Below, piece by piece: positions 1-64,000 of a stretch of DNA of 64,000 nucleotides (its first letter is position 1; every line of letters starts with the position of its first letter). The position numbers and the translations under genes are program-made. The stretch is from Nitratidesulfovibrio termitidis HI1 (GTDB lineage: Bacteria > Desulfobacterota > Desulfovibrionia > Desulfovibrionales > Desulfovibrionaceae): the NCBI RefSeq assembly GCF_000504305.1, contig NZ_KI632512.1, forward strand, positions 3,226,404-3,290,403, read 5' to 3'. The notes under the pieces were generated by a model, which was given only the letters and a program-made list of their open reading frames with translations, ran no database searches and was not told the origin of the DNA.

Positions 1-309
1 CGCCTCCCACTCCGCCCAGAAGTCATGCCATGCAGGCAGCACGTCCAGCACCCAGTCCAGCAGCGGACGGTCCAGCACGTCGTCGCCCAGCTCCTGCTGC
101 ACGTAGCCGAGCCGACAGCCCTTGGGCAGCAGCACCTTGCCGCTGTCCGCAGATTCCACGCCCGCAATGATGCGCAGCAACGTGGACTTGCCGCAGCCGT
201 TGGGGCCGCACACGCACAGCCGCACGCCCGACTGCACCTCGAGCGAGAAATCGGACAGGATATCCTGTCCGTTATAGGACTTGCTGAGACTCTGGATGGT
301 GAAGTTCAT
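1..309 (-). CDS. Partial second copy of ABC-F protein N-terminus
   Basis: This is the mirror copy of the first 103 codons of the gene at 362-2344, starting with ATG at 309-307 and running off the left edge. It contains the same Walker A motif (GPNGCGKST). The nucleotide sequence is the same as the right-hand copy, so the two copies have had no time to diverge. It should not be counted as an independent gene unless reads confirm that the inverted copy is real. Confidence 0.45.
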   Translation of the reverse strand, partial: MNFTIQSLSKSYNGQDILSDFSLEVQSGVRLCVCGPNGCGKSTLLRIIAGVESADSGKVLLPKGCRLGYVQQELGDDVLDRPLLDWVLDVLPAWHDFWAEWEA

Positions 310-670
310 GACTCCCCCCGCATAATATTCCAGTTTTCATAAATTTTATGCCGGAAGCGTCATGAACTTCACCATCCAGAGTCTCAGCAAGTCCTATAAC
401 GGACAGGATATCCTGTCCGATTTCTCGCTCGAGGTGCAGTCGGGCGTGCGGCTGTGCGTGTGCGGCCCCAACGGCTGCGGCAAGTCCACGTTGCTGCGCA
501 TCATTGCGGGCGTGGAATCTGCGGACAGCGGCAAGGTGCTGCTGCCCAAGGGCTGTCGGCTCGGCTACGTGCAGCAGGAGCTGGGCGACGACGTGCTGGA
601 CCGTCCGCTGCTGGACTGGGTGCTGGACGTGCTGCCTGCATGGCATGACTTCTGGGCGGAGTGGGAGGCG
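1..670. repeat. Long inverted duplication around the ABC-F start codon
   Basis: Bases 1-312 are the reverse complement of 359-670, with coordinates pairing to a sum of 671. The unpaired centre is about 46 bp (313-358). I compared several stretches, including the outermost 60 bases, and saw no mismatch; the 64-codon stretch at 23-217 (-) translates identically to 454-648 (+). The left arm runs off the window, so its full length is unknown. A perfect palindrome of this size is unusual in a bacterial chromosome. It could be a recent inversion or duplication, or a fold-back chimera at a contig end. Confidence 0.95.
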
Positions 671-2344
671 GCGACGCATGCCGGGGACGAGGCGGCCATC
701 CGGCGGCTGGGCGCGAAGCAGGCGGAGCTGGAGCAGGTGTACGGGTACAACCCGGAACACCGGGCGCGGGCGGTGCTGTCGGGCCTTGGCTTTGCGGAGC
801 GCAAGTGGAGCCTGCCCATCCGCAAGCTGTCGGGCGGCTGGCGCGAGCGCGCCAAGCTGGCCCGCGTGCTGACCGCGGGCGCGGACGTGCTGCTGCTGGA
901 CGAACCCACCAACCACCTGGACCTGGAAGCCGTGGAATGGCTGGAAGCCTTCCTGATGGACTACAAGGGCGCGTTGGTGTTCGTGGCGCACGACCGGGTG
1001 TTCATGGACAAGGTGGGCACGCACGTTCTGTACCTGGGGGCCAGCAAGCCCCTGTACCGGCGCGGCACGTTCAGCCAGTTCGTGGCCTTGCAGGAGGAGG
1101 TGGAGGGCCAGCGCGAGCGCGAGGCCCAGCGCCTGCAGGAAGAAATAGCCCGCAAGATGGATTTCGTGCGGCGGTTCCGGGCCAAGGCCACCAAGGCGCG
1201 GCAGGCGGGTTCGCGCCAGAAGATGGCCAAGAAGCTGGAAAAGGAACTGGAAAACTACCGGCCGGAGCAGAAGCGGCGCGAGCTGGACTTTTCGTGGCCG
1301 GAGCCTGCGCGGGCGGAAAAGACCATCCTCAGCGTGGTGGATCTGGAATACGCCTTTCCGGACGGCACGGGGCTGTGGCCCAGCCTGACCTTCAATATCT
1401 ACAGGGGCCAGAAGATCGCGCTGGCCGGGCCCAACGGGTGCGGCAAGTCCACGCTGCTGAAGGTGATCGGCGGCAAGCTGGAAAAGAGCGGCGGCACGGT
1501 GGTCATGGGCACGCTGGTGCGCATGGGCTTTTTCAGCCAGCATCAGTTGGAGACGCTGAACCCTTCGGGCACGGTGCTCAGCGAAATCCGCCGCCTGTCC
1601 GACCCGCGCACCACCGAAGAAGAACTGATGAGCGTGCTCGGGCTGTTCCTGCTTGGGCAGAGCTACTTCGAGCGGGTGGTGGGCGAACTTTCCGGCGGTG
1701 AAAAGAGCCGCCTGATTCTGGCCACGCTGTTCCTGGCCCGCTGCAACTTTCTGGTGCTGGACGAACCTACCAACCATCTGGATCTGGAAAGCCGCGAGGC
1801 GCTGGTGGAGGCCTTGCAGAGCTACGAGGGCACCATCCTGATGGTGGCCCACGACCGGCACCTGCTGTCCAGCGTGGCCGACGAGATATGGGCGCTGTCG
1901 CCCGGCGGCATTGCGGTGTACGAGGGCGGGTTTGACGAATACGATGCGGCGCGCCGCCAGCAGGGCGACACCGGCAGTCTGGCGTCCGGCGCGGGCGAGT
2001 CCCGGCGCGATGCGCCATCACTTTCGCGCGACGACATGAAGCGCATCAAGCGCGAGCAGGCCGAGCAGCGCAACGCCCTGTACAAGGAACTGAAGCCCAG
2101 GCAGGACGCCTACGCCAAGCTGGAAAAACAGCTGGAAACGTCGCTGGCCGAGCAGGCCGAGGTGGAACAGACCCTGGCCGACCCGGCGGTGTACGCCGAT
2201 TCCGCCCGGACCACGGAACTGCTGAAGCGGTTTGGCGAATTGCAGCGGCAGGGCGAGGAACTGTTCGAAAAGATGAGCGAGCTTGAGGCGGTGATCGCAG
2301 ACCTTGAGACGCGGCGGGCGGCGTTGACCATGGAAGGGGCATAA
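362..2344 (+). CDS. ABC-F family ATPase (Uup/EttA-like)
   Basis: This 660-residue protein has two ABC ATPase cassettes and no membrane segments, which defines the ABC-F family. These proteins act on ribosomes or translation rather than in transport. Cassette 1 has Walker A GPNGCGKST at about residues 35-43, signature LSGGWRERAK near 155 and LLLDEPTNHLD near 178. Cassette 2 has Walker A near 356, LSGGEKSRL near 443 and LVLDEPTNHLD near 464. The linker between them is Arg/Lys-rich (near 265-300), as expected for the P-site tRNA-interaction arm. A charged coiled-coil C-terminus (about 560-650) resembles Uup. The stop is followed one base later by the next start, so the two genes are probably cotranscribed. 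Which ABC-F subgroup it belongs to is not settled here. Confidence 0.93.
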   Translation: MNFTIQSLSKSYNGQDILSDFSLEVQSGVRLCVCGPNGCGKSTLLRIIAGVESADSGKVLLPKGCRLGYVQQELGDDVLDRPLLDWVLDVLPAWHDFWAEWEAATHAGDEAAIRRLGAKQAELEQVYGYNPEHRARAVLSGLGFAERKWSLPIRKLSGGWRERAKLARVLTAGADVLLLDEPTNHLDLEAVEWLEAFLMDYKGALVFVAHDRVFMDKVGTHVLYLGASKPLYRRGTFSQFVALQEEVEGQREREAQRLQEEIARKMDFVRRFRAKATKARQAGSRQKMAKKLEKELENYRPEQKRRELDFSWPEPARAEKTILSVVDLEYAFPDGTGLWPSLTFNIYRGQKIALAGPNGCGKSTLLKVIGGKLEKSGGTVVMGTLVRMGFFSQHQLETLNPSGTVLSEIRRLSDPRTTEEELMSVLGLFLLGQSYFERVVGELSGGEKSRLILATLFLARCNFLVLDEPTNHLDLESREALVEALQSYEGTILMVAHDRHLLSSVADEIWALSPGGIAVYEGGFDEYDAARRQQGDTGSLASGAGESRRDAPSLSRDDMKRIKREQAEQRNALYKELKPRQDAYAKLEKQLETSLAEQAEVEQTLADPAVYADSARTTELLKRFGELQRQGEELFEKMSELEAVIADLETRRAALTMEGA

Positions 2345-2345
2345 G

Positions 2346-2798
2346 ATGAGCGCGGTGCCGTCGAAGGCGGCAGGCTGCGATCAGGACGCGACCGCGCCGT
2401 CCCCCGCCCGGCGCATCGCCGTGGTGGCGGGCATCCTGTGGGCCGGTGAACGTTTTCTGGCCGTGGAACGCCCGGAGGGCAAGCCGCAGGCGGGATTCTG
2501 GGAGTTTCCCGGCGGCAAGATAGAGCCGGGCGAAACCCCGGCGGACGCCCTGGCCCGCGAACTGCGCGAGGAACTGGGCGTGACCGCGGTGCAGGCCACC
2601 TTCTGGCGCACCGTGCGGCACGATTATCCGCATCTGTCGGTGGAATTGCACTTCTTTCACGTGACAGGGTTCACCGGCACGGTCACCGCTCTGGAAGGCC
2701 ACCGTTTCGCGTGGCTGACCTGGGATGAGGCCATGCGCCTGCCGTTTCTGGAAGCGGACCTGCCGCTGGTGGCCGACCTGCGCGACGGGCCGGGGTAG
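2346..2798 (+). CDS. MutT-like Nudix hydrolase (8-oxo-dGTP diphosphatase type)
   Basis: This 150-residue protein carries a full Nudix box: a GGKIEPGET start at about residue 57 and an AREL-REELG end at about 79, fitting GX5EX7REUXEEXGU. The family hydrolyses nucleoside diphosphates linked to other groups. The WEFPGGK lead-in and short length fit MutT, which removes oxidised dGTP from the nucleotide pool. The first 20 residues are a variable extension. The ATG lies one base after the TAA of the ABC-F gene, and its ribosome-binding purines (GGAAGGGG) lie inside that gene's end, so translation is probably coupled. Other Nudix substrates cannot be excluded. Confidence 0.88.
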   Translation: MSAVPSKAAGCDQDATAPSPARRIAVVAGILWAGERFLAVERPEGKPQAGFWEFPGGKIEPGETPADALARELREELGVTAVQATFWRTVRHDYPHLSVELHFFHVTGFTGTVTALEGHRFAWLTWDEAMRLPFLEADLPLVADLRDGPG

Positions 2799-2951
2799 GT
2801 CGGCGGGCAGGGACAGGCCCGGAGGCAGGCCGTACGCATTGATATTTTTCGGGGGAGCGGGGCGCACCGCTTCCCCGAAGTCCCTTTTGCGGGAGTTTCT
2901 GGTAGAACGGGGCGCCGCCCGAAGACCTTCGGGCGCATCGGGACACCTCTG

Positions 2952-2975
2952 GGATGGCGGTGTACGACGCCATCC
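2952..2975. promoter_or_regulatory. Inverted repeat upstream of the YdcZ-like gene
   Basis: An 8-bp perfect inverted repeat, GGATGGCG and CGCCATCC, is separated by 8 nt, about 35 bp before the start codon at 3010. It could be a protein-binding operator or an RNA hairpin in the 5' leader. Only the symmetry is seen; no regulator is implied. Confidence 0.35.
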
Positions 2976-3009
2976 GGATTGCACAAGGCAAGACACGCCG
3001 GGAGGGCGT

Positions 3010-3450
3010 ATGGGACAGATACTGTGGATCGTGCTGGCCTTGCTGGCCGGGGCAACCCTGCCGACGCAGGCGGGCATCAATGCGGCATTGCAGGCCAGTT
3101 GGGCGCGGCACCCCGCTTTGGCCTCGCTGATTTCGTTCACCGTGGGCACGGCGGCGCTGGCCCTGTACGTGCTGGCGGCACGCATTCCGTTTCCTTCGGT
3201 ATCCACATCGTCGGCGTGGCAGTGGACGGGTGGCCTTTTGGGCGCGTTTTTCGTCACCGTGGTCACCTTTCTGGCCCCACGCCTGGGGGCCACGGCCATG
3301 ATCGCGCTGGTGCTGGCCGGGCAGATGGCGGCATCGGTGACGCTGGACCACTTCGGCCTGCTGGGCTACCCGGAGCGCCCGCTGGGGCTGGTGCGCTTTG
3401 CCGGGCTGGTGCTGGTGGCCGTTGGCGTCTTTCTGGTACGCAGGTTCTAG
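3010..3450 (+). CDS. YdcZ/DUF606-type small DMT membrane protein
   Basis: A 146-residue, very hydrophobic protein with four or five predicted membrane helices. It begins with the pattern typical of the DMT_YdcZ (DUF606) family, a Leu/Ala helix followed by T-x-P-T-Q-A-G-I-N-A-L. These proteins belong to the drug/metabolite transporter superfamily, and usually two short copies make a transporter. No second copy is visible nearby. The ATG at 3010 is chosen because GGAGGG lies at 3001-3006; an in-frame upstream extension to 2725 lacks hydrophobic character and is probably not translated. The substrate is unknown. Its stop codon leads directly into structured element A. Confidence 0.8.
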   Translation: MGQILWIVLALLAGATLPTQAGINAALQASWARHPALASLISFTVGTAALALYVLAARIPFPSVSTSSAWQWTGGLLGAFFVTVVTFLAPRLGATAMIALVLAGQMAASVTLDHFGLLGYPERPLGLVRFAGLVLVAVGVFLVRRF

Positions 3451-3691
3451 GGGCTGTTCCAAATTGTCCTTTCGCCCGTTGGCTTCCGACCCGGAGGGCG
3501 CGAAGCGTGTCCATTGGGCGAGCTTGCGAGTCCTACGGACATCGTGCGCAGAGCGGTCAAACTTCATCTGCCATAGCGTTGCTGTCCTTATCCGTAAGGC
3601 TCGAATACTCGCCAACGGCTGAGGCATACTCCCTCATGGCAGGCTTGTTTTTCTTGCCAACGAACGAAAATCCTAATTTGGAACCAGCCCC
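3450..3691 (+). repeat. Structured intergenic element A (family I)
   Basis: Begins at the last base of the upstream stop codon. The outer arms pair in steps: GGGGCTG (3450-3456) with CAGCCCC (3685-3691), CCAAATT (3459-3465) with AATTTGG (3675-3681), and GTTGGC (3478-3483) with GCCAAC (3656-3661). Inside are CTGCCAT/ATGGCAG and a tip hairpin CCGTaaGGC ... GCCaACGG. It is related along its length to element B at 5074, and the arms of the two copies differ in compensating ways. The rest of the gap (3692-4023) holds a GGGCCTT/AAGGCCC hairpin at 3844-3868 in the asd leader and no gene that I can support. Confidence 0.85.
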
Positions 3692-4023
3692 CGAGCCTTG
3701 GTTAGCGCCGCGCCCGGCCCCGCGCGGTCAATTGCGTTCCGCCGCGCGTCGGCATATGATGGACAATTCCGGCTGCGCGACAGGCCTCGCAGGGATATTT
3801 CCCGGCAGGGGCAGCGCGCGGCAGGGTGATGGCAGGGGTTGCCGGGCCTTTTCCGAGGGGGAAGGCCCATGCGGCGGGTTGCTGCATCCGTTGCCGACAT
3901 GGCGGGCGGTCGCCATGCACGGCGCCCCGGCGCGGGCCGCGTCAGGGTAGGAAAGTCCAGGGAAGTCGAGGGAAGGCGAAAGAGGACGGGCCGTTGCCCG
4001 ACTCCAAGCGCAAGGAGTGCATC

Positions 4024-5073
4024 ATGTCCAAGGAAAGACTTGTCGTCGCCGTGTGCGGGGCCACCGGGGCGGTGGGCCGCGAAATGCTGAACACGCTGGA
4101 ACAGCGCGAATTTCCCGCGGCGGAGGTCATCCCCTTCGCCTCGGCCCGTTCCGCGGGCAACAAGGTGCCCTTCATGGGCGGCGAACTGACCGTGCGCGAA
4201 CTGACCGAAGAATCCTTCCGGGGCGTGGACATCGCCCTGTTCTCGGCGGGTGGTTCCACCTCCGAGAAATTTGCCCCCCATGCCGTGCAGGCCGGGTGCG
4301 TGGTGGTGGACAACTCCAGCGCGTGGCGCATGGATGAGCGCTGCCCGCTGGTGGTGCCCGAAGTGAACGCCCACGCCCTTGCCGCGCACAACGGCATCAT
4401 CGCCAACCCCAACTGCTCGACCATCCAGATGGTGGTGGCGCTGAAGCCGCTGCACGACGCAGCCAAGATCACCCGCGTGGTGGTTTCCACCTACCAGGCC
4501 GTTTCCGGCACCGGGCAGAAGGCCATCGACGAACTGGAAAAGCAGGTGCGGCAGATGTTCAACATGCAGGAGCCGGACGTTGCCGTGTACCCGCACCGCA
4601 TCGCCTTCAACTGCCTGCCGCAGATCGATGTCTTCATGGACAACGACTACACCAAGGAAGAAATGAAGATGGTGCTGGAAACCGTGAAGATCATGGAGGA
4701 CCCCTCCGTGAAGGTTACCGCCACCTGCGTGCGCGTGCCCGTCTTCTACGGCCATTCCGAGTCGGTGAACATCGAGACCGAACGCAAGCTTTCTGCCAAG
4801 GAAGCCCGCGCCGTCCTTGCGCAGGCCCCCGGCGTGCGGGTGTACGACAACCCCGCCCAGAAGATGTACCCCATGCCCATCGACGCGGCGGGCGAGGATG
4901 AAACCTTCGTGGGCCGCATCCGCGAGGACGAAACCATCGCCAACGGCCTGAACATGTGGATCGTTTCCGACAACATCCGCAAGGGCGCGGCCCTGAACGC
5001 CGTGCAGATCGCCGAGGCGCTGGTGGAGCGGGATCTGTTGCAGGTTCGTGACCCGCAACTGTTCCTGCGTTAA
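4024..5073 (+). CDS. asd: Aspartate-semialdehyde dehydrogenase
   Basis: A 349-residue enzyme that reduces aspartyl-4-phosphate to aspartate semialdehyde with NADPH, the branch point to lysine/diaminopimelate, threonine and methionine. The NADP-binding loop GATGAVG is at residues 12-18, the active-site Cys is in NPNCST (C131), and the conserved YGHSESVN and AFNCLPQID blocks are present. The length is normal. AAGGAG at 4012-4017 supports the ATG at 4024; the longer in-frame upstream stretch is high-GC noise. The gene stands alone and is flanked on both sides by family I structured elements, one starting at the preceding gene's stop codon and one right after its own. Confidence 0.96.
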   Translation: MSKERLVVAVCGATGAVGREMLNTLEQREFPAAEVIPFASARSAGNKVPFMGGELTVRELTEESFRGVDIALFSAGGSTSEKFAPHAVQAGCVVVDNSSAWRMDERCPLVVPEVNAHALAAHNGIIANPNCSTIQMVVALKPLHDAAKITRVVVSTYQAVSGTGQKAIDELEKQVRQMFNMQEPDVAVYPHRIAFNCLPQIDVFMDNDYTKEEMKMVLETVKIMEDPSVKVTATCVRVPVFYGHSESVNIETERKLSAKEARAVLAQAPGVRVYDNPAQKMYPMPIDAAGEDETFVGRIREDETIANGLNMWIVSDNIRKGAALNAVQIAEALVERDLLQVRDPQLFLR

Positions 5074-5375
5074 TCCAAATCGTCCTTTCGCCCATTGGCT
5101 TCCGACCCGAAGGGCGCGAAGCGTGGCCGTTGGGCGAGCTTGCGAGCCTTACGGACATCGTGCGCAAAGAGGTCAAACATTGCCTGCCATGGCTTTGCTG
5201 TCCTTATCCGTAAGACTCGCGCTGCGCGCTCGCCTAACGGCTAAGGCTCGGTCAAATACGATAAGAGTCGCGTTGCGGTCCTCATCCGTAATGCTCGAAG
5301 ACTCGCATAACGGCTGAGGCACTCCCTCATGGCAGGCAAGTTTTCCTCGCCAATGAACGAAAATCCTGATTTGGA
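5074..5375 (+). repeat. Structured intergenic element B (family I)
   Basis: Starts at the first base after the asd stop codon. The outer arms pair: CCAAATC (5075-5081) with GATTTGG (5368-5374), and ATTGGC (5094-5099) with GCCAAT (5349-5354). In element A the same positions read AATT and GTTGGC/GCCAAC, so both sides of each pair have changed together. The internal CTGCCATGG/ATGGCAGG stem is kept. It is about 60 nt longer than A because the CCGTaaG-CTCG-cCtAACGG tip unit is repeated. The remainder of the gap (5376-5541) shows only the ribosome-binding site of the next gene. Confidence 0.85.
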
Positions 5376-5541
5376 CCGGCTCGCCCGTCCCCAAGGGAAA
5401 TGCTAGACTGACGGCCATTCGACCCCGGCATTGCAGGCCGGACGGATGGCCGCGCGTCCGCCCGGCGCAGGGGAGTTTCCCGCTGGCGCGCGGGTGCACC
5501 GCCTCCCATAGTCACTGACCGCAACAAGGAGTGATCACGCC

Positions 5542-6483
5542 GTGATCCCCGTGCTTGAAACCGACGACTACGTCACCCGCCTGCTGTCCCGCGAACGCCC
5601 CGGCGAAGCGGGCATCATCGCTTTCTACGAGCACCGCGTGGGCGCCATTTGCCGCAACCCGCGCCTGATGCTCATGCCCCTCGACGACCACCTTGCCCAT
5701 CGCGGCGACGGCATCTTCGAGAGCATGAAGTACCTGCACCGCCGCATCTACCAGCTGGACGCGCACCTGGAGCGCATGCGCCGCTCCGCCGCCGGGTTGT
5801 ATCTTGCCCCGCCGTGCACGTGGGAGCGCCTGCGCGAGATCATCATCGAGGTGGCCAAGGCGGGCGGCGAGGCGGACGGTTCCATCCGCGTTCTGGTGGG
5901 GCGCGGCCCCGGCGGCTTCGGCATCGACCCCGCAGAGTGTCCGGAACCCAGCCTGTACGTGGCCGCCTACCATTTCACTCCCAAGGACGAGGCGTGGTTC
6001 GACAAGGGGCTGACGGCCTTTCGCAGTTCCATCCCCGCCAAGCAGGGCTATCTGGCGCGCATCAAGAACGCCAACTACCTGCCCAACGTGCTCATGACCC
6101 GCGAGGCGCACGAGCGCGGCATGGACGTGCCCTTCTCGTTCGACGACGAGGGCTGCCTGGCCGAAACCGCCATCGCCAACGTGGCCCTGGTGGACGCAAC
6201 CGGAACCCTGGTGGTGCCGGAGTTCACCAACGCCCTCGCCGGTACCACCGTGCTGCGCGCCGTGGAACTGGCCCAGGGCGAGGTGCCCGTCAGCTTCCGC
6301 AAGGTGCGCGAAGAAGAACTGCACACCGCCCGTGAAATCCTGGTGCTGGGCACCAGCTCCGACTGCGTGGCCGTGGTGGCCTACGAAGGCCGCCCCGTGG
6401 CCGATGGCCGCCCCGGCCCGGTTTCGCGTCGGTTGCGGGCGTTGTTGCAGGGGGATTTGATGGGGCACGGGGTGCCGTTTTAG
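5542..6483 (+). CDS. Class IV PLP aminotransferase
   Basis: A 313-residue fold-type IV PLP enzyme. The Schiff-base lysine is in RIKNANY (K175), the FESMKY block near residue 58 and the acidic ETAIANV segment near 213 are typical, and GTT near 233 fits the phosphate-binding loop. The family includes branched-chain aminotransferase, D-amino-acid aminotransferase and aminodeoxychorismate lyase; the sequence alone does not decide between them. Start is GTG at 5542 with AAGGAG at 5526-5531. Its position after asd hints at amino-acid metabolism, but the structured element between them argues for separate transcripts. Confidence 0.85.
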   Translation: MIPVLETDDYVTRLLSRERPGEAGIIAFYEHRVGAICRNPRLMLMPLDDHLAHRGDGIFESMKYLHRRIYQLDAHLERMRRSAAGLYLAPPCTWERLREIIIEVAKAGGEADGSIRVLVGRGPGGFGIDPAECPEPSLYVAAYHFTPKDEAWFDKGLTAFRSSIPAKQGYLARIKNANYLPNVLMTREAHERGMDVPFSFDDEGCLAETAIANVALVDATGTLVVPEFTNALAGTTVLRAVELAQGEVPVSFRKVREEELHTAREILVLGTSSDCVAVVAYEGRPVADGRPGPVSRRLRALLQGDLMGHGVPF

Positions 6484-6627
6484 GCGCGTTCGCACTCCGT
6501 CCTTTCGCCCTCCGGCTGCGTCAGATTTCGCCTTTTGCTCCGGTCACGTACGAGAAAAGTACGCTCCCTTCGCAAAAAGGCTCATCTTCCTTGCCGGAGA
6601 ACGAAAATCCTGTCGCGCGAACGCGCC
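6483..6627 (+). repeat. Structured intergenic element C (family II)
   Basis: Begins at the last base of the upstream stop codon. Outer arms: GGCGCGTTCGC (6483-6493) with GCGAACGCGCC (6617-6627), and TCCGGC (6511-6516) with GCCGGA (6593-6598). Inner stem: GCCTTTTGC (6530-6538) with GCAAAAAGGC (6572-6581), then an internal loop with TCCGGTCA on one side and CTCCCTTC on the other, and a GTAC (6548-6551) / GTAC (6559-6562) tip closed by GAGAAAA. Elements D and E share this inner design. Confidence 0.85.
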
Positions 6628-6768
6628 TTGCAGCATTGGCACGACGGTATTGTCCTTTTGCAAGAAAGGCATCGGGATGGATACAATTCGCTTTGCGGAG
6701 TAGTGTTCCGGTGCGGAGTGCATGCCAATAACCGTTGTTGAACGATAAGAGAGCATCGGACAAAACAA

Positions 6769-7890
6769 ATGACCACCGACACCACCATGCACATCATTCT
6801 GCTGGACCTGGGGCGCGAGATGCGCGGGGGCCAGTTGCAGGTGTTCTACCTGGCCCGTGCGCTGCACCACAGTGACGGGTTTTCGGTGGTGGTGGCCTGT
6901 CCTGCGGGTTCGCCCCTGGCGCGCGAGGCGGCGGCGGCGGGCATTTCCGTGTTGCCGTTGCCGGGCCGCCGGTCGTGGAGTCCGCGTGCGTTGCTGGCCC
7001 TGCGGCGCGAGGCGCGCGGCCACTCCAGGGTGGTGCTGCACACCCACGACGCCCGTGCGGCCAGCCTGGGCGCGCTGTGCAAGGGCACATGGGGGGCGAA
7101 GGTGGTGCTGGTGCACACCCGGCGGGTGTCCTATCCGCTGGGTCGGGGCCTGAGCCGCCGCAAGTACCTGGCGGCGGACGCGGTGGCGGCGGTCAGCGCG
7201 GAGACGGGCGGCGTGCTGGCGGCGGCCGGACTGGACCCGGCGCACATCACGGTGATCCATTCCGGCATTGATCCCACCCGCTACTTTCCCCGGCGCGAAC
7301 GCGGCGACAGCCGCTTCGTGTTCGGCATGGTGGGCGCGCTTACCCCGCAGAAGGGACACACGGTGCTCATCGAGGCGCTGGCGGCCTTGCAGGCGTACGA
7401 AACCGTGGACGCGGAGGGCGATGTCGGCGGCCCGGACGGTGCCCCCATGCCTGCCTGGGAGGTGCGCGTGGTGGGCGAAGGCCCGCTGTTCGGCACCCTG
7501 CTGGACCGCGCCGACGAACTGGGTGTCTCCTCGCGCATGGCCTTTCTGGGGCGGCAGGACAGCCGTCGCATGCTGCCCGACTGCGATGCGCTGGTGGTGC
7601 CATCCGTGCACGGCGAAGGCAGCAGCGGGGTGATCAAGGAAGGCTGGGTCACCGGGCTGCCGGTGATCTGTTCCGGCCTTGCCTCCAACCTGGAACTGGT
7701 GCGCGACGGCGAGAACGGTCTGGCGGTGCCCCCCGGCGATGCCGAGGCGCTGGCCGAGGCAATGCGCCGCGTCGCCACGGATGCCACCCTGCGTGAACGC
7801 CTGACTGCGGGCGGCACGGCCAGCGTCGCCCACTATACCGATGCGCGCATGGCAGAAGCCTACATGGCCCTGTATCGCCGCCTGCGGTAG
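6769..7890 (+). CDS. Family 4 glycosyltransferase (GT-B fold)
   Basis: A 373-residue protein with a GT-B architecture. The N-terminal half has RGGQ near residue 22 and a helix-turn-strand pattern typical of acceptor domains. The C-terminal half (from about residue 180) has the linker SGIDPTRYFPRR, FGMVGALTPQKGH and the EX7E-type motif HGEGSSGVIKEGW near 283. The family transfers nucleotide-activated sugars, often for lipopolysaccharide or other surface glycans. Two starts are possible, ATG 6769 or ATG 6787; neither has a strong ribosome-binding site. No other surface-glycan genes adjoin it, so the acceptor is unknown. Confidence 0.87.
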   Translation: MTTDTTMHIILLDLGREMRGGQLQVFYLARALHHSDGFSVVVACPAGSPLAREAAAAGISVLPLPGRRSWSPRALLALRREARGHSRVVLHTHDARAASLGALCKGTWGAKVVLVHTRRVSYPLGRGLSRRKYLAADAVAAVSAETGGVLAAAGLDPAHITVIHSGIDPTRYFPRRERGDSRFVFGMVGALTPQKGHTVLIEALAALQAYETVDAEGDVGGPDGAPMPAWEVRVVGEGPLFGTLLDRADELGVSSRMAFLGRQDSRRMLPDCDALVVPSVHGEGSSGVIKEGWVTGLPVICSGLASNLELVRDGENGLAVPPGDAEALAEAMRRVATDATLRERLTAGGTASVAHYTDARMAEAYMALYRRLR

Positions 7891-8127
7891 CATCCCCGCC
7901 GCCCGGTGGATACCTTGCCCGGCGGCGTCGCATTTTCCAACATCCTGCCATTCGGAAATCCCGTAACGTTCCGGCAGGGCTGCGCCTTGCCCGGCGGTGG
8001 CGCCGCGCCCTTTGCCCCGCACCCGATTCGGCCCGATTCGGCCCGATATGGACCCGATGCGGGCCATGTCCGCGCCGCGCTTTCCGGAAACGCCATGCCC
8101 ATTGCAGCATGTTCTCAGCCTGCAAGT

Positions 8128-8143
8128 GCATACTGCTGTATGC
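8128..8143. other. Small inverted repeat in gene-free gap
   Basis: The gap 7891-8337 has no gene that I can support. It contains a weak GC hairpin just after the glycosyltransferase stop, a short tandem GATTCGGCCC run near 8025-8048, and this GCATAC-TGCT-GTATGC palindrome. The palindrome could be an operator or chance. Confidence 0.25.
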
Positions 8144-8337
8144 GCAAAAGGGGTGTTCATCGATTGATGCGTACCATGCAGCGCCGTGGGGATATCTATG
8201 GTTCTCGACACGGGGTTGTTCCACATGATGTGCGTGGTGCCGTGCGCCCTTGCCGGGCATGCCGTGCTGCAATTACCAAGAGCCATCCTGGTTCGCATAC
8301 CTTGTGCCAAAGCGCCAAAGGTAGGGTTTGCCCGCAG

Positions 8338-8366
8338 TGACACGGGGGCACGGCGCGGTATAGATA
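8338..8366 (+). promoter_or_regulatory. Candidate sigma-70 promoter for small peptide
   Basis: TGACAC (8338-8343) and TAGATA (8361-8366) are spaced by 17 bp, about 30 bp upstream of the start codon at 8398. Both hexamers match the consensus moderately. The geometry with the downstream ribosome-binding site and terminator makes it plausible; it is not proven. Confidence 0.4.
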
Positions 8367-8397
8367 CACCGGAAGTGAGCCGCGAGGGGGATTCTCC

Positions 8398-8463
8398 ATG
8401 ACTTGGGTGTTCATGATCGTGGCGCTGGCGGTGCTGGTCATCCTCATCGCCCGCGACCGGTGA
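8398..8463 (+). CDS. 21-residue hydrophobic membrane peptide
   Basis: ATG at 8398 opens a 21-codon frame ending at TGA 8461-8463. The peptide is one continuous hydrophobic helix (MTWVFMIVALAVLVIL...) followed by a charged ARDR tail, so it should insert once in the inner membrane. A strong ribosome-binding site GAGGGGG lies at 8384-8390, 7 nt before the ATG. A candidate promoter is at 8338-8366 and a 19-bp perfect hairpin at 8521-8562. This is the layout of a dedicated small-protein transcript. It might be a small regulator of a membrane complex or a type I toxin-like peptide; no family is recognised. Confidence 0.5.
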   Translation: MTWVFMIVALAVLVILIARDR

Positions 8464-8520
8464 TGCCCCTGCGGCAGCCGTGCGCCAGCGGCGAAACGGA
8501 TACGGAGAGGGCAGGGATTG

Positions 8521-8562
8521 CGAGAAAGGGGGCGGACGAGTCATCGTCCGCCCCCTTTCTCG
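8521..8562. terminator. Perfect 19-bp hairpin
   Basis: CGAGAAAGGGGGCGGACGA (8521-8539) pairs fully with 8544-8562 around a GTCA loop. It lies 58 nt after the small peptide stop and ends in CTTTCTCG on the plus strand. It probably ends that transcript, although the U-run is weak. Confidence 0.65.
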
Positions 8563-8689
8563 CGTACGCTACCGCCGGTCCTGCGGCGCGTGGCGTACGC
8601 CGCCACGCAGGGGCAGGCGGCATTGACTGCCGTCGTCAGCGCCGGAGTGGGCGTGCCTTTCCCCCGTCCTGCAGGGGCATCCGCAAGTG

Positions 8690-8723
8690 ACAGGGGCCGG
8701 ACGAGTCATCGTCCGGCCCCTGT
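8690..8723. terminator. Hairpin between small peptide unit and nrfA end
   Basis: A 15-bp perfect stem, ACAGGGGCCGGACGA with its complement, closes the same GTCA loop as the hairpin at 8521. It lies about 55 nt beyond the nrfA stop and probably serves as that gene's terminator on the minus strand, although there is no clear U-run on that side. Confidence 0.6.
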
Positions 8724-8776
8724 TGTCGTTTGTCGTCAGTCGGCGCTGCGGAATGTCCGCCACGCCGTGCGTCCGG

Positions 8777-10351
8777 CTAGCTGGCCGGGGCCGCGGCGGG
8801 TGCGGGCGGCGGGATCAGCCTAGTCTGGCCGTCCCACACGCGCGGCGCCTTGGGCAACAGCGGAATGTACTTGAACCACTTGTGGGTGGCCATGTGGGCC
8901 GGGTCCATTTGCAGTTCGCGGCTGTGCTTCAGGATGGGCGGCACAATCTTGTGGATGTCGCCGTCCAGGTCCTTGGCGGTGGTGAAGGCCGCCGCGCGGA
9001 TGGCCACGTCCACCGCCTTCTGGCTGTACTGCTGCGACTGGGCCAGGGTGTTCAGGGCCTTGGTGGGGTTGTGGAAGCCCACGCTGTTTTCGGCGGAGAC
9101 GAGATCCCAGAAGAACTGGCCCTTGCGGCACATCTGGCGTGCCTCGATCATCAGGTCGTCGTAGTCGGCGGGCTTGGGCCCGGTGTATTCGGCGGCCATG
9201 CGGATGGCCTCGTGCGCCTTCACCGAAATGTCCTGGGCCACCATCAGCTGTTCCCACACCTTGTTCTGGGTGAACAGCACCCGCTGGCGCAGGTAGTCGG
9301 GGGTCTTGTCGGTGTGGCACTGGCGGCAGGCGCGCAGGTCCGGGTCCTTCAGCGGCGATGTCCAGTGGTGGTTGGACATCTTCTTCTTGCCGTCAAGCCG
9401 GGTGTAGGCCATGTGGCAGTCGGCGCAGCTGACACCCGCGGAGCCGTGCACGCCGTTGATCCACGTTTCGTATTCCGGGTGCTGGGCCTTGAGCATGGGG
9501 GTCTTGGACACGGGGTGCACCCAGTCCACGAAGTTGCCTTCGAAACCCTTGGTCGTCGTGTTGCCGTGGGTCTTGTAGTACTCGAACATGTCTTCGGGGT
9601 CGAAGCCGTTGGCCCACGGGAAGATGGGCTTCTTGGCCGGTCCCAGTTCCTTGTCCGCGAAGTAGTATTCCACATGGCACTGGCCGCAGACCAGCGCGCG
9701 CTTTTCGTTGCGGGGCAGGTCCTTGAATTCCTTGCCCTGCGACTTCAGGTAATCTTGCAGGGGCACGCTGTACAGGCGCAGTTCCATGGTCTGCGGTTCG
9801 TGACAGTTGGCGCAGCCGATGGTGTGGTCGTCCACGTCCAGCTTCTGGCGGAACTCGTGAAAGTCCTTGGCCCAGAAGCTGTCCCCGTATTCCTTGACCC
9901 ACTCGGTCATCTTCGGCGTCTTGCAGTTCCAGCAGGTGGAGGGCAGGCCCGCCTTTTCGCTGTAGTTGTTCAGCCGGTCGATGTTCAGGATGTCCTTCAC
10001 CGCGTAGGTGTGGCCGCGCGCGGCGCGGTATTCGTAGCTGAAGGGATACCCCAGCCACAGGTTCTTCAGGTACGGCTGGGCGTGCTTGTACCCTTCGGGC
10101 AGGGGATTGACGTTGTCGTTCTTGTTGTACGGCACCGAGCCGCCGTATTCGGTCATAATCTGCGATTCGTTGTTGCGCAGGAAGGTCTCGTAGTGCAGCG
10201 GAAATTCCGGCTTGAAGGCGGAATTCTTCAGTTCATCGGTGGAAAGCTTGGTCTTGTAGGTGGGCGTCATGGGTTCCGAAGGTTCGGAACAGCCCGCCAG
10301 CACGGCGAGCGCCATGGCCATCAGCGCGACGAGAAGGCGACGGCTAGACAT
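8777..10351 (-). CDS. nrfA: Cytochrome c nitrite reductase catalytic subunit
   Basis: A 524-residue pentahaem enzyme reducing nitrite to ammonium with six electrons in the periplasm. The catalytic haem site CWNCK (about residue 140) has the diagnostic lysine, followed by four CXXCH sites: CANCH, CGQCH, CADCH and CRQCH. The N-terminus is a lipoprotein-type signal with LAGC. ATG at 10351 is preferred because GAAGGAG lies 8 nt upstream; a GTG at 10360 sits too close to that site. The start overlaps the end of nrfH by 8 bp, so the two are coupled. In sulfate reducers NrfHA protects against nitrite, which poisons sulfite reductase. Confidence 0.97.
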   Translation of the reverse strand: MSSRRLLVALMAMALAVLAGCSEPSEPMTPTYKTKLSTDELKNSAFKPEFPLHYETFLRNNESQIMTEYGGSVPYNKNDNVNPLPEGYKHAQPYLKNLWLGYPFSYEYRAARGHTYAVKDILNIDRLNNYSEKAGLPSTCWNCKTPKMTEWVKEYGDSFWAKDFHEFRQKLDVDDHTIGCANCHEPQTMELRLYSVPLQDYLKSQGKEFKDLPRNEKRALVCGQCHVEYYFADKELGPAKKPIFPWANGFDPEDMFEYYKTHGNTTTKGFEGNFVDWVHPVSKTPMLKAQHPEYETWINGVHGSAGVSCADCHMAYTRLDGKKKMSNHHWTSPLKDPDLRACRQCHTDKTPDYLRQRVLFTQNKVWEQLMVAQDISVKAHEAIRMAAEYTGPKPADYDDLMIEARQMCRKGQFFWDLVSAENSVGFHNPTKALNTLAQSQQYSQKAVDVAIRAAAFTTAKDLDGDIHKIVPPILKHSRELQMDPAHMATHKWFKYIPLLPKAPRVWDGQTRLIPPPAPAAAPAS

Positions 10352-10820
10352 CGGCGGCACTCCTTCTGGCTATGGGCAGCTTGGGGGTATGGGGTACGTG
10401 GCGGTGGCAGTCGGTGCAGTACTTCTTGGTTTCCATGGACACGGTGGCGGTGGTGGCCACGTGGCAGCGCCGACAGTTGGCCTGCACCACGTCCCTGGTT
10501 TCCCCGCCGGGGTGAATCAGGTCGGGGATGGTGCCAAGGGTGGTCGAATAGATGTCGCGCGTGCCTTCCTTGGCCTTGAAGGGCAGCTTGGCCGCCAGGT
10601 TGTGCGGCGCGTGGCATTCGTTGCACGCGAATTTCGCGTGCGTGGAACGCTTGTGGGTCAGCGCCGCCTCGGCCATGGAGTGACAACTGCCGCAGAACAG
10701 GGCCTGGTCCGTGGCAGTCATGGCCAGGGCCGCGCCTACGGTGACGGCAACGCCCGCCAGCGCGGCCAGGAGCATGATGCGCCATGGCCGGCCGGTGGAG
10801 TTGCTCCGCAGAGCATGCAT
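10344..10820 (-). CDS. nrfH: NrfH quinol dehydrogenase, tetrahaem cytochrome c
   Basis: A 158-residue NapC/NirT-family membrane cytochrome that takes electrons from menaquinol and passes them to NrfA. It has one N-terminal membrane anchor (about residues 14-34) and four haem sites: CGSCH, CNECH, CRRCH and CTDCH. The number and spacing fit NrfH rather than NapC. The start ATG at 10820 is preceded by a strong ribosome-binding site (AGGAGGAGG). It is the promoter-proximal gene of nrfHA, and about 700 bp of noncoding DNA separates it from the divergent glutamate synthase operon. Confidence 0.96.
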   Translation of the reverse strand: MHALRSNSTGRPWRIMLLAALAGVAVTVGAALAMTATDQALFCGSCHSMAEAALTHKRSTHAKFACNECHAPHNLAAKLPFKAKEGTRDIYSTTLGTIPDLIHPGGETRDVVQANCRRCHVATTATVSMETKKYCTDCHRHVPHTPKLPIARRSAADV

Positions 10821-10965
10821 GGTTCCTCCTCCTGTTGGTGTGTCGTGCGTCTGTCCGCCGCAAAAGCCGGAGCGGCCCGCGTGCCGTCATGGATGGGGCG
10901 CGGTGCCGGGCATGCAGGCGCAGGCCTTTCGCGGCGGGCAAGGCGAGGGTTCCCACCGCATCATA

Positions 10966-10994
10966 TGGGTAAACAACATCTTGTGATACAATGA
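10966..10994. promoter_or_regulatory. Palindromic, AT-rich upstream region of nrfH
   Basis: About 150 bp upstream of nrfH the composition becomes AT-rich. Overlapping short inverted repeats ACAA-CATC-TTGT and TTGT-GAT-ACAA occur around 10975-10992. They resemble half-sites of CRP/FNR-type regulators (TTGTGA), which often control nitrosative-stress genes. The pattern is short and the assignment is inference. Confidence 0.3.
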
Positions 10995-11175
10995 TTTTTT
11001 TATGGAGCGGCGAAGTCGGGACTTTTACAATTTTCTGATTAGTTGTTTATCTGTGTGTTTTAACAGAAAAAAATAATGAACATTGGTGCGCCGAACAGTT
11101 TTGACGCCCTTGGGCAATACATGTCCTGTTCAGGTCAAGAAAGTCAGAACGGTCCAGAAAACAAGGAGGTTCCGG

Positions 11176-11223
11176 GTGGTACACAGCACATTCCACAGGA
11201 AATGCGGGGTAATTGCTATGTGA
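11176..11223 (+). CDS. Possible 15-residue leader peptide upstream of glutamate synthase
   Basis: A perfect ribosome-binding site AAGGAGG (11163-11169) precedes a GTG at 11176 by 6 nt, opening a 15-codon frame that ends at TGA 11221-11223. The site has no other start codon to serve. The peptide (MVHSTFHRKCGVIAM) has no obvious run of one amino acid. It could be a leader ORF in the long 5' region of the glt operon, or the site may be chance. Confidence 0.25.
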   Translation: MVHSTFHRKCGVIAM

Positions 11224-11355
11224 TCATTCAGTCTGTGCTGCGGCGACGTGACCGGTCCGGCGATATCCGGGTGCAGGGTTGGGACAATCGGGAGCGACTG
11301 CCTGAATATAAGGTAAAAAACGTATTGTTATAGTATGTTGCGTGTATATTTATTG

Positions 11356-11394
11356 CAATAATGTAATAAAATGCACTACAATTATGTAATAAAA
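11356..11394. promoter_or_regulatory. Two 16-bp direct repeats upstream of glutamate synthase
   Basis: CAATAATGTAATAAAA (11356-11371) recurs at 11379-11394 with one mismatch, 23 bp apart, so the copies face roughly the same side of the helix. They lie in a very AT-rich segment 134 bp before the first glt start codon. They may be an activator-binding pair or tandem promoter elements. Confidence 0.45.
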
Positions 11395-11527
11395 AATCCA
11401 ATGTGGCCGTCATCAAAAGCGCAATCTTGCCGTTTTTGGAATTTTCCGCTATCCCACGTGAACCCGCTGCGGATTGCGCATTCGTGTCATTCCGGGGCGG
11501 AGTCCACGCCATCCGGAGAACGCGTCC

Positions 11528-12655
11528 ATGTGTCGATTGTTCGCCTTGACTTCGACGGAGCCCGTCTCCCCCATGGTGGCCATCAATGCCCTGAATGTGA
11601 TGAAGGAAGGGCATGACGGCTCCGGGGTCGGGCTCTATCTATCCGGTCTGTCGGGTCCCTTCGCGGAGCACCCCGAATATCCCATCCTCTCCGGCATCTT
11701 CACCGAAAAGGGCCTGAAGCGGCTCGACGGAATCATGGACGACCTCGGGTTCCGTCCGTTCCATTCGGTGTCGATCATCAAGTCCAACCCGCCCGCGGGC
11801 ACGCCCAGGCGCGGCGTGTATCTTGCCCGCGCCTACGAGCCGCCGAAAGCCTGGGCCGACATGCCCGAGGCCGAGCGCACCGCGCAGCTGGTGCAGACCC
11901 GCGTGGCCATCCGCCAGCAGGGCGAGGCCGAGCGCGACATGATGGCCTTTTCGTTCTGGCCGGGCGTGGTGATGATCAAGGAAGTGGGCGATCCGCTCAC
12001 CGTGGGCGAGTATCTGGGCCTTGACCGGCCCGACCTGCACGCCCGCCGCATCCTGTGCCAGGGCCGCCAGAACACCAACTACGCCATCAACCTGTACGCA
12101 TGCCACCCGTTCTTCATCGAGGGCGTGTGCACCATGACCAACGGGGAAAACACGGCGTTCATCCCGATCCGCGAATACCTTTCGTCGCGCAACGTGCCCG
12201 GCTACACGGGCTACCAGTCCGACTCCGAGGTGTTCACGCACATCATGCACTTCACGCACTACAAGCTGGGCCTGCCGGTGGAGGCGTACAAGCACGTCAT
12301 TACCCCGCTGTCCGACGCCGAAATGGCCGGTCACCCCGACCGGGACATGCTGGCCCGCCTGAAGGTGCTGTGCCGCAAGATGATCATCGACGGCCCCAAC
12401 TGCGTCATCGGCTGCCTGCCGGACGGCACCATGTTCATGGTGCAGGACCGCAAGAAGCTGCGCCCCGGCGTGGTGGGCGGCAAGCCCGGCATGTACGCCT
12501 TTTCGTCCGAGTTGTGCGGCCTCGACGCCGCCATCCCCGACCGCGACAAGACCCTCGACTTCCAGCCCATGCATCTGGACACGGCCTACGTCCGTCCGGA
12601 ATGCCAAGAGGTGACCATATGCAGCCAACTGCAGGCATTACCCCATCAACGCTGA
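11528..12655 (+). CDS. Glutamate synthase, separate glutamine amidotransferase subunit
   Basis: A 375-residue class II glutamine amidotransferase (GATase_2). The catalytic Cys is residue 2 (MCRLFAL), exposed after Met removal, as in the first domain of GltB. The subunit would release ammonia from glutamine and pass it to the FMN subunit. In most bacteria this domain is fused to GltB; here it is a free polypeptide, as in archaeal-type glutamate synthases. The ATG at 11528 is chosen because Cys must follow Met and because GGAGAA lies about 8 nt upstream. Its end overlaps the next gene by 37 bp. Confidence 0.92.
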   Translation: MCRLFALTSTEPVSPMVAINALNVMKEGHDGSGVGLYLSGLSGPFAEHPEYPILSGIFTEKGLKRLDGIMDDLGFRPFHSVSIIKSNPPAGTPRRGVYLARAYEPPKAWADMPEAERTAQLVQTRVAIRQQGEAERDMMAFSFWPGVVMIKEVGDPLTVGEYLGLDRPDLHARRILCQGRQNTNYAINLYACHPFFIEGVCTMTNGENTAFIPIREYLSSRNVPGYTGYQSDSEVFTHIMHFTHYKLGLPVEAYKHVITPLSDAEMAGHPDRDMLARLKVLCRKMIIDGPNCVIGCLPDGTMFMVQDRKKLRPGVVGGKPGMYAFSSELCGLDAAIPDRDKTLDFQPMHLDTAYVRPECQEVTICSQLQALPHQR

Positions 12656-14253
12656 GCGTTAAGGACCTGCCCTGGCAGGTCGAGTGGAACAAGGACACCT
12701 GCACCCTGTGCGGGCGGTGTACCTCCGTGTGTCCGGTGAGCGCCATCGAGCTTGCCGTGCACAGGAAGCGCGTGGTCGAAACCACCACCGGCCTCATGCA
12801 GAAGCCCAGGAACACCTATTCGGTGTTCCACGGCATCCGCCAGCGTACCGACGCGGCCTACGCCTGCATCGGTTGCGCCATGTGCACCATGGTCTGTCCC
12901 AACAACGCCATCCGTCCCATGCGGCTGGACGAAGGCACCGCGCTGCGCTTCCACAACAACCGCGGGGGCCATGCCCGTACCCGCGGCGGCCGCCGCAACG
13001 CGCCGGACAGCCTGCTGGACCAGATCAAGTTCATCCGCATCTCCATGCTCACCGACCCCGCGCTGGACGCCGGGCGGCACGAGTTCGAACTGCGCACCCT
13101 GCTGGGTCGCGTGCTGCCGCCCGAACAGGGCCTGAAGGCCTTCCAGGAGAACGGCTGGGTGCCTGCGGTGCGCGAGATCTACCCGCTGGTCATCGGCTCC
13201 ATGTCCTTCGGCGCGCTTTCTCCCAACATGTGGGAAGGCCTGCAGATGGGCGTTGCCTACCTGAACGAGGAAATGGGCATGCCCGTGCGCATGTGCACCG
13301 GTGAAGGCGGCTGCCCGCCGCGCCTGTTGCGCTCGCGCTTCCTCAAGTACGTCATCCTGCAGATTGCCTCCGGCTACTTCGGGTGGGATGAAATCCTGCA
13401 CGCCATTCCGGAGATGAAGGAAGACCCCTGCGCCATCGAGATCAAGTACGGCCAGGGCGCCAAGCCCGGCGACGGCGGTCTCTTGATGTGGCACAAGGTC
13501 AACAAGCTCATCGCCACCATTCGCGGGGTGCCGCCGGGCGTTTCCCTGCCCAGCCCGCCCACCCACCAGACCCAGTATTCCATCGAGGAATCCGTGGCCA
13601 AGATGATCCAGTCCATGAGCATGGCCTGGGGATTCCGCGTGCCCGTCTACCCCAAGATATCCGCCACCACCACCTCGCGCGCCGTGCTGAACAACCTGGT
13701 GCGCAACCCCTATGCGGCGGGCCTTGCCATCGATGGCGAGGACGGCGGCACCGGGGCGGCCTACAACGTGTCCATGAACCACATGGGTCACCCCATCGCC
13801 TCGAACATCCGCGACTGCTACCACGACCTCGTGCAGCAGGGCTGCCAGAACGAGATCCCGCTTATCGCTGGCGGGGGCATCGGCAAGAACGGCAACCTCG
13901 CGCACAACGCCGCCGCCCTGATCATGCTGGGCGCCAGCATGGTGCAGGTGGGCAAGTACGTGATGCAGGCCGGGGCCGGGTGCGTGGGGTCTGAAATCGA
14001 CCGCTGCAACATCTGCAACCTGGGCCGTTGCCCCAAGGGCATCACCTCGCAGGACCCCCGCGTGTACCGCAGGCTGGACCCGGAAAAGGTGGCCGAACGG
14101 GTGGTGGACTTCTACCTGGCCTTCGACACCGAGCTGCGCAAGATCTTCGCGCCGCTGGGCCGGTCCACCTCGCTGCCCGTGGGCATGTCCGACGCGCTGG
14201 GCATTGCGAACAAGGATGCGGCGGAGCGGCTCGGCATCCAGTACGTCGTGTAG
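12619..14253 (+). CDS. gltB: Glutamate synthase FMN subunit with ferredoxin domain
   Basis: A 544-residue central subunit of an archaeal-type glutamate synthase. Two [4Fe-4S] motifs open the protein, CTLCGRCTSVCP (near residues 28-39) and CIGCAMCTMVCP (near 82-93). The FMN-binding TIM-barrel follows from about 180 (VIGSMSFGALS, GAKPGDGG, DGEDGGTGAA, IAGGGIGKNG). Near the end CNICNLGRCPKG supplies the Cys ligands of the [3Fe-4S] cluster. It makes glutamate from 2-oxoglutarate and ammonia using electrons from its partner. ATG 12619 has AGAGGTG just upstream and lies inside the preceding gene. The N-terminal ferredoxin and missing GXGXG domain distinguish it from enterobacterial GltB. Confidence 0.94.
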   Translation: MQPTAGITPSTLSVKDLPWQVEWNKDTCTLCGRCTSVCPVSAIELAVHRKRVVETTTGLMQKPRNTYSVFHGIRQRTDAAYACIGCAMCTMVCPNNAIRPMRLDEGTALRFHNNRGGHARTRGGRRNAPDSLLDQIKFIRISMLTDPALDAGRHEFELRTLLGRVLPPEQGLKAFQENGWVPAVREIYPLVIGSMSFGALSPNMWEGLQMGVAYLNEEMGMPVRMCTGEGGCPPRLLRSRFLKYVILQIASGYFGWDEILHAIPEMKEDPCAIEIKYGQGAKPGDGGLLMWHKVNKLIATIRGVPPGVSLPSPPTHQTQYSIEESVAKMIQSMSMAWGFRVPVYPKISATTTSRAVLNNLVRNPYAAGLAIDGEDGGTGAAYNVSMNHMGHPIASNIRDCYHDLVQQGCQNEIPLIAGGGIGKNGNLAHNAAALIMLGASMVQVGKYVMQAGAGCVGSEIDRCNICNLGRCPKGITSQDPRVYRRLDPEKVAERVVDFYLAFDTELRKIFAPLGRSTSLPVGMSDALGIANKDAAERLGIQYVV

Positions 14254-14258
14254 CGCGG

Positions 14259-14386
14259 GGCATTCGGGGCCTTTTGCCCTCCGGCTTCGTCAGGTGGTCT
14301 TTTCCTTCGGGTCACGTACCGAAGAGTACGCTCCCCTCGGAAAAGGCCCGCCTTCCTCGCCGGAAGGCGAAATTCCTCCGGATGCC
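14259..14386 (+). repeat. Structured intergenic element D (family II)
   Basis: Starts 5 nt after the gltB stop codon. Outer arms GGCATtCGG (from 14259) and CCGgATGCC (to 14386) pair, as do TCCGGC (14280-14285) and GCCGGA (14359-14364). Inner stem TTTTCC (14300-14305) pairs with GGAAAA (14339-14344), where elements C and E have TTTTGC/GCAAAA. The tip is GTAC-CGAAGA-GTAC (14316-14329), and the internal loop keeps GGGTCA opposite CTCCC. It sits inside the glt operon between subunits 2 and 3. Confidence 0.82.
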
Positions 14387-14508
14387 GGATGCCGGAAGCA
14401 CCGTGTGAAGAAAAGATTCCGCGCGGCAGGACGGAAAACACGTCCGTCCCCGGCGCGGCGAATGAAGATAACGCCGGAAAGGCAACCATACAGCAGCGGA
14501 GTGACGCC

Positions 14509-16842
14509 ATGTCCCCCAGCGAAATGGTCCGCGTAAGCGGCATGGAAGACGGAAAGCGCATCGAATCGCGCATTCTCGAAGAGCGCCTGCAAGGCGTTGT
14601 GCGCGACGGCGCGCGCAACGTGGAAGTGGATGCCTGCGGTCAGCACGGCATTGGCGGGCGCTTGTGGGTATCTGAAAAGGAACCCGTGCACGTCACCGTG
14701 CGCGGGTCGTCGGGCCAGCGGCTGGGTTCGCTTGGCAGCACCGGCACCACGGTGGAAGTGTTCGGCCCCGCGTCCGACGACGTGGGCTGGCTGAACGCGG
14801 GCGCCAACATCGTCGTGCACGGTAACGCCGGTAACGGCGTGTGCAACGGCATGGCCCAGGGGCGCGTGTACGTCGGCGGCAACATCGGCTCGCGCGGCAT
14901 GACCATGACCAAGCAGAACCCGCGCTTTTCCGCGCCGGAACTGTGGGTGCTGGGCAGCGTCGGCGACTACTTTGCCGAGTTCATGGCGGGCGGCACCGCC
15001 GTGGTGTGCGGCGTGGGCGCCCAGAACCCCGCCAACGTGCTGGGCTACCGCCCCTGCGTGGGCATGGTGGGCGGGCGTATCTACGTGCATGGCCCGCACC
15101 AGGGCTTTTCGCAGGCCGACGCCAAGCAGGTGGCCATCGACGATGCCGCCTGGGCGTGGCTGACCGAAAACCTGACCGGGTTCCTGGCCGCCATCGGCAA
15201 GTCGGACCTGTTGGCCGGGCTTTCGGTGCGCGAGGACTGGCAGTGCATCGCCGCGCGCGGCCCCTTCGAGAAGGTGGGCAAGAAGCGCCGGGCCGTGGCG
15301 GATTTTCGCCGCAACGTGTGGGAAAAGGAACTGGGCATGGGCGGCCTTGTGGGCGACCTGACCTCCGTGGACCGCAGCCCCATTCCGCTCATCACCACCG
15401 GTGAACTGCGCCGCTTTGTGCCGGTGTGGGAAAACGGCCAGCACATGGCCCCCTGCCAGTCCAGCTGTCCCACCGGCATGCCGGTGCAGGAACGCTGGCG
15501 GCTGGTGCGCGAAGGCCTGATCGACGAGGCGGTGGACGTGGCCCTGGCCTACACCCCCTTCCCGGCCACCGTGTGCGGCTACCTGTGTCCCAACCTGTGC
15601 ATGCAGGGCTGTTCGCGCAGCCTGCAACGCATGAAGCCCGTGGACATCACGCAAATCGGCAAGGCCGGTGCGGCATCGCGCACGCCCAAGCTGCCCCCGC
15701 TGACCGGCACCAAGGTGGCCGTCATCGGCGGCGGCGCTGCGGGCATCTCCGTGGCGTGGCAGTTGCGCATGCGCGGCGTTGCCGCCACCGTGTATGACAT
15801 GGAAAAGGAACTGGGCGGCAAGATCAGCTCGGCCATTCCCGGCAGCCGCATTCCGCAGGACGTGCTGGACGCTGAACTGGCGCGCGCCCGCGAGGTGCTG
15901 CCCCACGTGCATCTGCAGCAGCGCCTTGGCAAGGACGAGTTTGCCCAGCTGAAGGCCGACAACGACTTCGTGGTGCTGGCCACCGGCGCCAACACCCCGC
16001 GCATGCTGCCCGTGCCCGGCAAGGAACTGGCGCGCACCGCGCTGGAATTCCTGAAGTCGGCCAAGTCCGGCTCCGGCACCGTGGGCAAGCGCGTGGTCAT
16101 CGTGGGCGCGGGCAACGTGGGCTGCGACGTGGCCACCGAGGCAGCGCGGCTGGGGGCGGAATCCATCACCCTCATCGACATCCAGACCCCGGCGGCCTTC
16201 GGCAAGGAACGGGAAGAAGCGGAACACGTGGGCGCCACCTTCCGCTGGCCCTGCTTCACCAGGGAGATCACCGCCGAAGGGCTGGTGCTGACCACCGGTG
16301 AGCTGCTGCCCGCCGAAACGGTCATCTTCTCCATCGGCGATGCGCCCGGCCTCGACTACCTGCCCGAAGACATCGCCGTGGAACGCGGCCACGTGGTGGT
16401 CAACGACATCCAGCAGACCACCGACGCGCGCGTCTTCGCCATTGGCGATGCGGTGCGTCCCGGCCTGCTTACCCAGGCCATCGGCATGGGCCGCAAGGCC
16501 GCCGAAGCCATCGTGGAGATGGCCGAGGGCAAGCGCCCCGTGTCCGACACCCGCAAGATGATCGACTATGCCCGCGTGAAGTTGGAATACTTCGACCCGC
16601 GCATCGACAACTTCCAGGACCTCGGCCAGTGCGGCGACGCCTGCGCCAGTTGCGGCGCCTGCCGCGACTGCGGCATCTGCGAGACCATCTGCCCGCAGGC
16701 GGCCATCAGCCGCCGTGAAGTGCAGGGCGGGTGCGGCTTCGAGATGGCCGTGGACGCCGACAAGTGCATCGGCTGCGGCTTCTGCGCCGGGGCCTGCCCG
16801 TGCGGCATCTGGAACCTGATCGAAAATACTCCGATGGAGTAA
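14509..16842 (+). CDS. Fusion of glutamate synthase GXGXG domain with GltD-like Fe-S flavoprotein
   Basis: A 777-residue fusion. Residues 1 to about 250 form the repetitive Gly-rich GXGXG beta-helix normally found at the C-terminus of GltB. From about 310 it is a GltD/NADPH-dependent oxidoreductase: Cys-rich CQSSCPTGMPVQE, FAD-binding GGGAAGIS near 407, NADPH-binding GAGNVGCDVA near 540 and a second FAD strand (FAIGDAV). The C-terminus adds two ferredoxin motifs (CGACRDCGICETICPQ and CIGCGFCAGACPCG). It would deliver NAD(P)H electrons to the FMN subunit. ATG 14509 has GGAG at 14498-14501. In typical enzymes the GXGXG and GltD parts are on separate chains. Confidence 0.9.
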   Translation: MSPSEMVRVSGMEDGKRIESRILEERLQGVVRDGARNVEVDACGQHGIGGRLWVSEKEPVHVTVRGSSGQRLGSLGSTGTTVEVFGPASDDVGWLNAGANIVVHGNAGNGVCNGMAQGRVYVGGNIGSRGMTMTKQNPRFSAPELWVLGSVGDYFAEFMAGGTAVVCGVGAQNPANVLGYRPCVGMVGGRIYVHGPHQGFSQADAKQVAIDDAAWAWLTENLTGFLAAIGKSDLLAGLSVREDWQCIAARGPFEKVGKKRRAVADFRRNVWEKELGMGGLVGDLTSVDRSPIPLITTGELRRFVPVWENGQHMAPCQSSCPTGMPVQERWRLVREGLIDEAVDVALAYTPFPATVCGYLCPNLCMQGCSRSLQRMKPVDITQIGKAGAASRTPKLPPLTGTKVAVIGGGAAGISVAWQLRMRGVAATVYDMEKELGGKISSAIPGSRIPQDVLDAELARAREVLPHVHLQQRLGKDEFAQLKADNDFVVLATGANTPRMLPVPGKELARTALEFLKSAKSGSGTVGKRVVIVGAGNVGCDVATEAARLGAESITLIDIQTPAAFGKEREEAEHVGATFRWPCFTREITAEGLVLTTGELLPAETVIFSIGDAPGLDYLPEDIAVERGHVVVNDIQQTTDARVFAIGDAVRPGLLTQAIGMGRKAAEAIVEMAEGKRPVSDTRKMIDYARVKLEYFDPRIDNFQDLGQCGDACASCGACRDCGICETICPQAAISRREVQGGCGFEMAVDADKCIGCGFCAGACPCGIWNLIENTPME

Positions 16843-16881
16843 CCGGGCGTACGGCCTGGGTTGTCACTGAAGCAATGAAAA

Positions 16882-16913
16882 CGGGCGGTCCTTCCTTTCG
16901 GATGGACCGCCCG
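16882..16913 (+). terminator. Hairpin downstream of glt operon
   Basis: CGGGCGGTCC (16882-16891) pairs perfectly with GGACCGCCCG (16904-16913), 40 nt after the stop codon. A U-rich stretch appears only about 25 nt later. It probably contributes to ending the glt transcript. Confidence 0.65.
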
Positions 16914-16946
16914 TGGATTTGTCGACAAAGGTTTTTTTCGTGAAGA

Positions 16947-17060
16947 GCGGGGCTCTGCCCCGCGCCCCGCAAGGGGGCCGCGCCCCCTTGACCCCTTATT
17001 GGGTAAAATTGCCTGGGGGGCGGTAATCTCGGGGCGATCTTCCCTTCGGAAGGATCGCCC
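16947..17060. repeat. GC-rich intergenic repeat segment with second terminator
   Basis: A run of short palindromes (GCGGGGCTCTGCCCCGC, then CAAGGGGGCcGCGCCCCCTTG) occupies 16947-17002; similar GC palindromes are scattered in many high-GC genomes and one recurs near 63612-63640. It is followed by GGGCGATC (17032-17039) pairing with GATCGCCC and then TTTT at 17061, which looks like an intrinsic terminator on the plus strand. Confidence 0.5.
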
Positions 17061-17140
17061 TTTTCATTTCGGACGGGAACTGCGCGAAGGAAGGGGGGAG
17101 GCGTTTCCCGGTCGGCTTTCCTGCCGGTTGGCAGTGGTCC

Positions 17141-17932
17141 CTACTGCAAGATGAACCCCATGGCCTTCAGGTCCTTGGCCCAGCAGCCCCACGGGCCGGT
17201 CAGGAAGGTGACCTGCATGGTCCTGGGGTTGAAGCGCACCTTGGCGTCCTGATCCAGATGGCACTGGCGGTCGTAGTTGGTGTGGGTGATGCGCAGGGTC
17301 CACGTGCCGTCCTTGTTGGGGCAGGTTTCCTCCACGTACACCGGGTGGCCGGTGGGCATGCCCCGGCCCTTGTTGGCGTCCAGCACCATTACCGACCCCG
17401 GCGTGGGGGTGCGGGTGGTGGCCCCGTTGCGCTGGGCGCAGGTGAACCACTGCACGGGGCTGGTGTCGCCCAGGCGGCAGGTGTCGATGCCGGTGCGGCA
17501 GCGGGCGTAGATCAGGCTTTGCGGCTGGCAGCGCCCGGTCACCTTCACCGTCTTGCCCTTCTTGTCCTTTTTCGTGGTGGTTGCGCCGGGGCGCAGCGAA
17601 TAGCACTGGCCGCGCGTCTTTTCCTGGTTCATGGACACGCACTGGCCTTGCAGTACGCCGGTCAGCGGGTCGCACGCGGCGTCGTCGGGCGTGGTGGGCG
17701 AGTGGGGCTTGCTGGCCGTCTCTCGCATTCTTGCGTCTTCGGCGTCCCTGGCATTCGGGGCTGCGGCATCAGGCTGGGGCTGGGCCGCAGGTGCGGAAGG
17801 TACGGCGTCGGGCGCTGCGGCGGGTTTGGCGCAACCGGAAAGCAGCAGGACCGTGGTCAGCAGCAGCATCGGCAGGGCCAGTGAACCCCGCATGACGGTG
17901 GCGCAAGAACGAAACGGGCGAATGCCGGGCAC
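17141..17932 (-). CDS. Putative lipoprotein of unknown function, Cys-rich
   Basis: Reading from GTG at 17932, which has GGAGGA four to five nt upstream, gives 263 residues. A membrane-spanning signal with the lipobox LLSGC follows, then an Ala/Pro-rich linker (about 40-80) and a C-terminal domain with several cysteines. That domain has the pattern SVMVLDANKGRGMPTGHPVYV, which recalls papain-like CHAP/NlpC folds, but I cannot identify the active-site triad with certainty. The longer frame to 18013 has no ribosome-binding site. It is probably an exported outer-membrane or periplasmic lipoprotein. The gap to 18387 holds no gene that I can support. Confidence 0.65.
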   Translation of the reverse strand: MPGIRPFRSCATVMRGSLALPMLLLTTVLLLSGCAKPAAAPDAVPSAPAAQPQPDAAAPNARDAEDARMRETASKPHSPTTPDDAACDPLTGVLQGQCVSMNQEKTRGQCYSLRPGATTTKKDKKGKTVKVTGRCQPQSLIYARCRTGIDTCRLGDTSPVQWFTCAQRNGATTRTPTPGSVMVLDANKGRGMPTGHPVYVEETCPNKDGTWTLRITHTNYDRQCHLDQDAKVRFNPRTMQVTFLTGPWGCWAKDLKAMGFILQ

Positions 17933-18387
17933 GGTTCCTCCGTTGGGGGGTGATGGCCGCGAATGATGAATGGGGCGGGCGGGGGCGCGGGCTGTACCGT
18001 GCCCGATCGTCACCGCCCGTGTGGTTGGCGTACATCCGTTGTCGTCGTCTATCTGCGCGGGTGCGGGCCGTCAATTGGATGATGGCTGGTGATGCCTCGA
18101 AGGATTGTCGGGCCGCAGCCGTGTGGCGGCTGGGGCGCGCGATGTCCGGGCCGGGGCTGCATTTTCGGGTGTTCTGCTGCATCGGGGGGTTGCGGCGGGC
18201 TGCCTGTACGATATGGTGGGGTCAAGTACCGCAGGAACAACCGGAACGCATGGGGTGAACGATGCACGCGGCACAGGGTGTTTGCGCCCGGAAGGCATAC
18301 GTACGGACGCAACGCGTCGGGCAGGGGGACGACCACATCGGGCAAACCGGGCGCATCGGGCACAGTGACAGTGGCACAACCGGCGTC

Positions 18388-18750
18388 ATGCGCCGTGCAC
18401 CGCTGGCAATCCTCGTGCTGCTGGCGGTCCTGCTTGCTCCCGTTTCCCCCGCCATGGCTCTGGACGACATGGCCAATCTCAAGGGCATGGGCGTGGTGGC
18501 GGCGGGGCAGGTGAAGCGGCTGGATTGCCCCATGTCGGGCCGGTTCGACTGTAACTCGTGGCCCACCAATTTCCTGAAATTCGAGTACGAAAACGTCTGC
18601 TTCGCCACCGACCCCGGCGTGTGCGGGGCCTACTGCAAGGGCATTCTGGCCACGGACAAGGGCAAGTCCGTGTATTTTTTCGAATCCCAGTCGGGGGGCG
18701 ACCTGGCCCAGCGCCGGGCGCGCGGGTATGAGTGCCCGCCGGGCTTCTAG
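18388..18750 (+). CDS. Small secreted protein with six cysteines
   Basis: From ATG 18388 the 120-residue product starts with a textbook signal peptide (RR, a long Leu/Val/Ala core, and a probable cut after PAMA near residue 24). The mature part of about 95 residues has a Cys-rich core (LDCPMSGRFDCNSW, NVCF, GVCGAYCKG) suggesting disulfides. An upstream ATG at 18262 has a slightly better ribosome-binding site (GGGGTG) but its 42 extra residues do not look like a protein. No family recognised. It is divergent from the lipoprotein at 17141 across about 455 bp. Confidence 0.55.
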   Translation: MRRAPLAILVLLAVLLAPVSPAMALDDMANLKGMGVVAAGQVKRLDCPMSGRFDCNSWPTNFLKFEYENVCFATDPGVCGAYCKGILATDKGKSVYFFESQSGGDLAQRRARGYECPPGF

Positions 18751-18877
18751 AACCATCCTGATGCTGCGACACGTTTCAGCGGCTGTTTCCTGATTGTTCC
18801 CCAGACGCACGGCACGGAAAACGGGCGGAACCGCATGCGGTTCCGCCCGTGTCTGTTCCTTTTTCGTGCCGCCGCGC

Positions 18878-19567
18878 CTACTTGTCGGCGGTATCCGGCA
18901 CGAATATCTTGTATTCGCTGTCCTTCTCGTGCTGCGGATGGTACGGCCCGTAGGGCATGGCGTTCAGGGCGATGGCGTTGGCCTGCATGGCGTAGGGCAC
19001 GTAGTCGGCCATGGCCGTGTTCATGGCCGTCACCACCACCTGCACCAGCAACCCGGCCAGGCCGCCGCCCGTGTTGTGGTTGGTCAGGTCTATGACCACC
19101 GTTCCGGAATAGTTCCACATCTTCTCGCCGGTGGTCGTGGACTTCAGTTCGCATTCCACGGCCACGGTCAGGTGCGAGGCCACCACGGCGTACGAGGTGT
19201 CCCACTTCTTGATGCGGGTGAACAGCACCGCGTCGGCCCCGAAGTATTCCTTCAGGGTGTTCAGCGGCAGGTCGTACAACTGGTGCCCGTCGGTGATGCC
19301 TTCATGGGCCAGGATGTCCGAGGACACCTCGTACGGCAGCACGTAGTACCCGGTGTACACCAGCGGTTCCTGGATGGTGGTGGAGTAGTACGTGGGCGCG
19401 TCCGCCGCCGTGGATTCGTTGATGGGCGGCAGCACCACGATGGAACGGGGCTTCTGTTCGTACATCAGCGGAAAGAGTTCCGCCTTGGTGGACTGCTGCG
19501 GCATGTGCGCGCAGCCGCCCAGCAGGGCAAGGGCCAGCAGCAGCACGGCGGCGATCTGTCTATTCAT
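18878..19567 (-). CDS. DUF799 (GNA1162-like) lipoprotein
   Basis: A 229-residue lipoprotein with lipobox LLGGC at about residues 15-19. The body shows the DUF799/GNA1162 pattern: RSIVVLPPINES near the start, a Tyr-rich stretch (YYST...YTGYYVLP) and FGADAVLFTRIKKW. The family has a TolB-like alpha/beta fold and usually sits beside CsgG- and DUF4810-type lipoproteins, as here. It is the last gene of the four-lipoprotein cluster and its start overlaps the end of the preceding gene by 8 bp. Its role in the outer membrane is unknown. Confidence 0.82.
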   Translation of the reverse strand: MNRQIAAVLLLALALLGGCAHMPQQSTKAELFPLMYEQKPRSIVVLPPINESTAADAPTYYSTTIQEPLVYTGYYVLPYEVSSDILAHEGITDGHQLYDLPLNTLKEYFGADAVLFTRIKKWDTSYAVVASHLTVAVECELKSTTTGEKMWNYSGTVVIDLTNHNTGGGLAGLLVQVVVTAMNTAMADYVPYAMQANAIALNAMPYGPYHPQHEKDSEYKIFVPDTADK

Positions 19568-20096
19568 GGGTGGCCCCCTCCCCGGCGGGCAGCACGGGTG
19601 CGTCGTTTACCGCATCGGCGGGGGTGATGACGCCATTCTTGTCGTCGGTGGCCGCTGCCGGGTCACCGGTCGCTGGCTTGTCATCGCCAGTGCCGGACGA
19701 GGCGTCCGCCCAGGCCAGCAGGCGTGTGGTGAACACCTTCGATTCCGGGTACAGCCGGTTTTCCGCCTCGAAGTACTTCTTCGCCTCGGCCATCTGGCCC
19801 GCCTTCAACTGGATGTAGCCGAGTTCGGCAAAGATGCCGGGCGGCACGCGCAGGTTGCGCTGTTCCGACTTGGCCACGATGTCCTGCATGGCCTTGACGT
19901 GCTTGTCCTGCTGTTCCTGCGCGGGGTTCTTGCGGCAGGCGTAGAGGGTGGAGGAGTAGTTGTCCATGCAGTACATGGAGTTGGCGGGCCTGGCGCAGCC
20001 GGTGCACAGCACGCACAGGGCGGCGGCCAGCAGCGCCAGTTGCGCGGCCCGCAGGGGGCGTGCCATGGCGTGAGCGGTCTCGTGCGTCATGGTCAT
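19560..20096 (-). CDS. DUF4810 lipoprotein
   Basis: A 178-residue lipoprotein starting at ATG 20096, with AAGGAG about 11 nt upstream inside the previous gene. After an Ala/Leu signal and LCTGC lipobox comes the DUF4810 pattern: SMYCMDNYSSTLYACRKNP, an acidic helix, and a TPR-like helical pair around GYIQLKAGQMAEAKKYFEAE. The last 45 residues are an Ala/Pro/Asp-rich tail. The family is known mainly as the middle partner of CsgG-DUF4810-DUF799 operons. It overlaps the upstream gene by 4 bp and the downstream gene by 8 bp, indicating tight coupling. Confidence 0.82.
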   Translation of the reverse strand: MTMTHETAHAMARPLRAAQLALLAAALCVLCTGCARPANSMYCMDNYSSTLYACRKNPAQEQQDKHVKAMQDIVAKSEQRNLRVPPGIFAELGYIQLKAGQMAEAKKYFEAENRLYPESKVFTTRLLAWADASSGTGDDKPATGDPAAATDDKNGVITPADAVNDAPVLPAGEGATHE

Positions 20097-20452
20097 GGGA
20101 CAAGTATCTCCTTGGTCATGCCCGCGCCCACCAGCACGGTGCGGTTCACCACCACCACGCCGTCGCGTTCGACGACGACGGTGTAACGGCCCGGGGGCAC
20201 CTCGTACACGGTGTCCTTGGTCTTGGGGGTGGTGTTCCAGTCCTTGGCGCCGCTGGACTGCCCCAGGGTGAAGGCGGGCAGGTCGTTCAGGCGTGCCACT
20301 GCCCCCCTGGCGTTGCCGGTGAACCAGAAATAGGCCTTGGTGTCGCCCTGCACCACGCCCTCGCGCGAGGCGCAGCCCGCGAACAGCCCGGTCAGCAGCA
20401 GCACGGCGGCCAGTGCCGCCAGTGTGGCGATGCGTATGGATATCTTGCGCAT
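20093..20452 (-). CDS. Small lipoprotein inserted in CsgG cluster (PEGA-like)
   Basis: A 119-residue lipoprotein beginning at ATG 20452 with GGGGG 5 nt upstream. Signal and lipobox (LFAGC) are followed by a short beta-rich domain: AYFWFTGN, DTVYEVPPGRYTVVVERDGVVVVNRTV. The GRYTVVVERDG pattern resembles PEGA or carboxypeptidase-regulatory-like surface domains. It lies between the CsgG and DUF4810 genes, where the usual three-gene module has nothing. It overlaps the next start by 4 bp (ATGG/TGA region), so it is likely made together with the others. Confidence 0.7.
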   Translation of the reverse strand: MRKISIRIATLAALAAVLLLTGLFAGCASREGVVQGDTKAYFWFTGNARGAVARLNDLPAFTLGQSSGAKDWNTTPKTKDTVYEVPPGRYTVVVERDGVVVVNRTVLVGAGMTKEILVP

Positions 20453-20460
20453 GATGCCCC

Positions 20461-21435
20461 CTAGCGAACTTCGCGGATGAAGAGTTTGCCGTAGTCGCCG
20501 GTGGTGTCCCATGCGGCCAGCGAGCCTTCCTGCAACGTGCAGGCGGAAACCTCGCTCTCCGGCGTGTCACCCAGGGTGGCAGCCACGCGCAGCCTGCCCA
20601 CCACCTTGCCGGGCAATACGATGTCCATGTTGGTCTGGGGGTTGCGCACCTTCTGCCCCTCTGCCACCACGTCGAACAGGTCGCCCGCCTTGATGTTCTG
20701 GGTCTTGCCGCCGGAAATCAGATACTGCCCGCCTTCCTGGGCCAGGATGTAGCCCTTCCAGGGGCGTTCCAGCAGGTTTTCGATGATGTTGGATGACACG
20801 TTGGTGATGGCTGCTTCGATGGCCTTGTCGTTCAGCGTGGTGTCGTACCCGGCGCGGCTGCCCACGCCCATGATGCTGCCCGCTTCGGAATAGGCTTCGC
20901 CGCTGCCTTCTTCGGAATGGATGATCTGGCCGGTGGCAACTTCCACCAGGCGGATATGTACCTTGGCGAAGGCCACCTGGCGCTTGGAGCGGCTGAACAC
21001 GCCCACGTCGCCCACGTCCTTGCGCCCGAATTCGGTGACGGAGCCCAGAATCAGGTAGTCCGCCATGTTGCGGTATTCACCCGCGCCGCCGATGCCCAGT
21101 TCCTTCTGGATCTTGTCCAGGTCGGCCCGCTCGATGAGGATGAACTTTTCGGTGGCCACCAGTTTGGAGGACAGGATGTCCACGGCCTGCTTGCCCAGGC
21201 GGTCGCGCGAATCCTTGTCCAGAAAAAAGCTCTGGCCGTACTTGGTCTCGTTGGTGAAGCGACCGATGGCGACTTTTCGCTTCACGCCCTTCTTGTCCAT
21301 GGCGGCGGCCTGCTGCACGGTGGGGCTTACCGCTGCCGGTGCCCCCTCCACGCGTTCCGCCCTGGGCCGCTCGGTGGTGGCGCACCCTGAGATCAGGAGC
21401 GCTGCGGCCAGCAAGGGAACCAATCTTTTCAGCAC
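20461..21435 (-). CDS. CsgG-family outer-membrane lipoprotein
   Basis: Translated from GTG 21435, the product has 324 residues. GTG is preferred to the ATG at 21450 because GGGGAGG lies 6 nt before the GTG and would be coding in the longer form. The lipobox is LLISGC. The CsgG signature runs from RKVAIGRFTNETKYG to ADYLILGSVTEFGR, with KVHIRLVEVATGQI and a C-terminal domain. CsgG proteins form outer-membrane secretion pores for curli, but no csgA/B/E/F genes are nearby. Instead it heads a lipoprotein cluster seen in other Gram-negatives, whose function is unclear. Confidence 0.85.
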   Translation of the reverse strand: MLKRLVPLLAAALLISGCATTERPRAERVEGAPAAVSPTVQQAAAMDKKGVKRKVAIGRFTNETKYGQSFFLDKDSRDRLGKQAVDILSSKLVATEKFILIERADLDKIQKELGIGGAGEYRNMADYLILGSVTEFGRKDVGDVGVFSRSKRQVAFAKVHIRLVEVATGQIIHSEEGSGEAYSEAGSIMGVGSRAGYDTTLNDKAIEAAITNVSSNIIENLLERPWKGYILAQEGGQYLISGGKTQNIKAGDLFDVVAEGQKVRNPQTNMDIVLPGKVVGRLRVAATLGDTPESEVSACTLQEGSLAAWDTTGDYGKLFIREVR

Positions 21436-21729
21436 GTTGTACCTCCCCAAAGGTTAGAACGGAAAATGAAAGTGATTGCTTACCAATAGATACACATCTT
21501 TACAATATGCATGGGGGGTTACTGGTCTGATTTGCGAATTTGTATAGTGGGGACCGATGGGGAATCGTGCCGCCGACATTGCGGCAGCATGCCCTGGGGG
21601 GCATCCTTCAATGGTCAGGCGCCGGAGCGCACCGGGGTGTCATGCTTTGCCCGTACCTGCCGATATGGTAGGGACAACGCAGCACGCCTCGCCGCACGGG
21701 GCCGCGCCCGTACATCTTCCGGAGGTTCC

Positions 21730-23418
21730 ATGCCCGCCACCGACACACCCCTCGCCAAATGGATGTTCCTGCACCTGCTGCACGGCCTCAGCCAGTCCGG
21801 TTACGCCATGTCCGGGGCCAACGAACTGCTGGGCGAACTGGACAGGTTGCCCCCGCAGCAGCAGAAGGCGCGGGTGTTGTTCGGCACCGGGCTGCTGCGC
21901 CAGGCCCTGCTGCTGAACCCGCTGGACGCGGGGCTGCGCGGGCTGGTGGGCCAGTTGGGGGCCATGGCCGCGCCGTCGCCCGCCTATGCCACGTGGCTGA
22001 AGGCCTCCGCCGCCGTGCTGGACGGCCTGCCGCAGGTGCCTGCCAACGAAGCCTTCGGCAGGGCCTGGGACCTGCCCGCAGACCCGGACGCGGTGCTGGC
22101 CGCGTGCCGCGACGCCACGGCGCCGGGCGACGTGTTCGCCTGCCTGATGCGCCTGTGGGAAATGGGCACGTGGGAGCATACGGCGGCGGGCATCGCGCAT
22201 TTTCTCGCATCCCCGGCGGCCCCGGCGGGCGCGGGCGTGCTGGCCCATGCTGCCCATGCGGCGGGCGACGCCGCCCTGCGCGACGAGTTGCTGGGCAGGG
22301 CGCTGCCGTGCCCGCTGACGATATTGCTGCGCGCCCGCATGGCCGAGGCCGCCGAAGACCTTTCCACGGCCCGCGCCCTGTACATGGAGGCGCTGGACGC
22401 CGAACCCGCCCTGTTGTTCCTGGTGCGCCATCTGGCCCAGATGGGCAGACCCGAGGCCCCGGCCTCGGTGCTGGAGGGGCGGCGCATCGGCGTGGGCTTC
22501 TACACCTGGAACAAGTTGCAGGTAACCCTGGATACCCTGGCCAGCCTGCTGGATTCGGACATCGGCGGGGCGCACGTGGCGCTCATCAACAACGGCTCCA
22601 CGGCGTTTTCGCGCGACGAGTTCGAGGCGGGCGTGCGCGCGGTGGCCGCCGGGCGGCAGGTGGAACTGATCCAGCTGCCCATCAACATCGGTGCGCCCGC
22701 CGCCCGCAACTGGCTGTGGCATCTGGACTCCATGCGCGACAGGGAACTGTTCGCCTTCCTGGACGACGACGTGCTGCTGCCGCACACCTGGCTGCGCAGC
22801 TACGTGCAGGACATGGACGAAATGCCCGGCACCGTGGTGGTGGGGCCGCAAGGGGTGAACCCCGGCAGCCTGCCCACGGTGCAGTACGTGGCCCGCTATT
22901 TCGAAAAGACCGGCAAGCACCTGATCCGGTTCACCAACAACGCCCCGCTGGTCATGGACTTCGGTCAGTATGGGCAGCGTCGCCCGTGCCTTTCGGTGAT
23001 GGGCTGCTGCCACCTGCTGGACAAGGCGGCCTGTGCCCGGCTGGGCGTGCCCGACTTCGACCTGCGCTTCTCGCCTTCGCAGGTGGATGACCTGGAGCAC
23101 GACATCCAGGTGTGGAAGGCGGGCGGCCGGGTGGTCTACGACGGCCGGGTGCGCGTGGTGCACCGTCAGGACGCCGGGCGCGCCGCGCCGCTGTCCGAGG
23201 CCTCGTGGGGGCACGTGTGGGGCAACCACTACAAGATGGAGCGCAAGTTCACCGAGCAGGAACTGGCCGACGTGGACCGGGCCACCCGCGCCGCCGACGT
23301 GGCCGACCTGGTCGCGGCCTACGAATCGGTGGCCGGGCAACTGCCGTCCGCCGCGCGGTCGTATGTGGGGTTGTGCGTGCGCTCCTTGCAGGCGGCGGCT
23401 GCCGAGAACGTGCTGTAG
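21730..23418 (+). CDS. Family 2-type glycosyltransferase with long helical N-terminus
   Basis: A 562-residue protein. Residues 1 to about 240 are Ala/Leu-rich helices with no recognised domain, perhaps TPR-like. A GT-A domain follows (about 250-490): GVGFYTWNKLQVTLDTL, INNGS, PINIGAPAARNW and a metal-binding FLDDDVLLPHTW near residue 343. ATG 21730 has GGAGG at 21721-21725. The upstream in-frame extension to 21511 crosses the likely promoter region and is rejected. Its acceptor is not deducible. A converging gene with sugar-transferase features lies downstream and shares the terminator at 23451-23490. Confidence 0.82.
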   Translation: MPATDTPLAKWMFLHLLHGLSQSGYAMSGANELLGELDRLPPQQQKARVLFGTGLLRQALLLNPLDAGLRGLVGQLGAMAAPSPAYATWLKASAAVLDGLPQVPANEAFGRAWDLPADPDAVLAACRDATAPGDVFACLMRLWEMGTWEHTAAGIAHFLASPAAPAGAGVLAHAAHAAGDAALRDELLGRALPCPLTILLRARMAEAAEDLSTARALYMEALDAEPALLFLVRHLAQMGRPEAPASVLEGRRIGVGFYTWNKLQVTLDTLASLLDSDIGGAHVALINNGSTAFSRDEFEAGVRAVAAGRQVELIQLPINIGAPAARNWLWHLDSMRDRELFAFLDDDVLLPHTWLRSYVQDMDEMPGTVVVGPQGVNPGSLPTVQYVARYFEKTGKHLIRFTNNAPLVMDFGQYGQRRPCLSVMGCCHLLDKAACARLGVPDFDLRFSPSQVDDLEHDIQVWKAGGRVVYDGRVRVVHRQDAGRAAPLSEASWGHVWGNHYKMERKFTEQELADVDRATRAADVADLVAAYESVAGQLPSAARSYVGLCVRSLQAAAAENVL

Positions 23419-23450
23419 GCAATTCCCGCCTACAGCGGGAGCAACCGAAA

Positions 23451-23490
23451 GCAAGAACGGCGCGCTCCGGAAGGGGCGCGCCGTTCTTGC
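23451..23490. terminator. Bidirectional terminator hairpin
   Basis: GCAAGAACGGCGCGC (23451-23465) pairs with GCGCGCCGTTCTTGC (23476-23490) across a TCCGGAAGGG region. It lies between two convergent genes, 33 nt after one stop and 28 nt before the other, so it can end both transcripts. Confidence 0.8.
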
Positions 23491-23517
23491 GTCGTGCGGG
23501 GTGAGGGAATGGAAGGC

Positions 23518-24537
23518 TTAACCTTGGGCGTAGCGGGCGCGCACCGCCCGGAACAGCTCGGGCATGCGGTCGTACTGGTGCACCATGACGGCGGGCAGGC
23601 CCGCGTCGTTCAGGATATCGCCGTGTGCGCCGATGCCGGGCGGAATGGCCTTGTAGCCCAGGGTCAGGATGGGACCGGTATTGTCGTGCGTGGTGACGCG
23701 GGGCAGGTGCCCGCCGTGCAGCAGGTGGTTGTGCACCCCCTGGTCGTACCCGGCCATGCCGGTGGGGGGTGGGGGCGTGCCATCGGGTGTTGATGGCGGG
23801 GGTGGCGGCGGCCCGGGCGAGAACGGCAGCAGCAGCCCGGTCAGCCGTTCCAGATAGTCCAGCATGGCGGCATGGCCGCCCACGGTGGTGCCGGAGCAGG
23901 AGATGCGCTGCCCGGCCAGCGCCCGCCAGGCCGCCTCGCCCAGGTGGCCGGTGACCCAGCGGGTCATGTACGGGCAGGTGCCGATGCTCATGCGGGCGTC
24001 TTCCAGGGTCACGTTCAGGCCGTCGGCCCACGGGAAGGAGAACGGATCGCGCTGGAAGATCACGTCGCGCACGTCGGTGATCAGGACGCGGGCATACGGG
24101 CGCGGGGCCTGCCGCAGCAGGTCCAGGTACAGGAAGTAGCGCAGGGCGTTGTAGGGCAGGTGGGCCAGCGCGGGCGGGCGCTCGAAGGGCTGGATGTCCG
24201 CGCCCATGGCGGCCATGCGGTCGGTGTCGCGGGTGGTGGGCGAGGTGAACAGCACGCACCGCCCCGTGAAACCGGTGGCCCGCAGGGATGCGAGGAATGG
24301 TCGCACGTCGCCCGCGTGGTATCCGGCGGCCAGCCCCATGATCATGTCAGGGCCGAGGTCGGGGCCGAGGTCGGGGCCGAGGTCGGGGCCGAGGGTGGGG
24401 CCGGACCCGGAGTCGGACCGGGGGCCGGAAGTGGTGCGCGCGGGCGCGTCTTTCGATGCGCTGGTGGGGCTATTCGGCGCGGCAATGGTGCCGCCCGACG
24501 CCATGGGGGAAATTGTGTGGGTGGGGGGCGTGGTCAC
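23518..24537 (-). CDS. Putative glycosyltransferase with intragenic 12-bp repeats
   Basis: A 339-residue protein. After a low-complexity first 65 residues comes an alpha/beta domain with MGLAAGYHAGDVRPFLASLRATGF and VLITDVRDVIFQRDPFSF (near 151-168). The DVRDV...DPF pattern is typical of metal-binding DXD loops in nucleotide-sugar transferases. A Pro-rich insert (PGPPPPPP) interrupts the domain near 245. The N-terminal low-complexity part contains four GPDL units from a 12-bp tandem repeat (24350-24400). If translation starts at the Met in GPDMIMG instead (ATG near 24345), the repeats would be noncoding. Substrate unknown. Confidence 0.65.
   Translation of the reverse strand: MTTPPTHTISPMASGGTIAAPNSPTSASKDAPARTTSGPRSDSGSGPTLGPDLGPDLGPDLGPDMIMGLAAGYHAGDVRPFLASLRATGFTGRCVLFTSPTTRDTDRMAAMGADIQPFERPPALAHLPYNALRYFLYLDLLRQAPRPYARVLITDVRDVIFQRDPFSFPWADGLNVTLEDARMSIGTCPYMTRWVTGHLGEAAWRALAGQRISCSGTTVGGHAAMLDYLERLTGLLLPFSPGPPPPPPSTPDGTPPPPTGMAGYDQGVHNHLLHGGHLPRVTTHDNTGPILTLGYKAIPPGIGAHGDILNDAGLPAVMVHQYDRMPELFRAVRARYAQG
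24350..24400. repeat. 12-bp tandem repeat, about four copies
   Basis: The unit GGGGCCGAGGTC repeats four times with a degenerate fifth. It encodes GPDL repeats in the minus-strand gene. The unit is a multiple of three, so slippage would change protein length without a frameshift. Confidence 0.9.
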
Positions 24538-24632
24538 GCCACAGGCTTGCCCCGCGTCGCGTCAAATTGCAAGTGCGGCTGGGCCGTTCCGGGCCGGGTT
24601 GTTGCCCTGCCCCGCCCTTGCCATTCCAGAGG

Positions 24633-26861
24633 CTACACCGGCACGGCCAGCACCCCGGTGACGTCGTTCACGTAGTCGCCGGAATTCTTGTACTCGCGGT
24701 ATCCGCACGAGGGCGCCGCGCCCAGGGCATGGCGCCGCCCCAGCATGTCGTGGATGCAGCTGACCCCGGTGGGATCGCTGGTGAGGGCTTGCGGCGGCAG
24801 GGCCAGCACGTGGCCGGGGCGGATGTCCGGGCTGGTGGAGGACACCACCGTGCCGCCCGCGTCCACGTACAGGCCAAAGGCCCCGTGCAGGGGGGCCTGG
24901 GCCTCGTCGCGGGGCAGGGCGTCCACCAGCATGGCCTCGAACTGCGGCTCGGCGTCGAACACGATGCCGATGCCCCCCACCGTGGCGCGCTCGTCCGCCG
25001 GGTGCATCACCGCCGCGTTGTAGACGTAGGTGGGCCGCCCGCCATACAGGTCCGACGGGGCAAAGGGCGACACCCGGTATTCCTGCTGGTTGCGGATGGA
25101 TTGCACGGTTTGCCGCACGAAATCGAGGTTTGACAGGTCGCGGCCCACGCAGCCCTCGTTGGCCGGATTGGAAACGGCCACCACCACCCCGGCGGCGTTG
25201 TACACGCACAGGTCGTGGTACACGGTGTACAGTTCGTGGATGTAGCGCAGTATCCCGGTGATGCGCCGCCGGTCTGTCTCGGGCGGCACGGTCCGCCCAT
25301 TGTCCGCCTGGGCCAGGATGTGGCGGAAGGCGGGGGTCAGCGCCCACCAGCGGCAGTCGTTGGCGCGTTCGTACAGGTTGCGGTCCATGATGTCGCAGGC
25401 CAGGGCGGCCTTGAAGCGCAGGTCGCTCAGCAGCGCCGAGGAGACCGTGGCGTACAGGTCGTCGATGGACTTGACGAACATGTCCTTGGTCTTGTGGCCG
25501 ATCTTGCGGATTTCGTCGAGCACCGGCAGGAATTCCTGGGCGTTGCGCTTTACCGCGATGATCTGGCCGTTGATGACCACCAGGCCCAGGTCCTGGTTCA
25601 CGTCTTCCGACGTGGCGGCGATGTCCAGCAGGTCGTCGGAGAAGATGCACGACTGTTCGGCGGTGTCGTTCCCCGCGTCGGCATCCCCGCCATCCCCGCG
25701 ATTTGGGGCGGGCGGATGCAGGGGCTGGGCCTGGTCCGCGCCCCCCGCGGTACAGGTGGAGTTTCCGTTGTCGGCAAAGGCGGCCTGCGGCGGGGTGGCC
25801 GCGCAGCCTCGCCAGCCCAGCCCCGCATAGCCCTGATAGCCGTTGGTGGGGGCGCTGAGGGCCAGGTATTCACCGCTGTCGCTGCCCAGAGAGGTCAGCG
25901 CGCGGGGCGCCCGCGTACCCAGGCAGGAGCCCACCCGGAAATCGCCGGGGGCGCTGGAGGCGATGACCGTGCCCGCGTCGTCGGTAAGGCACAGCACAAC
26001 GCCCTGCCTGCCGCTGACCAGCTTGCGGAAGATGCCCTCCATCTCGTTTTCGAAGCGGAAGCACAGGCACAGCACGCCCAGCGGGCGGCCCGTTTCCGGG
26101 TGCAGGATGCGGTGTGAGAAGATGTGGGCCACGGGCTTGCCGGGGCACAGGTCGGACGGGCGGAAGGTTTCCAGGTAGCCGTCTTCCGCCAGGGTGGCGG
26201 CCACCAGCGGATCGGACGAGGCGCGCACCGGGGCGGATTCGTCAAGCTGGGCGCGCACCCTGCCCTGTGTATCGAGCACGAGGATCTCGTCGTACACGGT
26301 GTACTTGTCGCGGTAGTCGCGCAGGCGGCGGCGCACGGCGGCGCAGGCGTCATCCGTTGCCATGTCGGAGCCGGCAGCGCCGTTGTCCGCGTGTGCCTTT
26401 TGGGCTGGGTCCGCATTTCTGTCCGCGTCCGCATCTTCGAGCACACCTGCATCTTCGCTCGGGCCAGTCACGCAGACCTCGGCATCGCCTTGGCGGGCGG
26501 TGGCGGCCAGAAAGTCCACCAGCACCCCGTCTGTGGCCAGAAAGCCCACGTCCGCCGTGCGTTCGAACAGGTTGCGCACCACGATGTCCACGGCCACCTG
26601 GGCCATGCCCCCCAACTCCAGCGCCACCTTGCGGGTGTTCTCGCGGGCCAGGCTGTCGATAAGCCGTTCCTGCAATTCCTGGAACTTGCGTTGGGCATCG
26701 TCCATGGAGTCGAGCAGGGTGGCGGCCACGGACAGGCTGTTGATCTTGCCGGTCAGCGAAACGCGGGTCCACCATTTGGACAGCGAGCTCAGCGAACTGC
26801 GGTATTCGCCGATGCCCGGCATGTGGTGCAGATACCTGCGTAGCTCAACGTCAATACTCAT
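24633..26861 (-). CDS. Soluble double-Cache sensor-like protein
   Basis: A 742-residue protein with no signal peptide or membrane helix. Two similar halves each hold a Cache/PAS-like sensing domain: one around VYDEILVLDTQGRVRAQLDES to ILHPETGRPLGVLCLCFRFENE, the second around VYHDLCVYNAAGVVVAVSNP to VGGIGIVFDAEPQFEAML. The halves are joined by long acidic, Ala-rich linkers (about 140-190 and 385-415). No methyl-accepting, kinase or GGDEF output is present. Cache domains usually lie outside the cell, so a cytoplasmic pair is unusual; a partner such as a CheW-type adaptor may carry the signal. The ribosome-binding site is weak. Upstream 26862-27038 is AT-rich promoter-like DNA. Confidence 0.72.
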   Translation of the reverse strand: MSIDVELRRYLHHMPGIGEYRSSLSSLSKWWTRVSLTGKINSLSVAATLLDSMDDAQRKFQELQERLIDSLARENTRKVALELGGMAQVAVDIVVRNLFERTADVGFLATDGVLVDFLAATARQGDAEVCVTGPSEDAGVLEDADADRNADPAQKAHADNGAAGSDMATDDACAAVRRRLRDYRDKYTVYDEILVLDTQGRVRAQLDESAPVRASSDPLVAATLAEDGYLETFRPSDLCPGKPVAHIFSHRILHPETGRPLGVLCLCFRFENEMEGIFRKLVSGRQGVVLCLTDDAGTVIASSAPGDFRVGSCLGTRAPRALTSLGSDSGEYLALSAPTNGYQGYAGLGWRGCAATPPQAAFADNGNSTCTAGGADQAQPLHPPAPNRGDGGDADAGNDTAEQSCIFSDDLLDIAATSEDVNQDLGLVVINGQIIAVKRNAQEFLPVLDEIRKIGHKTKDMFVKSIDDLYATVSSALLSDLRFKAALACDIMDRNLYERANDCRWWALTPAFRHILAQADNGRTVPPETDRRRITGILRYIHELYTVYHDLCVYNAAGVVVAVSNPANEGCVGRDLSNLDFVRQTVQSIRNQQEYRVSPFAPSDLYGGRPTYVYNAAVMHPADERATVGGIGIVFDAEPQFEAMLVDALPRDEAQAPLHGAFGLYVDAGGTVVSSTSPDIRPGHVLALPPQALTSDPTGVSCIHDMLGRRHALGAAPSCGYREYKNSGDYVNDVTGVLAVPV

Positions 26862-27046
26862 TTCTTTGTCTCGTTGTTGGCGTAATGACGATAACGCAAA
26901 AAAACGGGCGAGAATCTTAGCGCCGTATCTCTTGAATTGCCATGATTGTAAATATCATTATTGCGCCAGCGGTTGCCCGTGTAGAGTGAGCGCTTGAACA
27001 ATAAGCTGTAATCACATGGATTCTCGGAGGCCGAAAAATGAAAAAA

Positions 27047-27070
27047 AACCCTCAGGTGAGCCTGAGGGTT
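27047..27070 (-). terminator. Intrinsic terminator of the nik operon
   Basis: AACCCTCAGG (27047-27056) and CCTGAGGGTT (27061-27070) form a 10-bp stem. On the minus strand it is followed by an eight-base T run (27048-27041). It lies about 60 nt beyond the nikE stop codon. Confidence 0.92.
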
Positions 27071-27128
27071 CGGGGGTAACGGGAGTAGGGGGCGACTGGT
27101 AAGGTGGTTATCGCCCCGGAGTGGGGGG

Positions 27129-28097
27129 CTACCTGGGTACGCTTGCGGGCATGGCGGGCAGGATGGCCGCGCGCAACGCGTCATATGCCGCCTGGTGTGC
27201 GGCTGCCTGCTGCGAGTCCGCCTGATGCGAGTCCGCCTGATGCGAGTCCGCCTGATGCGGGTGCAACAGATGCGGGGCCTGTTGTGCGCTGGCCTGGTCG
27301 CGGGCGTGCATGTCCACCGGGGCCACCCGGCCTTCGGTAAGCACGGCGGCTTCGTCGCAGAACAGCGGCACCAGGCGCACGTCGTGGGTCACGAACAGGT
27401 AGGCGGTGCCTGTGGCGCGGCGCAGTTCGGTCAGCAGGTCCAGCACGCGGGCCTGCACCAGCATGTCCAGGCTGCTCAGGGCTTCATCCAGCAGAATCAG
27501 CCGGGGTCGGGGGGCCAGCGCGCGGGCAATGCACACCCGCTGCAACTGCCCGCCGCTCAGGCGATGGGGCAGCCGGTCCAGCAGGGACGGGGAAAGGTGC
27601 ACCTGTTCCAGCAGTTCACCGGCGCGGGCGCGGCGCTGGCGGCGGTTCAGCGTGGTGAAGTTCTCCAGCGGCTCGCCGATGATGCGCTCCACGGTCAGGC
27701 GCGGGTTCACCGCGTTCACCGAGTTCTGGAAGACCACCTGAATGTGGCGGCGGTCCTTGCCGAGTCCGTGGCGCACGTCCCGACCCCAGGTGCGTCCCAT
27801 GAAACGCACTACCCCGCCATCGGGTTGTTCCAGTCCCAGGGCGATGCGGCACAGGGTGCTCTTGCCTGCGCCGCTGGGGCCGACAACGCCGGTGCAGCCG
27901 CCTTCGCGCACGGTCAGGTCCACCCCGCGCAACACCTGCCGCTCCTGGCGCGGGGAAAACCACCCGCCGGTGCGGTAGCTGCGGGTTACCCCGCGCAGTT
28001 CCAGCAGGGGCGGGGCGTCGTGCTGCGTTGTTGCGGACTGGGGGGTAGGGGCGTCGGATGTGGTGTCGTTCATGGGGTGCATGGCGGTGTCCTTCAT
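27129..28097 (-). CDS. nikE: Nickel/peptide ABC transporter ATPase NikE
   Basis: A 322-residue ABC ATPase starting at ATG 28097, whose ATG overlaps the TGA of nikD (ATGA); GGAGG lies 6 nt upstream. Walker A is GPSGAGKST, the signature LSGGQLQRV and Walker B LILLDEALSSLD. Family features match the second ATPase of nickel/oligopeptide importers. The last 60 residues include tandem HQADS repeats coded by a 15-bp repeat at about 27210-27260, followed by an Ala-rich tail, so the protein is longer than E. coli NikE. Peptide specificity is possible from this gene alone, but the linked NikA supports nickel. Confidence 0.88.
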   Translation of the reverse strand: MKDTAMHPMNDTTSDAPTPQSATTQHDAPPLLELRGVTRSYRTGGWFSPRQERQVLRGVDLTVREGGCTGVVGPSGAGKSTLCRIALGLEQPDGGVVRFMGRTWGRDVRHGLGKDRRHIQVVFQNSVNAVNPRLTVERIIGEPLENFTTLNRRQRRARAGELLEQVHLSPSLLDRLPHRLSGGQLQRVCIARALAPRPRLILLDEALSSLDMLVQARVLDLLTELRRATGTAYLFVTHDVRLVPLFCDEAAVLTEGRVAPVDMHARDQASAQQAPHLLHPHQADSHQADSHQADSQQAAAHQAAYDALRAAILPAMPASVPR

Positions 28098-29089
28098 GGG
28101 CGGCCTCCGGCGGCGGGAGACGTGGCGGGATGCCGCGGCACGGCGACATCCCCATGCGGTGGGCACAGGCCGTACAGCCGGTGGTGCGCGGCCAGCAGGG
28201 CGCGGGTGTACGGATGGCGCGGCGCGGCGAACAGATCGCGCACGTCGCCCTGTTCCACCACCCGGCCATGGCGCATGACGGCCATGCGGTGGGCCATGCG
28301 GGCCGCCACGCTGAGGTCGTGCGTCACCAGCAGGATGGCCATGTTGCGGGTGCGCCGCACCTGGTCCAGAAGGTCCAGCACGCGGGCCTGCGAGGGCAGG
28401 TCGAGGTCGGTGGTGGGTTCGTCGGCGATGAGCAGGGGCACGTCCAGCACCAGGGCCAGGGCGATCATCACCCGCTGGAGCATGCCGCCGCTCATCTGGA
28501 ACGGATAGTGGCGCAGGATGGCCTGCGCATCGTCAAACCCCACCTCGCGCAGGGCGGCACAAGCCGCCGTGCGCCAGTCGGCCCGGGGGGCGTTGCTGCT
28601 TCCGGCGGGCCGGTGCGCGGCCAGGGTTTCCTGGAAATGCGCGCCGATGGTGAACACCGGGTCGAAGCAACTGGCCGGGTTTTGCAGCACGTAGGCGGCC
28701 CCGCGCCCGCGCAGCAGGCGCAGACGTTCCGTCGGCGGGCCGGACGCGCCCTGTCCGTCCACGGTCTGGCCATGCACGCGGATGGCGCCCGCCGTGCGGG
28801 TCACGCCGTCGGGCAACATGCCCAGCAGGGACATGCAGGTCAGCGATTTGCCGCACCCGCTGGGGCCAACCAGGCAGACCACCTGGCCGCGTTCCACGGT
28901 CAGGTCCACGGGGCCTACAAGCGGGGGGGCGGCCAAGGGAGGAACGGATTCAATGCTGCCGATTGCCGCATCGCCGGGACGGACGGCGCGGCGCAGTTCC
29001 AGCCCGCGCACCACCAGTGCGGGCTCAAGGGCGGAAGCGGGGTCGGGACCGTGCGTGGAATCGGTCTGCGAAGCTGTCATGTGGCTCAT
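28094..29089 (-). CDS. nikD: Nickel ABC transporter ATPase NikD
   Basis: A 331-residue ABC ATPase with Walker A GPSGCGKS, Q-loop QNPASCFDPVF, signature MSGGMLQRVMIA and Walker B LLIADEPTTDLD. The Q-loop and signature agree with NikD/DppD-type ATPases. Residues 1-45 are a variable extension before the first strand. Start ATG 29089 overlaps the nikC stop in an ATGA, and its own stop overlaps the nikE start in the same way, so all Nik subunits are probably made in fixed ratio. Confidence 0.88.
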   Translation of the reverse strand: MSHMTASQTDSTHGPDPASALEPALVVRGLELRRAVRPGDAAIGSIESVPPLAAPPLVGPVDLTVERGQVVCLVGPSGCGKSLTCMSLLGMLPDGVTRTAGAIRVHGQTVDGQGASGPPTERLRLLRGRGAAYVLQNPASCFDPVFTIGAHFQETLAAHRPAGSSNAPRADWRTAACAALREVGFDDAQAILRHYPFQMSGGMLQRVMIALALVLDVPLLIADEPTTDLDLPSQARVLDLLDQVRRTRNMAILLVTHDLSVAARMAHRMAVMRHGRVVEQGDVRDLFAAPRHPYTRALLAAHHRLYGLCPPHGDVAVPRHPATSPAAGGRP

Positions 29090-30252
29090 GCCGCCCCCTC
29101 GCGCGCACCTGCGCGTACCCCGTGGAAGTCCGCAGGGCTGTCGTCTTCGTGGCCTGCCGCACCCCGTTCATCCTGTTCGTCCGGTTCGTCCGGTTCGCCC
29201 ATTTCGTTTGGCCCGTCCAGTCCGTCCAACCCATAAGTACCATCGGGGCCGTGCGCCCCGCAGGCCGCATCCCGTTCCGTCTCGCGCGCGGCGGCGGGGT
29301 CCAGCGCGTCGCGCAGGGCATCGCCCAGCAGGTTGAAGGCCATCACCGTCACGAAGATCATCAGGCCGGGGTACAGCAATTGTTCCGGATGCGCGCCGAT
29401 GTATTCGCGCGCATCGCCGATCATCACTCCCCATTCCGGCGTCGGTGGGCGCACCCCAAGACCCAGGAAGGACAGGCCGGAGACGTGCAGCAGCATGTGG
29501 CCCACGTCCAGCCCGGCCATGACCAGCAGCTGGGCCAGCACCGGCGGCAGGATGTGCCGCAGCACCAGCCGCGCCGGGCGGGTGCCCGCAGCGCGCGCGG
29601 CCAGCACGTATTCGCGCTGTTTCAGCCCCAGCACCAGCCCGCGCGCGAACCGCGCGTACCAGGCCCAGTGGGTGCAGGCCACGGCAATGACCACGTTGGT
29701 CAGCCCCGAGCCCAGCACCCCCACCAGGAACAGCGCCAGGATGAAGGTGGGAAAGGTCATGAATACGTCGCAGGCGCGCATGAGCAGGCCATCCACCCGG
29801 CCCCCCGCGTAGCCCGCCACGCACCCCGCCGTCAGCCCCACGGCCACGATGCAGGTCAGGATGGCCCCCACGGCGAACAGCGAAACCCGCGTGCCGTGGC
29901 ACAGCCGGGCCAGCACGCTGCGGCCGAGGTGGTCGGTGCCAAGGGGTTCTTCCAGGCTGGGGGCCTCGAACTTGCGGGTGATGTCCACGTCAGCAGGATG
30001 GCGAGGAGAAAGGTACGGGGCAAACACGGCCATGGACAGGATGATGCACAGCAGGGCCAGCGCGGCCAGGGCCGTGGGCCGCGACAGCAACTGGCGCAGC
30101 AGGGTGTTGCCCGGGGGCGCGTCGGACACGGTCGCGGGGGCAGGCACGGTGAAGGGCGTGTAGGTGGCGAGGGGGGCCGGACTGGTGCGGTCAGTGTGGC
30201 CAGTGAGATCGGTGTGGCCGGTATGGCCAATACGATCGGTACGGCTGGTCAT
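29086..30252 (-). CDS. nikC: Nickel ABC transporter permease NikC
   Basis: A 388-residue permease. The central part has about six membrane helices and the EAA loop (EYVLAARAAGTRPARLVLRHILPP) that docks the ATPases, with GTDHLGRSVLARLCHG near residue 105 typical of NikC/DppC. Both ends carry degenerate repeats coded by 9-bp units: TDRIGHTGHTDLTGHTDR at the start and GLDGLDG...DEPDEQDE at the end. These extensions add about 90 residues to the normal length. The start ATG 30252 overlaps the nikB stop (ATGA). Confidence 0.88.
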   Translation of the reverse strand: MTSRTDRIGHTGHTDLTGHTDRTSPAPLATYTPFTVPAPATVSDAPPGNTLLRQLLSRPTALAALALLCIILSMAVFAPYLSPRHPADVDITRKFEAPSLEEPLGTDHLGRSVLARLCHGTRVSLFAVGAILTCIVAVGLTAGCVAGYAGGRVDGLLMRACDVFMTFPTFILALFLVGVLGSGLTNVVIAVACTHWAWYARFARGLVLGLKQREYVLAARAAGTRPARLVLRHILPPVLAQLLVMAGLDVGHMLLHVSGLSFLGLGVRPPTPEWGVMIGDAREYIGAHPEQLLYPGLMIFVTVMAFNLLGDALRDALDPAAARETERDAACGAHGPDGTYGLDGLDGPNEMGEPDEPDEQDERGAAGHEDDSPADFHGVRAGAREGAA

Positions 30253-31190
30253 GCGCGGTCCTCCCCCAGCCGGATGCGCGGGTCGGCCCACGCGTACAGG
30301 ATGTCCACGGCCAGATTGCACAGCACGAAGATGGCCGTCATCAGCAGCATGAAGCATTGCAGGATGGGATAGTCGCGGTTGTACACGGCGGATACCGCGT
30401 AGCGGCCCACGCCCGGCCAGGCGAACACCGTTTCCACGATCACCGCGCCGCCCAGCAGTTCGCCCACGTGCATGCCGAGGGATGTCAGCACCGGGATCAG
30501 CGAATTCTTGAACATGTGCCGCCACACCACGCCGCGCTCGGAAATGCCGCGTGCCCGTGCGTACATGATGTGCCGGGCGTGCATGTTTTCCAGCAGGCTG
30601 GTGCGGATGAGCCGGGTGTTGATGCCCATGGGCATCAGCGACAGGGTGACGGCGGGCAGCACCAGATGTTCGAGACCGCCGCGCCCCAGCGCGGGCAGCC
30701 AGCCCAGCTTGACCGCGAACAGCCACACCAGCAGGAAGCCCAGCCAGAAATTGGGCAGGGACACGCTGGTGAAGGACAGGGCGCGGGCCGCGTTGTCCAG
30801 CGGTCGGTCGCGGTGCAGGGCCGCGCCGACCCCCAGGGGGATGCTGACGGCCAGGGTGAGCAGCAGGGCCGCCCCGGCCAGTTGCAGGGTGGCGGGCAGG
30901 TAGTGCAGCACCTCGCCCAGCACCGGGCGGCCCGTGACGTAGGATTTGCCGAAGTCGCCTGTGACGGCGCGGGCCAGCCAGCGGGCGTACTGTTCCCACA
31001 GGGGCAGGTCCAGTTCCAGCATGCGGCGGGCGGTGGTCAGGGCCTCGTCGGTGGGGGGGATGCGTGACAGGCGCAGGTAGGCCATGGCCGGGTCGCCCTG
31101 TGCTGCGCGCAGCAGCAGGAAGACCACCACCGAGACCAGCAGCAGCAGGGGGATGAGCGCGGCGAGGCGTTTCAGTATGTAGGCGGGCAT
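30249..31190 (-). CDS. nikB: Nickel ABC transporter permease NikB
   Basis: A 313-residue permease of normal length. It starts MPAYILKRLAALIPLLLLVS, has the family motif GDFGKSYVTGRPV and the EAA loop (YARARGISERGVVWRHMFKNSLIP), and ends in about six membrane helices. It forms the channel with NikC. The stop overlaps the nikC start by 4 bp. About 80 nt separate it from nikA. Confidence 0.9.
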   Translation of the reverse strand: MPAYILKRLAALIPLLLLVSVVVFLLLRAAQGDPAMAYLRLSRIPPTDEALTTARRMLELDLPLWEQYARWLARAVTGDFGKSYVTGRPVLGEVLHYLPATLQLAGAALLLTLAVSIPLGVGAALHRDRPLDNAARALSFTSVSLPNFWLGFLLVWLFAVKLGWLPALGRGGLEHLVLPAVTLSLMPMGINTRLIRTSLLENMHARHIMYARARGISERGVVWRHMFKNSLIPVLTSLGMHVGELLGGAVIVETVFAWPGVGRYAVSAVYNRDYPILQCFMLLMTAIFVLCNLAVDILYAWADPRIRLGEDRA

Positions 31191-31273
31191 GCGTGGTTTC
31201 CGGGGCTGGGGGCTGTGGGGATGGGGGGCGGAAAAAGGGAAGGCGGCGCGTGGCCGCCCTCCCGTTCCTCGCC

Positions 31274-32947
31274 CTATTTCAGGCGCATGTCCTCGAAGGG
31301 GATTTCCGTGTCCATGGCGCCAAAGTGAACCCCGTCCACGCGGGCGGTGTGCACCACCATGCTGGTCTGGTAGGTCAGCGGCAGGTACACGGCCTGATCG
31401 TGCAGGGTGGTCAGGATGTCGCGGTACAGGTTCTGGCGCGTGGTTTCGTCGGTGGTCAGCAGCACCTTGCCGATCCTGGCGTCGATGTCGGCCTTCATGG
31501 GCAGGCCGATCTGGGCCTGGTAGTCGGCGTGGGTGGGCACGCGCATGCCGCTGACGAAGGAATGCGGGTCGTAGGGCGCGCCCCAGGTGTCGCCGAAGAC
31601 CATGCCGAACGCGCCGCTCTTCTGGCGTTCGCCGATGGCGTCTTCTTCCTCGCCGATCAGGTTGGCCTGCACGCCAACGCGGGCCAGTTCAGATTGCAGG
31701 AATTCGGCGATGGCCTTTTGCAGGACGTCGTTGCCCACGAAGCACAGGTCCACGGACAGCGGCTTGCCGTCCTTCATGCGCGGGCCCTTGGGGTCCTGGG
31801 GATTAGTGCGTTTCCAGCCCGCCCCGTCCAGCAGGGCTTCCGCCCTGGCGGTGTCGTGGGCGTAGGGGGGCAGCTTCAGGTCGCAGTAGGGGGACGTGGG
31901 CGGGAACAGGGCGTCGGCGCGCGCCTCCGCGTTCAGGAAGATGCCCTTGACCATGGCGTCCTTGTCGATGGCGTGCAGGATGGCCTTGCGCACGGCGATG
32001 TCGGCGGTGGGGCCGCTTTTGCTGTTCAGCGCGATGACCCGGCTGGCCTGCGGCGGCGAAAGGTAGATGGCATACGTGCCGCCTTTCTTCAGGGCGTCGA
32101 AGGCTTCCAGGCTGATCTGCCCGCCGCCGTGTCCGCCGCCGCCGAAGACCAGGTCCAGCTCGCCCGCCTGCAGGGCCACCAGCCGGGTGTTGGGGTCCGG
32201 AATGACCCGGACCACGATGCGCTTGATGGCGGGCTTTTTGCCCCAGTAGGCGTCGTTGCGCTCCAGCACGTCGTATTCACCCTTGCGGGTTTCCACCAGT
32301 TTCCACGGGCCGGTGCCGATGGGGGCCTTGATGCCGTCGTTGGTGTTGCCGGATGCGGGAAACGCCGATGGCGACAGGAAGCGCACGGGGCGGATCAGCG
32401 CCAGTTCCTGAAGGGCGGGGTAGTAGGCGTTCTTCAGCACCAGGCGCACGGTGCGGGCGTCGGGCGTTTCCACCTTGTCGATCTGGGCCACCAGTTCCAG
32501 CCAGTCGTGCCGGGCGCGGTTGGCCAGCACCGTTTCGAAGTTCATGCGCACGGCCCTGGCATCGAAGGGCGTACCGTCGGAAAAGGTCACGCCCTTGCGC
32601 AGCGTGAAGGTGTACGCCTTGCCGTCGGGCGACACGGTCCAGCTTTCGGCCAGCCAGGGTTCGATGGCGCCGCCCTTGGCGTACTTGACCAGTGGCTCGT
32701 AGACCATGCCCTGGGCGAACATCTGGTTGGGCGAATACTTGTGCGGGTTCAGCTCGCCCACGTTGGAGGGCCAGGAGTAGCGCAGGGTATCCGCCGGGGT
32801 GTCGGCGGCGTGCGCGGCGCCGGGCGCGGCCAGGCCGCCCGCCAGCGTCACGGTGAACAGCATGAGAACGGCGAACATGGGCAAAAGAAGCGCCCGCAGC
32901 CAGTGGCGCGGGAAATGGACGGCAACGGACGGCGACCGGGTCGGCAT
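31274..32947 (-). CDS. nikA: Nickel-binding periplasmic protein NikA
   Basis: A 557-residue extracytoplasmic solute-binding protein with an Ala-cleaved signal (about residues 1-48, ...GAAHA). The mature protein matches E. coli NikA closely in its blocks: WPSNVGELNPHKYSPNQMFA, RHDWLELVAQI, NAYYPALQELAL, GIKAPIGTGPWKL, IGEEEDAIGERQ, TWGAPYDPHSF and YRDILTTLHDQAVYLP. This separates it from oligopeptide-binding relatives and supports nickel uptake. Nickel is needed for the [NiFe] hydrogenases of sulfate reducers. It is first in the nikABCDE operon, preceded by AT-rich DNA with repeated TTCGAAT motifs. Confidence 0.93.
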   Translation of the reverse strand: MPTRSPSVAVHFPRHWLRALLLPMFAVLMLFTVTLAGGLAAPGAAHAADTPADTLRYSWPSNVGELNPHKYSPNQMFAQGMVYEPLVKYAKGGAIEPWLAESWTVSPDGKAYTFTLRKGVTFSDGTPFDARAVRMNFETVLANRARHDWLELVAQIDKVETPDARTVRLVLKNAYYPALQELALIRPVRFLSPSAFPASGNTNDGIKAPIGTGPWKLVETRKGEYDVLERNDAYWGKKPAIKRIVVRVIPDPNTRLVALQAGELDLVFGGGGHGGGQISLEAFDALKKGGTYAIYLSPPQASRVIALNSKSGPTADIAVRKAILHAIDKDAMVKGIFLNAEARADALFPPTSPYCDLKLPPYAHDTARAEALLDGAGWKRTNPQDPKGPRMKDGKPLSVDLCFVGNDVLQKAIAEFLQSELARVGVQANLIGEEEDAIGERQKSGAFGMVFGDTWGAPYDPHSFVSGMRVPTHADYQAQIGLPMKADIDARIGKVLLTTDETTRQNLYRDILTTLHDQAVYLPLTYQTSMVVHTARVDGVHFGAMDTEIPFEDMRLK

Positions 32948-32968
32948 GTCGTTCTCCGGAATTTGAAT

Positions 32969-33034
32969 GTGTATTTCGAATAAAAAAAAATGAAGTGTGC
33001 TACTTCGAATGCCAGAGTGGAAAAATCATGTCAA
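32969..33034 (-). promoter_or_regulatory. nik promoter region with TTCGAAT repeats
   Basis: On the minus strand TTGACA (33034-33029) is spaced 17 bp from a weak -10 (CATTCG, 33011-33006). TTCGAAT occurs at 33004-33010, over that -10, and again at 32975-32981, 29 bp away, both with a nearby GTGT. This looks like a repressible promoter; a NikR-type regulator is an obvious candidate, but the motif was not matched to a known site. The rest of the gap (33035-33538) shows no supported gene. Confidence 0.4.
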
Positions 33035-33538
33035 CGACAGGACGGACAAGGAGTGGTTACCTTCTGCAATGATGTTTCATGCAGAGTAGTTAGTGAGTTG
33101 CCGTTTGTGATGCGGGCAGCGGGGCGAACGCCGTGATTACGGGGCAGGATGGTTGCGGCGGTATGTCGGGGCAGCAGCCGGGGCCGGACCGTCCGCACAA
33201 GCAGGAGTGGCGCCCCAGGGGACTGCTTCACAATCCGGATGGCGCGGACCACGTCGGCAAGAAACCGCGTGTGATCAGCCCGGAGCGGGGGGAGCATGAT
33301 ATTTCCGCCAATGTCTGCGCTGGCGCTTTCATAAGGGGGGCGGTGGATGTACAATAGACATCGTAAAACGCAGAAACAGTCACGAATTTTCAGGACAAGC
33401 AACGGTCACGATAATTTTATTTTGCATGACTCTTCACAGGTGTTATCTTGTACGCATGAATTCCCCTGCGGCGAACCGTTCACGCAGGAAATTGCATATC
33501 AACGCACAGCCATGCTCAGTCATGACAGGAGAACCATC

Positions 33539-33748
33539 ATGAAAGTCAGCGCTCGCAACCTGATCCCCGGCAAGGTCAAGGAAATCACCGTCGGTGCCGT
33601 CAACTCGGAAGTGATCATCGAAGTGGCCCCCGGCATCGAAGTGGTATCCATCATCACCAAGCGTTCGGTGGAAGACATGGGCCTCAAGAAGGGCTCGGAC
33701 GTGAAGGCCATGGTCAAGGCCTCCAACGTCATGATCGTCACCGACTAG
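33539..33748 (+). CDS. mop: Molbindin (TOBE-domain molybdate-binding protein)
   Basis: A 69-residue single TOBE domain: SARNLIPGKVKEITVGAVNSEVIIEV, ITKRSVEDMGLKKGSDV, and ASNVMI at the end. This matches the Mop/molbindin family, small cytoplasmic proteins that form hexamers and store molybdate or tungstate for cofactor synthesis. ATG 33539 has AGGAG about 8 nt upstream; longer forms include AT-rich DNA that is probably the promoter region. It is divergent from nikA, so metal-supply genes are adjacent but separately transcribed. Confidence 0.92.
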   Translation: MKVSARNLIPGKVKEITVGAVNSEVIIEVAPGIEVVSIITKRSVEDMGLKKGSDVKAMVKASNVMIVTD

Positions 33749-33804
33749 CACGTTCGGCATGGGGCGCGGCAACGGCGCCGACCCCCCGATGCTCCAAGAC
33801 GACG

Positions 33805-33836
33805 AAGCCCCCGCTCCGCAAGGAACGGGGGCTTTT
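33805..33836 (+). terminator. Intrinsic terminator of mop
   Basis: AAGCCCCCG (33805-33813) pairs with CGGGGGCTT (33826-33834), followed by TT. The stem is strong and lies about 55 nt after the stop. Confidence 0.85.
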
Positions 33837-33989
33837 GCATGCGCCGGGAGGCTACGGCCGTTTTGAATTCAGTTCGGTACAGGCGGCGAGCCTATCGATG
33901 GCGGATGGCTTGTCCGACAAATGTCCTTCAAATGTCCGTCCGTCAGCAGGCGACTGCGTATCGGGTTCGTCCTGATCGACAAACGCAAA

Positions 33990-34019
33990 AAAGGGTTGGA
34001 ACATGTGTTCCAACCCTTT
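33990..34019 (-). terminator. Intrinsic terminator of tRNA-Phe
   Basis: A 14-bp perfect palindromic stem (AAAGGGTTGGAACA with its complement) lies 11 nt beyond the tRNA 3' end, and on the minus strand it runs into a T-rich tract. Confidence 0.88.
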
Positions 34020-34029
34020 GCTGTCTGCG

Positions 34030-34105
34030 TGGTGCCGAGGGAGAGAATTGAACTCCCGACACGGGGATTTTCAGTCCCCTGCTCTACCAACTGAGCTACC
34101 TCGGC
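34030..34105 (-). tRNA. trnF: tRNA-Phe (GAA)
   Basis: A 76-nt cloverleaf on the minus strand: acceptor GCCGAGG pairing with CCTCGGC, D-loop AGCTCAGTTGGTAGAGC, anticodon stem-loop GGGGACTGAAAATCCCC with anticodon GAA, T-arm GGGAGTTCAATTCTCTC and encoded CCA (34032-34030). It is the boundary feature of the lower-GC region to its right. Confidence 0.97.
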
Positions 34106-34118
34106 GTCGCGGAGAACC

Positions 34119-34147
34119 TGAATAGGCAAAATGGGTGGGCTTGGCAA
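34119..34147 (-). promoter_or_regulatory. Promoter of tRNA-Phe
   Basis: On the minus strand TTGCCA (34147-34142) and TATTCA (34124-34119) are spaced exactly 17 bp, 14 nt before the tRNA gene. Confidence 0.6.
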
Positions 34148-34289
34148 GCACTTTTTGGCGCGGGGATGATTTTTCTGCCGGACGGGGGCGGGAGATTGAA
34201 GAACACATGGTTACTAACAGGGAGTTCAGATTCAAATCTCCCTTCATCTTTCGGTATGACCGTGGAAATGAGCATTGAGACCGGTTGGC

Positions 34290-35228
34290 CTAGGTGGCCC
34301 CTATTTGTATTGTCAGGGAAGGATCCGTTTCAACCATATACACAATTTCATTGTATTTTGAGATAAGTCGTTCAACTTCTAACCGTTGGGATTTTTCAGT
34401 GAATTTACTCCATTCCAAAATATTCGTGGCGATAAACTGTTCGACCTCTATGACGTCAATGCGCCCGTCAATCTCAAATCCTTTGGCGATGGATTCCACT
34501 CCAGCGCGACTTTCTGCAACAGTGACAATTATTGGACGAAGGCTGGCCTCAATGTTGGCTTTGCATTTGCGTATCAATCCTTCACTCGGCGCTGTGGTGA
34601 CATGAATCACCACGTCATCAAGCACAAAGTCACCAGTCCTAGCTGTTGGTCCGTCCGCAACGTTGGCGCCATGATGCCGCAGTCGCTTTCCTTCAGGCAG
34701 AATCAGGTCGAGCTTTGCACCTACAAGGTGTTGCAAGACGGTCCCGGCATACGTCGTGCCGGGATTGTCTTTTTGACGCTTCATGGCTTGGGCAAGGAGA
34801 TCGCCTACAATGGAGCGCAAAGACTTGCTCGAATCGAACTTAAGTACGAAAGGCTTGCCGGTAAAATAGTCTTGGACACGGGAAATCCACCATTTTTCAA
34901 TGGCGGGTAAATCGTCCTTCGCCTCTCTGTGCAGCGCGTTCAAGAAAAATGCATACCCTGCAGCGGCGCCCAGACTGCCTCGGCTTGTGCGTCCTCCTTC
35001 CTCGGCAAGTACGCGAGTGATGCCATGGTCCCTTAAGATATTCTGCACGCGGGATTTCCCCAGCCCTTTAACTTGGCCTTCTTTGTCGGTTCGTAATGCT
35101 TCCGGATCAATGGGGAGTCCGCTTTCGATGGCTAATCGCGTGATATGCAGCATGACGGCCAGTTGGCCTTTGCTTTTCAGGGAATTTTCATCACGAAATG
35201 CTATTAGGCGTTTTTCAAGTGTGGTCAT
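34290..35228 (-). CDS. DUF4928-type putative restriction endonuclease
   Basis: A 312-residue protein starting at ATG 35228. It has an N-terminal helical region and a C-terminal half with TGDFVLDDVVIHVTTAPSEGLIRKC followed by RPIIVT. This arrangement fits DUF4928, a family nearly always found beside C5-cytosine methyltransferases and thought to be the cognate endonuclease. The start overlaps the dcm gene end by 14 bp. Codon usage and A+T content (many TTT, AAA, ATT) differ from the host, consistent with horizontal transfer. Cleavage activity is inference. Confidence 0.72.
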   Translation of the reverse strand: MTTLEKRLIAFRDENSLKSKGQLAVMLHITRLAIESGLPIDPEALRTDKEGQVKGLGKSRVQNILRDHGITRVLAEEGGRTSRGSLGAAAGYAFFLNALHREAKDDLPAIEKWWISRVQDYFTGKPFVLKFDSSKSLRSIVGDLLAQAMKRQKDNPGTTYAGTVLQHLVGAKLDLILPEGKRLRHHGANVADGPTARTGDFVLDDVVIHVTTAPSEGLIRKCKANIEASLRPIIVTVAESRAGVESIAKGFEIDGRIDVIEVEQFIATNILEWSKFTEKSQRLEVERLISKYNEIVYMVETDPSLTIQIGAT

Positions 35229-36354
35229 TGCAAGCCGCCGCAAGAGGAGAAAGAAGGTGCGTTGCCAAGTGCGCGGCAACAGGAGCAGCTACCGCGTCAC
35301 CCATGGCCCTGTATCCATCGTTGAACGTGCCAGGGAGCTTGAAAGTTTCCGGCGCGCCCATTAGTCGGGCTGCTTCGCGTGGGCTGAGGATGCGTGTTCT
35401 CCATCCTGTCCCATGCCTGATCACAAGATACTGGCGACTGCTGCCGCCTGCCGGTGTACGCAAGCATCCTGCGATATCATCGAAGCGCAGTTCAAGAACC
35501 TGCTTTTTGTTGCGAATACGTTTGTAGCCGGGAACCACGGCAAGTCTGCTTTCCAGTAGTCGTTGCATATGGGCAGGGGGAATCAGTGCCAGATTTTTTT
35601 TACAGGTTGTTGCATCCTGGCAGGGAAGCGAAAAATCCACGATCTCGGAAAGTGTCTGCGCACGTGGGCCTGGCTTCGGCAGATTCCACCATATCCAGTT
35701 CTCGAGGCCGGTCGCAGCCCTTTGAATAGCCGATGAATGCGCCCACGTGGGCTTTGCAGCCGAAAGTTCCTTGGGAATGCGCACACGGGCGTCAATGGCG
35801 ACGACAAATACTCGCGGGCGAGATTGGGGCAGCCATTGGACAGCGTCCAGCAATAGCGCGCCGACGTTGTAGCCGCGTTCTGCCAGTGCCTTGTGCAGTT
35901 CCCGGTAATGGGCGCCTTCATCGGAGGCAACGAGGCCCACCACGTTTTCCGCTGCCAACAGAGGCGGACGGAGGCGCATTTCATCCATAACGCGTAGCCA
36001 TTCCCACACAAGTCCACTGCGTTTGGCTCTTATGCCCTCGCCATTTCCGGCAAGAGATAAGTCCTGGCAGGGAAAGCTGGCCCAAGAGAGAACAGCTGGA
36101 GGCAGCCTCTTGCCGCTCACATCCGCTATGGAACAAAGGTCAAAGGGTGCGCCTTCATGGTTGGACCAGAAGACAGCAGCCTTTTTGGGGCAAATGTCGT
36201 TGGCCCATACTCCCCTGAAATGCCGTGCCAAGGCGTGACTGACCAACCCGCTCCCGGCAAAGAACTCCAGGAAAGAAGGGCGAACGTCTGCCTCTGGCTG
36301 GGACGATGTAGAGTACGAGAGACTGTATTGCAGGGCTTGGTAAGCTAAACTCAT
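35215..36354 (-). CDS. dcm: C5-cytosine DNA methyltransferase
   Basis: A 379-residue m5C methyltransferase. Motif I is LEFFAGSGLVSHAL (near residue 30), motif IV SFPCQDLSLAG with the catalytic Cys (near 95), motif VI AAENVVGL (near 133) and motif VIII QSRPRVFV (near 176). ATG 36354 lies just after the vsr stop at 36360; an in-frame TTG at 36369 is possible but unlikely. Target sequence cannot be read from the sequence. It is flanked by vsr and the putative endonuclease, forming a complete restriction-modification unit. Confidence 0.92.
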   Translation of the reverse strand: MSLAYQALQYSLSYSTSSQPEADVRPSFLEFFAGSGLVSHALARHFRGVWANDICPKKAAVFWSNHEGAPFDLCSIADVSGKRLPPAVLSWASFPCQDLSLAGNGEGIRAKRSGLVWEWLRVMDEMRLRPPLLAAENVVGLVASDEGAHYRELHKALAERGYNVGALLLDAVQWLPQSRPRVFVVAIDARVRIPKELSAAKPTWAHSSAIQRAATGLENWIWWNLPKPGPRAQTLSEIVDFSLPCQDATTCKKNLALIPPAHMQRLLESRLAVVPGYKRIRNKKQVLELRFDDIAGCLRTPAGGSSRQYLVIRHGTGWRTRILSPREAARLMGAPETFKLPGTFNDGYRAMGDAVAAPVAAHLATHLLSPLAAACNDHT

Positions 36355-36359
36355 GGGTT

Positions 36360-36779
36360 TCACGCGCAATTGAGGGCGGTAAAATATTCATGGAGACGGG
36401 CACGGAGGCCTTGCAAGTTTTTCAACTCACATTCCCACACGATCAGGGCATGCCAGCCAAGGTTTTCCAGCGCCGTTTTGCTTTGCATGTCCCGAGCCAC
36501 ATTACGCGCAAACTTATGGTTCCAGTACGTAACATTGGTGGCAGGTGTGCTCGCCCTTGCGCAGCCGGGGTGGCGATGCCAGTAGCAGCCGTGCACAAAA
36601 ACAGCAGTATGGTATTTGGGCAAAACGATATCCGGTTTGCCGGGAAGGTCTGCCCGGTGGAGCCGAAAGCGGTAGCCCATTTGGTGGAGCAGAGAGCGTA
36701 CGGCCTTTTCCGGTCCCGTATTACGCCCTTTTACCTGAGCCATTGTCCAACTGCGCTTTTCCACGCTTACCTTGTCCAT
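36360..36779 (-). CDS. vsr: Very short patch repair endonuclease
   Basis: A 139-residue Vsr protein. It nicks next to T:G mismatches produced when 5-methylcytosine deaminates, which protects the site modified by the linked methyltransferase. The family block GYRFRLHRADLPGKPDIVLP is at 35-54, with metal-binding Asp50, and active-site histidines in VFVHGCYWHRHPGC (H63, H68). Length matches E. coli Vsr (156) minus a short end. It is the first gene of vsr-dcm-DUF4928. Confidence 0.94.
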   Translation of the reverse strand: MDKVSVEKRSWTMAQVKGRNTGPEKAVRSLLHQMGYRFRLHRADLPGKPDIVLPKYHTAVFVHGCYWHRHPGCARASTPATNVTYWNHKFARNVARDMQSKTALENLGWHALIVWECELKNLQGLRARLHEYFTALNCA

Positions 36780-36843
36780 TAGCGTGGTATATTCTGTGGG
36801 CGGGCGCCGCGCAAGGCCGTCTGAAAAGGAGTCCCTCCCGTTC

Positions 36844-37419
36844 CTACAGCAGCATGCGCTTGGCCTGGCGCATGGCGTTGCGGCAGTCGCACACGAAGCG
36901 GAAGGCCGCCCGGTGCCGGGGGGTGGCGTCGCGCGGCAGCACGCCCGCCTCGGCCCAGGCGAACAGTTCGTCCATGGGGGCGGCCACGCTGAACCAGAAG
37001 CCCTGTTCCATGGGCACCGGGCTGTGCGCGTAGTGGCCGAACAGGATGCGGTCGTCCACGATGACGCACGGCGCGCAGGGCAGGGCGTTTGTTTCGTACA
37101 CCTCCACCAGCCCCTCGTGCCGGGCGGCCAGCCGCACGATGAAATCGCGCGAGGCGGCGAATTCGTGCTCCATCTGCACTGCCGTCAGGTCCGGGCGCAG
37201 GGCGTGCAGGAATTCGTCCACCCAGCCCCGGCGGGACGCAAGCGGCACGGTGATCATCTGCAGGCGGCGGAAGGTGGGCTGGGCCAGCGCGGTGCGCAGG
37301 GCTTCCGCCAGCGCGGGCATGCGCCCGAACTCGGCGTACAGGGCCATGTGCAGCACGATGCGCTGGCGGGCTTCCGCCAGTACCTGCGGCAGGCTTGCGG
37401 TATGCAGGCCGACGTACAT
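36844..37419 (-). CDS. Conserved protein of unknown function
   Basis: A 191-residue soluble protein. I do not recognise the family. It has a helical N-half (QRIVLHMALYAEFGRMPALAEALRTAL) and a C-half with LVEVYETNALPCAPCVIVDDRILFGHYAHSPVPMEQGFW, where the VDDRILFGHYA strand-turn and the Cys/His content look like an active or binding site. Several regions resemble the nuclease/phospholipase D fold pattern, but no HKD motif is visible. It ends the SDR gene unit, with 6 bp between the two genes, so it is probably cotranscribed with it. Confidence 0.6.
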   Translation of the reverse strand: MYVGLHTASLPQVLAEARQRIVLHMALYAEFGRMPALAEALRTALAQPTFRRLQMITVPLASRRGWVDEFLHALRPDLTAVQMEHEFAASRDFIVRLAARHEGLVEVYETNALPCAPCVIVDDRILFGHYAHSPVPMEQGFWFSVAAPMDELFAWAEAGVLPRDATPRHRAAFRFVCDCRNAMRQAKRMLL

Positions 37420-37425
37420 CTGGCG

Positions 37426-38337
37426 TTACTCCTCGTAGATCATCCGGCGGGTCATGCCGCCGTCCACCAGCCAGTTCTGCCCGGTGACGAACCCGGCGTC
37501 ATCCCCGGCCAGAAAGGCCACCAGCGCGGCCACGTCGCGTACCGTGCCCACGCGGCCCACGGGGTGCTGGGCGCGGTCGGCATCCGTATGCATCGGCGTT
37601 TCGCGCTGGGCTGTCTTGCGCAGGTGACGTACCTCTATCCAGCCCGGCGAGATGCAGTTCACCCGCACCTCGGGGCCAAGGCTCACGGCCAGTGCGTGCG
37701 TCAGGGCGACCAGCCCGCCCTTGGACGCGGCGTAAGCCTCGGTGTGCGGTTCCGACTGCACGGCGCGGGTGGAGGCGATGTTCACCACAGCCCCGCGCGC
37801 GGCCCGCAGGTGGGACACGGCGGCGCGCACCATGCGCATGGGGCCGGTCAGGTTCACGTCCAGCACGCGCTGCCAGCGGTCCATGTCCATGTCGTCCACC
37901 TGTCCGGAGTGGGGATTGGCGATGCCCGCGTTGTTGACCAGCAGGTGCAGGCCGCCGAAGCGGGCCACCGTGGCGGCCACGCAGCGGTCCGCGTCGGCCT
38001 GTTCGGCCACGCTGCCGTGCAGGGCCAGCAGGGAAGGGAATGCTGCCGGGGCGTTTGGAGGCGATGAGGATGCCGGAGCATCCGGATGTGCGGGGGGCGA
38101 CGGGGCGTTGTCGGCAACCGGTTCGGGGGCCAATTCGGCGGTCAGTCCGGCCAGCGCCTCGGCGTCGGCATCCATGGCGGCCACGCGCATGCCGCAGGCC
38201 AGCAGATGCTCCACGATGCCGCGCCCGATTCCCTGCGCGCCGCCGGTGACCAGGGCCACACGACCCGTCAGCGGATGGATGTGGTGATGAGCGGGGTCAG
38301 GGGAATCGGCGTTGGGGCACGGGGCGGGGTGTTCCAT
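37426..38337 (-). CDS. Short-chain dehydrogenase/reductase with internal insert
   Basis: Translated from ATG 38337 (AGGAG 5 nt upstream), the product has 303 residues. It is a classical SDR: TGGAQGIGRG near residue 32 for NAD(P), LVNNAGIANPH near 140, catalytic serine in NIASTRA, YAASKGG near 200 (YxxxK) and ISPGW. A low-complexity Ala/Pro/Ser-rich insert of about 35 residues (75-110) lies in a loop and is coded by a GC-rich stretch. Substrate unknown. It is followed by the unknown gene at 36844. Confidence 0.88.
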   Translation of the reverse strand: MEHPAPCPNADSPDPAHHHIHPLTGRVALVTGGAQGIGRGIVEHLLACGMRVAAMDADAEALAGLTAELAPEPVADNAPSPPAHPDAPASSSPPNAPAAFPSLLALHGSVAEQADADRCVAATVARFGGLHLLVNNAGIANPHSGQVDDMDMDRWQRVLDVNLTGPMRMVRAAVSHLRAARGAVVNIASTRAVQSEPHTEAYAASKGGLVALTHALAVSLGPEVRVNCISPGWIEVRHLRKTAQRETPMHTDADRAQHPVGRVGTVRDVAALVAFLAGDDAGFVTGQNWLVDGGMTRRMIYEE

Positions 38338-38460
38338 GGGGCTCCTGCGGCGTGGGGCTGGCGCGGCCATGAGGTATGTTTTGGGTGGGCCGCATCGCGC
38401 CATCGGCTCCGGACGAATCTAGCCCGCCCGCACCGCCGTGGCAACCGTGCGCCCCGTCAC

Positions 38461-38527
38461 CACCAGTTACCACCAGTCCCGCCTGTTCTCCACTTTCTCT
38501 CCCCGGTCCCCACCAGTTACCACCAGT
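38461..38527. repeat. 17-bp direct repeats next to HPP gene end
   Basis: CACCAGTTACCACCAGT occurs at 38461-38477 and 38511-38527, 50 bp apart. The second copy overlaps the last codons and stop of the HPP gene, so a duplication may have replaced the original 3' end. A terminator is not obvious here. Confidence 0.75.
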
Positions 38528-39107
38528 GTCTGGGATAGCGCCGCCCGCGCGGAATGTTGTTCACCAGCAGGGCCACCACCAGCAGGGCGGCGGCACCGGC
38601 GGCCACGGGCACCACGGCGTACTTGTAGCCCAGCGCCTGGATTTGCGGGCTGCCGGTTACGGCGATCAGCGCCGTGGCCCCGCCCGGCGGGTGCAGGGTG
38701 TCGGTAAGGTGCATCAGGGCGATGGCTGCCGCCACGGCCACGGCAGGGGCCAGCCATGCGGTGGAGAGGGCCTGCCCCCCCGCGCCCGGCACGCCCAGAT
38801 TGCGCGCCACGAACACCCCCACCAACGCGGAGAGCACATGCCCGCCCAGCAGGTTGCGTGGCTGCGACAAGGGTGCACCCGGCGCCCCGTAGGCCAGCAC
38901 CGCCGATGCCCCGAACGAGCCGATGAGCACGAAGCCGTCGCCCGGCGAGGCCACCCGGTCGCACATCCAGGCCACCACGCCGATGCCGCACAGCGCGCCG
39001 ATGAACGACCACAGGGTTTCGGAAACATCGGGTTTGGGCAGCAGGCCCAGCAGGCCGGGGCGGCAACCGTCGCGGCCGCAACCGCACATCTTGCGGAAGT
39101 AGTTCAT
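38517..39107 (-). CDS. HPP family membrane protein
   Basis: A 196-residue protein from ATG 39107, with about four membrane helices and the diagnostic LHPPGGATALI block near residue 145. The family is named for that HPP motif. A plant chloroplast HPP protein acts as a nitrite transporter, so nitrite or another anion is a possible substrate, but this is only a hint. The N-terminus holds a Cys/Gly-rich MCGCGRDGC patch. The start is the most likely Met, although no strong ribosome-binding site was seen. Upstream 39108-39557 (450 bp) has a DnaA-box-like site and AT-rich DNA, no gene. Confidence 0.78.
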   Translation of the reverse strand: MNYFRKMCGCGRDGCRPGLLGLLPKPDVSETLWSFIGALCGIGVVAWMCDRVASPGDGFVLIGSFGASAVLAYGAPGAPLSQPRNLLGGHVLSALVGVFVARNLGVPGAGGQALSTAWLAPAVAVAAAIALMHLTDTLHPPGGATALIAVTGSPQIQALGYKYAVVPVAAGAAALLVVALLVNNIPRGRRYPRHWW

Positions 39108-39372
39108 GGGATGGTCGCAGGGCAGAAGTGTGTGGGAAAAGGGCTGGCGGACAGTCCGCAACGCCGCATCGTCAGTGTGCAAGCTATCCAAAGCCAGATG
39201 CCCCCGCCGTGACCGGGGTCACATTCGCGGTGGATGCCGGAAAGGACGTCATGGTGCTGCAATTGCAGGGATTATCGACGGCATTCCGGGTCAGCACCCG
39301 GCGGCTTGTCGGCCACTCATCGGTAACCTGTCGCAATGCTGCACCTTTCGCCAGGCTGCCGCGAAGGGCAGG

Positions 39373-39381
39373 TTATCCACA
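39373..39381 (+). promoter_or_regulatory. Single DnaA box TTATCCACA
   Basis: A perfect match to the strong DnaA-binding consensus, alone in the window as far as I could see, in the AT-rich stretch about 180 bp upstream of the PaaK-like gene. No origin structure surrounds it. It might allow DnaA control or sequester DnaA. Confidence 0.4.
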
Positions 39382-39557
39382 GGCGCTATCAACATGTGAA
39401 TAATCTTGCATTACGCCGATATAAAACGAAATAAAAAAATATCCTTGCCAACCTGTAGTGTGCGGGCTATGGCCCGACTCTGCAAATCCATCGGGCGTCG
39501 CGTTCCTGTTCCGGGGGCCGCACGCACCGCACGCCACGATACCAAGGAGCCCACCGC

Positions 39558-40823
39558 ATGACCCGCAAGGACCGTACCGAAGGCATCTACAGCCGCCGCG
39601 AAGTGCTCGACGAGAGCGAACGCAGGCAATACTACCTCATCCAGCTGAAAGACCTGCTTTCCTACGCCTACCGCTATTCCGAGGACGTGAAGAAGCGCTT
39701 CGACCGCGCCCAGTTCAACGTGGAGAAGTTCAAGACCCTCACGGACCTCAAGCACATTCCCATCCTCAAGAAGAAGGAACTCATCTTCCTCCAGTCCATG
39801 GGGCCGCGCCTTGGCGGGCTGTTGACCAAGGATCTTGGCGAGCTGAAGCGCGTGTTCCTGTCGCCCGGCCCCATCTTCGACCCCGAAGACCGCGCCGACG
39901 ACTACTGGGGCTACACCGAGGCCTTCTATTCCGTGGGCTTCCGCCCCGGCGACGTGGCCCAGATCACCTTCAACTACCATCTCGCCCCGGCGGGCCTGAT
40001 GTTCGAGGAACCCCTGCGCAACCTTGGCTGCGCCGTGGTGCCCGCTGGCCCCGGCAACGCGGCCACGCAGCTCGAGATCATGTCCAAGCTGCGCGTGTCC
40101 GGCTATGTGGGCACGCCCAGCTACCTGCTGCACCTTGCCCAGAAGGCCGAGGAAAAGGGCATGAACCTGCGCAAGGACCTGTTCCTTGAAGTGGGCTTTG
40201 TCACCGGCGAAAAATTCTCCGAAAAGCTGCGCGCGCAGCTTGAGAAGAAGTTCGACCTCATCATGCGCCAGGGCTACGGCACGGCGGACGTGGGCTGCAT
40301 CGGCTACGAATGCTTCCACAAGACCGGCCTGCACATCGCCAACCGCTGCTACGTGGAAATCTGCCATCCGGACACCGGCATTCCGCTGAAGGACGGCGAA
40401 GTGGGCGAAATCGTGGTCACGGCCTTCAACAAGACCTACCCGCTGATCCGTCTGGCCACCGGCGACCTGTCCTACATCGACCGTTCGCCCTGCCCCTGCG
40501 GCCGTACCAGCCCGCGCCTTGGCTCCATCGTGGGCCGCGTGGACACCACCGCGCGCATCAAGGGCATGTTCGTGTACCCGCACCAGGTGGAACAGGTCAT
40601 GTCGCGCTTCGAGGAAATCAAGCGCTGGCAGATCGAGGTCACCAACCCCGGCGGCATCGACGAGATGACCCTGTTCATCGAGGCCAGCAACTTCAAGCGC
40701 GAGGACGAACTGCTCCACCAGTTCCGCGAGAAGATCAAGCTGCGCCCGGAACTGAAGATCCTTGCGCCCGGCACCCTGCCCCCGCAGATCCGTCCCATCG
40801 AGGACAAGCGGGTATGGGACTAG
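39558..40823 (+). CDS. PaaK-like acyl-CoA ligase family protein with altered P-loop
   Basis: A 421-residue protein with the general layout of phenylacetate-CoA ligases: YGTADVGCIGYEC (near 250), the hinge region ATGDLSYID and C-terminal domain VYPHQVEQVMSRF. The usual ATP-binding loop SSGTTGKP is absent; in its place stands RVFLSPGPIFDPED. Such proteins may still bind an adenylate or use another substrate. ATG 39558 has AAGGAG at 39543-39548. Substrate unknown. The next gene begins a few codons after its stop, so they may be cotranscribed. Confidence 0.8.
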   Translation: MTRKDRTEGIYSRREVLDESERRQYYLIQLKDLLSYAYRYSEDVKKRFDRAQFNVEKFKTLTDLKHIPILKKKELIFLQSMGPRLGGLLTKDLGELKRVFLSPGPIFDPEDRADDYWGYTEAFYSVGFRPGDVAQITFNYHLAPAGLMFEEPLRNLGCAVVPAGPGNAATQLEIMSKLRVSGYVGTPSYLLHLAQKAEEKGMNLRKDLFLEVGFVTGEKFSEKLRAQLEKKFDLIMRQGYGTADVGCIGYECFHKTGLHIANRCYVEICHPDTGIPLKDGEVGEIVVTAFNKTYPLIRLATGDLSYIDRSPCPCGRTSPRLGSIVGRVDTTARIKGMFVYPHQVEQVMSRFEEIKRWQIEVTNPGGIDEMTLFIEASNFKREDELLHQFREKIKLRPELKILAPGTLPPQIRPIEDKRVWD

Positions 40824-40837
40824 CCGGAACCCGGCAT

Positions 40838-42472
40838 ATGAGCGGACGCGGGGCGGGAATTTTCCTGCCCTGCGTGCCCCTGCTTCTGCTCGTGCTGCTT
40901 GCGGGCGGCTGCGCTGCGGCGCGGCCGTCCGACAGCGGCGGCGCGGGGCGCGAGCGCGTTGCCGCATCGGCGACCCCGACTGCGTCCCCGACAGCGACCA
41001 CGCAGGGGGCCGCGCGCATGGGCATCACCACGCCCCGCCTGCCCGACGGCACGCTGGTTTCGGTGTCCGCGACCGGCGAAATCCGCACCGTGGCCCCGGC
41101 GGACGCCGCCCGGCAGGCCCTGCAACACGACTATATTCTGCTGGGTGAATCGCACACCAGCGCGTGCGACCACCGGGCGCAGGCCGCGTTCATCACCGCC
41201 CTGCTGGCGGAAGGCGCGCGCCCTGCCATCGGCCTTGAAATGGTGCCCCGCGACGGGCAGCCCGCGCTGGACGAATTTTCGCGGGGCGCCACCCCGCTGG
41301 ACAAGCTTTCCGCGACCCTGGACTGGCCGAAGACCTGGGGCTACGACTTCGAACTGTACAGGCCCGTGTTTGCCGTGGGCGATTGGGCGCGCCTGCCCGT
41401 GCACGGCCTGAACGCGCCGCAGCGCGTGGTGCGCCAGGTGAGCCGGGGCGGGCTGGAATCCGTGGCCGAGGCCGACCGGGTCTGGCTGCCGCCGTCCATC
41501 ATCGCGCCCGCGCCGGAGCAGCGCGCCACGCTGGCCGCCATCTTCCGCGAGCACGCGGCCATGCGGGCGGCGCGCGACGGCGGCGCCGGGCAAACCGCAC
41601 CGCAGGGGCAGCAGCCCCAGGCCGGGCAGCCCCAGACCGGGCAGCAGCCTGTCGCGCCGCCATCCACTGTGCAGGCGATTCCGGCGGAACCTGCCGCCCC
41701 TGTGACCCCGGATACCATTCCATCCGCCCAGCAATCCCCCACCCCGGTCGACAGCGACGAGGCCCTCGAGCGTTTCCTGCTGGTGCAGTCGCTGTGGGAC
41801 TCGGCCATGGCCCATCAGGCCGTGCGGGTGCGCGTGGCCCACGGCGGCCCCGTGGTCATTCTGGCGGGCGGCGGGCATGTGGAATTCGGCTGGGGCATCG
41901 CCCGGCGCATCCGTCTGCTGGACCCGGACGCCCGCGTGCTGCTGGTGATGCCGTGGCGCATCGCGCCGGATGCGGATGCCAAACCTCCGGTGGCCGACGC
42001 CAAGAGCGTGCCCGGTGGTGCGTCCGCAAGGACTGCTGCCGTTCCTGTCACTCCTGCCGCCCCCGTCACCTCTGCTTCCGGGCCGGACGACACCCCGCCC
42101 GATGCGGCGCAGGCCGACATCTTCTGGGTGTGCCGGGCCGAGCCGGAACCGCCGCGCCCCATGCCCGGCATGCCCGGAACCGCCGTGCCCGGTATGGGCG
42201 GCCCCGCGCGGCCCCGGCTGGGCCTGTTGCTGCAGCAGGAAGCGGACGGCGCACGCGTGCAGCAGGTGGAGCCCGGCTCCGTGGCCGAGCGCGCCGGGTT
42301 TCGCCCCGGCGACCTCATCCTGCGGGTGGGCGACCGCCCGGTGGACTCCATGCGCGTGCTGCACGAGGCAGGTGCGGCAGCCGTGGCCGCCGGACAGGAC
42401 GTGCGCTTTACGGTGCGCGGCCCCGGCGATGCCGAGGGCGAACGGGTACTGACCGTGCCCGGCAGAAAGTAG
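40838..42472 (+). CDS. ChaN-PDZ fusion lipoprotein
   Basis: A 544-residue lipoprotein (LLAGGC near residue 25). An Ala/Thr-rich linker precedes a ChaN-like domain (about 85-370) with ILLGESHTSACDHRAQ, IGLEMVPRDGQ and the late GHVEFGWG block; ChaN proteins bind haem at the cell surface. A long Gln/Pro-rich loop interrupts the domain (about 240-300). A PDZ domain ends the protein: LGLLLQQ, GSVAERAGFRPGDLILRVGDRPV. Start ATG 40838 is chosen for the signal peptide; ATG 40814 is also possible. Haem uptake or handling is inferred from the family; no receptor is nearby. Confidence 0.75.
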   Translation: MSGRGAGIFLPCVPLLLLVLLAGGCAAARPSDSGGAGRERVAASATPTASPTATTQGAARMGITTPRLPDGTLVSVSATGEIRTVAPADAARQALQHDYILLGESHTSACDHRAQAAFITALLAEGARPAIGLEMVPRDGQPALDEFSRGATPLDKLSATLDWPKTWGYDFELYRPVFAVGDWARLPVHGLNAPQRVVRQVSRGGLESVAEADRVWLPPSIIAPAPEQRATLAAIFREHAAMRAARDGGAGQTAPQGQQPQAGQPQTGQQPVAPPSTVQAIPAEPAAPVTPDTIPSAQQSPTPVDSDEALERFLLVQSLWDSAMAHQAVRVRVAHGGPVVILAGGGHVEFGWGIARRIRLLDPDARVLLVMPWRIAPDADAKPPVADAKSVPGGASARTAAVPVTPAAPVTSASGPDDTPPDAAQADIFWVCRAEPEPPRPMPGMPGTAVPGMGGPARPRLGLLLQQEADGARVQQVEPGSVAERAGFRPGDLILRVGDRPVDSMRVLHEAGAAAVAAGQDVRFTVRGPGDAEGERVLTVPGRK

Positions 42473-42721
42473 GAATTTTCCGCAGCCGCCCGCGCTGCCG
42501 CGTATTCCATGGCGTTTTGATCATGGACAGCGGTTGCGCAGGGGAGGGGTGCGTTGCGGAACCGGACGAATTGAAGTTTGATTGCGTCGCCCCGAATATT
42601 TTGGGTGAGCGAGCAGGCACCGCCGGAGCATGCCCCTGGGCACGGGAATCCGGCGTGCCAGCGCCACATGATCAAAAGCACAATCCGCGAACATGCGCGG
42701 ATACCCCGGTCGGAGGTTGGA

Positions 42722-43129
42722 ATGTTGTATTGCGCCGTGCTGACTCCCCTTGGCGATGACGGTTTCGCCGTGGACTTTCCCGATTTTCCCGACGCCGCTC
42801 CCGGCGACATGGGGGCCGACACCCTGTGCGAAGCCTACGGCATGGCCGAGGAGACTCTGGCCGAATACGTGCGCGGCCTGCTGGCCCGTGGCGAAACCCT
42901 GCCCGAACCCACCCCGCCGGACCGGCTGCCCGCAACCCCGCCCGCAGGGGCCGCCCTGTTCATGGTGCCTGTGCGCCTGGAGCCGCGCCGCGTGGTCAAG
43001 GTAACCCTGACCATGACCGAGCAGGAAAAGGACAAGCTGGATGCCGTGGCCGCCGACTGGAACATGAGCCGGTCGCAGGTGGTGGTGGCGGCCTTGCGCG
43101 ACCTCTGTGACCGCATGGGCTGCCCCTGA
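42722..43129 (+). CDS. HicB-like orphan antitoxin with ribbon-helix-helix domain
   Basis: A 135-residue protein. The first half is the HicB partial RNase-H-like fold (LYCAVLTPLGDDGFAVDFPDFP ... TLCEAYGMAEETLAEYVRG), the last part a DNA-binding ribbon-helix-helix (VVKVTLTMTEQEKDKLDAVA ... MSRSQVVVAALRDLC). HicB normally neutralises the small HicA toxin. No HicA ORF is visible within 300 bp either side, so it may be a solitary regulator. ATG 42722 has GGAGG at 42711-42715. It is directly followed by structured element E. Confidence 0.85.
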   Translation: MLYCAVLTPLGDDGFAVDFPDFPDAAPGDMGADTLCEAYGMAEETLAEYVRGLLARGETLPEPTPPDRLPATPPAGAALFMVPVRLEPRRVVKVTLTMTEQEKDKLDAVAADWNMSRSQVVVAALRDLCDRMGCP

Positions 43130-43277
43130 GGGCGTTTGTCCGGGCGCGCACTCCGTGGGCAATGACGGCGTCAAACCGTTTTTTTGCTCCGGTCAAGTAC
43201 GAGAAGAGTACACTCCCTCCGCAAAAAAGCGGTTTTCCTTGTCCTTGCGCACGTGTTGCGCGCCGGGACAAACGCCC
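43130..43277 (+). repeat. Structured intergenic element E (family II)
   Basis: Starts at the base after the HicB stop codon. Its 21-nt outer arms, GGGCGTTTGTCC-GGGCGCGCA (43130-43150) and 43257-43277, pair with one mismatch. Inner stem CCGTTTTTTTGC (43176-43187) pairs with GCAAAAAAGCGG (43221-43232), with an internal loop TCCGGTCA / CTCCCT and tip GTAC-GAGAAGA-GTAC (43197-43211). It is the family II member with the longest outer stem. The remaining gap to 43535 holds nothing I can support. Confidence 0.85.
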
Positions 43278-43535
43278 TTGCGCGTTTGCCGCGTCTTCCT
43301 TGCTCTCGGCGCGAAATCCGCGGCAAACGCCGGGTCGCGCCTTGGATCGGAAAGACGATGACGGCGGGACAAATGCCCTCGCGCGCGGTGCCACGCGGTG
43401 CGGTGCTGCCTTCCCTGTTCCCCCGCCAATTCCGCCCCATCATGCGCGGGCTTGCTGACAGGCCGCGTCGGCGTGCCTATGGTGTGCCGATGCGGCGTTT
43501 TTCATTCATCGCACGTCAGTCACGCGGAGTTGCCC

Positions 43536-44537
43536 ATGCCTGAGTTGCCAGAGGTGGAGACCATTGCCTGCGGTTTGCGGCCCCAGTTGACGGGGCGGCG
43601 CATCGTGTCCGTTTCTGTGCGCAACGAAGGGACCGTACAGGGCGATGCGGCGGCGTTTGCCCGGTGCGTGCCGGGGCGCGTCATTTCTGGTGTGGGGCGG
43701 CGCGGCAAGTTGTTGCTGATGGAACTGGCCCCGCCGGACGGTGGGGCCAGTGGAGCCGTCGGGGCAGGGGCAGCTGCTTCGTCCGAAGTCCCGTCCGGAG
43801 CGCGGCCCGACGCTGCCGACCTGATGGCCTGCGGCGATGCGGCGGGCAAGGTGGCCGGATCTTGCGAGGTGGGCACGTCAGGCGGTACGGGCGGATTGGG
43901 CGGCAACCGCGTGCCGCATCTGCTGGGCGTGCATCTGAAGATGACCGGGCGACTCTTTGTCTACGGGCCGGAGGTTGCGCCCAACGCGCACACCCGCGTG
44001 GTGTTCGGGCTGGACGACGGCAACCGGCTGTTCTTCGACGATGCGCGCAAGTTCGGCTATGTGCGCGCCCTGTCCGACGCCGACATGACCACTTGGGACT
44101 TCTGGCGCTCGCTGGGGCCGGAACCGCTGGAAATTGCCGGGCCGGACTTCGTGGCGTTGTTCCGGGGGCGGCGGGGGCGCATCAAGGCGTTGTTGCTGGA
44201 CCAGACGGTCATTGCGGGCATCGGCAACATCTACGCCGACGAATCGCTGTTCAGGGCGTCCATCCGCCCTGATGCGCAGGCCGGGGAGCTTTCGCCCGAT
44301 CGGCTGCGCGTGCTGCACGGCCATCTGGTGGATGTGCTGCGCGAATCCATCGCCGAATGCGGCAGTTCCATCCGCGATTATCGTGATGCCCACGGCGATG
44401 CCGGGGCCTTCCAGAACCGTTTCCGGGTGTACGGCAGGACCGGCCAGCCGTGCGTGGCCTGCGGGCGCACCCTGACCACGGCCAAGGTGGCCGGGCGCAC
44501 CACGGTGTTCTGCGAGCGTTGCCAGAAGTTGAAATAA
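43536..44537 (+). CDS. mutM: Formamidopyrimidine-DNA glycosylase with extra loop
   Basis: A 333-residue Fpg/MutM that removes 8-oxoguanine and formamidopyrimidine from DNA and cleaves the strand. The catalytic Pro2 and Glu3 (MPELPEVET) and lysine 58 (GRRGKLLL) are present, and helix-two-turn-helix GNIYADESLF and the zinc finger CVACG ... CERC close the protein. The usual length is about 270. An Ala/Gly/Ser-rich insert of about 60 residues (68-127) lies in a surface loop after the first strands. ATG 43536 fits because Pro must follow Met. Confidence 0.95.
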   Translation: MPELPEVETIACGLRPQLTGRRIVSVSVRNEGTVQGDAAAFARCVPGRVISGVGRRGKLLLMELAPPDGGASGAVGAGAAASSEVPSGARPDAADLMACGDAAGKVAGSCEVGTSGGTGGLGGNRVPHLLGVHLKMTGRLFVYGPEVAPNAHTRVVFGLDDGNRLFFDDARKFGYVRALSDADMTTWDFWRSLGPEPLEIAGPDFVALFRGRRGRIKALLLDQTVIAGIGNIYADESLFRASIRPDAQAGELSPDRLRVLHGHLVDVLRESIAECGSSIRDYRDAHGDAGAFQNRFRVYGRTGQPCVACGRTLTTAKVAGRTTVFCERCQKLK

Positions 44538-44717
44538 CCGGAGGGGGACAGGGGCGGGGCAAAGGGCGTGCCGGGCAGAGAGTGGACGGCATTGCGCGAT
44601 GTGGCCGCGCAGCCACCCGGTGCGGGGGAATCGAAGCCACATTCCGACCCCGCACTTTCGGCATGTTTTGCGTAGGGGGGAGAGGCATGTCCGTCAAGCC
44701 CGCCCGCTCGCCCGGCG

Positions 44718-47700
44718 CTACTGCCCGCCGTCCGCGTCGTTGCCGTCTTTGTCGCGGGCGGTATTGATGGTGGCGGGGCCGGGCCATGCGCGCGTTCGGC
44801 CCGCGCCGTTTACGCTTGCTGCTCCCTTCGTCCCTTCCGCGTTCCATCGGGCCTGTAGCTGGCCCGATTCCGCCGTCACCAGCAGGGGGATGTTCCGTGC
44901 CGCCAACGCGGCGCGGGTGTCCGCCACGGGAAAGCCCCAGCGGTTGCGATAGCCCGCGCTGGCCAGGGCCACGGAGGGACGCACCGCATCCAGCAGTTGC
45001 GGCAGCAGCTTGCGCCTGCCGCCGTGGTGAGGCAGCACCAGCACCTCCGCAGAGAGGTCCACGCCCGTATCCAGCAGGGCGCGAATGGCCGGGTCGCCCG
45101 CATCGCCGGGGATCAGCGCCAGGCCCCGCCGCGCACCTCTCCCGTCCTGTTCACCTTGCCCATTCGACCCGTCCTGTCCATTCGGCTCACCCGGCTCCTT
45201 TTGGCTGTCACGCGCCGTCAGGCGCAGCACCAGCGAGGCGTCGTTGCCGTCAAAGGCGGGGCCTGCCGCCTCCGGCAGGGGCGGATGCAGCACTTCCAGT
45301 TCCAGCCCGTCGGCAAGGGGAATGAGCTGCCCGGCATGCCAGCGCTCCTCGCCCCGTCCGTTTGGCCCGGCCAGTTCGGTGTGGCGCAGGATGGCGGCCA
45401 GCCGCGCGCCGTCCTCGCCGTGGGGCGGGTCTCCGTTGCCCGCCACCCGGCGTACGGCAAAGGTGTCGATGATGTACAGAAGTCCCCGCAAGTGATCCCG
45501 GTCCGGGTGCGACCAGACCACCGCGTCCAGCCGGGGCGGACGGTTGTCGGTAAGCGCCGGTGCCACCACGCGGCGGCCCGTGTCCCACGAGCGCGAGGCC
45601 GTGCCCCCGCCGTCCACCAGCATGCGGCCCGCGCCCCAGTCCAGCGCCACGGACTGCCCCTGCCCCACGTCCAGCACGGCCAGTTGCACGGCAGGGTCCG
45701 TGGCGGCGGTAAGGCGCGGCCACACCGGCCCCAGCACCAGCAGCATCCCGCCGGCCAGCAACAGGGCGGCGCGCCTGTCCGGTCTGTCCGATCTGTCCGA
45801 TCTGGCCGGTCTGTCCGATCTGTCCGGCCTGCCTGGCCTATCCGGTCTGCCCGGCCCGTGCCCGGAGGCCTGTTCCGACGCACGGTCAGATACATGCAGC
45901 ACCGCCGCGCCCAGCAGCACCCACAGCCCCAGCATGGCGGCAGGATGGGGGCGCAGCAGTTGGGGATTGCCCAGCAGTCCCGCGCCGTCCAGCCAGCGCA
46001 GCGCAATCAGCAACAGGTCGAACGGCCAGCGGGCCACCAGCAGCAGCCATCCGGCCACGTCCGGCGCCGCCGGGGCCACGGCCATGCCTGCAAGGCCCAA
46101 CGGCAGGGATATGCCGTCGATGAGCGGAAGGAACAGCAGGTTCAGGGCGAACCACGGGCTGGACGTGCCGAAGACGCGTGCGGACAGGGGCAGCAGGATC
46201 AGCTGGATGCACAGGGTCACCCACAGGGTGCGCACGGTGTACACCACAAGGCGGGAGCGCCATGTGGTTGCAGTCCGTGAAGTGCGGGCCGCCGGAGCCG
46301 ACGCGCTGCTCCCGGGGCCTCCTCCGATATCCCCCCAGCCGCCACCCCTGCCGTCACTCCCACCGTGGCCGCTGTCTCCGCTGTTGTCGTCCGTTTCCTT
46401 CAATCCCCCCAACTCGCGCAGTCGTCGGGGCAGCAGGGCGGCCAGGGGCTTGGCCAGGGCAATGCCCGCCACCGCGCAGGCGGATAGCTGCAACGACAGG
46501 TCGTCCGCCGCGCCGGGGTCGAACAGCACGATGACGCACACCGCCCACAGCAGGCCGTCCAGCAGCACCTGCGGCCTGCCCCGCCAGTACAGCCACGCCC
46601 AGAACACCAGCATCAGCGCCGCGCGCACCAGCGAGGGCGGCGCGCCGCCCAGCCAGACGTAGGCCAACGCGGGCGGCAGCGAGCAGGCCAGGGCCAGTTT
46701 GCGGCGAGGAATGCGCAGGTACACGCCGGGGGCGATGCGCCCGGCCAGCAGGGCCACTGCGGCGCCCAGCGCGGCGGCGGCGCACAGGTGCATGCCCGAC
46801 AGGGCGATGGCGTGGATCAGCGAGGCGCGGGCCACAAGGTCCAGGTCGCGGCTGTCCAGATGAAAGCGGTCACCCAGCACCAGTGCGGGCAGAAAGGCGC
46901 CCGCCGGGGTGGGCGGTTCCGGGGCGGTGTCGAACATGGCGACAGCGGGGGATTCCGCCGCGGCCCCGCCCGATTCGGACGCCTCCTGTCCGGACGCGTC
47001 TGCCTCGGCCTTGCGGCGGGGCTTTGCTCCGGTGCTCTTTTTTGCGGGAGTTTCCGTGGCAGCTACCGCTGCATCGCCGCTTCTGGCGTCCGGTGGCCCC
47101 TGCTCCGGCGCGCCGTGCAGGGCAATGGCCCGCAGCATGGCGGTGCGCAGGTTCTCGCGGAAGGTCCATCCTGCGGGTGGTGCGCCCTCCACGCGGGGAA
47201 CGCCCTTGGCGTGGGTGGTCCAGGCGCGGAAGCGCACATCGCGCGAGGCCCAGAAGGCTGCGCTGTCGTCGCCGCCGGGGTTGGCCAGTCCGCGCATGGG
47301 GGCCACGGCGGCGGTGACGGTCAGGCGGGTGCCGGGTGCGGGACGCAGGGGTGGATTCTGCCATGACAGGGCCAGCAGCCTCGGCAGGGCCTGCTGCTCC
47401 ATCAATTCCGTTGGGGCGGGGGATTCCGTGGCGGGCGGCATTGTGCCCGGTGTCGCGCCCGACGCGGCCTGTCCGCCAGTTCCGCTCGCTTGAGGTGCGG
47501 CCTCCGGTCGCACATCCCGCAACAGCAGGCGGATGCGCCCGTCGGTGGTGGGGGTGCATTCCGCCACCGTGCCGCTGAAGCGCACCGGGCGGCCGGTGTC
47601 GGCCCAGGCGGGCGTTGGCGGCGGCGGGCCGGGTTCACGCAGCCATGCCGCGCCCAGCCCCGCGCAGAAGCACAGCGTGTACACGGCCACGCGCGCCAGC

Positions 47701-47900
47701 CCACGCGCCCGCGCGCCCATGCCCAGCCACAGCAGCGCCGCCGCCGTGGCGGCCCAAACAGGTTCACCCCGTGGCGGCAGTGCGGCCAGCCCGGCCAGCG
47801 CCGCCAGCAGGCAGGCCTGCCGAAACAGCAGCGGCGGCAGCGGTGGTGGCGTCAATGGTGACGCCAAAGGGGGCTGTGGCTGCGAAGATGGCTGGTACAT
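44718..47900 (-). CDS. comEC: ComEC/Rec2 DNA uptake channel
   Basis: A 1060-residue membrane protein. An N-terminal stretch of helices is followed by the competence domain (LIHAIALSGMHLCAAAALG, about residues 345-365) and more helices. The C-terminal metallo-beta-lactamase-like domain starts near 720 (LAVLDVGQGQSVALDWG, WSHPDRDHLRGLLY with the HxDHxxG pattern, LPHHGGRR). The family conducts single-stranded DNA in natural transformation. Degenerate 9-bp repeats near 45776-45860 code for a DRP/DRS-rich linker between the parts, and Ala/Glu-rich inserts make it longer than usual. No other competence genes are nearby. Confidence 0.92.
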   Translation of the reverse strand: MYQPSSQPQPPLASPLTPPPLPPLLFRQACLLAALAGLAALPPRGEPVWAATAAALLWLGMGARARGLARVAVYTLCFCAGLGAAWLREPGPPPPTPAWADTGRPVRFSGTVAECTPTTDGRIRLLLRDVRPEAAPQASGTGGQAASGATPGTMPPATESPAPTELMEQQALPRLLALSWQNPPLRPAPGTRLTVTAAVAPMRGLANPGGDDSAAFWASRDVRFRAWTTHAKGVPRVEGAPPAGWTFRENLRTAMLRAIALHGAPEQGPPDARSGDAAVAATETPAKKSTGAKPRRKAEADASGQEASESGGAAAESPAVAMFDTAPEPPTPAGAFLPALVLGDRFHLDSRDLDLVARASLIHAIALSGMHLCAAAALGAAVALLAGRIAPGVYLRIPRRKLALACSLPPALAYVWLGGAPPSLVRAALMLVFWAWLYWRGRPQVLLDGLLWAVCVIVLFDPGAADDLSLQLSACAVAGIALAKPLAALLPRRLRELGGLKETDDNSGDSGHGGSDGRGGGWGDIGGGPGSSASAPAARTSRTATTWRSRLVVYTVRTLWVTLCIQLILLPLSARVFGTSSPWFALNLLFLPLIDGISLPLGLAGMAVAPAAPDVAGWLLLVARWPFDLLLIALRWLDGAGLLGNPQLLRPHPAAMLGLWVLLGAAVLHVSDRASEQASGHGPGRPDRPGRPDRSDRPARSDRSDRPDRRAALLLAGGMLLVLGPVWPRLTAATDPAVQLAVLDVGQGQSVALDWGAGRMLVDGGGTASRSWDTGRRVVAPALTDNRPPRLDAVVWSHPDRDHLRGLLYIIDTFAVRRVAGNGDPPHGEDGARLAAILRHTELAGPNGRGEERWHAGQLIPLADGLELEVLHPPLPEAAGPAFDGNDASLVLRLTARDSQKEPGEPNGQDGSNGQGEQDGRGARRGLALIPGDAGDPAIRALLDTGVDLSAEVLVLPHHGGRRKLLPQLLDAVRPSVALASAGYRNRWGFPVADTRAALAARNIPLLVTAESGQLQARWNAEGTKGAASVNGAGRTRAWPGPATINTARDKDGNDADGGQ
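45776..45860. repeat. Degenerate 9-bp repeats in comEC
   Basis: Units close to CTGTCCGAT/CTGTCCGGC repeat about nine times on the plus strand, coding on the minus strand for DRPxRSDRP-type residues. All are multiples of three. Confidence 0.75.
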
Positions 47901-47930
47901 GGGACTGGCGGTGCCTGGCTTTTCCGGGTG

Positions 47931-47964
47931 AAAAAAAGCGGGCCGCGCCGCGTGGCGGGCCCGC
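47931..47964 (-). terminator. Intrinsic terminator of murA
   Basis: On the minus strand a GC stem (GCGGGCC at 47938-47944 with GGCCCGC at 47958-47964) is followed by a seven-base T run (47937-47931), 14 nt beyond the murA stop. comEC, 30 nt further, is probably transcribed separately or by read-through. Confidence 0.85.
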
Positions 47965-47978
47965 CCGAAAGGCGTCGG

Positions 47979-49232
47979 CTATTCCGGCATACGCGTGATG
48001 CGCGCGCCCACGGCGTTCAGCTTTTCCTCGATGCGCTCATACCCGCGGTCCAGATGGTAGATGCGCTGGACGTGGGTTTCGCCGTGCGCGGCAAGGCCCG
48101 CCAGCACCAGCGATGCGCTGGCCCGCAGGTCGGACGCCATGACCGGCGCGCCGATGAGCTTCTGCACGCCGCGCACCATGGCGGAGTGGCCGGACAGTTT
48201 TACGTCCGCACCCATGCGCACCAGTTCCGGCACGTGCATGAAGCGGTTTTCGAAAATGGTTTCCTCCACCACGCCCGCGCCGCTGGCAATGGTCATCAGC
48301 GCCATGATCTGGGCCTGCATGTCGGTGGGAAAGCCGGGGTAGGGCCGGGTGGTCACGTCGCGGGCGCGCAGGTGGCCGTTGTGGGTCACGCGCACGTCGC
48401 GGGCGCCTTCGCGCTCGATGATCAGCCCCATGTCGCGCAGTTTGGCGATGACCGCCTCCAGTTCCTCGAAGGGGCAGTCGGTCAGCAGCAGGTCGCCGCC
48501 GGTGATGCCCGCCGCCACCATGAAGGTGCCCGCCTCGATGCGGTCGGGCATGATGCGGTATTCGCACCCGCCAAGACGCGGCACGCCCTGCACCTTGATG
48601 ATGCCGGAGCCGTGCCCCTCGATCCTGGCCCCGCAGGCGATGAGGAAGTTGGCCAGGTCCACCACTTCCGGCTCGCGGGCAACGTTTTCCAGTATGGTCT
48701 CGCCCTCGGCCAGGGTGGCGGCCATGAGCAGGTTTTCGGTGCCGCCCACGGTGGGGAAGTCGAAGTGGATGTGCGCGCCGTGCAGCTTTTTGCAATGGCC
48801 CTGGATGTAGCCGGATTCCAGGTCGAAGGTGGCGCCCATCTTTTCCAGCGCGGTCAGGTGCAGGTCCACGGGGCGCGCGCCGATGGCGCAGCCGCCGGGC
48901 AGGGCCACGCGGGCCTCGCCCAGGCGTGCCAGCAGCGGGCCAAGGCACAGCACCGAGGCGCGCATGGTCTTCACCAGGTCGTAGGGCGCTTCCGGCTTCA
49001 GGTCGCACGGGGTGACGGTAACGGTATGGCCGTCGAATTCCGCCGGGCAGCCCAGAATGGCCAGCAGCTTGTTGGTGGTGAAGATGTCGCGCAGGCGCGG
49101 CACGTTGGTGTAGGTGATGGGTTCTTCGGCCAGGATCGAGGCCATCAGGATGGGCAGGGCGGCGTTCTTGGAACCGCTGACGGCGATGGCGCCGCGCAGG
49201 GGCACGCCGCCTTGGATGACGAGCTTGTCCAT
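47979..49232 (-). CDS. murA: UDP-N-acetylglucosamine 1-carboxyvinyltransferase
   Basis: A 417-residue enzyme, the first committed step of peptidoglycan synthesis, transferring enolpyruvate from PEP to UDP-GlcNAc. The start [24 protein letters not shown] holds the binding Lys, and the active-site Cys is in [15 protein letters not shown] (near residue 116). It is the target of fosfomycin and keeps the sensitive Cys. Length is normal. ATG 49232 is preferred; longer forms run into the tRNA-His promoter region. It stands alone with its own terminator. Confidence 0.96.
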
Positions 49233-49378
49233 GTGGTCGTGGGTATCCTTTACGTGTAGTCGCGGCGGATATGTTCCGCGCGGGTGATGGCTTTGGCGGC
49301 ACTGCGCCGGGCTGTCCCGATGCGGCGGCATGCATGATCGGAAAACGGCAACTGGCGGCGAAAGGGGGCGATTGCCTC

Positions 49379-49407
49379 TTGACCGGTCCCGACGCCGGGT
49401 GTATATG
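49379..49407 (+). promoter_or_regulatory. Promoter of tRNA-His
   Basis: TTGACC (49379-49384) and TATATG (49402-49407) are spaced 17 bp, 13 nt before the tRNA. Both hexamers match the sigma-70 consensus well. Confidence 0.75.
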
Positions 49408-49420
49408 CGCTCTCTCTTAC

Positions 49421-49497
49421 GGCGGATGTAGCTCAGTTGGCAGAGCACCTGGTTGTGGCCCAGGTGGCCGTGGGTTCAAGTCCCATCATTCGCCCCA
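49421..49497 (+). tRNA. trnH: tRNA-His (GTG)
   Basis: A 77-nt cloverleaf with the extra G-1 pairing with C73 (GGCGGATG with CATTCGCC), D-loop AGCTCAGTTGGCAGAGC, anticodon stem-loop CTGGTTGTGGCCCAG with anticodon GTG, T-arm GTGGGTTCAAGTCCCAT and encoded CCA. Confidence 0.97.
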
Positions 49498-49507
49498 TTG
49501 ATTCCGT

Positions 49508-49534
49508 GCCCCGCGTTAGCGGGGCTTTTCTTTT
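49508..49534 (+). terminator. Intrinsic terminator of tRNA-His
   Basis: GCCCCGC (49508-49514) pairs with GCGGGGC (49519-49525) around GTTA, followed by TTTTCTTTTT. The rest of the gap to 49796 holds no gene that I can support. Confidence 0.9.
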
Positions 49535-49796
49535 TCCGGAACCCGGCGCTGCGCGGCGGGGTGCGATGCCCGGCGTGTGCCGGTGCTGATGGTCGGAATT
49601 TTCCTTGCGCATGTCGGGCGGACCATACCTCTACCGGCCCCGGAACGGAACCCCGCCGATGGGGGCAACCGCTGGCGTGCGGCGTGGCCCGCCGTTTTCC
49701 TTCATGAAATTTGTACCTGACGGTGACGGTCCGGCGTGTGGTCGTTGCGCCCTTCCGGACGCTGCGCCGGGATGGCGACTGTTGTCCGTTGCCCCG

Positions 49797-52700
49797 TCAG
49801 CCGCCGTGGGTGTCCAACAGGGTGTGGATGCTGCGGCAGGTGGTGCGCACCGCCGCGTCAAAGCGTTCCACAAGGTCATTTACCGACGGCACGGTCGCAT
49901 GCCGTGCGCTGGCCGTATCCGTTTCATTCTCCCCGCCCGAGGGCAGGTCGCCCGCCAGCAGCAGGCCCAGATGTTCCAGGGCGCGGGCCGCCTCGTGCAC
50001 CTCGTTGGCGGATATGCTGCCCGCCGCGCCCGCCATGGCATGGGCGCGTTCGGACAGGGCGCGCCATGCGGCGGCGGTGGCATCCGGCCCGACAGGATCA
50101 GGCCGTTTCGCGGCGGCGGCCACCAGAGCGCGCACTTCCTCGCCCGCGCCGGAATAGGCCGCCACAAAGCTGCCCAGCACCCGCAGGTACAGCCAGGCCT
50201 TGCCGTTCATGCGGCGCACGCCGCTGGTCACGTCCAGCCCCGGCAGCGAAGGGGGCAGATCTTCCGGCGCGGGGCGGTGGCCCGTGGCGGGCTTGCCGTT
50301 GGCGGTCTGCGGCTGGGGTGGCGCCAGTGCGGGGCGGGCAGTGCCGACATCCGCTGATTCCGCTCCCTCTTTCGGTTCCGTCGCGTCCGCAGCTGGCCTG
50401 GCGGGCAGGTGGCGGCGCAGGGTTGCCAGAAGTTCCTGACGCTCCACGGGCTTGGCCAGCCTGCCGACAATGCCCGCCAGGTGCAGGGCCTCCTCGTCCT
50501 CGCCCTCCACCCGCGCGGTAAAGGCGATGACCGGCGCGCCGGGGCGCAACCGCAGGCCGCCGGAGGCGTTGCGCGCCCGGATGGCCGCAGCGGTCTGATA
50601 GCCGTCCATGCCCGGCATCTGGATATCCAGCAGCACGGCGTCGAAGGAAACATCCCGCGCGTCCGTCACATCCGTCGCATCCGTCACATCCGTCGCATCC
50701 GCCACGCCAGTGGGGCGGACGTTGCGGGCCAGGGTGTCCAGCGCCGCCTCGCCCGAGGGGACCGCTTCCACCGCCATACCGGCGGCAAGCAGCATTTCCG
50801 TGGCCACGGCGCGGTTGATGGCGTTGTCGTCCACCAGCAGTATGCGCGCCCCGTGCAGGGCCGGGTCGGAAAGGTCTGACCGGGCCGGGGCGCTCTTGTT
50901 GGGGGCCGCCTTTGCCGGGGGGGCGGCGGGAGAACCGATGGCGGGCCTATGGAGGGTGGCGGCACCGGCGCCGATGTTCCGGGACGCGGCGGCAGGCAGC
51001 ACGGCGGCGGGCCTCGGGCAGTCCCGCGCACCCGTTGCGGCGCATCTTGCCGCCTCGGGGCTGACGGCGCGCAGGGCCGCCTCGCGCAGGGCGTTCAGTT
51101 TCACCGGCTTGATCAGCACCGCCAGCACACCGAGGCGGGCGGCGGTTTCCGCATCCGGCTCGCGGCCCATGGCCGCGGCCACCAGCAGCGGCGGCACGGC
51201 CACCCCTTCCTCGCGCAGGTGCATCAGAATGGTGGAGGCCGCGCAGGCACTGGGGATGTCCCCCTGCTCGCTGGCGCATTCCGGTGCGGCAAGGGGAACG
51301 GACGGTCCTTCGTTGGTGGAGCCGATCACCGGCAGATACAGGCCGCAGAGCACGAAGTCCCAGGCGGTCGGCGTGGTGTGGGCATCCTGCCCGCCGCGCG
51401 GGGCGGACCCGGCGTGGTCCGTCGCCTTGGTATCCATCTGCCCGGCCATGTGGTCCGTCACATGCTCAGGGGCGATGACCGGCGTCGGGCCGTTGTGCAG
51501 CCCCGTGCGCAGGGCCGCCACGTCGGGCGCCACCTGGCAGCGCACCCCCAGTTGCGCCAGCAGCCTGGCCAGCACGCGCGCGCAGGCGGGGTTGGCCTCG
51601 GCCACCAGCGCCAGCTTTCCCGCCAGTTGCGGCGGAGGCGGGGTGGGGGCTTCCTGTTCCTGCGGCAGCCCGAACCGGGCGGTGAAGCGGAAGGTGCTGC
51701 CCCGGCCTGGCTCGCTCTCCACGCCCACGTCGCCGCCCATGAGTTGCACCAGTGCACGCACTATGGACAGCCCAAGGCCCGTGCCGCCGAAGCGGCGCGA
51801 TACCGAAACATCCGCCTGGCTGTACGATTCGAACAGCCGCTCGCGTGCCTCCGGCGCGATGCCGATGCCCGTATCGCGCACCGAGAAGGCCAGTTGCACG
51901 CCGACGCCGTGCGGGACAGCGAACCGTGCGAGGTCCGTTGTGCCGTCCGTTGCGCCGTTCGTCGCTGCTTCCGGAGCGTGTTCCGTCCCGGCATCCGCGT
52001 CCCCTCGCGTGACTGGCCTCGCGTCGGCCAGCCCCACGCGGATGACCACCTCGCCCCGTTCCGTGAACTTGAAGGCGTTGGCGGCCAGATTTATCAGTAT
52101 CTGCCGCAGCCGCAACGGGTCGCCCACCAGCACCGGGGGGACGCCGGTGTCGATGTCCACCACCAGTTCGATGTCCTTGACGGCCAGCCGGTCGTGGAAC
52201 AGGTCGGTGACTTCTTCCAGCAGGTCGCGGGTGCGGAAGGGGATGGATTCCAGGGTAAGCCGCCCGGCCTCCAGCTTGGAAAAGTCCAGCACGCCGTTCA
52301 CCACGCCCAGCAGCGAACGCGCCGAGGAACGGACCAGGTTCAGGTATTCCCGCTGCTTGGGGGCAAGGTCGGTGCCAAGGGTGATGTCCACCATGCCGAT
52401 GACGGCATTCATGGGGGTGCGCAGTTCGTGGGTGACCCCGGCCAGGAATTCGCTCTTGGCGCGGCTGGCGCGTTCCACGCGGGCCTGGGCGGTGTCCAGC
52501 GCCGTGGTGCGTTCGCGCACCATGCGTTCCAGTTCGCCCTGCTGCACGGTCAGCTGGCGTTCGTGGCGCTCCACCTGTTCGAGCATGGTATTGAAGGCGT
52601 CCACCAGCCGACCGATCTCGTCGCGGCCATGCCGGGCGGCGCGCAGGGCGTAGTTGCGTTCCTCGGCCACCTTGCGGGCCACCAGGGCCAGCCCGGCCAC

Positions 52701-53309
52701 GGGCACCACCACCGTGCGCCGCAGGATGAGGATGATCAGCACCACCAGCACGACCCCCACCAGGGTCACCCGCACGGCGCTTTCGCGCACCATGGCGGAC
52801 AGGGCGTCGTTGATGCCGCGCGGCGAAACCATCACCACCACGCTGCCGATCTCTTCACCCAGGTGGGCCAGCACCTCGCGCTCGGTGATGAAGTCGCTCA
52901 GAGAGTCGCCCCCGGAGTCACCGTTGGTGGTGCCGTTGATGGTGCCGTTGATGGCGCCGCTCCACGGTACGGGGCGCCAGTCGCCGTCGCGCTGCATGCC
53001 GCCGAGCAGGGTGGTGCCGTCGCGCTCGAACAGGGCCACCGCGTACACCCGCTGGTCTTCCATTTCCGCCGCGATGACGGCGGCAATGGACACGGCGTCC
53101 AGGTTCCACGCGGGCACCTGAAGCTGGCGCGCCACGCGCACGGCCTGACGCCGCGCGAAGTCTTCTATGTCGCGGTGCAGTTTGCCGCTGGCGGCGGTGT
53201 AGTCCATGACCATGAACACCACCAGCATGACGGTGGTGACCAGCGTGATCAGCAGGCCGAGCCGGGTCTGGATGCCGGTGAGCAGATGGCGTGGAGCCTT
53301 GTGGGGCAT
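49797..53309 (-). CDS. Hybrid sensor histidine kinase with pseudo-receiver, receiver and HPt
   Basis: A 1170-residue inner-membrane kinase. TM1 (about 14-34) and TM2 (about 175-200) flank a periplasmic loop; HAMP and coiled coil follow, then HisKA with the phospho-His in [15 protein letters not shown] (near 290) and a HATPase. Next is a receiver-like domain where the phospho-Asp is missing ([11 protein letters not shown]), a normal receiver ([11 protein letters not shown] ... [12 protein letters not shown] near 905) and a C-terminal HPt ([13 protein letters not shown]). It looks like a multistep phosphorelay of the ArcB/BarA type with an unknown input. The receiver contains an in-frame 18-bp repeat coding DVTDAT. 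No response regulator is adjacent. Confidence 0.87.
50661..50700. repeat. 9/18-bp tandem repeat inside receiver domain
   Basis: ATCCGTCAC and ATCCGTCGC alternate at least four times, coding on the minus strand for DVTDAT. The tract sits in the loop just before the [12 protein letters not shown] strand of a histidine-kinase receiver domain. The unit is a multiple of three. Confidence 0.8.
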
Positions 53310-53456
53310 GCGGCGTCCCTTGTGCGTGCCATTTGTGTGCGCCCTCTCCGTATGCGCAAGGAGAGGCTGCCAGGGATGGGCCGGTTGCGCCGTCCCCGTG
53401 CTGCTGGCGTCCTCCGCCGCGAAGGGGCGGGGCGCAAGGCGGGCGTACCGGCGAGC

Positions 53457-55190
53457 CTAGCCTGTTTTGCCGCTTCGCACAACGCGCAGCAGCGCGCGGG
53501 CGTCCCTGCTGCGGCAGCACAACGAAAGGCCCAGGTACAGCACGGCGGCCAGGGGCACCCCCAGGGCCAGGCGTGCGGCAGGATGCAGGACCGGTGCGGC
53601 CCACGCCGTGTCGGCGCCTGCCCCCGCCAGCCACCATGCGGGCAGGCAGGCCGCGCAGGCCAGCACCCCGTGCAGCAGGGCGGCGCGCGGGTGCAGGTCC
53701 ACATGGACGCCGCCGCGCCGCAGGGCCAGGACCAGGCAGGCCATGTTGACCCATGCCGCGCAACTGGCGGCCAGGGCGGGTCCGGCCACCCCCAGCGGGC
53801 CCAGCAGCAGCGCGCCAAGGCCCAGCGTCACCACCACCGACGCCAGCCCCGCCGCCACCGGAGCGCCCGTTGCCTGCCGGGCGTTGCAGGCGGCCAGCAG
53901 CGGGCGGGTGACGGCGAAGGCGGGGATGCCCGGCGCATAGGCCAGCAACGCGGCCACGGTGGCGTCCACGGCCTGACGGCCGAAGGCCCCGTGGCCGAAC
54001 AGCAGGGCCACCAGCGGCGCGGCCACGGCCGCGAGGCCCAGGGCCGAGGGCAGGCTGATGAACAGGGAAAGACGCAGGGCATCCCCCAGAATTCTGCGGA
54101 AGCCGTCGTGCGGGTGCGCGGTGCCGGGTGGGCCGGGTGGAGAGGACGGGCCGGGTGGGCCGAATGGGGTGGACGGGCCGAATGAGCCGGGTGGAGAGGA
54201 CGGGCCGACTGGGGCGGAAGAGCCTGACAGGGCGGGCAGGGCTGCCACGCCCACGGCCACGCCGAAGACCCCCAGCGGGAACTCCATCAGCCGTTCCGCA
54301 TAGTACAGCGCGGTGACGCTGCCTTCGGACAGGAACGAGGCCAGCAGGGTGCAGGCCAGCACGTTGAGCTGCTGGGCGGATGCGCCGAACACCCCGGCGG
54401 GCAGGGCGCGGGCCGCGCCGCTCGCCTGCGGGTCGCTGGGGGGCAGGGGGGCGCGCCAGCGCAGCCCCAGGCGGTGCAGTGCGGGCAGTTGCAGGCCCAA
54501 CTGGGCAACGCCGCCCGCCAGCACGCCGCAGGCCAGCAGGGTGGCCGCGTCGCCGAACCCGGCCAGGGCCAGCCCCCCCGTGGCCATGACGACCAGATTG
54601 AGCACCGCCGGGGCCAGCGCGGGGGGCAGAAAGCGCCCGTGGGCGTGCAGCATGCCCGCGCACAGCGCGGTGCAGGTGGCGGCCACCGCGTATGGCAGGC
54701 AGATGCGCAGGAGGTGCGCGGCCCGTTCCGCCACGCCCGGCGGCACGTCCGGCAGACTGCTGCCGGGCGCGCCAAAGCCGGGGGCCAGCAGCAAGGCCAG
54801 GGGATGGGCCAGGGCCATGCCCGCAAGGCACAGCAGGGCCAGCGGCAACAGTGCGCGCAGCAGCACCCCGCGCCCGAAGGCGAAGGCCCGCGCATCGCCT
54901 TCCTGCTTGCGCAGGCGCACGAAGGCGGGGGTGAAGGCCAGCGACACCGCTCCTTCGCCCAGCAGGCGGCGCATGAGGTTGGGCAGGCGGAAGGCCACGA
55001 AGAAGGCGTCGGCCCCGGCGCCCGCGCCCAGAATGTGCGCGGTCAGCGCATCGCGCGCGTAGCCCAGCACCCGCGACACCAGCGTGGCCCCGGCCACGGT
55101 GGCGGCGTTGCGGGCCAGGGCCGGGTTGTCCGCAGCCGTGTTGCCCGGGTTGGTGCTGGCCGGGTCGGCCTGGGTTGTGGGTGGCGTCAT
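53457..55190 (-). CDS. murJ: Lipid II flippase MurJ
   Basis: A 577-residue polytopic protein of the MviN/MurJ family, which flips the peptidoglycan precursor lipid II across the inner membrane. About fourteen helices are visible, starting with VAGATLVSRVLGYARDALTAHILGAG and the RLPNLMRRLLGEGAVSLAFTPAF block. A Ser/Pro/Gly-rich loop (about 315-355) is coded by degenerate repeats at about 54120-54230. The first 25 residues are an Asn/Thr-rich extension. Start ATG 55190 is the likely one. It is upstream of the histidine kinase on the same strand, 150 bp away, so a shared transcript is possible. Confidence 0.93.
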   Translation of the reverse strand: MTPPTTQADPASTNPGNTAADNPALARNAATVAGATLVSRVLGYARDALTAHILGAGAGADAFFVAFRLPNLMRRLLGEGAVSLAFTPAFVRLRKQEGDARAFAFGRGVLLRALLPLALLCLAGMALAHPLALLLAPGFGAPGSSLPDVPPGVAERAAHLLRICLPYAVAATCTALCAGMLHAHGRFLPPALAPAVLNLVVMATGGLALAGFGDAATLLACGVLAGGVAQLGLQLPALHRLGLRWRAPLPPSDPQASGAARALPAGVFGASAQQLNVLACTLLASFLSEGSVTALYYAERLMEFPLGVFGVAVGVAALPALSGSSAPVGPSSPPGSFGPSTPFGPPGPSSPPGPPGTAHPHDGFRRILGDALRLSLFISLPSALGLAAVAAPLVALLFGHGAFGRQAVDATVAALLAYAPGIPAFAVTRPLLAACNARQATGAPVAAGLASVVVTLGLGALLLGPLGVAGPALAASCAAWVNMACLVLALRRGGVHVDLHPRAALLHGVLACAACLPAWWLAGAGADTAWAAPVLHPAARLALGVPLAAVLYLGLSLCCRSRDARALLRVVRSGKTG

Positions 55191-55204
55191 GCCGGGTCCT
55201 TACG

Positions 55205-55256
55205 TACGCGGGTGATGGGGCGTACGTGGGTGATGGAGCGTGCGGGGTATGGGGCG
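55205..55256. repeat. Tandem 18-bp repeats in murJ upstream region
   Basis: TACGCGGGTGATGGGGCG (55205-55222) and TACGTGGGTGATGGAGCG (55223-55240) are followed by a degenerate third copy (55241-55256). They lie just upstream of murJ, in a 443-bp gap (55191-55633) shared with the divergent GGDEF-EAL gene; nothing else in the gap supports a gene. Confidence 0.7.
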
Positions 55257-55633
55257 TGGTCGCCCGGCGCGCAGTGTAGCGCAGCGCCCCCGGCCTGGGA
55301 ACCCGGCGGCCTTTGCCGGAATGCGGGCGGCGGATACCGGAAAACCGTCCGGAAATTCCGGATCGCCATGTCCGAACCGTGAAGGCGGATCCGCAGCCGT
55401 GGCGAACATATCACGAAATCGGGGTGTTGCGATGCAGGGCTGGCGCGGCCCCGACCGGTTGCGGGAGTTGTTATTTCCGGCGGCTTGTATTACGCCCACC
55501 TGACGGGCCGTTGCGGCCCCGCCGAAAAGTCGAACAGACGAGTTGACGAGCACTTATCCTTCGGCCGCCCGCGTGGTGGGCCGCACGCGCGTGGCACGCG
55601 CGGCAAGCTGGCAAGGCATAGGGGGTATGCCGC

Positions 55634-57646
55634 GTGAGCGACCAGAAGGGACAGGACTCTGCGGAGAACGTGTGGCACGCCGCAGCCACCGGGAACGGCC
55701 AGGCGCCGGACCCGGTGGGCGAACACGCCCCGCGCCCCGGCGGCACGCCGCATGATGCCGGGCGGGATCCCCTGCCCGATCTGCCCCCGCCCACCGCGCC
55801 CCTTTCCGCCGTGGCTTCCGGCCACGCCCCCCATGCCTCGCCGCAGATTTCCCCGGACCCCGCGACCGCCCCTGCACCCGCCCCTGCACCCTATGACGAC
55901 GCCCCCTCCCGCGCCCGTCACGCCGTGCCCTTTCCGCATGCCCCGTCCCACCTGCCAGAGGGCGACACCGCACAGAGCTTCCGCGTGCTGGCCGATCACC
56001 TGGCCGACTGGGAAAGCTGGGAGGACGCCAGCGGCAAGGTGGTGTTCGTCACCCCCGCCTGCCAGCGCATCACCGGCTATTCCCTGGAATCGTTCCGCGC
56101 TAACGCCCGGTTCATCGAGGGCATCATGCACCCCGAGGATCTGCCCCTGTGGCGCAAGCACCGCGACATGGTGGCGTCCGGCGCGGAGATGGTCGAGGTG
56201 GAGGTGCGCGTGCGCACCCAGGACGGTCGCGAACGCTGGCTGGCCTGCACCAGCCGCCGCCTGCACGACGCCGATGGCGCGTCGCTGGGGGTGCGCTTCA
56301 GCGGGCGCGACGTCACCGACCGCAAGATCATGCTTACCCAGATGAAGCACCAGGCCTGGCACGACCCGCTCACCGGGTTGCCCAACCGCGCCCTGTGCCT
56401 GGACCGCATCGACCGTTCGCTGCACCGCGCCCGGCGCGGGGCGGACAACGTGTGCGCCGTGGCCTTCCTGGACCTGGACCGCTTCAAGGTGGTCAACGAT
56501 TCCATGGGCAACGCCGCGGGTGACCAGGTGCTGCGCGAGGTGGCCCGCCGTCTGGCCGAGAACACTCGCACCATCGACACCGTGTCGCGCCTGGGCAGCG
56601 ACGAATTCATCCTGCTGCTGGACGAGGTGCGCTCTGAAGAAGAAGCCCTGATCACGGTGCGGCGCATCTGCGCCTCTATCGAGCCGCCGCTGGAGGTGGC
56701 GGGCCGCCAGATCCGCATTTCCGCCAGCGTGGGCGTGGTGATGAACCGGGGCGGCGGCAACGCCGACGAGATGCTGCGCAACGCCAACATCGCCATGCAC
56801 CACGTGAAGGAACACGGCGGCGACGGCATGGCGGTGTTCCAGCCTTCCATGCTCGAGCAGGCCATGAACCTGATGCAACTGGAAATCGACCTGCACAGGG
56901 CGCTGGACAACAACGAATTCTTCCTGGTCTACCAGCCCATCATGTCGCTGCACGATCGCAAGCTGACCGGGTTCGAGGCGCTGGTGCGCTGGAACCACCC
57001 GGACCGGGGCATCGTGGGGCCGTCGGAATTCATTCCCGTGTCCGAATCCACCGGGCAGATCCACCAGGTGGGGCGCTGGGTGCTGGCAGAGGCGTGCCGG
57101 GCCCTGGGCGCCTGGCGCGAACAGCAGCCCTCCATGCGCGGCGTGGTCATGCACGTGAACCTTTCGGCGCGGCAGCTTTCACAGCCGGGCCTTGTGGAAC
57201 AGGTGGCCGCCGTGCTGCGTGAAACGGGCCTGCCCGCCAGGTGCCTGAAGCTGGAAGTGACCGAAACCATGCTGATGGAAAACCCGGACTACGCCAACAT
57301 GGTGTTGCGCAGGCTGAAGGAAATCGGCGTGCGGCTGTGCATCGACGACTTCGGCACCGGGTATTCCTCGCTCAGCTACCTGCAACAGTTCCCCATCGAC
57401 ACCCTGAAGGTGGACCAGAGCTTCGTGGCGCGCATGTGCCGCGAGCCGGGGCATTTCAAGATCGTGCAGGCCGTGGTGGCGCTGGCGCACAGCCTTGGCC
57501 TGGACGTGGTGGCCGAGGGCGTGGAGGAAGAGGAACAGCGCATCATGCTGTCCGAACTTTCGTGCGAGGGCGGCCAGGGCTATCTGTTCTCGCGCCCCGT
57601 GCCGGGCGAGGACGTGCCCGCCATGTTCGGACCCAAGGGGCACTAG
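55634..57646 (+). CDS. PAS-GGDEF-EAL cyclic-di-GMP protein
   Basis: A 670-residue protein with GTG start at 55634. After a Pro/Ala-rich 110 residues, a PAS domain (about 120-230) precedes a GGDEF domain (about 240-400) and an EAL domain (about 415-665). The diguanylate-cyclase signature is GSDEF (near 319), a tolerated variant of GGDEF. The phosphodiesterase motif EALVRWNHP (near 446) and FGTGYSSL (near 575) are intact. No membrane segment was seen. The enzyme could make or break cyclic di-GMP, with the PAS domain as input. It has a GTG start and no strong upstream ribosome-binding site. Confidence 0.9.
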   Translation: MSDQKGQDSAENVWHAAATGNGQAPDPVGEHAPRPGGTPHDAGRDPLPDLPPPTAPLSAVASGHAPHASPQISPDPATAPAPAPAPYDDAPSRARHAVPFPHAPSHLPEGDTAQSFRVLADHLADWESWEDASGKVVFVTPACQRITGYSLESFRANARFIEGIMHPEDLPLWRKHRDMVASGAEMVEVEVRVRTQDGRERWLACTSRRLHDADGASLGVRFSGRDVTDRKIMLTQMKHQAWHDPLTGLPNRALCLDRIDRSLHRARRGADNVCAVAFLDLDRFKVVNDSMGNAAGDQVLREVARRLAENTRTIDTVSRLGSDEFILLLDEVRSEEEALITVRRICASIEPPLEVAGRQIRISASVGVVMNRGGGNADEMLRNANIAMHHVKEHGGDGMAVFQPSMLEQAMNLMQLEIDLHRALDNNEFFLVYQPIMSLHDRKLTGFEALVRWNHPDRGIVGPSEFIPVSESTGQIHQVGRWVLAEACRALGAWREQQPSMRGVVMHVNLSARQLSQPGLVEQVAAVLRETGLPARCLKLEVTETMLMENPDYANMVLRRLKEIGVRLCIDDFGTGYSSLSYLQQFPIDTLKVDQSFVARMCREPGHFKIVQAVVALAHSLGLDVVAEGVEEEEQRIMLSELSCEGGQGYLFSRPVPGEDVPAMFGPKGH

Positions 57647-57829
57647 GTCGGGCTTGCCCGCCCCCGCCCCGCGCCGTTCTGGTGCGGATGCCCGGCAGGT
57701 GCCGGCACCGGGGGTGTTTCCCCCATGCGCTTTCGGGACCAACCCCCTTTCGCAGCGGCTCTTCCGCGGTGTATGCTGGCCGGACGCGGGAAGGATTCTT
57801 GCCCCGCGCCACGCATCCAAGGAGCCATC

Positions 57830-58285
57830 ATGCGTCATGTGGAGTGGTCGAACCGGTTCAGCGTGGGCGTTCCCGAACTGGACGCCCAGCATGTCCGCAT
57901 CATCGAACTGCTGAACGACATGGCCGAGGCCGCCGCCAGCCCGGAGGACGGCAGCCGCCTGCGTGCCGTGCTGTCCGGCCTGAAGGCCCATGCCGCCGCG
58001 CATTTTTCGGCCGAAGAAGCCGTGGTGCGCCAGGTGGCCCCGGAACTGCTGGCCTTTCATCAGGGCGAACACCTGAAGTTTCTTTCGCGGGTGCGCGAAT
58101 TCACGCTGGCCCTCGACGAGGACGCCCACCCGCCCATGCTGCCGCTGGAGATGTTCCACTTCCTGAAGTCGTGGTTCGAAGACCACATCCTGGGCGTGGA
58201 CATGCAGTATGCGGCGCGGCTGCGCCACGGCTTCGACGGGGGGGCTGGCCCGGTCACGGGGACGGATCCCGGCCAGCCGGAATAG
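57830..58285 (+). CDS. Bacteriohemerythrin
   Basis: A 151-residue non-haem diiron oxygen-binding protein. The ligands are recognised in H21 (ELDAQHVRI), HAAAHFSAEE, HQGEHLKFL and HILGVDMQY, in the order seen in DcrH-like hemerythrins. In anaerobes such proteins sense or scavenge oxygen or help chemotaxis. It is a stand-alone domain without an output module. ATG 57830 has AAGGAG at 57819-57824. A 183-bp gap separates it from the cyclic-di-GMP gene. Confidence 0.93.
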   Translation: MRHVEWSNRFSVGVPELDAQHVRIIELLNDMAEAAASPEDGSRLRAVLSGLKAHAAAHFSAEEAVVRQVAPELLAFHQGEHLKFLSRVREFTLALDEDAHPPMLPLEMFHFLKSWFEDHILGVDMQYAARLRHGFDGGAGPVTGTDPGQPE

Positions 58286-58443
58286 CCCGCCGCGCATCCC
58301 CCCGGAGAGGGGGGAGGGCGCATCCGCAGACATCCGGCCGCCGTGGGCGGCCGCTGCGTTTTCGTGCCGTTCGTCCTTTCGTGCAGGCCGTGCCGCATGC
58401 GCGCACGTGTCTGTCCGCGTTCATCCGCACACAGGGAGGCCCC

Positions 58444-59223
58444 GTGCTGCTCAAACTGTATTCCTGGAACGTCAACGGCATCCGCGCCCTGAGCGGCAAG
58501 CCGGAATGGAACTGGTTCGCCGGGTGCGACGGCCACATCGTGGGCCTGCAGGAAACCAAGGCCGAGCCGGAACAGGTGCCCGCCGCCCACCGCGATCCGG
58601 AGGGCTGGAAGGCGTGGTGGCTGGCCTCGCGGGTGAAGAAGGGCTACTCCGGGGTGGCCGTGTTCAGCCGGGTGGAACCGCTGGCCGTGCACCTGGACAT
58701 GCCCGACCCCGCCTGGCAGGGCGAAGGCCGGTGCATCCATCTGGAATTTCCGGCCTTCCACTATTTCAACATCTACTTTCCCAACGGCGGGCAGGGCGAA
58801 GAACGCCTGAACTACAAGCTGGGCTTCTACGACGCCTTCCTGAACCACGCCGAAGAGTTGCGCCGCCACAAGCCCATCGTGGTCTGCGGCGACTTCAACA
58901 CCGCGCACCGGCCCATCGACCTTGCCCGACCCAAGGACAACGAGGGCATCTCCGGCTTTCTGCCCATCGAACGGGCCTGGATGGACCGCTTCACGGCGGC
59001 GGGCTACGTGGACACCTTCCGGCTGGTGCAGGGCGACACGCCCCACGCCTATTCGTGGTGGTCGTACAAGACCCGCGCCCGCGAACGCAACGTGGGCTGG
59101 CGCATCGACTATTTCTTCGTGTCCGAGGAACTGCGCGGCGCGGTGCGCGACGCATGGATAGACATGCACGTCATGGGGTCGGACCACTGCCCGGTGGGGC
59201 TGGCGCTGGACGTGGACATGTAG
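58444..59223 (+). CDS. xth: Exodeoxyribonuclease III
   Basis: A 259-residue AP endonuclease of the ExoIII/XthA type. Asn7 (WNVNGIRA), the catalytic Glu in LQETKAE (near 37), GDFNTAHRPIDL and the terminal GSDHCPVGL are all present. It repairs abasic sites and 3'-blocked ends. GTG at 58444 is chosen because GGGAGG lies at 58434-58439. Length is normal. It is transcribed alone and ended by the hairpin at 59405-59444. Confidence 0.95.
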   Translation: MLLKLYSWNVNGIRALSGKPEWNWFAGCDGHIVGLQETKAEPEQVPAAHRDPEGWKAWWLASRVKKGYSGVAVFSRVEPLAVHLDMPDPAWQGEGRCIHLEFPAFHYFNIYFPNGGQGEERLNYKLGFYDAFLNHAEELRRHKPIVVCGDFNTAHRPIDLARPKDNEGISGFLPIERAWMDRFTAAGYVDTFRLVQGDTPHAYSWWSYKTRARERNVGWRIDYFFVSEELRGAVRDAWIDMHVMGSDHCPVGLALDVDM

Positions 59224-59404
59224 CGGGCGGGCGCGGCGGCGGGGTTGGCGATGGAACTGCCCGTGGCCCGACGGCTGGCGCGCACGGCGTCCGACCCGCA
59301 GGCGCACGGGCGTGCGCGACGGGCTCACGCGGGGCGCACCGGTAGGGTGCAACCCGTGCGACCGATTCAATGGGCGCAAGGTTGCGGACCACACGCGAAA
59401 AATG

Positions 59405-59446
59405 AAGGGGCATGCCCGCCATGATGGCGACGGGCATGCCCCTTTT
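59405..59446 (+). terminator. Intrinsic terminator of xth
   Basis: A 14-bp perfect stem (AAGGGGCATGCCCG at 59405-59418 with its complement at 59431-59444) is followed by TT, giving CCCCTTTT. It may also work from the other side for the small minus-strand gene that follows. Confidence 0.85.
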
Positions 59447-59453
59447 GCGTGCG

Positions 59454-59645
59454 CTATTTGCAGGCGGCGGGAACGGCAACCCCGCCGAGCCCGGCGAGGA
59501 TGTGGTTCAGCGCTTCGCACAGGTCGGTCGACAGGTGCGTGTCGCTGCCCAGCAGTTGCACCACCTCGGTCACCGAGGCGTCCACCGGCACGGGCACGCC
59601 CGATTCACGGGCCAGCCGGATGAGTTCTTCGCGTATTTCGCGCAT
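59454..59645 (-). CDS. Small protein of 63 residues, unknown
   Basis: Starts at ATG 59645 with GAGGGG a few nt upstream. The product is a short amphipathic helical protein (REIREELIRLARE, EVVQLLGSDTHLSTDLCEALNHILAGLG) with one Cys near each end. It shows no signal peptide. The good ribosome-binding site and the terminator-like hairpin just beyond its end support a real gene. Function unknown. Confidence 0.5.
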   Translation of the reverse strand: MREIREELIRLARESGVPVPVDASVTEVVQLLGSDTHLSTDLCEALNHILAGLGGVAVPAACK

Positions 59646-59900
59646 TGAGGCCCCCCTCAAGGACAATATGCCGCCGGGACGTGGCTGCCAGCCATTCCTG
59701 CCGCTTCGGAGACGTGTCAGCCATGCGGGCTGCTGGCCGAGGCGAACGGAAACGATTGGGGCGGGCCGTGCCGCCCGGTGACGCAGGGAAGTTTTCCCCC
59801 TATCCGCACCGGCCATGAAATGCAAGCACCCCCCCCCGCGCGCGGCGGTGTCCGGTATGTCGCACGGCACATGTCCGTGCGTCCATCCATCCCGCATGAT

Positions 59901-59929
59901 TTGACATGCACGGGCGCGTCGGCCATAGT
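59901..59929 (+). promoter_or_regulatory. Promoter of frdCAB
   Basis: TTGACA (59901-59906) and CATAGT (59924-59929) are spaced 17 bp, about 240 nt before the start of frdC. A 7-bp hairpin CGCACGG/CCGTGCG lies upstream at 59861-59881. The leader (about 59936-60177) is long and holds no gene that I can support. Confidence 0.6.
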
Positions 59930-60177
59930 CCAGCGCACAGGAAAAGGTATGGAAATTGGGTGGTTGGGCAGTCAATCCGCCGAATTGCAGTGGAAGCTCT
60001 CCAACCCGGCCGTGCGCGCTTCGCCGCTTGTCCGCCTGTCCCGCGCGCCCTGTATCATCCCGATTTTCCTGCCCCGCCGCCGTCACCATCTGCCCGGCGC
60101 TGTCCAGCTTTGACCAGTTCTGTCGTTCTGGTTGGCATTGCCCGGCCCTGACCGTCTCAGGTTCGCAAGGAGGCTCA

Positions 60178-60831
60178 ATGGAAACGGACTGCATCGCCCC
60201 GGCCCGGCCACGATCCCGCGCCGACGGCTGGCTCGACTGGGTGCAGATGGCCACGGGGGCGGCGCTGGCGCTGTTCGCCTGCATGCACATGATGCTGCTT
60301 TCCACCGTGCTGTTCGGCGCGGGCGCCCTGAACGGGATGTCCGCCGTCATGGACGCGCTGCACCTGGAAACCGTGGGCGGCATCGGCATTGCCATCGTGT
60401 TCTGCGTTCACGCCACGGTGGCCGCCCGCAAGATTCCCTTCAAGGCCGCGCAGGCCGCCACCGCCTGGCGCCACGCGCGCCTGCTGCACCACCCGGAAAC
60501 CTGGGCCTGGGTCGCGCAGGTGGTCACCGCGTTCATCCTTGCGGTGTTCATCACCATCCACATCTGGACGGGGCTTACCGACCTGCCGGTACAGGCGCTG
60601 AAAAGCGCCGTGCGCGTGCAGCATGGCGGCTGGTTCTGGGTGTTTCTGCTGGTGCTGCCCGCTCTGGCGCTGCATCTGGTCATCGGGGCGTGGCGCGCCG
60701 GGGTGAAGTGGGGCGTCATCACCCGCGAGAATCGTGCCGCCATCACCCGCAAGGGCCTGTACCTGATTGCCGGGTTCCTGTGCCTGTCGCTGTTCACCCT
60801 GCTGCGTTTCCGACTGCTGTCGCTGGACTAG
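60178..60831 (+). CDS. frdC: Fumarate reductase cytochrome b subunit
   Basis: A 217-residue membrane subunit with five helices and four histidines positioned as haem ligands (H37, H78, H128, H166), as in the di-haem enzymes of Wolinella and other epsilon/delta-proteobacteria. It takes electrons from menaquinol. ATG 60178 has AAGGAGG just upstream. Only 13 bp separate it from frdA. It belongs to the frdCAB operon, and its presence agrees with fumarate respiration or succinate oxidation. Confidence 0.93.
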   Translation: METDCIAPARPRSRADGWLDWVQMATGAALALFACMHMMLLSTVLFGAGALNGMSAVMDALHLETVGGIGIAIVFCVHATVAARKIPFKAAQAATAWRHARLLHHPETWAWVAQVVTAFILAVFITIHIWTGLTDLPVQALKSAVRVQHGGWFWVFLLVLPALALHLVIGAWRAGVKWGVITRENRAAITRKGLYLIAGFLCLSLFTLLRFRLLSLD

Positions 60832-60844
60832 GAGGCACGTACCC

Positions 60845-62668
60845 ATGCAGATCATCCATACCGATCTTCTGACCATAGGCGCGGGCCTTGCCGGAGAGCG
60901 CTGCGCCATAGAGGTGGCGGGCGCGGGATTTTCCGTGGTCTGTCTTTCGCTGGTGCCCGCGCGGCGTTCGCATTCCGTGGCGGCGCAGGGCGGCATGCAG
61001 GCGGCCCTTGGCAATGCCATCATGGGCGACGGCGACAGCCCCGACGTGCACTTTCTGGATACCGTGAAAGGCTCCGACTGGGGCGCGGACCAGGAAGTGG
61101 CCCGCATGTTCGTGGAAGCGGCCCCCATCGAAATGCGCCGCCTGGCCCACTGGGGGGTGCCGTGGAACCGCGTTGTGGCGGGCACGCATACCTACTGGAA
61201 GGGCGGCAAACCCTTCGACGCCACCGAAAAGGCCGAAAACCACGGCCTGATCCACTCGCGCGCCTTCGGCGGCACGGCCAAGTGGCGCACCTGCTACGCA
61301 TCGGACGGGGCGGGCCACGCGGTGCTGTACACCATGGACAACCGCGCCGCGCAGCTTGGCGTGACCGTGCACGACCGGTCGGAAGCCGTTTCCCTGATCC
61401 ACGACGGCGAAACCTGCCACGGGGCCATCGTGCGCTGCCTGCGCACGGGCGAACTGCGTGCCTACCTCGCGCGGGCCACGCTGGTGGCATCCGGCGGGTA
61501 CGGGCGCATCTACCGCGCCTCGACCAACGCCATCATCTGCGAAGGGACCGGCCTGTCGCTGGCGCTGGATACCGGCGTGGCGAAACTCGGCAACATGGAG
61601 GCCGTGCAGTTTCACCCCACGGGCACCGTGCCCACCGACATTCTGGTCACCGAAGGCTGCCGTGGCGACGGCGGCACCCTGCTGGACCGCGACGAATACC
61701 GCTTCATGCCCGACTACGAGCCGGACAAGGCGGAACTGGCCTCGCGCGACGTGGTCTCGCGCCGCATGATCGAGCACATGCGCACCGGCAAGGGCGTGCA
61801 AAGTCCCTACGGCGAGCACCTGTGGCTGGACATCCGGCACCTTGGCGAGCAGCACATCCGCACCAAGCTGCGCGAGGTGGACGAGATCTGCCAGAACTTC
61901 CTGGGCATCGATCCGTTGCATCAGCTCATCCCCGTGCGGCCCACCCAGCACTATTCCATGGGCGGCGTGCGCACCGACAAGACCGGCGCGGCCTATGGCC
62001 TGAAGGGCCTGTTCAGCGCGGGCGAATCCGCCTGCTGGGACCTGCACGGCTTCAACCGGCTGGGCGGCAATTCGCTGGCGGAAACCGTGGTGGCGGGCGG
62101 TATCGTGGGCCGCAACATTGCGGAATTCCTGCAAGGGTATGACACCGCCTTTTCCACCGCACACGTGCGCGAGGCGGCGGCGCGGGATGATGCGCGCATC
62201 AGGCGCATTGTTTCCGGCGCGGACGGCAAGGAAAGCGTCTACGCCGTGCGCGAGGCCATGTACGACATCCTCGAGCGGGCGGCCTACGTGTTCCGCAACG
62301 GCACGGACCTGACGTGGGGCGTGCAGGCCCTGCAGGAAGTGCACGAGCGGGCGCAGCACATCGGCCTTGCCTCCGACGGGGTGGGGGCCAACGCGGAACT
62401 GGCGCTGGCCATCCGCATGCCGGGCATGGTGCGGCTGGCGCTGTGCGTATGCCACGGCGCGCTGATGCGCACCGAAAGCCGCGGCTCGCACACCCGGGAG
62501 GACTTCCCGGAACGCAACGACCGCGACTGGCTGAACCGCACGCTGGCTTCGTGGCGTCCGGGGGCGGATTTGCCGCACCTGGAGTACGAACCGGCCACCA
62601 GCTATGTCGAGTTGCCGCCCGGTGATCGCGGGTATGGCGGCGGCAAGATCATTCCGGCAGCTTCCTGA
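60845..62668 (+). CDS. frdA: Fumarate reductase flavoprotein subunit
   Basis: A 607-residue flavoprotein. The covalent FAD histidine is in SHSVAAQGGMQ (H43), the FAD-binding GAGLAG is at 12-17, and QFHPTG near 260 plus the late catalytic Arg in RPTQHYSMGG match the family. It interconverts fumarate and succinate. The length is normal. It follows frdC closely and frdB starts 14 bp after its stop. Confidence 0.97.
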   Translation: MQIIHTDLLTIGAGLAGERCAIEVAGAGFSVVCLSLVPARRSHSVAAQGGMQAALGNAIMGDGDSPDVHFLDTVKGSDWGADQEVARMFVEAAPIEMRRLAHWGVPWNRVVAGTHTYWKGGKPFDATEKAENHGLIHSRAFGGTAKWRTCYASDGAGHAVLYTMDNRAAQLGVTVHDRSEAVSLIHDGETCHGAIVRCLRTGELRAYLARATLVASGGYGRIYRASTNAIICEGTGLSLALDTGVAKLGNMEAVQFHPTGTVPTDILVTEGCRGDGGTLLDRDEYRFMPDYEPDKAELASRDVVSRRMIEHMRTGKGVQSPYGEHLWLDIRHLGEQHIRTKLREVDEICQNFLGIDPLHQLIPVRPTQHYSMGGVRTDKTGAAYGLKGLFSAGESACWDLHGFNRLGGNSLAETVVAGGIVGRNIAEFLQGYDTAFSTAHVREAAARDDARIRRIVSGADGKESVYAVREAMYDILERAAYVFRNGTDLTWGVQALQEVHERAQHIGLASDGVGANAELALAIRMPGMVRLALCVCHGALMRTESRGSHTREDFPERNDRDWLNRTLASWRPGADLPHLEYEPATSYVELPPGDRGYGGGKIIPAAS

Positions 62669-62682
62669 GGGGGACCACGCAC

Positions 62683-63426
62683 ATGCAACGCTCACTGACC
62701 TTCAACATCTTCCGCCACAACCCGCAGGACCCGGCGTCCGTGCCGCACATGGACACCTACCGGCTGGACGAGACGGACAGCATGACGCTGTTCATCGCCC
62801 TGCACCGCCTGCGCGAGGAACAGGACCCCTCGCTGAAGTTCGACTTCTGCTGCCGCGCCGGGGTGTGCGGCTCGTGCGCCATGGTCATCAACGGGCGGCC
62901 CGGCCTTGCCTGCCACACCAAGACGCGCGACCTGCCCGACACCATCACCCTGTTGCCCCTGCCGGTGTTCAAGCTGGTGGGCGACCTTGCGGTGGATACG
63001 GGCACATGGTTCCGCGCCATGTACCAGCGCACCGAATCGTGGATTCACACCCGCGCGGAATTCGACCCCGCCGCGCAGGAAGCGCGCATGGAAAACGAGG
63101 TGGCCAACGCCATCTACGAACTGGACCGGTGCATCGAATGCGGCTGTTGCGTGGCCGCCTGCGGCACCGCCAACCTGCGGCCCGACTTTTTGGCACCGGC
63201 AGGGTTCATCCGCGTGGCGCGCTTTGCCGCCGACCCGCGCGACCAGCGCACCGACGCGGATTTCTACGAGATCATCGGTTCGGACGAGGGCATCTTTGGC
63301 TGCATGGGCCTGCTGGCCTGCGAGGATGTCTGTCCCAAGCACCTGCCGTTGCAGAACCAGTTGGGGTATCTGCGGCGCAAGATGGGCCTGACCGTGCTGA
63401 AAAAGCTGCTGCCGTTCGGGGGGTAG
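62683..63426 (+). CDS. frdB: Fumarate reductase iron-sulfur subunit
   Basis: A 247-residue Fe-S protein. The [2Fe-2S] ligands are in CRAGVCGSCAM (near residues 57-66), and the other clusters in CIECGCCVAACGT and CMGLLACEDVCPK. The protein passes electrons from FrdC to FrdA. The length is normal. It is the last gene of frdCAB. Downstream 63427-64000 (574 bp) has no supported gene, only element F and GC palindromes. Confidence 0.96.
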   Translation: MQRSLTFNIFRHNPQDPASVPHMDTYRLDETDSMTLFIALHRLREEQDPSLKFDFCCRAGVCGSCAMVINGRPGLACHTKTRDLPDTITLLPLPVFKLVGDLAVDTGTWFRAMYQRTESWIHTRAEFDPAAQEARMENEVANAIYELDRCIECGCCVAACGTANLRPDFLAPAGFIRVARFAADPRDQRTDADFYEIIGSDEGIFGCMGLLACEDVCPKHLPLQNQLGYLRRKMGLTVLKKLLPFGG

Positions 63427-63525
63427 TGGGACAGGGAAAGAGAGGGATAGGGCCGACGCATGGCCTGAAGCCCCAGGTAACTACGGAGCGTGCGGCTCGG
63501 CATAGTTGGGCCGCCTCCGGCGTGG

Positions 63526-63607
63526 GGTAGGGGGGCACGCGCTGCGGTCGCCATCCGTAAGGCGCGCAAGCGCGCCAACGGCTGCCGCTTAGCGAGGCCC
63601 CCCTACC
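63526..63607 (+). repeat. Structured intergenic element F (family I-like)
   Basis: Outer arms GGTAGGGGGGC (63526-63536) and GCCCCCCTACC (63597-63607) pair perfectly. The inner tip CCGTaaGGCGCG-caag-CGCGCCaACGG is the same design as in elements A and B. It lies 100 nt after the frdB stop codon, farther than the others, and is shorter (82 nt). Confidence 0.75.
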
Positions 63608-64000
63608 AACCCCCGCGCTTCGGGGGCTGCGCCCCCGATCCCCCGGCCTCATGCGCGCATTCCCCGTGCCGGGCAGCTTCCCTGCGGCGCAGGGCGCCTT
63701 CGGGTGATCTGCCCGGCGGGAATGCCATGCGCGCGATGCTCCCGCCGCCTTGGCCGCACGCGTGCGCGTGCCCTGTCCGTAGCGTTGTTCCCGGTGCGCC
63801 CGCTACGCCGGAGCTTCCGCCGCATGCGCGGCGGCGATCTTCGGCGGCGGGCGCAATCCGTTCGGCGGTTGGCGCTGTCAGGCGATGCGGGAAAGGGCGC
63901 TTACCCGCCACTGCTTACGCTGTTGTGCGGTTGCGGTGTTGCGTTGCGGGTGTTCCGGCCCGTACCGGGCGCGGGCGTCCGGGGGGCTGCGCTGCCGTGT

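Follow-up and report, generated by a model that had tools for sequence, protein, structure and literature searches.

A 21-codon frame for a putative single-span membrane peptide, conserved beside nrfA in the genus Nitratidesulfovibrio

Introduction

Does the gap between a glycosyltransferase-like gene and nrfA hold one more gene, of only 21 codons? The question is raised by a 64,000-nucleotide stretch of DNA (the window, G000:C1:3226404-3290403) from a genome that consists of one contig of 4.26 Mb. The glycosyltransferase-like gene (6769-7890, plus strand), a label read from its own sequence, and nrfA (8777-10360, minus strand), which matches solved NrfA and is transcribed toward the gap, border an interval (7891-8776) in which a promoter-like pair, a Shine-Dalgarno sequence (SD), a 21-codon frame and a perfect hairpin are found. 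The initial annotation had seen in these four elements a complete transcription unit at 8338-8562 for an independent small membrane peptide, possibly a type I toxin or a subunit of a membrane complex. The four elements are present, but the conserved unit starts about 40 bp upstream, at 8297, and is without a T-run after its hairpin.

The reading preferred here, to which a probability of roughly 0.6 is given, is that the unit is a gene of its own, under regulation, whose product is a microprotein crossing the inner membrane once; so far it has been seen in Nitratidesulfovibrio only. This would be a well-delimited very small membrane gene of one genus that has no counterpart in the curated family libraries searched, whether of proteins or of RNAs. 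With its operator-like site and its 3' segment both conserved, how it is expressed and regulated can be tested directly in sulfate reducers.

The reading frame and its conservation

The peptide MTWVFMIVALAVLVILIARDR is encoded on the plus strand at 8398-8463 and has one likely membrane span: the 15-residue hydropathy maximum is 3.45 and the peptide is long enough to cross a membrane once. The SD (GAGGGGG, 8384-8390) lies 7 nt ahead of the ATG at 8398, and both the ribosome-binding site and the hydrophobic frame first described thus stand. At hydropathy 2.6 the frame is the sole SD-led hydrophobic short ATG frame in the window. Among 1000 dinucleotide shuffles of the gap, such frames appeared twice at hydropathy 2.2 and never at 2.6 or 2.9. 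Frames like this one are thus very rare in shuffled sequence, and conservation is what lifts the unit above chance. No known family was recognized: the best Pfam match of the peptide (E 1.6, 8.9 bits) is below the cut-off of 26.4, and NCBIfam gave no match to it.

The unit is present in seven of the eight Nitratidesulfovibrio genomes, that is, in all seven assembled loci. The eighth genome (G003) was left out: one of its contigs breaks off within the glycosyltransferase gene, of which it encodes the first 64 residues, and another ends 16 bp past nrfA. Preservation of the frame in 7/7 assembled loci supports the independent small membrane peptide gene that had been claimed. Absence of the frame from relatives had been named as what would refute the claim; this test was run and the claim withstood it, at genus level only. 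The peptide is 100% identical to the window copy in four congeners, 95% in G004 and 90% in G007. Every element of the unit is conserved. The conserved block starts at 8297 and spans a palindrome, a box, the leader, the frame and 36 nt past the stop; about 500 bp to the left of the palindrome are not alignable, and to the right of the hairpin some members align in part. The synteny is fixed, with the glycosyltransferase before the peptide frame in 6/6 congener loci and nrfA after it; the neighbouring nrfA is present in all seven congeners at 94-95% identity. Farther left of the glycosyltransferase, in loci whose sequence extends that far, lie genes that we take to be asd-like (2 loci) and ilvE-like (3 loci).

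The frame is invariant at 57 of its 66 positions, and the ATG, the SD and the stop are kept in 7/7 genomes. For nrfA in these seven genomes the mean is 57.6 invariant per 66 positions, so that the frame behaves like an ordinary gene. Six of the nine variable positions are synonymous and the remaining three give conservative replacements (I7V, V14A, A18V). The expected share of peptide-altering changes is 72% when all changes are counted and 67% for transitions (binomial P 0.017 and 0.042, respectively). This suggests a purifying pattern, with modest support because the nine positions come from related genomes that are not independent of each other. Readthrough of the UGA stop as selenocysteine was considered and rejected, as the alignment shows that most post-stop changes would alter codons and that indels come after. 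The predicted 5' leader (8366-8397, plus strand; 21/25 positions invariant from AAGTGAG to the ATG) and the 36 nt past the stop (30/36) show roughly the conservation of the frame itself, which coding alone does not account for.

Upstream elements

The block opens with an operator-like palindrome, ATACCTT-N14-AAGGTA (8297-8323), exact in 6/8 genus genomes (G000, G001, G002, G005, G006 and G007); G004 has two mismatches and the G003 site is not assembled. It runs into a conserved 26-bp box, AAAGGTAGGGTTTKCCCGCAGTGACA (8317-8342, plus strand), which is invariant at 25/26 positions in seven genomes and ends in a -35-like GTGACA (8337-8342). Together with a -10-like TATAGA (8359-8364), the latter makes a sigma70-like pair, GTGACA-16-TATAGA (8337-8364, plus strand), with 9/12 consensus bases. 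The promoter-like pair first noted is thus there and conserved: 9/12 is reached in 6/7 genomes, whereas G004 has TGTAGA and is absent from the scan listing. The spacer is 16 in the window genome and 15 in G006 and G004, and none of the 14 bases between the box and the -10 region is invariant in the seven-genome alignment. A strict promoter scan, in which a T is required at the last -10 position, found no promoter in 7600-9400; the -10 here ends in A, and the pair counts solely because it is conserved.

The box is found once in its own genome at up to three mismatches (25-base pattern). In 149 family genomes it was found in seven genus genomes at zero mismatches and in two others at three mismatches; with the reversed control there were likewise two. 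These two matches were rejected as regulon sites, being inside long open frames with no such ORF behind them. Away from the locus, the palindrome has only two-mismatch sites, fewer than the reversed pattern (31 vs 46 over eight genomes). Two of these sites recur in 8/8 genus genomes; in the own genome both lie inside open frames, one of which reads like ribosomal protein L6, as we presume, and both are taken as inherited coding sequence. As the box occurs once in its own genome and the palindrome is exact once per genome, no regulon or regulator can be named. A regulator acting on the palindrome and the box would presumably be dedicated to this unit.

From these elements we infer a gene that would be transcribed, terminated, translated, inserted into the membrane, regulated and provided with a partner. 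A transcription factor would bind the palindrome or box about 40 to 70 bp ahead of the start and would control a suboptimal sigma70 promoter with a 15-16-nt spacer. The resulting monocistronic mRNA of roughly 200 nt would extend to about the hairpin that precedes nrfA. Its translation would give 21 residues, of which residues 3-18 are predicted to make up a single helix that carries a Trp/Phe belt toward the N-terminus. The C-terminal RDR would stay in the cytoplasm, following the positive-inside rule. The peptide would most likely bind and modulate a larger membrane protein.

The 3' segment and RNA folding

The hairpin at 8520-8563 (plus strand) is terminator-like and perfect, as had been described, but its stem measures 20 bp instead of 19, around a 4-nt GTCA loop. 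Its T's (TTTCT) are inside the stem and GTACGCTACC comes after. Because no T-run follows the stem, termination at this hairpin is uncertain. A terminator scan did not report it and listed four other sites, including a hairpin at 8687-8726. In five other loci a perfect stem of 11-19 bp lies 56-63 nt past the stop; in G002 the hairpin is farther downstream and contains one G-T pair. A downstream hairpin is thus present in all seven loci.

The conserved 3' UTR (8464-8499, plus strand) contains CCCCUGCGGC, which could base-pair with the SD region, and then a small hairpin of the consensus fold, CCGU-GCGCCAGCGGCG-AACGG. In the RNAalifold consensus of the seven genomes, the SD region (GCCGC.AGGGG) is paired with CCCCUGCGGC just past the stop. 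The locus could also be read as a small RNA whose role is mainly regulatory, or as one with a dual function, acting by an SD-closing switch or by pairing in trans, with a peptide that is secondary or controlled by the switch. Such a reading would fit a non-coding 3' segment that is invariant at 30/36 positions, and 98.6% of cells do pair in the SD-3' UTR helix. It is also in keeping with the minimum-energy folds of the full-length RNA, in which the partner of CCCCU is a downstream AGGGG-type run in 5/7 genomes and the SD in one, CCCCU being unpaired in the last.

Covariation argues the other way. Seven of the ten pairs of the SD-3' UTR helix never vary and none changed on both sides; taking the two 3' UTR helices together, 0/18 pairs show a compensatory change in the seven genomes. 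Over the whole consensus fold, 1/46 pairs changed on both sides, and that pair is broken in 2/7 genomes; the covariation term is +0.34, slightly unfavourable. Depending on the genome, 1.4 to 19% of shuffles of the 3' segment attain the energy of the real 5'-3' duplex, and the share is below 5% in 2/7 genomes (G006 and G001). In the full-length RNA, the probability of pairing between the SD and the post-stop segment is 0.83 in G006, 0.18 in G004, 0.11 in G007 and 0.02 or less in the rest, so that only G006 exceeds 0.2. When the RNA is cut after the 3' UTR, the probability of SD pairing is 0.57-0.83 in G000, G001, G005 and G006, 0.19 in G002 and 0.01-0.04 in G004 and G007. The window's RNA has a folding z-score of -6.9, a low value that probably comes largely from the 20-bp hairpin.

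The pairing therefore appears to be mostly within what chance gives in GC-rich RNA, without covariation, and a switch is possible. The frame changes lean synonymous, and a scan of the whole window against Rfam at gathering score returned two tRNAs only, the peptide unit matching no Rfam family. With these points against it, a locus that is chiefly regulatory or dual-function RNA appears unlikely, although it is the alternative that survives best. A more specific form, a genus-specific dual-function RNA in which CCCCUGCGGC would switch partners, from the SD, which it closes, to an AGGGGC farther downstream, with folding or 3' processing gating the peptide and a dedicated one-site regulator controlling it, is a conjecture that we consider decidedly improbable.

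Distribution

A DNA search of 149 family genomes (E 0.001) gave any match in 11 genomes. Seven of these carry the full unit and all seven belong to the genus; the remaining four, from other genera, have matches of 25-33 bp. One full copy of the unit is present per genome in the genus, and four genus genomes have one further DNA match of 24-34 bp each. With the peptide as query, 348 order genomes gave seven genomes at E below 1e-5, one place each, all of them genus members, and no convincing homologue was found in the 340 other order genomes. A class-level search likewise took in 348 genomes, which seem to be the same ones. Three weak peptide matches (E 0.10-0.76) were rejected: L056 is antisense inside a frame of 457 residues, and L057 and L058 are in long open frames of 721 and 495 residues, respectively. 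A search with the RNA model R1, whose filters lose weak matches, found 7/348 genomes, all in the genus. Among 395 phylum genomes, some of them shared with the 348, the window's own genome was the sole match, with none in the 394 others.

A degenerate-pattern search of contigs gave four matches, in Nitratidesulfovibrio liaohensis XJ01, Desulfovibrio sp. A2 and two Desulfovibrio MAGs, and these coincide with the congener loci G007, G005, G001 and G002. The same pattern had no match in viral contigs; plasmids gave no match to the peptide and phages none to the DNA. A query of 21 residues loses distant relatives, and the restriction to the genus holds at the search sensitivity used. Among the titles listed in a literature search none was recognized as describing the peptide gene, which is not a claim of its absence from print; the available portions of PMC11124144 and PMC13370916 contain nothing on the peptide locus.

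Possible functions

A hydrophobic peptide of this length brings to mind the type I toxins, and the initial annotation had proposed one. On the chromosome, such a peptide would depolarize the membrane when over-made and would be held off by folding of its mRNA and by an antisense RNA. The length and hydrophobicity of the peptide are within the range of IbsC, ShoB and TisB (19, 26 and 29 residues, respectively; PMC8309996) and of ZorO (29 residues; PMC5668327). Like these toxins and DinQ (PMC3567139), the unit would combine a hydrophobic peptide of comparable length with a short mRNA and a ribosome-binding site that could be closed, which recalls the intrinsic control of such mRNAs (PMC8309996; PMC5668327). 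Contrary to type I toxins, however, it has only a weak minus-strand promoter-like pair and a fixed single-copy place. Among the top four pairs per strand, the best recurring one on the minus strand is ATGACC-17-GATCAT, with 8/12 consensus bases in 5/7 genomes, and the other 8/12 pairs were seen in single genomes each, so that no strong antisense promoter is conserved. The lack of phage and plasmid matches and the constant synteny within the genus also weigh against a toxin; fixed synteny is untypical of addiction modules. The proposal is thus unsupported and not favoured, and we regard a toxin as quite unlikely.

The position of the gene suggests another function, that of an accessory subunit of NrfHA, the nitrite reductase encoded next to it, since the peptide gene adjoins nrfA in 7/7 assembled loci. 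Small subunits of respiratory complexes are known in the TorE/NapE family (PMC6134056), whose small membrane protein genes likewise adjoin the gene of a respiratory enzyme. Unlike that family as described there, the peptide gene is convergent with its neighbour, on the opposite strand and with its own promoter-like pair, and no conserved link with nrfHA was seen outside the genus. No same-strand gene lies between it and the convergent nrfA, for which reason a leader peptide or attenuator was rejected as well. The box and the palindrome do not recur at nrfHA, and no motif is common to the unit and nrfHA. A second NrfA paralogue, 72% identical to that of the window, is encoded in the genome at G000:C1:1949920-1951446. 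Solved NrfA 2vr0 scores 888 bits against the nrfA of the window and 926 against the second paralogue, values that come from different programs.

The neighbourhood of nrfA was scanned for SD-led ORFs of 15-50 residues and hydropathy 2.4 or more, up to 1.5 kb away and less at contig ends, at 18 of 32 NrfA matches plus the seven genus loci, the other seven matches being left out. In 12 nrfA loci from other genera, and likewise at six copies of the second nrfA, neither an SD-led hydrophobic ORF nor a homologue of the peptide was found, except for one weak 45-residue frame at one of the 12 (L017). A role as NrfHA subunit is therefore considered highly improbable. The broader suggestion of a membrane-complex subunit is possible in itself, but no partner was found, the gene is convergent with nrfHA and homologues are missing at the other nrfA loci.

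The weakest alternative, that the frame arose by chance inside a DNA element conserved for protein binding or as non-coding sequence, would fit the conservation beyond the frame but has next to no likelihood given the near absence of SD-led hydrophobic frames from shuffles, the ATG, SD and stop kept in every assembled locus and the exclusively conservative replacements.

The preferred reading, a stand-alone single-span microprotein, has a parallel in Escherichia coli YohP, a stand-alone single-span membrane protein of 27 residues (PMC7549839). Both are very short proteins that would essentially consist of one membrane helix; the peptide described here differs in having 21 residues, in having been found in one genus only and in showing no sequence relation in the family libraries. 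Once its partner is identified, it would join the few peptides of about 20 residues whose task is known.

Recurring hairpins

The hairpins after nrfA (8687-8726) and after the peptide gene (8520-8563) have a common core, CGGACGAGTCATCGTCCG. Between the peptide gene and nrfA, the congeners repeatedly have hairpins of the form GGCCGGACG-N-CGTCCGGCC. They look as if a local terminator sequence had been copied or converted. At locus L011 (G002), past the peptide stop, a GGGGCAGAGCCCGAGAGAAATGGGCCGGA-like stretch is tandemly repeated with few changes ahead of the hairpin.
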